IMG/VR virus record: IMGVR_UViG_3300026512_000056
Coordinates: 1 to 25,249 of that record
Reading direction: 5' to 3' (one strand)
DNA length: 25,249 nt
DNA from: a virus
Part shown: positions 1 to 25,249 of the stretch, one piece after another
Numbering within the stretch: the stretch's first letter is position 1
How the letters are laid out: every line of letters starts with the position of its first letter
Made by a program: the position numbers and the translations under genes
Notes under the pieces: generated by a model
The model's database searches: none
Seen by the model: the letters and a program-made list of their open reading frames with translations, nothing else
Told to the model about the DNA's origin: nothing

Positions 1-549
1 TATAGGGTTCATAACTAACCCCATACTAACTGGTTTATTTAGTCTTAAATAAACATCATTAGATACATTTTTTTCTATTGTTTTCAAGAATTTTCTATAT
101 ATGTTTAATGAACCATTAACATCTGCAAGATGGTCTGAAAGTTCTTCAGTACCGGTATCAGTAGGATTTAATGCTGTCACTATCATCATATCATCTGGTA
201 TAGCATAATTGGCATTTACTTTTTTCTCCAGCATAAGACTTCTGATTGAGTTCATAACTCTTTTTGAAGCTCTTGTTATTTCATCAAGAAATAAAATATG
301 AGTATATGAGCTTCCTGGTATTGTTATGCTAGGATCATACTGATTCATAATTTTCGTCCAAAGAGGTGGAGCAGTAAATTTTGTTTGAAGCACACCATTT
401 TCATCCTTATTAGGGGTTGTCAAGCCCACAACATCTTCAAATTTAGCATAGGCATTTTTATCTATTGATTTAGTGGATTGTCCTTTTGCTTTTTCCTCTA
501 AAACACTACTAAGCAATTCTGAGAATTTTAAAATACTATCATTTTTCAT
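1..549 (-). CDS. MoxR-like AAA+ ATPase, 3'-truncated by the window edge, no P-loop visible
   Basis: The first 183 residues are visible; the C terminus lies beyond base 1. Residues 85-90 (ILFLDE, followed by ITRA) form a Walker B motif of MoxR type, and residues 123-129 (IVTALNP) look like sensor 1. Before them EDVVGL (38-43) and TAPPLW (59-64) match the usual MoxR order of DxxG and a proline-rich strand. In that family a Walker A loop lies about 36 residues before the DxxGL element, but here the ATG is at that point and nothing resembling GxxGxGK[ST] precedes it; GQSTKS at 23-28 is at best degenerate. An exact TATAAATA lies 18 bases upstream, so late expression is likely. MoxR proteins act as chaperone-like remodelers, often with VWA partners; the role here is unknown. 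The family call is fairly sure, the activity is not. Confidence 0.65.
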   Translation of the reverse strand, partial: MKNDSILKFSELLSSVLEEKAKGQSTKSIDKNAYAKFEDVVGLTTPNKDENGVLQTKFTAPPLWTKIMNQYDPSITIPGSSYTHILFLDEITRASKRVMNSIRSLMLEKKVNANYAIPDDMMIVTALNPTDTGTEELSDHLADVNGSLNIYRKFLKTIEKNVSNDVYLRLNKPVSMGLVMNPI

Positions 550-567
550 ATAAACTTCTTTTATTTT

Positions 568-575
568 TATTTATA
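568..575 (-). promoter_or_regulatory. T4-type late promoter TATAAATA
   Basis: An exact TATAAATA octamer on the minus strand, 18 bases before the ATG at 549 and overlapping the stop codon of the primase gene. In T4 this octamer is recognised by the gp55/gp33 late transcription machinery. Confidence 0.7.
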
Positions 576-1797
576 CTCTAATCATTTTTAATTTAAGGAT
601 TCCCATCATACCCTGATAAATATTATTTTTTATCATGTTTGCTATTTTTTCATATGGAACCTTGAGTTTTCTGAGGTCATTAGTGTCTTTGAATTTTTCT
701 GAACCCTCAGGCCATATAAAACATTTATACCCTCTTTGAAGATATTTCAGTGTTTCTTCATGTGCTTTTTGGTCACATCGTTGATTGTCAAGGCAGAAGA
801 TTGGTTCCTTTAATTCCTGAATCCTGTCATCCCCAAGATTGGCACCGAGTTGTGCAATGACATTGTCTAGGCCACTAGACAATGCATCATATATAGATTC
901 TGTAATATATACTGGTTTTTCCTTGTCAACATCATAAAAATTCCATGCTTTATATCCTGAATTTCCCGTAACCATATAAACAAAAAATCTTTTTTCCTTC
1001 CATGCTAATGCCTGAAAACCATACCATAGGTCTCCTTTTTTGAGTGGTATGATGATGTATTCTGATAGTGTTTGTGATGCTCCATTAAATTTTATTTTAT
1101 TCCCTTTAGGACTGTATCTCCAGTCAGACTGAACCTCAATCCCCCGATTCTCAATATACCCTGAAGGTCCACCAGGTCCTGAAGGCATATCAGTAAAGCC
1201 TGGTGGTTCGGTCACCAAAAACAGACCTTCATCATTTATTGGTGTTTTGGGCGCTTTTGGTGGTTGTGTAGATGACACAGAAGGAGCACCAAAATCCAAT
1301 CCAGAGGAAAATGACATAATCTCATCTTTTGTAAGGGCTTTCTCTTCGTGACCGTCATTGATATTGTCATTTTGAATGTCTATTTTTTGTGCAGGTTTTT
1401 GATCAAAATTTAACCCAGTGTCAAAAATCGGAATCTCATCCATTCCTTTCTCCTGATCAGGATAATGATCATTATCCTTGTTTTTGAAAATGCTCTTTAG
1501 GGTCTTCAGTCCAGCACCCCTTTTTTCATTGACATATAGAGAAAATTCGTTTGGGTGATTTTCTTTTAGGTAACCATAAAGGTTTGTAGAATATTCGCAA
1601 TTAAAGCATTTTACTGCAGCATTATCATATGAAGATTTGATGTAAAGATGTAATCGGTGTTTTCTCATCCAGGAACCACCCTCATGACATATTGGACAAC
1701 ATACGGAAATATCAGCTGGGCCAACATTACCTACAGTGTCATAAGGATGAACCATAAGCCAGTATTTTTTGTCAATCTCATCGAGATATTGTGCCAT
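571..1797 (-). CDS. DNA primase, T4 gp61-like (zinc ribbon + TOPRIM)
   Basis: Synthesises RNA primers at the replication fork with the replicative helicase. The N terminus has a zinc ribbon, Cys34-Pro-Ile-Cys37 paired with Cys64-Phe-Asn-Cys67, typical of DnaG/gp61 primases. After a Pro- and Asp-rich linker (about 110-200) comes the catalytic core; the TOPRIM motif begins at ITESIYDA near residue 300, with the metal-binding acidic motif FCLDNQRCD further on. At 408 aa it is longer than T4 gp61 (342 aa), mainly because of the linker. The ATG at 1797 is preceded by GGAG at good distance. It lies downstream of gp32 and RNase H in the same orientation, separated from them by a single opposite-strand gene. 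No helicase gene is in the window. Confidence 0.88.
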   Translation of the reverse strand: MAQYLDEIDKKYWLMVHPYDTVGNVGPADISVCCPICHEGGSWMRKHRLHLYIKSSYDNAAVKCFNCEYSTNLYGYLKENHPNEFSLYVNEKRGAGLKTLKSIFKNKDNDHYPDQEKGMDEIPIFDTGLNFDQKPAQKIDIQNDNINDGHEEKALTKDEIMSFSSGLDFGAPSVSSTQPPKAPKTPINDEGLFLVTEPPGFTDMPSGPGGPSGYIENRGIEVQSDWRYSPKGNKIKFNGASQTLSEYIIIPLKKGDLWYGFQALAWKEKRFFVYMVTGNSGYKAWNFYDVDKEKPVYITESIYDALSSGLDNVIAQLGANLGDDRIQELKEPIFCLDNQRCDQKAHEETLKYLQRGYKCFIWPEGSEKFKDTNDLRKLKVPYEKIANMIKNNIYQGMMGILKLKMIRV

Positions 1798-1815
1798 GAA
1801 GGCTCCTTTTTATTT

Positions 1816-1823
1816 TATAAATA
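1816..1823 (+). promoter_or_regulatory. TATAAATA late promoter, plus strand
   Basis: Exact octamer on the plus strand, 63 bases before the ATG at 1887. It is the only obvious signal for the lone plus-strand gene that follows; the distance is longer than at other late promoters here (18-25 bases in most cases). Confidence 0.5.
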
Positions 1824-1886
1824 TTATTATATATTTTATCAAAAATTTTCTTAATTTTGATAAACAATCAAAAACGGGAGAATAAT

Positions 1887-2168
1887 ATGTCTAATAAGAT
1901 ACTAAATGAATTCGTAAGACAATCTTACCAAAGATTATCAAATAAATATCCTATTTCTGAATGCAATTACATCATTACTAACTCTCTTGCTATACTTGGT
2001 GACAAAAAAATTCAACCAAGCAAAGAAACAAAATTAAATGAACATGCTTTAGTAAGGATAAACAGATATAAGTATCCTGAAAGATTGGCTTCACTTATTA
2101 ATATTACAATAGATAAGACCGAAGAATGGGCTAATTTTAGTTTTACCAAACTAGCTCTTCAGTCTTAA
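1887..2168 (+). CDS. hypothetical protein, 93 aa, lone plus-strand gene
   Basis: Not recognised. The product starts MSNKILNEFVRQ, is mildly basic, shows no signal peptide, membrane segment or Cys motif, and looks helical throughout. The ATG at 1887 is chosen over an upstream in-frame TTG at 1857 because CGGGAG lies 6 bases before it. The gene sits between primase and RNase H, which are both on the other strand; it faces RNase H tail to tail with a 6-base gap and is divergent from primase. It may be a small accessory insert into the replication block. Confidence 0.6.
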   Translation: MSNKILNEFVRQSYQRLSNKYPISECNYIITNSLAILGDKKIQPSKETKLNEHALVRINRYKYPERLASLINITIDKTEEWANFSFTKLALQS

Positions 2169-2174
2169 TTACAA

Positions 2175-3311
2175 TTAAAAATCAAAAAAATCATCTAATG
2201 ACTTGGTGTTTTGAGTTTCGTATTTGGCACTGTAAAATTTATTAACATTATTAATATGCACAGGAAGTTTTTCCTCCATAAAATATTCTAATATTCCATT
2301 TGGATTATAATTTACTTGCACATTATTAAATTCCTGAATAATTTTTTCTTGTACATCTTCAGGGACTTCAGTGAAGTCAACAAGAATTTTATTCCTAGCA
2401 AAATTATCTTTATACATATTATGCTCATTAAAAAATTCATTTAGTGAGTCATTGCATATACAATGTTTTTCTGCTTTTTTTATACCATAAGGTTTTGTTT
2501 TAAAGATATTTTTTGTATCTTTAAATTCACCTTTTTTCTTGCCACTTTTTACAATATCATAAATATCATAATTTTCTATAAGTTCATCCCATATATCCAT
2601 CTTTGTGACTGTCTTTACACATTCTGAATTTATATTGTTCTCTTTTAGATAACCAATAAATTCGTCACTAAAATGAGACATTCCTGTTACTGTTGGTACA
2701 TTATCACCCTTATCACCAATCAATCCATGAATAATTGTAAATCTTGACATTAAACCAAAATCTGTTTGGATTATTTCTTTTTCAAAATCAGATAAAAACT
2801 GATCTTCTTTCTTTATTGGGTCCCACATTCTAACATTATTGTGTGCCTGAACCTGTAACCAGTCATGATCAGATGTCACAAGTGTAATATCCATATCATT
2901 TCCATATTTTATTGCTATTGTGCCTGCTACGTCATCGGCTTCAGCCTCATTCACTCTTAAAACCTTGAAAGGAAAATTCTCTTTGATTTTTTCTAACATT
3001 TTATCTGTTTCTTCAAAAAATTCTTCAAAATTTACATCATTATCTTCTTTGGCCTTGCTTCTGTTGGCTTTATAATCTGGATAAAATCTTTTTCTCCAGT
3101 TATCTTGACCATCTATTGCTAGTATAATTTCATTTTTGAATTTATTTTTTATGAATTGAAGTGAGTTAAATAATAAAGATTTATGATATTGAATAAAATC
3201 TTCAGTAACAAACAGCCCATCTTTTTTTCTGGGCTTTGCTTGTTGTAATGCAATAAAAAGGTTTCTCATATTTAAGTGACTAAAATCCACTATCGTTATC
3301 GATTTTTTCAT
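2175..3311 (-). CDS. rnh: RNase H / 5'-3' exonuclease, FEN family (T4 Rnh-like)
   Basis: Removes RNA primers and flaps from lagging-strand fragments. The family motifs appear in order: IVDFSHL at 7-13, AIDGQDNWRKRFYPDYKANR near 65-84, the acidic cluster NEAEADD near 121-127, TSDHDWLQ near 146-153, and the helix-hairpin-helix segment GDKGDNVP near 200. These supply the conserved Asp/Glu metal ligands of FEN/T4 RNase H nucleases. At 378 aa it is longer than T4 RNase H (305 aa). It follows gp32 directly (57-base gap with a strong hairpin); in T4 the order 32-59-33-dsbA-rnh is similar, but no gp59 or gp33 gene lies between them here. The ATG is preceded by AAAGGAAA. Confidence 0.92.
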   Translation of the reverse strand: MKKSITIVDFSHLNMRNLFIALQQAKPRKKDGLFVTEDFIQYHKSLLFNSLQFIKNKFKNEIILAIDGQDNWRKRFYPDYKANRSKAKEDNDVNFEEFFEETDKMLEKIKENFPFKVLRVNEAEADDVAGTIAIKYGNDMDITLVTSDHDWLQVQAHNNVRMWDPIKKEDQFLSDFEKEIIQTDFGLMSRFTIIHGLIGDKGDNVPTVTGMSHFSDEFIGYLKENNINSECVKTVTKMDIWDELIENYDIYDIVKSGKKKGEFKDTKNIFKTKPYGIKKAEKHCICNDSLNEFFNEHNMYKDNFARNKILVDFTEVPEDVQEKIIQEFNNVQVNYNPNGILEYFMEEKLPVHINNVNKFYSAKYETQNTKSLDDFFDF

Positions 3312-3355
3312 ATGTTTCCTTTTATTTTATTTTTTATGTCCTTTGACTCAGTGAG

Positions 3356-3387
3356 TTTCCTTGATGACCTAAAGGTCATCAAGGAAA
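3356..3387 (-). terminator. perfect 15-bp hairpin at the end of gp32
   Basis: The arms 3356-3370 and 3373-3387 are perfect inverse complements (TTTCCTTGATGACCT on the plus strand) with a 2-base loop. The upstream arm encodes the last residues of gp32 and the stop codon sits in the loop region. There is no U-run after it, so it may be an mRNA-stabilising or processing hairpin rather than a classical terminator. Confidence 0.6.
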
Positions 3388-4379
3388 TCTAAATCTGAAC
3401 TAGCAGATGCTGAAGCGGATTGTGTGGGTTGAGTGGGTGCTTCCTGTACTGGAGTAGTTTCAGCTACTGATGCTTCCTGTACAGGTGTTTCTTCTACTGG
3501 TTGTGTTGTCTGAGCTACCTGAGTAGCTGGTGTATTGGCGTTTGTGCTTACTGCAGTACCAATAATACCAGAAACAACATTTTTGAACTGAATAGGATCA
3601 ATGAATTCTGGTTGATACACTTCAAGAACAAATTTTAACTTATTCTTTAGTTCTTCGTATGTTTGGAACGCTTCAGGTTTCATGAATTCATCAAGTTTAT
3701 AAGCATTTTCAATAATATCTGCTTTTGCTTCTTCTGCATCAGTATAAATTGAACTCGGTGCCATGATTTCTGTTGCATCATAGTTTAAGAAACCTGCCAC
3801 TTTAGCAATCTTAAGTTTAATATTACATCCTGTTAATGGATTGAATAATTGTTTTGGTTCTTCGCCCATTGAAATCTCTGATTCTGATGGTTGAAGTGCA
3901 GCCATAAATTTATCTTTTAGTTTTGTTCCGAATTCCCATAAGAAAATTTTACCTTCATTTTGAGGATTTGCGGGGTCTTTAATAACCTTGATATTCGTCA
4001 TAAATTTAATTTTTCTACTAATTTTCTTAGCCTCTTTTTTGCCTTCTTCTGTCCCTATATTATATAATGCAGACCAAAGCTCTGATGCTGGACAAGGCTC
4101 TCCAATGGTCTCAGGTGAAATATTTAGATACCATCTTTTTTTCTTGTTTACATTATCAAATGATTGAAATGCATGATTATATCTCTGAATAAATGGTATG
4201 CCATTTGGATCTGGAAGTAACCTGATAATTGCTCCTCCGTTATCATTTTCATCTCTTGACAATTTCCAGAATCTATCATCATCATAATTCTTTTTTCCAC
4301 CTAAATTTACATTTGCGCCTAAGTTTTTCTCCAAAGAGCCCCAATCGAGACTTCCCGAACTAAAATCTAATCCTGCCAT
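3369..4379 (-). CDS. single-stranded DNA-binding protein, gp32-like
   Basis: Coats single-stranded DNA during replication, recombination and repair. The core matches T4 gp32: FWKLSRDENDNGGAIIRLLP (about 33-52), YNHAFQ, IKVIKDPANPQNEGKIFLWE (about 134-153), then a KVAGFLNYD segment. The C terminus is a Gln/Thr/Pro/Ala-rich linker ending in the acidic tail SDLDFLDDL, like the gp32 tail that recruits other replication proteins. T4 gp32 binds zinc through one His and three Cys; here the His (NHAF) and a single Cys (EPCPAS) remain and the CPxC pair is lost, so the zinc site is probably absent. Length is 336 aa against 301 in T4. GGAG precedes the ATG. A possible structured leader lies 70-90 bases upstream. 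Confidence 0.9.
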   Translation of the reverse strand: MAGLDFSSGSLDWGSLEKNLGANVNLGGKKNYDDDRFWKLSRDENDNGGAIIRLLPDPNGIPFIQRYNHAFQSFDNVNKKKRWYLNISPETIGEPCPASELWSALYNIGTEEGKKEAKKISRKIKFMTNIKVIKDPANPQNEGKIFLWEFGTKLKDKFMAALQPSESEISMGEEPKQLFNPLTGCNIKLKIAKVAGFLNYDATEIMAPSSIYTDAEEAKADIIENAYKLDEFMKPEAFQTYEELKNKLKFVLEVYQPEFIDPIQFKNVVSGIIGTAVSTNANTPATQVAQTTQPVEETPVQEASVAETTPVQEAPTQPTQSASASASSDLDFLDDL

Positions 4380-4445
4380 ATTTTTTTCTCCTATGTTTAA
4401 CGAATTTTATCGTATTTAACGTGTTTTTATTTCATATAGTTTATA

Positions 4446-4470
4446 ATGGACTTAAATGTTATTGGTCCAT
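4446..4470 (-). promoter_or_regulatory. candidate gp32 leader hairpin / translational operator
   Basis: On the gp32 mRNA strand ATGGAC and GTCCAT form a 6-bp stem with a 13-base loop, 67-91 bases before the gp32 start. The loop contains AUUUAA, which could pair with UUAAAU further downstream to give a pseudoknot. Between it and the GGAG the leader is AT-rich and looks unstructured. T4 gene 32 is autoregulated through a pseudoknot in a comparable place; the match here is architectural only. Confidence 0.35.
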
Positions 4471-4471
4471 C

Positions 4472-4498
4472 TCTTTTTATATATGGTATTATATAAAA
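4472..4498 (-). terminator. AT-rich hairpin at the 3' end of the HNH-like homing endonuclease gene
   Basis: CTTTTTATATA and TATATAAAAG form an imperfect stem (one bulged base) around GGTAT. It overlaps the stop codon at 4489 and lies just before the gp32 leader. It could limit read-through into gp32, but an all-AT stem is weak evidence. Confidence 0.3.
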
Positions 4499-5391
4499 GA
4501 TTTACTTAATAAATATTCTAAAGTAATGCTACATTTTGATGATTTTCTTATATTTTCTTTTGAATTGATGATTGAAAGATTATTAACTCCACCAGCAATA
4601 TATGAAGGAACATTATGTCTAAAACATTCCAATATCGAGAATTTGTGGTCCAAATGAGCACCTTCTTTTGTCCCAAGAACTCTTTTGATATTATTGGGAT
4701 TAATAAACTCCTTGTATTTCCTATAATTCTGCTCAGTAATTTTCCTAACAATCCTTTTATATAACCCCCAATCTGATAACTCTTCATCAGCTACCCATTT
4801 ACCATTTTTTATATTTGTTTCCCTCGTGGAAATAGAGTTCTTTCTAATAATTTCCTTATTCTGTAACACACAAGGAACACCATATTTCTCGATATTAGTT
4901 TTCTTTATTTTATCTTGTATTTCCTTATTTTGTAGTGTGCAAGGAACTCCATATTTTTGTATATTAGTTTCCCTTATCTTATCCCTAAATGCCTTTAAAG
5001 ATAAAATACAAGGCGCACCATATCTATCAATATTGGTGTTTTCTATATTTTTCACAATTTTTGCAATATCTTCCTTGCTCCTGTTGCTCCAAACCACCTT
5101 CATTGTTTTTGATGTATTGCCTGTCTCTTGCCTGGTTTTCCTTGATTTTTCAATAGTTTTTTTGCTACTTTTTTGACATTCTGGCGAACAAAATAATCTA
5201 AATCCTTTTGACCACGACTTAAGTTTTAATCTATTACCACACTCACAAACAGGATTTTTGACATCAAAATAAATACAATATAAAGCTTCATTGGTTTCAC
5301 GAAGCTTTTTGGTCTTATTGCCATCTAATCTCCCATCTTTTCTTAATAAATTATTTTTTATATATTCTTTTGTCATATTGCTCCACATCAT
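4489..5391 (-). CDS. putative homing endonuclease with tandem TN-x(3)-YG repeats and HNH-like C terminus
   Basis: A 300-aa free-standing nuclease-type gene. Residues about 48-74 hold two Cys pairs (CECGNRL and FCSPEC), a zinc ribbon. The middle has three near-identical ~23-aa repeats, each with TNI(D/Q/E)(R/K)YG(A/V)PC, a DNA-binding repeat common in phage homing endonucleases. The C terminus has HLDHKFSILECF, VPSYIAGGVNNLSII and KENIRKSS, the H-D-H / N / N pattern of HNH-like nucleases. It is placed directly upstream of gp32, a typical target neighbourhood for mobile endonucleases. The start could be either of two adjacent ATGs (5391 or 5388); no strong ribosome-binding site is visible. A TATAAATA promoter and an AT hairpin precede it. 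Confidence 0.75.
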   Translation of the reverse strand: MMWSNMTKEYIKNNLLRKDGRLDGNKTKKLRETNEALYCIYFDVKNPVCECGNRLKLKSWSKGFRLFCSPECQKSSKKTIEKSRKTRQETGNTSKTMKVVWSNRSKEDIAKIVKNIENTNIDRYGAPCILSLKAFRDKIRETNIQKYGVPCTLQNKEIQDKIKKTNIEKYGVPCVLQNKEIIRKNSISTRETNIKNGKWVADEELSDWGLYKRIVRKITEQNYRKYKEFINPNNIKRVLGTKEGAHLDHKFSILECFRHNVPSYIAGGVNNLSIINSKENIRKSSKCSITLEYLLSKSFI

Positions 5392-5400
5392 ATCTTTTTT

Positions 5401-5420
5401 AATATATAGTATTATATATT
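5401..5420 (-). promoter_or_regulatory. 8-bp AT hairpin in the leader of the homing endonuclease gene
   Basis: AATATATA and TATATATT are perfect inverse complements around a 4-base loop, 9 bases before the ATG at 5391, close enough to cover the ribosome-binding region. Phage homing endonuclease genes are often held back by leader hairpins; function here is inferred. Confidence 0.4.
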
Positions 5421-5451
5421 ATTTTTGCTTAATATATAAGGAATATGATTT

Positions 5452-5459
5452 TATTTATA
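5452..5459 (-). promoter_or_regulatory. TATAAATA late promoter
   Basis: Exact octamer on the minus strand between the HNH reading frame and the next endonuclease gene, 60 bases before the ATG at 5391. The transcript would carry the 5401-5420 hairpin. Confidence 0.5.
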
Positions 5460-5463
5460 TTTT

Positions 5464-5816
5464 TCAGAATGTTCTAATTCCGGGTTTAGTAACACCCAAA
5501 GCTTTTCTGCCTGGCGAAGCACTATCACCATTAATTCTACCCTTTGTGGCATGACAAATAGGACACAAAACCATTAAATTAGAATCGTGATTATTTGTGG
5601 GATTTCCATCAATATGGTCAACCTGAAGATTTTTTATGGATTCGTTGCTTCCATCCCAATATCATCATTGAAACATTTAGCACATACTGGTTTTCCTGTC
5701 AAACAAGATACCCTCGGGGGATATGTCCCATCTTTTCTTTTAGAATTAACTGACCCTCTTGCTGTGGGTTTTCCACATTTGCATTTATATTGTGTGTAAT
5801 CATTCCATTTTCTCAT
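5464..5816 (-). pseudogene. HNH endonuclease, broken by a -1 frameshift
   Basis: The first frame starts at an ATG with a good GGAG at 5816 and gives about 57 residues with two Cys pairs (YKCKCG and PVCAKCF), then stops at 5634. The -1 frame continues without a gap into LQVDHIDGNPTNN, then NLMVLCPICHATKG, the standard HNH core with zinc-binding CPIC, ending at 5464. The switch must occur between about 5640 and 5665; one extra base (for example in the GGG near 5659) would restore a single ~118-aa protein. No slippery heptamer is present there, so this is either a real inactivating deletion or an assembly error. HNH proteins of this size are free-standing or intron-type homing nucleases. Confidence 0.75.
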
Positions 5817-5826
5817 ATTACTTCTC

Positions 5827-6288
5827 CTAATACCATACCAATGTTTTTTTATTAGATAATTTTATACTTCCTTTAATATACCCATCCGCTATCAATTCAG
5901 ACAATTCTGAATTATCTACTGTAGTTTTGATAAGATTATTATTGTTAAATAGTTTTTGTAATTCATCATCAATCTGGACAAATTTCTTTGAACTAATAGT
6001 TACTTCATTAAATTTATCTTTAATGTTAGAAGTTTGATTTTCAAGGATATCCATAAAATATACTTTTGGAAGGTACTTTGATAAATCGGTGAATTCATTA
6101 TTTTCAATAACTTCTCTAATATAATTAGGCAATAATAGACTTTTTTTGTTTATAAGCACAACTCCCCCAAATTTTAGATAATCATCTCCCTCAATCAAAC
6201 CAAAATCTGATAAAAGCATACTAATGTTTGCCTGATGGAAATTTCCTTTTTCTACTATTTCTGTTCCTAAAATATAATCTTTTAACAT
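5827..6288 (-). CDS. hypothetical protein, 153 aa
   Basis: Not recognised. The product is soluble, with a segment resembling a helix-turn-helix or winged fold (NFHQANISMLLSDFGL, then DYLKFGGVVLI) near residues 16-47. There is no membrane segment or Cys motif. Its ATG overlaps the stop of the preceding gene as TAATG, so the two are translationally coupled and probably work together. Confidence 0.6.
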   Translation of the reverse strand: MLKDYILGTEIVEKGNFHQANISMLLSDFGLIEGDDYLKFGGVVLINKKSLLLPNYIREVIENNEFTDLSKYLPKVYFMDILENQTSNIKDKFNEVTISSKKFVQIDDELQKLFNNNNLIKTTVDNSELSELIADGYIKGSIKLSNKKTLVWY

Positions 6289-6962
6289 TATTTCACTTCC
6301 TTGTTTTTATTATCTTCATTATCTTCATTAATATTTTTAAATCCCACCAAAATAAACTCTACATTTTGCCCCATAAAATATTCTGTTATTTCTTGTACAC
6401 TATAAGTGTACTTATTTCCAATCACAATAATATCATATGATACATCTAATTTTAACAAAGGATCAGCATCAGTTTCAAAAACTTTTAGTGATGTGCTGTT
6501 AGCAATGAATGATTTTCCTATTGCTGATGGTCCCGAAAAGATATAGATTTGTTTATTATCTTTACCTCTTTTTGTGTCTATCCAACTATCAAATTTTATT
6601 GTAATATTGGCAGAAGGATAATACCTACAGTCATTTATATACATAGTGAAATAGTCATTTCCGTCATAGTCGGTGAATATGGAATCTACTTCCAATTTTC
6701 CTTTTGGTATATAATGCAATGTTCCTAAAGATTGCACTGGAACTTTATTTGATAAATGAATCCATTCTGCTCCACAATATCCTGAGTAACATTCTCCTTC
6801 CTCTAAAGCAAAACATTCGGAATACAATTTCCCATCCTCGAGGAACAAAAATTCATATTCAGAGATTATATCATCATTATACTGTGATGTGTACTCGTCT
6901 TTATTAATGTATTTTTCCATCGGTACCTGGTTTATTCTTAAACCTTTAATTATTTTACCCAT
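6288..6962 (-). CDS. P-loop protein of unknown function, 224 aa
   Basis: The N-terminal ~135 residues are not recognised; they contain CYSGYCGAEW and look beta-rich. A Walker A motif, IFSGPSAIGKSF, lies near residues 142-153, and DIIVIGN further on could be a Walker B strand lacking the usual acidic pair. This is the layout of a small kinase or nucleotide-binding domain attached to an unknown N-terminal domain. AAGGA precedes the ATG. It is coupled to the next gene by a TAATG overlap. The reaction cannot be named from the sequence. Confidence 0.65.
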   Translation of the reverse strand: MGKIIKGLRINQVPMEKYINKDEYTSQYNDDIISEYEFLFLEDGKLYSECFALEEGECYSGYCGAEWIHLSNKVPVQSLGTLHYIPKGKLEVDSIFTDYDGNDYFTMYINDCRYYPSANITIKFDSWIDTKRGKDNKQIYIFSGPSAIGKSFIANSTSLKVFETDADPLLKLDVSYDIIVIGNKYTYSVQEITEYFMGQNVEFILVGFKNINEDNEDNKNKEVK

Positions 6963-6965
6963 TTT

Positions 6966-7571
6966 TTATCCTTGAATGCATCTAGTTTTTGGTTGTTTTG
7001 GTCCTGAATATCCTGTGCTGTCTTTTGGTCCCATATAACTATTATATTTCTTTCTTGCATTATCCAATCCTGGGATGTTTCCTGCTTTGATAACATGGAC
7101 TTTTTGGTCATCTTTGTGTCCAGCTTCAATACCATGTTTTACTAAGAATTCAAGAAATTTATCTTTATCGCCAAAATCTTGTCTTGCTGTTAGCAAATAA
7201 ACCTTTGAATTTGTTGTTTTGAACTAATTTTTTTAGTATATCTATCATAAGTTGATTTGGTATAGAAGTGTTTACGAATAATTCAGAACTTACAAACTCA
7301 GAGAAATAAAAATATTCGCCATCTTGTAGTTCGTAAGGGTTATTTGCTATCTTACTATGTTTTTTAAATCAAATTCACTTATCCTTAAATAATCATTGCG
7401 TTCCAAAACGCTTGTTCTTGCAATTGTATATTCAGTAAATACACGTTCAAAACCTAGTGTTTGAATAATTTTTGTTTCTGCTGTATTTATCATATACTCA
7501 TTTATTTCATGATCTATAAGCACATTAATTTTTTCTCCGGGTTTAAATTCTGTATCAATTATATATTTCAT
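6966..7571 (-). pseudogene. protein with HAD-like segment, split by two -1 frameshifts
   Basis: Three consecutive frames read as one protein. Frame 1 starts at the ATG at 7571 (GGAAA upstream) with MKYIIDTEFKPGEK and runs to SEFDLK. After a -1 shift at an A6 run (about 7361-7366) the next frame gives SKIANNPYELQDGEYFYFSE to MIDILKK. After a second -1 shift at an A7 run (about 7230-7240) the last frame gives SKVYLLTARQDFGDKDKF and ends at 6966. VYLLTAR followed by FLEFLVKHGIEA resembles the middle of HAD-type phosphatases, but no DxDxT motif is visible in frame 1, so the fold is tentative. Both shift points read as canonical slippery heptamers in frame (A-AAA-AAC and A-AAA-AAA). The C-terminal 25 residues are also uncertain, since another frame reads on to 6950. 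Confidence 0.6.
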
Positions 7572-7828
7572 TTTTTACTTTCCTATTTTATTTTTAGCTT
7601 TTTAAAAGCTCATATAAGCACACATATTCATACATATCTATATTGGCGATACATTAAGAGGTGCTAACTCAATATGTATGATTTTTAGGCACTTATGTGA
7701 GATTTTCTTGTTTCGTCTATGTCTATAAAAGTAATTGTGTTATTCAAAAGCTATCCTTTATTCTCTTTTATTGCTATAATTATAACATAATAACCTTAAA
7801 TAGAAATAAAATTTATGCGTTTATGTGT
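7572..7828. other. 257-base intergenic region without a supported gene
   Basis: Very AT-rich. The only structure seen is the long imperfect inverted repeat at 7604-7706, plus a TATAATTATA word near 7776 that could be a -10 element on either strand. Open frames here have neither ribosome-binding sites nor coding character. Confidence 0.5.
7604..7706. repeat. imperfect inverted repeat, arms ~34 bases, loop 34
   Basis: Left arm 7604-7637 and right arm 7672-7706. The inner 10 bp are perfect (TCATACATAT against ATATGTATGA). The outer segments AAAAGCTCATATAAG and the inverse complement AAAATCTCACATAAG differ at only two positions. The loop contains GGCGATACATTAAGAGGTGC. It could be a regulatory RNA, a replication-associated cruciform or a decayed element. 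Confidence 0.5.
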
Positions 7829-8191
7829 TTATACAAACTTTTTTATATCCCTTACAGCCTTTTCAAATATTTCTTCATTATATTTTCCAAAATAGCTTGA
7901 TATTTCATAAGGATTAAAATTATATTTTTCGGCAAATCTAACGTGAAAATCTATAATAAACCTTGATGACAAGATTATTTTCTCATCATCATTGAATTTG
8001 TCAGATTCTATTATTTTTAGCATATCATTTAGAGTTTTGCTAAATATTCTCTCAACCTTTTGCACATCAGCTGGTTTTGATATTTCAATATTCTTATCTT
8101 CTATTATTTTATAAAACTCTTTTTCATATATATCAATTTTATCTAATTCTTTTGCTTTAGATTGCATACTTTGTTGCATATTATTATTCAA
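7829..8191 (-). CDS. hypothetical protein, 120 aa
   Basis: Not recognised. Strongly helical, charged protein (EKEFYKIIEDKNIE, DVQKVERIFSKTLNDML) without membrane or metal motifs. The frame opens with TTG at 8191, preceded at good distance by AGGG. The first ATG is four codons later (8179) and too far from that site, so TTG may be the real start. It follows the acidic/basic putative head protein gene by 16 bases and is probably cotranscribed with it. Confidence 0.55.
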   Translation of the reverse strand: MNNNMQQSMQSKAKELDKIDIYEKEFYKIIEDKNIEISKPADVQKVERIFSKTLNDMLKIIESDKFNDDEKIILSSRFIIDFHVRFAEKYNFNPYEISSYFGKYNEEIFEKAVRDIKKFV

Positions 8192-8207
8192 TATTTATCC
8201 CTTTTTT

Positions 8208-8702
8208 TTAATTAATAATCTTATTTTTATTTCTCTTTCTGCTCTTAGCCAGTTTTCTTCTTTCTGCTCTATTCATTCCTTTTACAAGTTTTCCTTTAAC
8301 ATTACAAACCATAGGAATGCCTGATTTTTTTGTTTTTTTGATTTTTTCTGCAAATTTTTTCTGACATTTTAATTTTTTCTTCATTGCCCTTTTGAATGCG
8401 GGTTTTCTTCTTTTCTTAGCGTCATCTTTTTTGGCTTTATTTGACATTCTTTCACCTAAATCTTTATCAAAATCGTCATCCCAGTCATAATTATCCCAAT
8501 CGAAATTATCAGGGTCAAAATCATCGTCATCAAACTCTCCATACTCTATGATTTCCATGACTAATTCAGTTATTTCCGCTATGTCATCGTCATCTAGGTC
8601 TTGTTCTTGTATAAGCTCAATTAAATCTTGTTTTGTCCAATCTTCATCATTATTTTCATAGTCTTGTGCCTTATCTTCAAGCATTTCTCTAAAACTTTTC
8701 AT
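8208..8702 (-). CDS. capsid-targeted acidic/basic bipartite protein, prohead-core-like
   Basis: Starts MKSFREMLEDKAQ, fitting the capsid-targeting pattern with a possible cut after MLE. Residues about 15-80 are extremely acidic (runs such as DDDDFDPDNFDWDN). From about residue 88 the chain turns strongly basic (KKRRKPAFKRAMKKKLKCQ to the C-terminal KSRKRNKNKIIN). Acidic prohead core proteins and basic DNA-packing internal proteins are both known in T4; this protein combines the two in 164 aa. It is coupled to the preceding 70-aa gene by TAATG, and GGAG lies upstream of the ATG. The head-core role is inferred. Confidence 0.6.
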   Translation of the reverse strand: MKSFREMLEDKAQDYENNDEDWTKQDLIELIQEQDLDDDDIAEITELVMEIIEYGEFDDDDFDPDNFDWDNYDWDDDFDKDLGERMSNKAKKDDAKKRRKPAFKRAMKKKLKCQKKFAEKIKKTKKSGIPMVCNVKGKLVKGMNRAERRKLAKSRKRNKNKIIN

Positions 8703-8914
8703 TATTTAACTCCTAATTCTTTTTTTATTATTTCTATAAATTCACTGTAGTTATGTGTTCCATACTCATCTTTAACAATTTTTGAGACAGATAAAGCAAA
8801 ATCTTTTATTGACATACTATCATCTATTTTTTCAATGCTTTTGTCTATCTCTATTGCTAACTTATCTGACTTTTTGCTTTCGTTAATATTAATAATTTCT
8901 CTAAATGTTTTCAT
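8702..8914 (-). CDS. small protein with T4-like capsid-targeting sequence, 70 aa
   Basis: The N terminus MKTFREIININESKK closely matches the T4 internal-protein leader MKTYQEFIAEA, with a prohead-protease type site (I-N-E followed by S). The rest is a short helical, charged protein with no recognised domain. An exact TATAAATA lies 22 bases before the ATG and GGAG at normal distance, so it is a late gene heading the pair 8914-8208. Prediction: it is packaged in the head and processed to about 57 aa. Confidence 0.65.
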   Translation of the reverse strand: MKTFREIININESKKSDKLAIEIDKSIEKIDDSMSIKDFALSVSKIVKDEYGTHNYSEFIEIIKKELGVK

Positions 8915-8935
8915 TATTCCAATACTCCTTTTGTA

Positions 8936-9658
8936 TTATTTATAATTGCAATTATCAAAATGGTACCTTTTCATACCAGAAGTTTTCCCTTCTTTATTAC
9001 AGTGAGGACAAGTAACTATTTCTTGTACCTTTCTTGGTTTATTCTTCATGTTATATTTTCCTCTTTTCCTACCTGTCATATATTCACTTAGTTTTTCCTT
9101 TGTAATCTCGGTGACCTTATGTCCAGTCAAAGAAATACTCAAATTCTTCTTGTGTTCTTCGGTTTTTATGTATTTTTTGCAAGATTTTGCTATTTTTTCC
9201 TTGGTCATCTCTGTTGGTTTGTAATTTTTTAATTTTTCTTTTCTTGATATTCTACCTTTTATTCTATTCTCACTAAATTCGTCTCTGTTTTTTGCTTTTA
9301 TCTTCATTTTTTCTTTCGCTTCTTGAGAGTGTGTCATTCCTTTTGTCCATCCATCTAAACCATTTTCAGAAATTAAATTAGCATATTCTTTTGATTCTAC
9401 TATATTATTTTCTTCACTAAATTTCAATGCCATTTCTTCAACTTCATCCAAATTATATATACCATACACTTTCATAGTGACATCATCTCCATGAACTCTT
9501 AGGTGATTTAGCCAATAAGTTCCTGACCCGTGGTAATATTTTTGTAAATCTTCTTGGGTAAAATATGTAGTCGTTTTGCCAAAATATTTAAGTCCTGTTT
9601 TGTTGTGAGTTGCTATATACAGACATACTTTGTCTTTTGTTTTTTGATTATTTTTCAT
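8936..9658 (-). CDS. GIY-YIG-type homing endonuclease with NUMOD3-like motifs
   Basis: A 240-aa free-standing endonuclease. The N terminus has LYIATHNKTGLKYFGKT, a variant GIY-YIG opening, followed by YHGSGTYWLNHLRVHG, then SEENNIVESKEYANLI and ENGLDG, the order seen in phage Seg/Mob-like GIY-YIG nucleases. The middle has repeated NUMOD3-like DNA-binding motifs (MTHSQEAKEKM; GHKVTEITKEKLS). The C terminus ends in a zinc finger, CPHC with a distal HFDNC. GGAT precedes the ATG. It sits between virion genes and next to a capsid-targeted gene with its own promoter, so it is probably a mobile insertion. The leader carries a strong hairpin and two late-type promoters. Confidence 0.75.
   Translation of the reverse strand: MKNNQKTKDKVCLYIATHNKTGLKYFGKTTTYFTQEDLQKYYHGSGTYWLNHLRVHGDDVTMKVYGIYNLDEVEEMALKFSEENNIVESKEYANLISENGLDGWTKGMTHSQEAKEKMKIKAKNRDEFSENRIKGRISRKEKLKNYKPTEMTKEKIAKSCKKYIKTEEHKKNLSISLTGHKVTEITKEKLSEYMTGRKRGKYNMKNKPRKVQEIVTCPHCNKEGKTSGMKRYHFDNCNYK
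8937..8944 (-). promoter_or_regulatory. TATAAATA late promoter
   Basis: Exact octamer, 22 bases before the ATG at 8914, overlapping the stop codon of the GIY-YIG gene. Spacing is identical to the promoters at 10745 and 23335. Confidence 0.75.
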
Positions 9659-9678
9659 GTAGTTATCCTATAAAAATA

Positions 9679-9686
9679 AATTTATA
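9679..9686 (-). promoter_or_regulatory. variant late promoter TATAAATT
   Basis: One mismatch to TATAAATA, 20 bases before the ATG at 9658, which is the spacing seen at the other late promoters. It lies downstream of the 9706-9755 hairpin, so transcripts from it would lack that hairpin. Confidence 0.4.
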
Positions 9687-9705
9687 AGAGTTTCGTCAGA
9701 CTTAA

Positions 9706-9755
9706 TTCTGTTATATACTATATCCTCTCGTCAGACTATATAGTATATAACAGAA
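9706..9755 (-). promoter_or_regulatory. perfect 18-bp hairpin in the leader of the GIY-YIG gene
   Basis: Arms 9706-9723 and 9738-9755 are perfect inverse complements (TTCTGTTATATACTATAT) around a 14-base loop. An outer 8-bp pair (9683-9690 with 9760-9767) encloses it. TCGTCAGACT occurs twice, once in the loop and once between the outer and inner arms (near 9693 and 9728). There is no U-run, so it may be an attenuator or processing site rather than a simple terminator. Confidence 0.6.
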
Positions 9756-9773
9756 AAACCTCTTATATACTAT

Positions 9774-9781
9774 TATTTATA
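9774..9781 (-). promoter_or_regulatory. TATAAATA late promoter upstream of the hairpin leader
   Basis: Exact octamer, immediately after the stop codon of the 9784-10440 gene on the minus strand and just before the 9706-9755 hairpin. RNA started here would carry the hairpin before reaching the endonuclease ATG at 9658. Confidence 0.5.
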
Positions 9782-9783
9782 AG

Positions 9784-10440
9784 TTAAAAAACACCTTGTT
9801 GTAACATTTTTAACTTAGCAGTTAAAACTTCTCTTCTGAAAATCGGTTCTCCGTTTCCATCTAATTCTCTCACTTCGATACTTAATACATATGTTGTGCC
9901 AGCTGTCAGTTGTTGAGATTGTAATGGCATTATTTGAAAGATAAAAAATGAATCTGCTGATGTTTTTATGGTAGCACCGATATTAAAATCATGAGTAAAA
10001 TTCCCATTTGCATCTGTCTTAATTCTCATCTCTCTTGAAAAATCAACAAAAACACCTTTTAGCGTGATTGTAATGTACCTATCTGCCTCAGGAACTTCGA
10101 TGGCATTTCCATCTGCATCTGTGCTATCATGATACATTCTACCGCTTACTGTACATATTTCATTATCTGCACCAGAAATAACATCATCATTGAAAACAAC
10201 TTTTTCTAATCCTGTGCTCTCAAATATTTTATATGTTTTTCTAAAATCTTCTCCTATTAGAGAATCAGAATTATAGATATTTTCATTCTTGGTCAAGGTT
10301 CCTTCTAAAATAGGAGTCCCGCCAAGAGTATCTGAAACTACCCAAGAACCCTCCCAATTTGATGGTAAGTTTGAGACCTGTTTTGACGAAAATTCCCAAA
10401 TATCTGAGGAATCTCCTTGTATCAATAAAATTTCTTCCAT
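9784..10440 (-). CDS. putative virion structural protein, beta-rich, 218 aa
   Basis: Not assigned to a named family. It looks like a two-domain beta protein. Residues 1-60 (LLIQGDSSDIWEFS, SNWEGSWVVSDTLGG) resemble a small beta-barrel. Residues about 90-215 look Ig-like, ending LTAGTTYVLSIEV, then FRREVLTAKLKMLQQGVF, a strand pattern common in phage baseplate or tail accessory proteins that describe per-axis properties. No signal peptide or membrane segment. GGAG precedes the ATG. It is 12 bases from the capsid-targeted 89-aa gene and probably in the same late unit (promoter at 10745). Confidence 0.5.
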   Translation of the reverse strand: MEEILLIQGDSSDIWEFSSKQVSNLPSNWEGSWVVSDTLGGTPILEGTLTKNENIYNSDSLIGEDFRKTYKIFESTGLEKVVFNDDVISGADNEICTVSGRMYHDSTDADGNAIEVPEADRYITITLKGVFVDFSREMRIKTDANGNFTHDFNIGATIKTSADSFFIFQIMPLQSQQLTAGTTYVLSIEVRELDGNGEPIFRREVLTAKLKMLQQGVF

Positions 10441-10452
10441 TGCTTAATCTCC

Positions 10453-10722
10453 TTATGCCTCTATGACATTATATTTTAGTAAGATTTTCGCTATTTGATT
10501 GTTTAATCTTCTATCGGATATTTCAGGAATATGAAAGAATTTCATATCTTTGGTTACCACTACATCATCTTGTTTTAGTACTGCAGCTATTTCCATAACA
10601 GCTTCTGCATCATAGAAATAAGTAGCAGCCTTTCCATTCCATTCTTTTGCTATATAAGAGTCGATTTTATCATCTGACATTTTCTTGATAGCTTCCGTCA
10701 TATATTCACTAAATGTTTTCAT
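10453..10722 (-). CDS. small protein with T4-like capsid-targeting sequence, 89 aa
   Basis: Begins MKTFSEYMTEAIKKMSDDK; MKTF-S-E-Y-M-T-E followed by A is the closest match in the window to the T4 leader MKTYQEFIAEA, with a predicted cut after MTE. The remaining ~79 residues form a small mixed alpha/beta domain (AEAVMEIAAVLKQDDVVV, then ISDRRLNNQIAKILL) of unknown function. An exact TATAAATA lies 22 bases before the ATG and GAGGA serves as ribosome-binding site. Likely a packaged internal head protein. Confidence 0.65.
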   Translation of the reverse strand: MKTFSEYMTEAIKKMSDDKIDSYIAKEWNGKAATYFYDAEAVMEIAAVLKQDDVVVTKDMKFFHIPEISDRRLNNQIAKILLKYNVIEA

Positions 10723-10744
10723 TATTTTAGTCCTCTTTTTGTTT

Positions 10745-10752
10745 TATTTATA
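10745..10752 (-). promoter_or_regulatory. TATAAATA late promoter
   Basis: Exact octamer, 22 bases before the ATG at 10722; it lies between the 10759-12222 gene stop and the capsid-targeted 89-aa gene. Confidence 0.75.
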
Positions 10753-10758
10753 AACCTA

Positions 10759-12222
10759 TTATACATCGAAATAAATTTTATATTTCCATTCTCTTGAAAT
10801 AACATTTGTCTTCCAGAAAACAGTTATTGGCTTATTTTCCCATTGAATTTTTTTGGGTGTCATGTTCCATACCATTTTATGTATTTTATTTTCCCAAGTT
10901 CTTTTTTCTATATTAAGGGCAAAATCAATAATATTAATTTTTTTGTTCCAATCAATATTATCAAAAGAGATTAATAAATTATCACAAGAAGCATCGATCA
11001 AAAAGTCTTCATAAACGGAAGCCCCTAAATTATCATACACAATTGCTCTTACTTTTAACTCACCAATTACATCTTTGACATCAAAAGTCCAATCTGATAA
11101 ATCAGAAATAGACCCTGTAGTATAATAGAGTGACCAATTTTCATTGCCATTGATATCAGGATTATTTCTCCAGATTTGCCATTCTACTTTTTCTATTGTT
11201 CCATCTGTATCTATGCCATTATGTGCAAAGACATATTCTGAATTTTCTATGGTTCCATCAGGCTCTTTTAACACTTCAAGAGTCATTTCAGGTGGAATAT
11301 TATCCATTATAAATGTTTTTTGTTCTTCAATAGTAATATTCTGATAACCATTAAAATAAGTTATGTATTGAGTTACAGGAATTTCTCCGTATGTTTCTAA
11401 TAATCTTGTAAATTCTTCTGCTGTTACGGTCTCATCATAAAATAGAAATTCTGTATTTATTATTTGCTCTATATTTCCTGATGGATTTGACTCAATTTTA
11501 ATTTCATCTCCAACAGAATAAGGTTTTGTATAATCGAGAAATCCTGTCTCAACAACATAATAAACAGATATGGTTTTTTCGCATATAGATTCATTGCCAA
11601 AATAATCTGTTACTTTTATTTGCACTATAATATCACCTGCATCTGTTGTGGTATAGACATTCCCTGAGATAAATCCTTCATCATTAAAGTTATACTCAAT
11701 AGTATTTGTGCCCATAAAAGCAAATACTGTTTCATTATTATATTTTTGATACAAAAAATGTTTTATATCAAATTCCATATAAGATATTTCATTGGTATTG
11801 TTATTTAATGCTATTATATTTCCGCCAGAATTAACTTTTTCTGTTAGGCTCCAATCAGAACACTCAATACTATTTGGTTTGTTGAGTTTTATGTCTTGTA
11901 CATATACGTCTTCGCCTTTTAATTCTTGTACTATATATGCAAATTCTGACGGAATATTGTCAGTGCTTGTTCTATCTCCGTCTAACCACACAGCTATCAA
12001 AATAAATTCGCCTGAGGCATTTGCTAATCCTAGGGTGTTATCCTGAGAGGATATATCCCCGTCACCAAGGTTTTTTGAATAGTCAGCATCTTCTGTGCCG
12101 AAAACATTTGACCATTTTGTTAAACCATTATTTGTATTATTTACAAAAATTTGAAGAGAAGCATCCGACGGGTCATTATTAGAATTATAGATAGTTCCTG
12201 CTAATGTTATGTTTAATGACAT
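10759..12222 (-). CDS. Ig/PKD-like virion adhesin or decoration protein, 487 aa
   Basis: A beta-rich protein made of Ig/PKD-like modules. The N terminus MSLNITLAGTIYN with a later FILIAVWLDGD is paralogous to that of the 1013-aa protein at 16570 (MSLNYDISCHALD, VLICAWVSDGD). The region near residues 230-310 carries the same module ending in YFNGYQNI as the W/YxDG(F/Y) repeats of that protein. A second module (VEWQIWRNNPD, TFDVKDVIGELKVRAIVYD) follows the PKD pattern. The last ~65 residues are Trp-rich with repeated WENK and W-x(n)-W spacing, possibly a contact or trimerisation segment. Likely exposed on the particle, like Hoc or a side fibre. GGAG precedes the ATG. Confidence 0.6.
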   Translation of the reverse strand: MSLNITLAGTIYNSNNDPSDASLQIFVNNTNNGLTKWSNVFGTEDADYSKNLGDGDISSQDNTLGLANASGEFILIAVWLDGDRTSTDNIPSEFAYIVQELKGEDVYVQDIKLNKPNSIECSDWSLTEKVNSGGNIIALNNNTNEISYMEFDIKHFLYQKYNNETVFAFMGTNTIEYNFNDEGFISGNVYTTTDAGDIIVQIKVTDYFGNESICEKTISVYYVVETGFLDYTKPYSVGDEIKIESNPSGNIEQIINTEFLFYDETVTAEEFTRLLETYGEIPVTQYITYFNGYQNITIEEQKTFIMDNIPPEMTLEVLKEPDGTIENSEYVFAHNGIDTDGTIEKVEWQIWRNNPDINGNENWSLYYTTGSISDLSDWTFDVKDVIGELKVRAIVYDNLGASVYEDFLIDASCDNLLISFDNIDWNKKINIIDFALNIEKRTWENKIHKMVWNMTPKKIQWENKPITVFWKTNVISREWKYKIYFDV

Positions 12223-12232
12223 ATATTGTCTC

Positions 12233-12790
12233 CTATTCTATTTTTTCTAAATTACTTATATTATATTTTTCAAATAAAATAACTTCATTTTGTTTTTTCA
12301 AATCCTTTATAGTATCATAAAAAACATCAAAAGTCATATCACCAGGACCATCATATTTTCCTATATAATACTTCTTTTTACCTTGAAATAATTTCCCAAA
12401 GACATTAAAATCAAAACCTTCTGTATTATCTATCTCTGCCCAATAAAAATCTTTATTTTTTGTATTAGTATATTGTCCTATCATGCCTTTTACATCTTCT
12501 AGGTATTCTCCTGTATATTTCTTCTTTGTTGTTGATGTTAAATCTCTATACTTATATGATTTTTCATCTTTTAATGAGGTAACTCTATACAGTTTTTTGA
12601 ATTTTTTTATCACCTTTAATTTTTGAAGTTCTTTCTTATATTTCCTCAAAAACACAAGAAGATTGTCTCTTGATTCATCATCATTATATAAAACATATCC
12701 TGATAATTCTTCTACAAATCCTTTTAATTCAGGTATTAAATCCTCAACATTTTCTGTGTTTTCGCTTATAAAGTCCTTAAATTTAATCAT
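12233..12790 (-). CDS. capsid-targeted protein, 185 aa, weakly ADP-ribosyltransferase-like
   Basis: The N terminus MIKFKDFISENTEN fits the capsid-targeting pattern (cut after ISE). The start at 12790 overlaps the stop of the preceding gene as ATGA and has GGGGAG upstream; an ATG five codons earlier lies inside that site and is less likely. After a helical segment (18-65) come LYRVTS (67-72), LTSTTK (84-89), FYWAEI (115-120) and, near the C terminus, QNEVILF (167-173). The order Arg, Ser/Thr motif, Q-x-E followed by hydrophobic strands recalls R-S-E class ADP-ribosyltransferases such as T4 Alt, also a packaged head protein. Spacing is not standard, so that reading is weak. Confidence 0.55.
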   Translation of the reverse strand: MIKFKDFISENTENVEDLIPELKGFVEELSGYVLYNDDESRDNLLVFLRKYKKELQKLKVIKKFKKLYRVTSLKDEKSYKYRDLTSTTKKKYTGEYLEDVKGMIGQYTNTKNKDFYWAEIDNTEGFDFNVFGKLFQGKKKYYIGKYDGPGDMTFDVFYDTIKDLKKQNEVILFEKYNISNLEKIE

Positions 12791-14028
12791 TCTATTACTC
12801 CCCATTTTATTTTAAAATCTCTCCCATTAGGTTTTATCCAAAAACCACATATTTCATACTTTATTAAATCATCAGCCAAATCATTATCATCATCTATTTG
12901 TACAAGATTGAAATTGTGAACTGAAGTTCCTTTAGTTACACCTGGGATATAGTTATACATTGTTCCTTCTAAATCTCCAACAGCTGTTGTATTGATAACT
13001 TTTATATACTCTGTGGCATTGGTACCATATACATCTTCTACCTGGTCTATTATAACATTTTTTATTGTACTTCTTACAGGATTATTTTTATTATTTATTA
13101 TCTTATGTTTATCTTTATCCCAATACCCGTTTACCATTGGAATAGCACAAAGTTGCCATGTATTTCCCTCCACTTCTATTTCCCCATAAGCCTGTATTGT
13201 CTGATCTTCTGCCACAGTGTCGTCGCATTTTTGGAATGCTATATTATATTTTCTTACAGCATTACTACTATCTCCATCTGTATCAGTGGCTATTTCTATT
13301 AATTTATACCTACCTTCATTATTATAAGTCCAACTAAAAACAGTATTGTTATCAAGTGAAGTTTGCAATGACCAATCCTGATTATCTTCATCATATACAA
13401 CAGTTCTCACTTCATTCCCATTTTCATCTTCTGATATCTCTATATATGAGTTCAAATCTAAATATAATTCCCAATCAATTCTAAGGTTTTGAGGATTATC
13501 TTCTTGGTCAGTAGAACAACTTGTATATATGGCAGTTGGTACAGTAAAACATGAAATATTTTCTTCATTACATGCTTCAGGTGGAATATTTGTTTTCTCT
13601 ATATTTTTTGAAATGCTATTGGTTTTTATTTCCCATCCTGTGAAGTATCTTACAGTTTGAATTACTGTCTGAAGTCTTGGTACACTTAAAACTTGTCTTA
13701 CTGTCTCATCTTCTTGGTGATTTAATGAAGTTCCATCTTCAGAAAAATCATAGTCAACACCATCCTCTTGCACAATATCATAAGGGTCATTTATAGTGGG
13801 TATAATTTCTGTGTTATCAATGATTGTAGGTTCAGTGGGATTAACATTAAAATCTGGCTGGATTGTATACTCTTTCCATTCTATATCTTTAGTGAGAACA
13901 TAATCATATAACTTTCCAGTTCCGTCGTCTATTGTGATTGTTTGTTGAATTGTTTTTCCTGATTCAGCACAATTTCCTATGTGCTGAAAGGAGTCTGTGT
14001 ATGTAGAAGATTCATAAATAGTTTCCAT
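12787..14028 (-). CDS. virion structural protein with PKD-like and shared C-terminal domain, 413 aa
   Basis: The N-terminal ~170 residues include a Pro/Asp-rich stretch and RQVLSVPRLQTVIQTVRYF. Residues about 175-280 form a PKD/Ig-like module (IDWELYLDLNSYIEIS, FSWTYNNEGRYKLIEIATD). The last ~130 residues share a domain with the 266-aa protein at 15759: IIDQVEDVYGTNA here against FIDQIEDVYGVSA there, each preceded by a Trp-Asp-Lys-Asp segment and followed by a similar run ending in an acidic strand. Probably a fibre or adhesin attached to the tail or head surface. GGAG and a TATAAATA 19 bases upstream support the ATG at 14028. Coupled by ATGA to the capsid-targeted gene downstream. Confidence 0.6.
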   Translation of the reverse strand: METIYESSTYTDSFQHIGNCAESGKTIQQTITIDDGTGKLYDYVLTKDIEWKEYTIQPDFNVNPTEPTIIDNTEIIPTINDPYDIVQEDGVDYDFSEDGTSLNHQEDETVRQVLSVPRLQTVIQTVRYFTGWEIKTNSISKNIEKTNIPPEACNEENISCFTVPTAIYTSCSTDQEDNPQNLRIDWELYLDLNSYIEISEDENGNEVRTVVYDEDNQDWSLQTSLDNNTVFSWTYNNEGRYKLIEIATDTDGDSSNAVRKYNIAFQKCDDTVAEDQTIQAYGEIEVEGNTWQLCAIPMVNGYWDKDKHKIINNKNNPVRSTIKNVIIDQVEDVYGTNATEYIKVINTTAVGDLEGTMYNYIPGVTKGTSVHNFNLVQIDDDNDLADDLIKYEICGFWIKPNGRDFKIKWGVIE

Positions 14029-14047
14029 AGGGACTCCTTTTTATGAA

Positions 14048-14055
14048 TATTTATA
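14048..14055 (-). promoter_or_regulatory. TATAAATA late promoter
   Basis: Exact octamer, 19 bases before the ATG at 14028. The flanking TATGAATATTTATA is a one-mismatch version of the palindromes at 15728 and 19847. Confidence 0.7.
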
Positions 14056-14060
14056 AAAAA

Positions 14061-14492
14061 TTAAGAAATGCTTTTAATCCAAGCCATTGCTTCGTTTTTA
14101 TTATCAAAGAAGTTTACAATATCACTTTTTTCTCGCGTAATAATCATATACATTTTCCCATTAGGCTTAATATTCCCACCCCATAGGTCTTGTTTTCCTG
14201 ATCCCCGAGTTGCTGGATATGTTGGTATTTCAAAAAGTTTAACTTTTTGATTTTTTGTTTGTTTCATAGGCTTAGTCACTTCTGACCATTTAACCAATTT
14301 CCTAACAATGCCATCATAATGTTCAGTATCTGAACTGTCAGAACTAAAATATCTTTTCAAATCTGGAAGTTGCGCTGTCATTCCTGAACCTTCAGCATAT
14401 GTTATCCATAATTCTTTGTAATCTGTATTATATAGTACATATTCTTTTGTTGCCTCATTTATCTCATTTATAAATTCACTAAATGTTATCAT
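14061..14492 (-). CDS. capsid-targeted hypothetical protein, 143 aa
   Basis: Begins MITFSEFINEINEATKEY, matching the capsid-targeting pattern with a likely cut after INE. The mature part has a beta-rich domain (YVLYNTDYKELWITYAEG) and a second segment ending GKMYMIITREKSDIVNFF, with no recognised enzyme motif. GAGGG precedes the ATG. The upstream TATAATTATAAAAG is only a weak late-promoter match, so expression may come from the capsid gene promoter at 15475. A short TTAAC/GTTAA hairpin at 14525-14539 lies in the gap before it. Predicted internal head protein. Confidence 0.6.
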   Translation of the reverse strand: MITFSEFINEINEATKEYVLYNTDYKELWITYAEGSGMTAQLPDLKRYFSSDSSDTEHYDGIVRKLVKWSEVTKPMKQTKNQKVKLFEIPTYPATRGSGKQDLWGGNIKPNGKMYMIITREKSDIVNFFDNKNEAMAWIKSIS

Positions 14493-14542
14493 TTTATTCC
14501 CTCTTTTTTCTTTTATAATTATATTTAACCAATAGTTAAATC

Positions 14543-15451
14543 TTACTTAAATATGGCTAGATCATTAAGATCAACGTCAAACTTTCCGAGGAAACCACTA
14601 ACACCATTGCCTGCATTATACATCTTTTCATCTAAAGGATTTATTGCTATCCCACTTCTATTTAGCAAGAAGAAGATTTGTTCTCCATTATCAGGATTAA
14701 TAGCATCTATCCATTGCATTGTATAGGGAGAGTAAATAGTAGAACCTTTAGAGTATCCATTTCCTTTGATACCAAATATCACAGAATCAGTGCCATCATT
14801 AGGATGAGTATAATCAATATAATACTCTACTCCAGCAATTCTACCAAGGTAAGAAGGACTATCGTCATCAAGTCCTTCAGAATTTGAATCATTTAAAGTA
14901 CCTGCAAGTAAACTGGCAACATTTGATGATACAATAGCCCATCCTAAAGGACTTCTATTATCTGAGATTGGCAAATCAGCTAAACCTTTATTAACTGTGA
15001 TTGAAATGCTTTGGCCTACAGCCCATAAAGAGTTATCAAAATCTGCCCCGGCAAATGATAATGTTGCTTTTGTGCTTGCCCTATCTTTAACCATTGTTAA
15101 AAAACTGTCATCTAATTGATAAACTAATTCATCAACCAAATAATGAGCAAGAACATCATAAAAATTTTCTTTGTATATGCTCTCCAAGTCTTGTAGAGCC
15201 TCCACTGTGAATTCGGTCCTAATTTTTTTGGTTTCGGCATTGATATCAGCTTTTGCTAATGTCAATGTTCCTGTATCTTTATCCCATTGAGCACCTGTAA
15301 TTATTCCCACAGGACCTGTCATAGGTTGAACGTCTGAAACTCTTTTTGCCAAACTCCTTTTTATTAAAATTCTATCTATAGCACCAATTAATTTCGGTTG
15401 ATCTACCATAAAATTTTCTTCATTAAGAGTTTGTAAGTCTTGATTCTCCAT
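14543..15451 (-). CDS. compact gp23-family capsid protein, 302 aa
   Basis: HK97-fold capsid protein related to T4 gp23/gp24. Visible family signatures, in order: VQPMTGPVGI (41-50; T4 VQPMNSPTGQ), EFTVEALQDLESIY followed by LAHYLVDELVYQLDD (T4 YSIELAQDLRAVH), GWAIVSSNVASLLAG, GRIAGVEYYIDY, IYSPYTMQW (T4 IYYAPYV), and IAINPLDE near the end. It is far shorter than gp23 (521 aa): the gap between the first two signatures is only ~30 residues, so the insertion domain is absent, and there is no clear cleaved propeptide. Either a minor or vertex paralogue, or a streamlined capsid protein. TATAAATA lies 23 bases upstream with GGAG at normal distance. Confidence 0.8.
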   Translation of the reverse strand: MENQDLQTLNEENFMVDQPKLIGAIDRILIKRSLAKRVSDVQPMTGPVGIITGAQWDKDTGTLTLAKADINAETKKIRTEFTVEALQDLESIYKENFYDVLAHYLVDELVYQLDDSFLTMVKDRASTKATLSFAGADFDNSLWAVGQSISITVNKGLADLPISDNRSPLGWAIVSSNVASLLAGTLNDSNSEGLDDDSPSYLGRIAGVEYYIDYTHPNDGTDSVIFGIKGNGYSKGSTIYSPYTMQWIDAINPDNGEQIFFLLNRSGIAINPLDEKMYNAGNGVSGFLGKFDVDLNDLAIFK

Positions 15452-15474
15452 ATTTTAATCTCCTTGTTTTGTTT

Positions 15475-15482
15475 TATTTATA
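15475..15482 (-). promoter_or_regulatory. TATAAATA late promoter of the capsid gene
   Basis: Exact octamer, 23 bases before the capsid ATG at 15451, overlapping the stop codon of the 76-aa gene. Confidence 0.75.
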
Positions 15483-15708
15483 TTTTGTTGTATATCACCA
15501 CAATATTATCTTTTTTGGCAAATTTTATATTATTAGGAAATTCAATGATATTATCATTGATACTTACGATATCATCTTTGCCAAATATTATAAAATTATT
15601 AATACTAATACTAATTTCTTCTTCTTTATTTATACTATACTCAGTATATAAAAAAGGATAATCAACCCTAGGGTAATTATCTATTGATAAAGTAAAAATG
15701 TTATCCAT
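15478..15708 (-). CDS. single-domain fibre-module protein, 76 aa
   Basis: Paralogous to the 73-aa protein at 19592: both have E-E-(I/V)-x-I-S-I-N, then DDI-x(2)-I-x-DN-(I/V)-I, and end in a D-I-hhVhY strand. The pattern (hydrophobic strand, I-N-G-like turn, x-DN-x-I, final IVVIY) is also that of the N-terminal 85 residues of the 266-aa fibre protein next door (VTIFINGQML, LYIIYDSD), a module common at the start of phage tail-fibre proteins. It may be a free-standing copy. It is transcribed leftward from the divergent palindromic promoter at 15728. AGG precedes the ATG. Confidence 0.55.
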   Translation of the reverse strand: MDNIFTLSIDNYPRVDYPFLYTEYSINKEEEISISINNFIIFGKDDIVSINDNIIEFPNNIKFAKKDNIVVIYNKI

Positions 15709-15727
15709 ATTGAACCTCCATTATTTT

Positions 15728-15741
15728 TATAAATATTTATA
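15728..15741. promoter_or_regulatory. perfect palindromic divergent late promoter TATAAATATTTATA
   Basis: TATAAATA on the plus strand (15728-15735) and on the minus strand (15734-15741) overlap by two bases. Plus side: 23 bases to the ATG at 15759. Minus side: 25 bases to the ATG at 15708. The same 14-mer recurs at 19847. Confidence 0.75.
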
Positions 15742-15758
15742 AAAACCATGGAGAAGAA

Positions 15759-16559
15759 ATGTTAAAAAGATACAATCCAACAACTCAACCAGATGGCACA
15801 ATAACTTCATGGGATTTACCTGATACTTTTATTGGTGGTACAGTTACCATTTTTATTAATGGTCAAATGTTGGCATTACAAGATGATGATTCTGAAGTAT
15901 ATGGTTATACTGTTGATGAAGATAATAAAACTCTTGATTTTTATAATGCGCCTTTAGATGGTGATTTTCTTTATATAATTTATGATTCAGATGGCAGCAC
16001 AGATGCAGCATCAGATTATAGTGGTACAGGGTTGATGAGATTAAATAAAGGTTTCAATCTAATTTCATACCAAGGACAAAAAGAAGCATTGTGGGATAAA
16101 GATGAATCACAAATAGATTATAAAGAAGGTATTTTGGCGAATGTGCAAAATCTATTTATTGATCAGATAGAAGATGTTTATGGGGTATCTGCTAATACGA
16201 TAGTAAGGGAAATACAAACATATGAAACAGATTCAGGGAAATATAGGACATTTAATGTAGGGAATACATCCCCTGCTTGGTGCGGAGATGCCGAACATAT
16301 CACAAATTCATCATTATATAGGGAAGCATTAACTGACGGCACAGAATATGGGGATCCTGATGATAATGATTATGTTGTTTATAATCCTAATAATTTTACT
16401 TTAAGTAACTGTTATATTGATTCAGACACAATAACATCACTGGACGAAGATAATAAACTAGAAGATTTGCCTGCAGGCTTAAGAACAGGTATTTTAATAT
16501 ACATATATCCTGACGCAGATTTATCAAAAACAGATGATTTGTTAGAAATATGGTTTTAG
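15759..16559 (+). CDS. fibre/adhesin protein with INGQ-type N-terminal module, 266 aa
   Basis: The first ~85 residues form a tail-fibre-type beta module (VTIFINGQML, then YGYTVDEDNKTLDFY and LYIIYDSD). Residues about 95-266 contain GFNLISYQGQ, FIDQIEDVYGVSA and a long acidic beta segment, homologous to the C-terminal domain of the 413-aa protein at 12787. No membrane segment. The start is the second ATG of the leader, preceded by GGAG; the first ATG (15748) is out of frame. It is followed after 10 bases by the 1013-aa repeat protein, whose GGAG overlaps its stop region, so the two form an operon under the 15728 promoter. Confidence 0.65.
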   Translation: MLKRYNPTTQPDGTITSWDLPDTFIGGTVTIFINGQMLALQDDDSEVYGYTVDEDNKTLDFYNAPLDGDFLYIIYDSDGSTDAASDYSGTGLMRLNKGFNLISYQGQKEALWDKDESQIDYKEGILANVQNLFIDQIEDVYGVSANTIVREIQTYETDSGKYRTFNVGNTSPAWCGDAEHITNSSLYREALTDGTEYGDPDDNDYVVYNPNNFTLSNCYIDSDTITSLDEDNKLEDLPAGLRTGILIYIYPDADLSKTDDLLEIWF

Positions 16560-16569
16560 GAGACAATAA

Positions 16570-19500
16570 ATGTCATTAAATTACGATATATCCTGTCACG
16601 CTCTTGATGAGTTAGGAGACAACATTGAAAAAGCCAAGGTACATGCTTATTTCATACAAGTAGATAGTGACTCAAGTGAATCATCATGGGATAATGATAT
16701 AAGGCTAACAGCTGGTAATGGTAAAGTTTCTTTTAACCTTGGCGATGATTCTTTTTTGACCTCAGAGGGTATCATAAAGACAGGAGATAAAGTTCTTATA
16801 TGTGCATGGGTTTCTGATGGGGATGTTGATAATAATGACAAATCTTCAAAAGAAAATAACACTATAACAAAATGTGTTAATTTCATTCATACTATTGATA
16901 CAAGCTCTAGTTCATGGTCTGAAGATTTTACAATATTTGATGCCAAATCACCAGTTTGTGATATTTCTATACCAACTGTTAATTATACGGGACATTCTTT
17001 TACTGTAACTAATAATAGTACTGTTAACCAAGGAAGTTTTGATGATCCAAATTTTGATAGAAGTGATTTATATCAAAATATTACAAACTCAGGGCAAAAT
17101 ATTTATTTGGGTTTGAATATTGAAAAAACTATATATAACTATGAAGAAAATTCTTTTGAAGAAAATGTAACTGAAAATAATACATACTCATATATTGATG
17201 CAGGGGACTATACCATTGTAGTGCGACCATATAATTTCTTGGGATTTTATTGTGAAGTAACAAAAGATGAACATATATTATACAATAAACCAAGTATTGA
17301 TTTTGATTATACTTTTAGTAAATTATTAAATTCTGATAAACATATAGGTGTGGGCAATGATGACAAACTTACAACATCCCAATTAAGTAGCACAAATTAT
17401 GGAGATACTTGGGATCAAATACAAGCAACATTTGATTGGGAAATAACAGATACAAACCAAGATGGTTCGAGCAACACAGATACCTATACAGGGAAAGATG
17501 AAAATTTTGAACCAACAAAATATTTTATGTCAGATGATGATAAAAAAATAACTCTCAAAATAAATTGGAATGATGGTTTTGATGATTTTACTGAAACAAA
17601 AGAATTAGACCCTTTCCTTGATACATATAATATTACACAAAAAATTGCCATTATCGCTCAAAAAGAGTATACAGTCAACAATACATATGTTCCATTGGGT
17701 GATGATGATTTAGTTACTCTCAAAAATTTAAATTTTGATAACGCTTCTCAAGATTATGGCAGTAATTCTCAATGGAAAACCCTTGATTATACTATCACAA
17801 AAAAGAAAAATGACGGTTCAGATGATAATGAAAGTTACTCTTTTTCTGCAGATGATGACGATGATGATAAAGAGGATGACTATTTTAAAGAAATAGATTT
17901 TTTTGTTAAATATTATCACGACACAGACAATACTTGGTCTATAACACAAGAGCTTGTGTATTGGGACGGATATAAAGATGTTCAGAAAAGTATTACAGAA
18001 GATTATACTTCAGAAAAATACTCAATAACTCATAACTTTTACTGGGAAACAGATAGGCACGGCAAAGAAAAAAATATTGTTGATGATAATGATATGGTTT
18101 CAGTGTTTAATACATCTATATTTAGTCCTCAAAATAATCAGGATATAGTAACAAAAGATTATTATGAGATTAGGAAAGAAAAGTATGCATCATATACAGA
18201 TGATAGCACAGAAGATGACACAGAAGAGTTCGAATATACAGAAGATAATCTTACCAATGTTTCAACATTTTATGTAAAAAAGGATGGTGATTTTGAAATT
18301 GAGAATATAATAACATATTATGATGGTTATGATGAGATACAATCAACCAAAACAAGAACATTAACAGCATCTGTGCTTATACCTAATATAATATTTAATT
18401 ATACTTCAAGATTGGGCACAAATAAAGATATAGTAGGAAGAGATGATACAGTAACTTTTATTAACAGTTCTTATTTGTCTGATTATTATAATAAAGAATA
18501 CTCAAAAACCAGTTCAAGGAACCTTAGTATAGATTGGCATTTTTCAAATGACAAAACAAAAGATAATTTCTCAAATATCGACACAATAGGAGGAGATACT
18601 TTTGCTGAAGATGAAACAAATGCAGATGAATTTTTAGATAATGATATGGAAGATAAACCAGAAATAAATTATTGGAGCATAGGAGATCATGATGTAGAAA
18701 TAATTTTTTATTATAATGATGGTTACTTTAATAGAGACAAAAACTTAACAAAAACCATAAAAACAATTCCTTATTCTGATTTGGTTCCAAATGCCACATA
18801 TACTAATAGTGTGCCTGATAGAAATACAGAAATATCTTTTATAGATAATAGTACAAATAATGAAAATAGAATAATAGATATAGATTGGTCACTAACAGAC
18901 AGATATGAAGATAATTCTATGACAACTGATAAAAGAGGAGAAGATAATTTACAGACATGGTTGAATATAGGGAGAACAGAAGAAATAACAGAAAAAGTGA
19001 ATTCAAATGAAAATCACACTTTATCACAGGACACAATAAGATGGGATAACGGCTTTTCATTAATAGAATTTGATAATTCTTATACTATATATACAACTAA
19101 ATATGATATTAATCCTTTATTTTCTTATAGTCAAGAATTTGTAACAGGTCCTGAAATTATATTTACTAATGAAAGCACATCTAATGGCAAAGCTGTGCTA
19201 TTACAATATGATTATGAGATTTCGGACACAGATAATGATGGTAATGATGCTTTTGTAGCATATAGAGATATAGACATAGGTACATCAGAGCAAAAACATA
19301 CTTATAAAAGCGTGAGTAATTCTCCTTTTGAAGGTGATGAAGCAAATAAAGAGGTTATTATATTTCAGGATTATGATGATGGATGGAATGAAGTTTATGA
19401 TAATTATACAGAATTAATATTGGTAAAACCAAATAGAATATCTCAAGATTTTTTATTGACGCCAATAAGACATGAATCAGATACTGAAACAGCCAATAAT

Positions 19501-19611
19501 ATTATTACAGGAAATAATCCTATAGAATTTCACGATACTTCAAGCACAGAAAGAACAGATGATTTATTTATTACTAATGTAAAATATACTATTACTGAGA
19601 CGTGTACATAA
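16570..19611 (+). CDS. large PKD/Ig-like repeat adhesin, 1013 aa, apparently cut short
   Basis: After an N-terminal domain paralogous to that of the 487-aa protein (MSLN start, VLICAWVSDGD), residues ~230-1013 are tandem PKD/Ig-like modules of ~110-130 aa. Each opens with a segment like IVGRDDTVTFINSS or VTGPEIIFTNES, then a D/W-x-I strand, and closes with W/Y-x-DG-(F/Y/W). The closing motif occurs near residues 330, 462, 581, 714, 823 and 934, giving six complete modules. A seventh starts (TGNNPIEFHD) and ends abruptly at YTITETCT, in mid-module. Very acidic, Asn/Asp/Thr-rich, suited to a long surface fibre. Its 3' end overlaps the opposite-strand 73-aa gene by 20 bases. Confidence 0.7.
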   Translation: MSLNYDISCHALDELGDNIEKAKVHAYFIQVDSDSSESSWDNDIRLTAGNGKVSFNLGDDSFLTSEGIIKTGDKVLICAWVSDGDVDNNDKSSKENNTITKCVNFIHTIDTSSSSWSEDFTIFDAKSPVCDISIPTVNYTGHSFTVTNNSTVNQGSFDDPNFDRSDLYQNITNSGQNIYLGLNIEKTIYNYEENSFEENVTENNTYSYIDAGDYTIVVRPYNFLGFYCEVTKDEHILYNKPSIDFDYTFSKLLNSDKHIGVGNDDKLTTSQLSSTNYGDTWDQIQATFDWEITDTNQDGSSNTDTYTGKDENFEPTKYFMSDDDKKITLKINWNDGFDDFTETKELDPFLDTYNITQKIAIIAQKEYTVNNTYVPLGDDDLVTLKNLNFDNASQDYGSNSQWKTLDYTITKKKNDGSDDNESYSFSADDDDDDKEDDYFKEIDFFVKYYHDTDNTWSITQELVYWDGYKDVQKSITEDYTSEKYSITHNFYWETDRHGKEKNIVDDNDMVSVFNTSIFSPQNNQDIVTKDYYEIRKEKYASYTDDSTEDDTEEFEYTEDNLTNVSTFYVKKDGDFEIENIITYYDGYDEIQSTKTRTLTASVLIPNIIFNYTSRLGTNKDIVGRDDTVTFINSSYLSDYYNKEYSKTSSRNLSIDWHFSNDKTKDNFSNIDTIGGDTFAEDETNADEFLDNDMEDKPEINYWSIGDHDVEIIFYYNDGYFNRDKNLTKTIKTIPYSDLVPNATYTNSVPDRNTEISFIDNSTNNENRIIDIDWSLTDRYEDNSMTTDKRGEDNLQTWLNIGRTEEITEKVNSNENHTLSQDTIRWDNGFSLIEFDNSYTIYTTKYDINPLFSYSQEFVTGPEIIFTNESTSNGKAVLLQYDYEISDTDNDGNDAFVAYRDIDIGTSEQKHTYKSVSNSPFEGDEANKEVIIFQDYDDGWNEVYDNYTELILVKPNRISQDFLLTPIRHESDTETANNIITGNNPIEFHDTSSTERTDDLFITNVKYTITETCT

Positions 19612-19813
19612 CATAAAAAATGTCATTGTTATAATCTATATCTAAAGAGTTTTTTACTGTAATAACATTATCTGTAATATCTGTAATATCATCAGATGTG
19701 ATTCCTATTAGTCCATTTATACTAATACAAACTTCTTCTGATGTATCTATGTTATCTTGAACAGTAAAAGTATTATTGTCTGAATCAAGGGTAGGATTAT
19801 TATCTATGGTCAT
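19592..19813 (-). CDS. single-domain fibre-module protein, 73 aa
   Basis: Paralogue of the 76-aa protein at 15478 (EEVCISING, then DDITDITDNVITV, ending IFYVMY). Convergent with and overlapping the end of the 1013-aa adhesin gene by 20 bases. Transcribed leftward from the second palindromic promoter (19847), with a 39-base leader. Gene order and promoter copy the arrangement at the left end of the operon. Function inferred as a fibre-associated module. Confidence 0.55.
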   Translation of the reverse strand: MTIDNNPTLDSDNNTFTVQDNIDTSEEVCISINGLIGITSDDITDITDNVITVKNSLDIDYNNDIFYVMYTSQ

Positions 19814-19846
19814 TTTATTACCTCATATTATCTTGTAGTGTAAATT

Positions 19847-19860
19847 TATAAATATTTATA
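19847..19860. promoter_or_regulatory. perfect palindromic divergent late promoter TATAAATATTTATA
   Basis: Same 14-mer as at 15728. Plus side (19847-19854): 22 bases to the ATG at 19877. Minus side (19853-19860): 39 bases to the ATG at 19813. Confidence 0.75.
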
Positions 19861-19876
19861 AAAAGGACACCCGAAA

Positions 19877-20044
19877 ATGGAAATAGATTTCAATAAAATT
19901 TTAACTAGTGTTATATTGGCCATTCTAATGTATATGGGAAGCACGGTATATGAGATGGATAAAGAACAAAAACTTATAAACTATAAAATTGATCAAATTC
20001 ATATGGTACTTCAAAACCTATATGAGATAAAAGCTAAAGATTAA
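19877..20044 (+). CDS. small single-pass membrane protein, 55 aa
   Basis: Starts MEIDFNKILTSVILAILMYM; residues ~8-25 form one transmembrane helix, followed by a charged amphipathic tail (DKEQKLINYKIDQ) that could be a coiled coil. AAGGAC lies about 8 bases before the ATG and an exact TATAAATA 22 bases upstream, so despite its size it is well supported as a late gene. Its end overlaps the convergent kinase gene by 11 bases. Size and topology would suit a lysis accessory or membrane-anchoring protein; there is no sequence evidence to choose. Confidence 0.65.
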   Translation: MEIDFNKILTSVILAILMYMGSTVYEMDKEQKLINYKIDQIHMVLQNLYEIKAKD

Positions 20045-20600
20045 TGTGACTTACAATTTCTTTGATTGTTTTATCTAAGTTTATATTCTCTACTAAGTAG
20101 TCGCATTCATTGTCTATATCTTCTTGAGAAAATTGTTTTTTATCATCTTCTAATCGCCTATCCCATTCTGTCTTATCGAATGAACCCCTAAGTTTTGCCC
20201 TTTCTTCTCTAATATTATCAGGTACTCTGATAAATATAGAAACAACCCTATCATCAAAATATTTCTTGAATTCCCTCACGCCAAGCATATCTAGCACAAC
20301 AACATAAGATTTGTTATCTTGAATCTCATCATTATGGACTCCATAATACCATAAATCTTTTTTACCATTAACTAAGGTTTCATATTTCCTACACTCGATA
20401 AGTGAACTCTCAGCTTCATATTTCAACATAGTTTCTTTGTCTATAAACCAGTAAGGATTTCCCTGGGACTCATAATCCCTCATTGGTCTAGTTGTGTGGG
20501 AAGTCACAAAATTTAACCCATATTCTTTATTAAGTTTTTCTGCTATAGCATCTTTTCCTGCTCCAGAAAAACCAACCAGCACTAAAATTTTATTATTCAT
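20034..20600 (-). CDS. guanylate kinase-like nucleoside monophosphate kinase, 188 aa
   Basis: Phosphorylates a (d)NMP, most likely (d)GMP, for phage DNA synthesis. Walker A GFSGAGKD at 9-16; the guanylate-kinase signature SHTTRPMRDYESQGNPYWFI at 34-53; a lid-like IFIRVPDNIREERAKLRG near 123-140 with RRLEDDK. Length is typical of Gmk. The P-loop ends in GKD rather than GK[ST], a variation found in some phage dNMP kinases. The ATG overlaps the upstream gene's stop by 4 bases (ATGA), and AAGGAAA precedes it, so it is coupled to the NTPase gene. Confidence 0.8.
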   Translation of the reverse strand: MNNKILVLVGFSGAGKDAIAEKLNKEYGLNFVTSHTTRPMRDYESQGNPYWFIDKETMLKYEAESSLIECRKYETLVNGKKDLWYYGVHNDEIQDNKSYVVVLDMLGVREFKKYFDDRVVSIFIRVPDNIREERAKLRGSFDKTEWDRRLEDDKKQFSQEDIDNECDYLVENINLDKTIKEIVSHINL

Positions 20601-21127
20601 TTGTTTTCCTTACTTAGTATCTTATTTAAAGCTAAATTTATAAATTCTTCGCCTGATTTTACAGATATGTATTCTATTCCTGATTCATCCAAAAAATCTT
20701 TTATTTCTTTTGCTTTTTCATCACTCTCTTCCTCTGTCTGATTTCTGCCAAATTCTTGATATTTATGGTTTCTATCAATAAAGAAATTCAGACTTTTAAA
20801 ATGTTCATTCATCGATAATACTAAATCTTTTGCTTCAGGATAATAACTTAGTTTATCGTCCATATAAGTTATTCCCATAACAAAAGGACTATCGGTGATG
20901 ACATAATCTACTTTTTTATCGAGAACGAAATGTGGATGAAACTGTTTTCCTAGCATAAGTATTTGATTGCTTAATTGGACAAAATTCTCATCATATGTCA
21001 ATTCTTTTGCATATTCTACAACTTCTTCAACTTTTAATTGTCTTTTTTTAAGTTCGTAAAATAACCTTGAACGATTCGTACTTTTCCCGCTACCAGGAGC
21101 ACCATACAGGTTAATATGTAATGCCAT
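20597..21127 (-). CDS. P-loop NTPase, AAA/NadR-like kinase domain, 176 aa
   Basis: Walker A YGAPGSGKSTNRSRLF at 8-23, EVVEYAKELTYDEN at 35-48, and a Walker B-like VDYVITDSP at 73-81. This pattern matches small phage ATPases annotated as NadR/Ttd14-like or AAA domain nucleotide kinases. It is upstream of and coupled to the guanylate kinase-like gene, consistent with nucleotide metabolism. AAGGAAT precedes the ATG. Substrate not predictable. Confidence 0.7.
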   Translation of the reverse strand: MALHINLYGAPGSGKSTNRSRLFYELKKRQLKVEEVVEYAKELTYDENFVQLSNQILMLGKQFHPHFVLDKKVDYVITDSPFVMGITYMDDKLSYYPEAKDLVLSMNEHFKSLNFFIDRNHKYQEFGRNQTEEESDEKAKEIKDFLDESGIEYISVKSGEEFINLALNKILSKENK

Positions 21128-21128
21128 T

Positions 21129-21272
21129 TTATTCCTTTAATTCTATTACAATATAAGAATCATCTTCATAAAAAATTATTCCTTTAAGTTTTCCATCAGT
21201 ATAAACATCCTCGCCCCTATCAGCTAAATGCCATTTTTCTTTAAATAGGTCTACTTCTATATTAATTTTCAT
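21129..21272 (-). CDS. hypothetical protein, 47 aa
   Basis: Small open frame starting MKINIEVDLFKEKW and ending YIVIELKE, compact beta-like and acidic. Its stop is 1 base before the next ATG, and AAAGG lies ~9 bases upstream of its own ATG, which fits the tightly packed gene order here. Not recognised. Confidence 0.5.
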   Translation of the reverse strand: MKINIEVDLFKEKWHLADRGEDVYTDGKLKGIIFYEDDSYIVIELKE

Positions 21273-21276
21273 ATTT

Positions 21277-21545
21277 TTATACCTTTTTATTTAGGAAGTA
21301 AGTTATTCTTATAAGATTTTCTTTTTCACTATATATTGCTTTTATATCTTCTATAATATCAAAGAATTGCTTAATTTTCCCATTTTTCTTATAAAAAGTC
21401 TTTTGAAGATTTGCAGGAAATTTTAATTCGTCATTATACATAAACTCATATTCTTCTTTAATGCAATCTTTATATATGAATTTTTTCTTTTAATTGTAAA
21501 AATTCTGTTCAGAACAGAAACCACAATTTCCGTTTTTTCTGGCAT
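21277..21545 (-). pseudogene. broken small gene with CxxC zinc-knuckle remnant
   Basis: An ATG at 21545 opens a 40-codon frame with no clear character. Adding one A to the A6 run near 21534-21539 gives MPEKNGNCGFCSEQNFYN, a zinc-knuckle start, followed by an in-frame TAA and then an open stretch: FIYKDCIKEEYEFMYNDELK to IRITYFLNKKV, ending at 21277. So the likely ancestral gene (~85 aa) carries a frameshift and an internal stop in this sequence. It lies 10 bases after the phosphatase gene and 4 bases before the 47-aa gene, as expected for a former member of the row. Confidence 0.45.
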
Positions 21546-21554
21546 TATATTCTC

Positions 21555-22373
21555 TTATTCTAATTCATCGATATTTTTTTGCTGTATTACCTCTAAACCG
21601 GGGAATGAAATTGCTGTCATTTTTCCTCCAAATGTTACTTTGTGCCTGCTATTAATAAATGCGCCGGTGTCTATACAAGCATAACCTAAGTCTTTATTAA
21701 CAATCACTTCTGTTTCTTCATCATAGCCTTCTATACTTATATACCTATCCAAAAGATGTTCGGTAATATTATGTCCTGTGATGTTAAAATATCCTGTATC
21801 ATCTTTTTCAGGAAGATTTCTATTCCAATTGAATAAATCTCCTTTTTTGGTTATAGCAATCCTTGCCATTAACCCATATTTCTCATCATAATCATCTCTG
21901 AATTTTTCTCGCTCATCCTTGTCACCGACAGTGAAATGTAAATATTCGTCAATAAAATCGGCACAAAATGCGTGAGATACCAAAAGCTTTCTACCTTTAT
22001 TGTCAAGACAATCGTCAAAAATTAAGTATAATGGAAGGTCTGTTATTTTATTGGCATGCTCTTTCATAAGGTCTGTATCCTCGGAATACGATTGTCTGGT
22101 TGCTATGCCGCCATTGTCATCCCAATTTGAACCAAATGGATGATATATTCCATTATACATGATTTCTTCATGATTCCCTTTAACAGCTTTGAACTCTCCA
22201 CTCTCGATTCTTGGCAAGATATACCCCAAAACATCTTTAGATTTTGGTCCACGATCTATAAAATCACCTGTAAATATAAATTCAGCTTCTGAATCTTTTG
22301 CTTTAACTTTCTCGATGAGTGCTAACATTGTAAGATAACAACCATGCACATCCGAGATACACCAAATGCTCAT
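21555..22373 (-). CDS. serine/threonine protein phosphatase-like metallophosphoesterase, 272 aa
   Basis: Calcineurin-like metallo-hydrolase close to phage lambda-type PP phosphatases. Motifs in order: ISDVHGC at 6-12, TGDFIDRGPKS at 35-45, VKGNHEE near 64-70, SHAFCADF near 134, and ITGHNITEHLLD near 204. The DxH, GDxxDRG, GNHE and distal His set supplies the two-metal site. It could dephosphorylate host proteins or nucleotides. The ATG is preceded by AAGGAAAC, 10 bases after the upstream gene's stop. Confidence 0.85.
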   Translation of the reverse strand: MSIWCISDVHGCYLTMLALIEKVKAKDSEAEFIFTGDFIDRGPKSKDVLGYILPRIESGEFKAVKGNHEEIMYNGIYHPFGSNWDDNGGIATRQSYSEDTDLMKEHANKITDLPLYLIFDDCLDNKGRKLLVSHAFCADFIDEYLHFTVGDKDEREKFRDDYDEKYGLMARIAITKKGDLFNWNRNLPEKDDTGYFNITGHNITEHLLDRYISIEGYDEETEVIVNKDLGYACIDTGAFINSRHKVTFGGKMTAISFPGLEVIQQKNIDELE

Positions 22374-22382
22374 TTTGTTTCC

Positions 22383-23312
22383 TTAAAATTTAATTTCCAT
22401 CTCACTTTTATTTCCACCAGGATGAGTAACATAATGGAAAGTTCCATTTCCTAATTCTCCCATTGCCTTAATAATTCTCTCATTTCTTTCCTCTGCCTCT
22501 CTATACCCTCTATCAATAGCCCAAGTTTCGCAGTCATAACTTCTTGCAAGATTTCTGGCTTCTTTTTTATCAAAACCTTCTTTAGCAAATACTATATATG
22601 TTGTATCATTTGCTGCAGCAACTTGACTTGCTTTAACTTTTTCTTTTTTTGCTATTCTTACTTCAAGAGCTTGACGTTCATATTCTTCTTTATTTTTCTT
22701 TTTGAGTTTTTCGGCTTCTTCTTTAACATAATTCTCTTTTGCTTTAGTAACAGCTTTACTAATTTCAGGGAATTTTAATGTTTCCTCTTTTGAAGGAATT
22801 TTTATTTTTTTCTCTATTGAAGTCATTAGTTCTTCTAATGCTCTTTTGCCTTTTGTTTGTAATTTTGAATTCCTTAAAGTATTAAGTGCCAATTCTTTTG
22901 TTTTTTTATCAAGCTTGAATTCAGAGCCATTTAGTTTCAGTGAAACTAATTTAGCATTATATATATTAAAAGATTTATTTATTTCTTTTTTATAATGTTT
23001 TTCTTTTTCGTCTGCATAATAATTATACCATACACTCATATCAATTTCAAAAGTTATTTCTACCTTATTTGCTTTATCATAACTCTCATACCAGAATGTT
23101 ACATTAAAGCTTTCAGAAATATAAGCAGTTGCTGTTGTTCCATTAACCTCACCCTTTATTGTATTATTCATATTACTTTCAAAAGTATATTCACCTCTCA
23201 TGATTGCTTGAATATATGATAATCTTGATAATAAGTCAAGAGAAATTACCCTTGCTTCCTTAAAACCAACCTCTTCATTTACTATATCTCTAAAATTTCT
23301 AATTACTTCCAT
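22383..23312 (-). CDS. capsid-targeted coiled-coil protein, 309 aa
   Basis: N terminus MEVIRNFRDIVNEEVGFKEA fits the capsid-targeting pattern with four extra residues, and a likely cut after VNE. Residues ~40-130 are beta-rich (TAYISESFNVTFWYES, VEITFEIDMSVWYNY). Residues ~185-240 form a long Lys/Glu coiled coil (EEAEKLKKKNKEEYERQALE). The last ~70 residues form a small domain (DTTYIVFAKEGFDKKEARN). GGAGG and an exact TATAAATA, 22 bases from the ATG, mark a late gene. Probably an internal or head-associated protein; enzymatic role not seen. Confidence 0.6.
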   Translation of the reverse strand: MEVIRNFRDIVNEEVGFKEARVISLDLLSRLSYIQAIMRGEYTFESNMNNTIKGEVNGTTATAYISESFNVTFWYESYDKANKVEITFEIDMSVWYNYYADEKEKHYKKEINKSFNIYNAKLVSLKLNGSEFKLDKKTKELALNTLRNSKLQTKGKRALEELMTSIEKKIKIPSKEETLKFPEISKAVTKAKENYVKEEAEKLKKKNKEEYERQALEVRIAKKEKVKASQVAAANDTTYIVFAKEGFDKKEARNLARSYDCETWAIDRGYREAEERNERIIKAMGELGNGTFHYVTHPGGNKSEMEIKF

Positions 23313-23334
23313 ATTAATCCTCCAGTTTTTCTCT

Positions 23335-23342
23335 TATTTATA
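23335..23342 (-). promoter_or_regulatory. TATAAATA late promoter
   Basis: Exact octamer, 22 bases before the ATG at 23312. Confidence 0.75.
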
Positions 23343-23375
23343 TATTAATTATAACCAAATAATTGTTAGATTGAG

Positions 23376-23414
23376 CTTAAAATCTTACTTTATTTCCAAC
23401 AATTAGATTTTAAG
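23376..23414 (-). terminator. 10-bp hairpin downstream of the second metallophosphoesterase
   Basis: CTTAAAATCT (23376-23385) and AGATTTTAAG (23405-23414) are perfect inverse complements around a 19-base loop, in the 155-base gap 23313-23467. No U-run follows. The rest of the gap holds only the late promoter at 23335. Confidence 0.4.
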
Positions 23415-23467
23415 GCAAAATAACTTGTATCATTATTATATCTTTACTAAACAACTCTGTGTTTCCA

Positions 23468-24343
23468 CTAACTAATAAATTCTATTTGTTTAATAACATT
23501 ATAAGTATTATTAGTAGGATATCCTAAAGGGTTGCAAATCATTCTAATTCCATCCATATTAAAGTCTAAAGATTGATGGGTATGACCAAAAATATGCACA
23601 CTACATCCACTTTTTTTAAGAATCTCCTCATTATCAGTATAATAAAAAATGTTCTCTTTTTGATTAAGATATTCTCCGGCCATTCCTTCACTTTCATCTG
23701 GTTCATGCAAAGCAATATGAGTAATAAAAACATCACAACCTTCTTCTGCAATTTTAATAAGCTTAGCTTTTTCTAAATCATAGAATTTTACCGGGTCCCA
23801 ATTGTTACTTGGACGAGAATAACTTTGGTACATTCCATAACTCTGATAACTTACACCATTATAAATAAGATTACTATCATTCATTACTCTATTCCAAGTA
23901 TCCAATTCCCATTCAGTTGTTAGATTATACCACGAACCAGTTCCGCCAAATTTTACACCATTAATTTCAACAACATTTCCATCTAAATAATGCGCTTCTA
24001 ACTCTTCACAAATTTCTTTTAACTCTACTAAACGATTTTCTGATTTTGAGTCATATTTTGAAATCTGCCCATTTGATACAAGGTACATATCATGGTTACC
24101 CCATGTTAATATAATATTTTTATAATATTTTTTAAGTTCCAAAAGAAGCTCTTTTGTTTGATTGTTATAATGACACAAATCTCCAGCAATGATCAGAATC
24201 TCTCCTGGCTTATAATCTTTATCGGCAGGCATTAAGATATTTTCTATGAAATTCTGCAACTGAATGCTGAACTTCAGTTTTGAAATGTCCTTTTCTTTTA
24301 TCCAGAAATCTATGTGAATGTCAGATATAAAATCAATCTTCAT
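23468..24343 (-). CDS. calcineurin-like metallophosphoesterase, 291 aa
   Basis: Motifs in order: FISDIHIDFW at 5-14, IIAGDLCHYNN near 51-61, LTWGNHDMYL near 80-89, VFITHIALHEPDE near 206-218, and IFGHTHQSLD near 251-260, the complete two-metal set of the family. More like the general phosphodiesterase branch (DxH, GD, GNHD, GHTH) than the PP-type enzyme at 21555, so the two genes are not recent duplicates. It may act on nucleic acid ends or cyclic nucleotides; substrate unknown. Starts 2 bases after the membrane-protein gene's stop. Confidence 0.82.
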   Translation of the reverse strand: MKIDFISDIHIDFWIKEKDISKLKFSIQLQNFIENILMPADKDYKPGEILIIAGDLCHYNNQTKELLLELKKYYKNIILTWGNHDMYLVSNGQISKYDSKSENRLVELKEICEELEAHYLDGNVVEINGVKFGGTGSWYNLTTEWELDTWNRVMNDSNLIYNGVSYQSYGMYQSYSRPSNNWDPVKFYDLEKAKLIKIAEEGCDVFITHIALHEPDESEGMAGEYLNQKENIFYYTDNEEILKKSGCSVHIFGHTHQSLDFNMDGIRMICNPLGYPTNNTYNVIKQIEFIS

Positions 24344-24345
24344 CT

Positions 24346-24615
24346 TTAATTCTGTGTCTCTATCAAAGTAGCAGCGATAGCAGTGATGGCAAAACTAATT
24401 GCCATCATCACTAAGCCACCAAGCAACATAAATAATCCCGTGCTAATCGCTCCCGCTGTTAGTGGTCCAGTGAACCAAGGCATTAACACCACTCCTGTTA
24501 ATTTTAATATAGTCATAATTACAACAGTAAGTAACCAATATCTCATTGCTATTACTGAACCTATTATTCCTATAATACCTGCAATTCCTGTTATTAATCC
24601 TATTATTGCTTTCAT
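24346..24615 (-). CDS. small membrane protein with three hydrophobic segments, 89 aa
   Basis: Almost entirely hydrophobic: segments ~3-24 (IIGLITGIAGIIGIIGSVIA), ~26-48 and ~57-84 (LFMLLGGLVMMAISFAITAI). AAGGAAAG precedes the ATG. Size and topology are compatible with a class I holin, but T4-type holins (gp t) look different and no lysin is adjacent. Could equally be an early membrane-modifying protein. Confidence 0.6.
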   Translation of the reverse strand: MKAIIGLITGIAGIIGIIGSVIAMRYWLLTVVIMTILKLTGVVLMPWFTGPLTAGAISTGLFMLLGGLVMMAISFAITAIAATLIETQN

Positions 24616-24631
24616 GTTCTTTCCTTTTTTT

Positions 24632-24931
24632 TTATTTAATCTTATATATTCTCATATATGCTTTTCCATCACCTTTTTTATTAAAATAATCTGAAGCACT
24701 AAAGTAAAATTCCGTGCCGTCAACTGTAAATGTTCCTTCTATATCATCTACAGGAGCAGCAGGGTTTTGTTTGAATTTATATCTATTTAAAAAATTTCTG
24801 AGTTTAATTTTATCTTCATAAGAGAATTCACTATCAATAAATTGCCACATATTAATAGTAGCATCTAACATAGAACTTGTCTTATCTTTTAACTTTCCTT
24901 TAGGTTTTTTCCCTAGGTTCTTTAGTGCCAT
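24632..24931 (-). CDS. hypothetical protein, 99 aa
   Basis: Basic N terminus (MALKNLGKKPKGKLKDK), then a helical segment (ATINMWQFIDSEFSYEDKIK) and a beta-rich C terminus (EGTFTVDGTEFYFSASDYF). Not recognised. No convincing ribosome-binding site precedes the ATG. The same frame is open back to the TAG of the preceding reading frame at 24956. Confidence 0.55.
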   Translation of the reverse strand: MALKNLGKKPKGKLKDKTSSMLDATINMWQFIDSEFSYEDKIKLRNFLNRYKFKQNPAAPVDDIEGTFTVDGTEFYFSASDYFNKKGDGKAYMRIYKIK

Positions 24932-24955
24932 GATTATTACTGATTCTGCAAAATC

Positions 24956-25192
24956 CTAATCTTCATCTTTTTCTTTACTAAAAAATCCTTCGTTGATATA
25001 TTTTTTAGCATCTTTTTCTGATTTGAAATAATCCTCATCTTTTAAGTCTTTAAAATATTCTTTACCTATTCTTTTCTCACCAGATGAAATTATAACATAA
25101 GGTTTACCATTTTCTGACCCTTGAACTATATACCTTTCAAGTCCTTTTACTATAATAGCAAAGAAATATAAATTTATATAAAGTATATAAAT
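24956..25192 (-). pseudogene. open frame of ~78 codons without a start codon
   Basis: Reads FAIIVKGLERYIVQG, then GKPYVIISSGEKRIGKEY and DAKKYINEGFFSKEKDED before the TAG at 24956; it looks like real coding sequence (short beta domain plus acidic tail). There is no ATG, GTG or TTG in frame between the upstream in-frame TAG (25193) and the coding-like part, and the preceding bases are a structured AT-rich tract. Either the 5' end has been replaced or a start/frameshift is missed in this sequence. Confidence 0.4.
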
Positions 25193-25249
25193 CTATATAA
25201 TAGTATAAAAAGTTATATACTATCCTTATTTACTGCTTCTTAGTAACTT
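25166..25249. other. AT-rich structured tract at the right edge
   Basis: On the minus strand AGTATA and TATACT form a short hairpin, and TATATAGATTTATATA is nearly palindromic; a TATAAATT variant follows. The words TTATATACTAT and ATAGTATA also occur in the two homing endonuclease leaders (5401-5420 and 9706-9755). Confidence 0.35.

What the first reader, a model, noticed from the sequence alone, without database searches (positions are those of the whole stretch)
1..549. MoxR-like AAA+ protein that begins where its P-loop should be
The Walker B (ILFLDE) and sensor 1 (TALNP) regions are intact, but the chain starts at the point where family members carry Walker A, and the preceding bases belong to primase in another frame. 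The N terminus (LKFSELLSSVLEE) even resembles, loosely, the capsid-targeting leader, and the gene has its own TATAAATA promoter. It may be a non-ATPase derivative, a partner of a second subunit, or a gene remodelled by N-terminal replacement.
Basis: partly seen in the sequence, partly recalled or inferred. Interest (0 to 1): 0.6.

Follow-up and report, generated by a model that had tools for sequence, protein, structure and literature searches.

The report
Three-gene chimera, not P-loop-less MoxR
The "headless" phage ATPase is the scrambled remnant of a known phage protein-remodelling operon: the start of one gene, a middle slice of the ATPase and the tail of a mobile-element gene joined in one reading frame at the broken end of an assembled sequence, so it is most likely a gene ruin (or assembly error) rather than a new enzyme.

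Summary
In detail: ORF 1-549(-) has an AAA+ Walker B and sensor 1 but no Walker A, and it runs off the contig end. Relatives explain why. The ORF has three pieces. (1) aa 1 to ~39 are the 5' end of the metallopeptidase-type gene that follows primase in two close phages; DNA identity stops at window 429-431 against both. (2) aa ~38 to ~142 are the second AAA domain (D2) of a ~970-aa double-AAA MoxR. Intact relatives (L105, 56%; L107, 50%) carry a normal P-loop about 35 residues upstream of the joining point. (3) aa ~142-183 are the C-terminal tail of a TnpB (RuvC-III motif ADVNGSLNIYRKF). Both joins fall on GATGTT. Best reading: a deletion scar of a phage MoxR-vWA/metallopeptidase operon with a TnpB tail, the locus being decayed or lost in two further relatives. 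A chimeric read or assembly at the contig end cannot be excluded without reads. "Non-ATPase derivative" and "second-subunit partner" have no support. "N-terminal replacement" is right in kind: the new N terminus is the neighbouring gene's. The parent system is known from jumbo phages. Interest is low; the side finding is a tandem-AAA phage MoxR locus with intein-like insertions.

The parts
1..549 (-). Chimeric ORF, 183 codons, ATG at 549, open at the contig end
568..575 (-). TATAAATA, T4-late-promoter-like octamer overlapping the primase stop; also present at this place in L085 (11241-11248), before the metallopeptidase-type gene
430..549 (-). Piece 1: leader (aa 1 to ~40) of the metallopeptidase-type gene (DUF2201_N/vWA partner of MoxR)
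   Evidence: 58-59% aa identity to L085 11268+ and L041 5957+; DNA homology (83% / 74%) continuous with primase and ending at 431/429
430..438 (-). Junction 1, GAAGATGTT: shared word of the metallopeptidase-type gene (TTTGAAGATGTTGAT in L041) and MoxR D2 (TCAGAAGATGTAATC in L105)
118..438 (-). Piece 2: fragment of the second AAA domain (D2) of a double-AAA MoxR, starting after the P-loop and ending after sensor 1
   Evidence: 56% to L105, 50% to L107; E 7.6e-31; alignments
280..297 (-). Walker B ILFLDE
   Evidence: invariant FLDE
163..177 (-). Sensor-1-like TALNP (GAMNP in L105/L107)
118..126 (-). Junction 2, GCAGATGTT: D2 DHxxDV and TnpB ADVNGS share Asp-Val here
1..126 (-). Piece 3: C-terminal tail of a TnpB (IS605 OrfB family), RuvC-III motif ADVNGSLNIYRKF; contig ends inside it
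   Evidence: 56% over 41 aa to a TnpB tail in L044/L091; 43% to Lak-A1 TnpB; TnpB HMM 14.1 bits against at most 4.1 in 2000 shuffles
571..1797 (-). T4 gp61-type primase, upstream neighbour, used to anchor synteny

Best explanation
The ORF is a deletion scar in a T4-like phage, probably a pseudogene. The ancestor had, after primase, an operon for a metallopeptidase-vWA protein and a two-AAA-domain MoxR, a chaperone-type pair. Illegitimate recombination at a short shared word (GAAGATGT) fused codon ~38-40 of the metallopeptidase-type gene to MoxR D2 just downstream of its P-loop, removing the rest of the metallopeptidase-vWA gene(s), MoxR D1 and the D2 P-loop. A second join at GATGTT, to the tail of an inserted tnpB, removed the rest of MoxR. 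The product would keep the metallopeptidase start site and promoter-like TATAAATA, but would lack Walker A, the lid and the partner protein. It should therefore neither bind nor hydrolyse ATP in the MoxR manner. Shown: the three origins and the joining points. Inferred: the order of events, that the joins exist in real phage DNA, and loss of function.
For: Piece 1: synteny after primase and DNA identity of 74-83% that stops at nearly the same base (431/429) against two relatives; per-15-nt identity drops from 0.73-0.93 to 0.13-0.40. Piece 2: intact homologues L105 and L107 with D1 and D2 P-loops (GDPGTGKT; GKPGLGKT), and a neighbouring DUF2201_N metallopeptidase-vWA gene. Piece 3: TnpB tail. 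L085 has primase > metallopeptidase part > homing-endonuclease-like ORF > vWA part > LRR-like ORF > MoxR D1 on one strand, so a simple deletion could give the first join. Decay of the locus elsewhere: L086 has frame-broken MoxR D1 and intein relics directly after primase; L044 has no such gene after primase.
Against: Both joins lie in the last ~430 bases of a metagenomic contig that ends inside a mobile-element gene, which is where chimeras are commonest. Neither join was found in any other record. Both joins keep the frame (about 1 in 9 by chance), which a random deletion would not need.
Confidence: 0.64

Rival explanations
1. Sequencing or assembly chimera: the last ~430 bases of the contig were joined wrongly, and the real phage has an intact metallopeptidase-vWA/MoxR operon after primase.
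For: Two unrelated joins in 430 bases at a contig end, the end lying inside a tnpB; no second record with either join. Close relatives L085 and L041 have the metallopeptidase gene continuing.
Against: The shared words at the joins are only about 6-9 bases, shorter than k-mers normally used by assemblers, so reads crossing the joins should have existed. Independent decay at this locus in L086 and absence in L044 show that such losses happen. No intact copy of the removed genes is in the bin, but the bin may hold only part of the phage.
Confidence: 0.28
2. A functional P-loop-less MoxR derivative, made as a chimeric protein and perhaps acting as a dominant partner or scaffold.
For: The frame is open through both joins and the start region with TATAAATA is kept. 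Walker B and sensor 1 are well conserved.
Against: P-loop, lid, D1 and the vWA partner are all missing. The C terminus is a TnpB tail. No homologous fusion was found in viral contigs, phages or 290 related genomes. The AlphaFold model is of very low confidence (mean pLDDT 40.5, 3-row alignment), so it says nothing either way.
Confidence: 0.06
3. A split gene whose P-loop half lies elsewhere (trans-splicing, intein or homing-type gene fragmentation).
For: Homing-endonuclease-like ORFs are in the window and L085. MoxR D1 in L085/L086 shows intein-like insertions.
Against: The 5' piece is a different gene, not a linker or intein. No P-loop-bearing D2 fragment in the bin. No intein or intron sequence at either join.
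Confidence: 0.02

Closest known systems
MoxR AAA+ / vWA pair with the vWA protein fused to an N-terminal metallopeptidase, group 2.2 jumbo phages (PMC7824862)
   Same: The intact relatives L105/L107 have exactly this pair: MoxR plus DUF2201_N-vWA. The window holds pieces of both genes.
   Different: The window has only fragments joined in one ORF. The relatives' MoxR is a double-AAA protein of ~970 aa; I did not check whether the paper's examples are.
phrog_1297 phage 'ATPase' / MoxR of Cronobacter phage GAP31 and relatives
   Same: Walker B, sensor 1 and the DVVG motif align.
   Different: GAP31 and the others have the P-loop and a full C-terminal domain.
TnpB (IS605 OrfB; Lak-A1, csAssE-Sib, Quidividi, phage G)
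   Same: C-terminal RuvC-III motif and tail.
   Different: Only the last ~42 residues are present; RuvC-I/II and the zinc-finger region are absent.

Membership tests
MoxR AAA+ ATPase | Walker A GxxxxGK[ST] | tested here: not met
   absent from the 183-aa ORF and no room upstream; present in L105/L107 D1 and D2
MoxR AAA+ ATPase | Walker B hhhhDE | tested here: met
   ILFLDE aa 85-90
MoxR AAA+ ATPase | Sensor 1 Asn after beta-4 | tested here: met
   TALNP, invariant A and N
MoxR AAA+ ATPase | Arg finger, sensor 2 and helical lid | tested here: not met
   similarity to D2 weakens after DHLADV and a TnpB tail takes over to the contig end
MoxR-vWA(metallopeptidase) phage module | vWA partner gene with metallopeptidase domain | tested here: not met
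   only the N-terminal leader is left; no further copy in the bin, but the bin may be an incomplete sample of the phage
MoxR-vWA(metallopeptidase) phage module | ATP-dependent chaperone activity in virion assembly | not testable with these tools
   proposed in PMC7824862; not tested here
TnpB (IS605 OrfB) | RuvC-III motif [AS]D[IV]NG.xNI.RK | tested here: met
   ADVNGSLNIYRKF; HMM 14.1 bits against a maximum of 4.1 in 2000 shuffles
TnpB (IS605 OrfB) | Full nuclease with RuvC-I, RuvC-II and TNB domain | tested here: not met
   only ~42 residues, joined to AAA sequence; Pfam finds nothing in aa 135-183

The most novel reading that the evidence does not exclude
A translated chimeric protein (metallopeptidase leader, P-loop-less MoxR D2 core, TnpB tail) that the phage keeps as a non-ATPase regulator or poison subunit of a MoxR complex.
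Probability: 0.05. Interest if true: 0.55.

Novelty: new member of a known kind. Interest (0 to 1): 0.24.

Why it matters
It removes a false lead (a P-loop-less MoxR class) and shows how an annotation pipeline would call this 'MoxR ATPase' from its Walker B alone. It also shows that a little-studied phage module, a double-AAA MoxR with a metallopeptidase-vWA partner, lies after primase in one group of T4-like phages (IMG/VR contigs) and is prone to loss, intein-like insertion and mobile-element damage, so it may be dispensable for some of these phages.

Tried and rejected
A degenerate Walker A 'AKGQSTKS' at the N terminus (suggested by the phrog_1297 and MAFFT alignments): rejected because the same residues (KGQFTKSIDKN) belong to the metallopeptidase-type gene in L085 and L041. 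Clamp-loader-type AAA gene after primase in Campylobacter phage WX1: unrelated. MoxR genes in related MAGs: only weak, canonical MoxRs. Same junctions or tails in other genomes and viral contigs: none. TnpB copies in the same bin: none found. Rfam on 1-700: only one sub-threshold match, taken as chance. Structure prediction: mean pLDDT 40.5, not interpretable. L085's MoxR as direct donor of the AAA piece: rejected, because it is D1 (Walker B region ~40% alike) and the window piece is D2.

Full report
Observation. The window is the entire contig C489 of a fragmented MAG (493 contigs, 2.43 Mb) and carries T4-like phage genes: gp32, RNase H, gp61-type primase, gp23-like. ORF 1-549(-) starts at ATG 549 and runs off the contig. 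It has an AAA+ core with ILFLDE and TALNP, hits AAA_5 above its Pfam cut-off and phrog_1297, and has no GxxxxGK[ST]. Aligned with phage MoxRs (GAP31, Slickus01, Roseovarius Plymouth podovirus 1, PA5oct) it lacks the P-loop region. The primase stop codon lies 21 nt upstream in the same frame, so no P-loop can be added at the 5' side.

Piece 1. Close relatives of the phage were found in IMG/VR through gp32 and primase: L085/L039 (primase 86%), L041 (71%), L086 (63%). In L085 and L041 the gene after primase begins with the same leader as the window ORF (window MKNDSILKFSELLSSVLEEKAKGQSTKSIDKNAYAKFEDV; L041 MNKEILKFSELLSEQFAKSIDKNAKANFEDV). It then continues as a different protein that contains HEIYH. 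That protein is 45% identical to the N-terminal part of L105's DUF2201_N metallopeptidase-vWA protein. The vWA half is a separate ORF in L085, with a homing-endonuclease-like ORF between the two halves (T5orf172/MUG113-like hits, below Pfam cut-offs). BLASTN of the window runs continuously from primase into this leader and stops at window 431 against L085 and 429 against L041. In 15-base steps identity falls from 0.73-0.93 to 0.13-0.40 at that point.

Piece 2. A scan with the AAA core found L104-L107, at 50-56% identity. L105 2396-5284 and L107 2399-5329 are ~970-aa proteins with two AAA domains. D1 has LLLTGDPG[TV]GKT and D2 has GKPGLGKT or GLPGIGKT. The window core equals D2 from EDVIGLTTP onward (E = 7.6e-31 for the L105 protein against the bin, and no second place). 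The D2 P-loop lies about 35 residues upstream of that point in both relatives. L085's own MoxR ORF is D1 (45% to L105 D1) and is cut by the contig end.

Piece 3. The last ~42 residues match a fragment in L044/L091 (56%) and the C terminus of a 401-aa protein of Lak-A1 phage. The Lak-A1 protein is TnpB (PF01385, 1.1e-24; PF07282, 1.5e-8); homologues are annotated as TnpB or IS605 OrfB. A TnpB HMM scores the window ORF at 14.1 bits over aa 142-176, while the best of 2000 tail shuffles reached 4.1. The conserved motif is the RuvC-III stretch ADVNGSLNIYRKF.

Joins. Join 1 lies on GAAGATGTT (430-438) and join 2 on GCAGATGTT (118-126). At both places the two parents encode Asp-Val (or Asp-Ile), and the shared word is about 6-9 bases. 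Both joins keep the frame, about 1 in 9 by chance.

Interpretation. The simplest account is an operon deletion (metallopeptidase leader to MoxR D2; gene order as in L085) followed or preceded by damage from a tnpB element. The locus is unstable elsewhere. L086 carries frame-broken MoxR D1 sequence (TDSKRIQNLF) with an intein-like block right after primase, and L044 has nothing of the module after its primase. A chimeric read or assembly at the contig end remains a serious rival, because I have no reads and found neither join in another record. No result supports a functional P-loop-less MoxR.

Known context. A MoxR-vWA pair with a metallopeptidase fused to the vWA protein was reported in group 2.2 jumbo phages and proposed to act in virion assembly (PMC7824862). 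The TATAAATA at 568-575 matches the T4 late-promoter consensus (own knowledge). It is mildly enriched in the window (15 against 8.1 expected, 2 of 100 shuffles as high) and is at the same place in L085, so it would have driven the metallopeptidase-type gene.

Noticed in passing
L085 15752-16639; L086 11207-11636: Intein-like sequences in the MoxR D1 gene at two different points: L085 after ...TILNGYLGD|CWSYDQ (judged by eye), L086 before |TDSKRIQNLF (block at 11207-11491 hits Pfam Intein_splicing at 6.6e-4, below its cut-off).
   Followed up: partly
L105 2396-7253; L107 73-5329: Double-AAA MoxR (~970 aa) beside a DUF2201_N metallopeptidase-vWA protein, in opposite gene orders in the two contigs.
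   Followed up: partly
L085 11268-15015: The metallopeptidase-vWA gene is split into two ORFs with a homing-endonuclease-like ORF (T5orf172/MUG113-like, below cut-offs) between them.
   Followed up: partly
L091 9040-9355 (L044 contig): TnpB C-terminal relic next to a decayed metallophosphoesterase; the window homologue at 23468-24343 is intact.
   Followed up: partly
window, e.g. 9774, 10745, 14048, 15475, 15728: TATAAATA octamers (T4-late-promoter-like) close upstream of several structural-type genes; 15 copies against 8.1 expected.
   Followed up: partly
window 8208-8914, 10453-10722, 12233-12805, 14061-14492: Several small ORFs begin with MK[TS]FRE / MKTFSEY / MITFSEF-type leaders, like T4 capsid-targeting leaders.
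   Followed up: no
window 4489-5391: DUF7487 family protein (5.4e-13) with repeated NIxKYGVPC-type units, next to gp32; L044 has a similar HNH-type ORF (9011-9904) next to its gp32.
   Followed up: no
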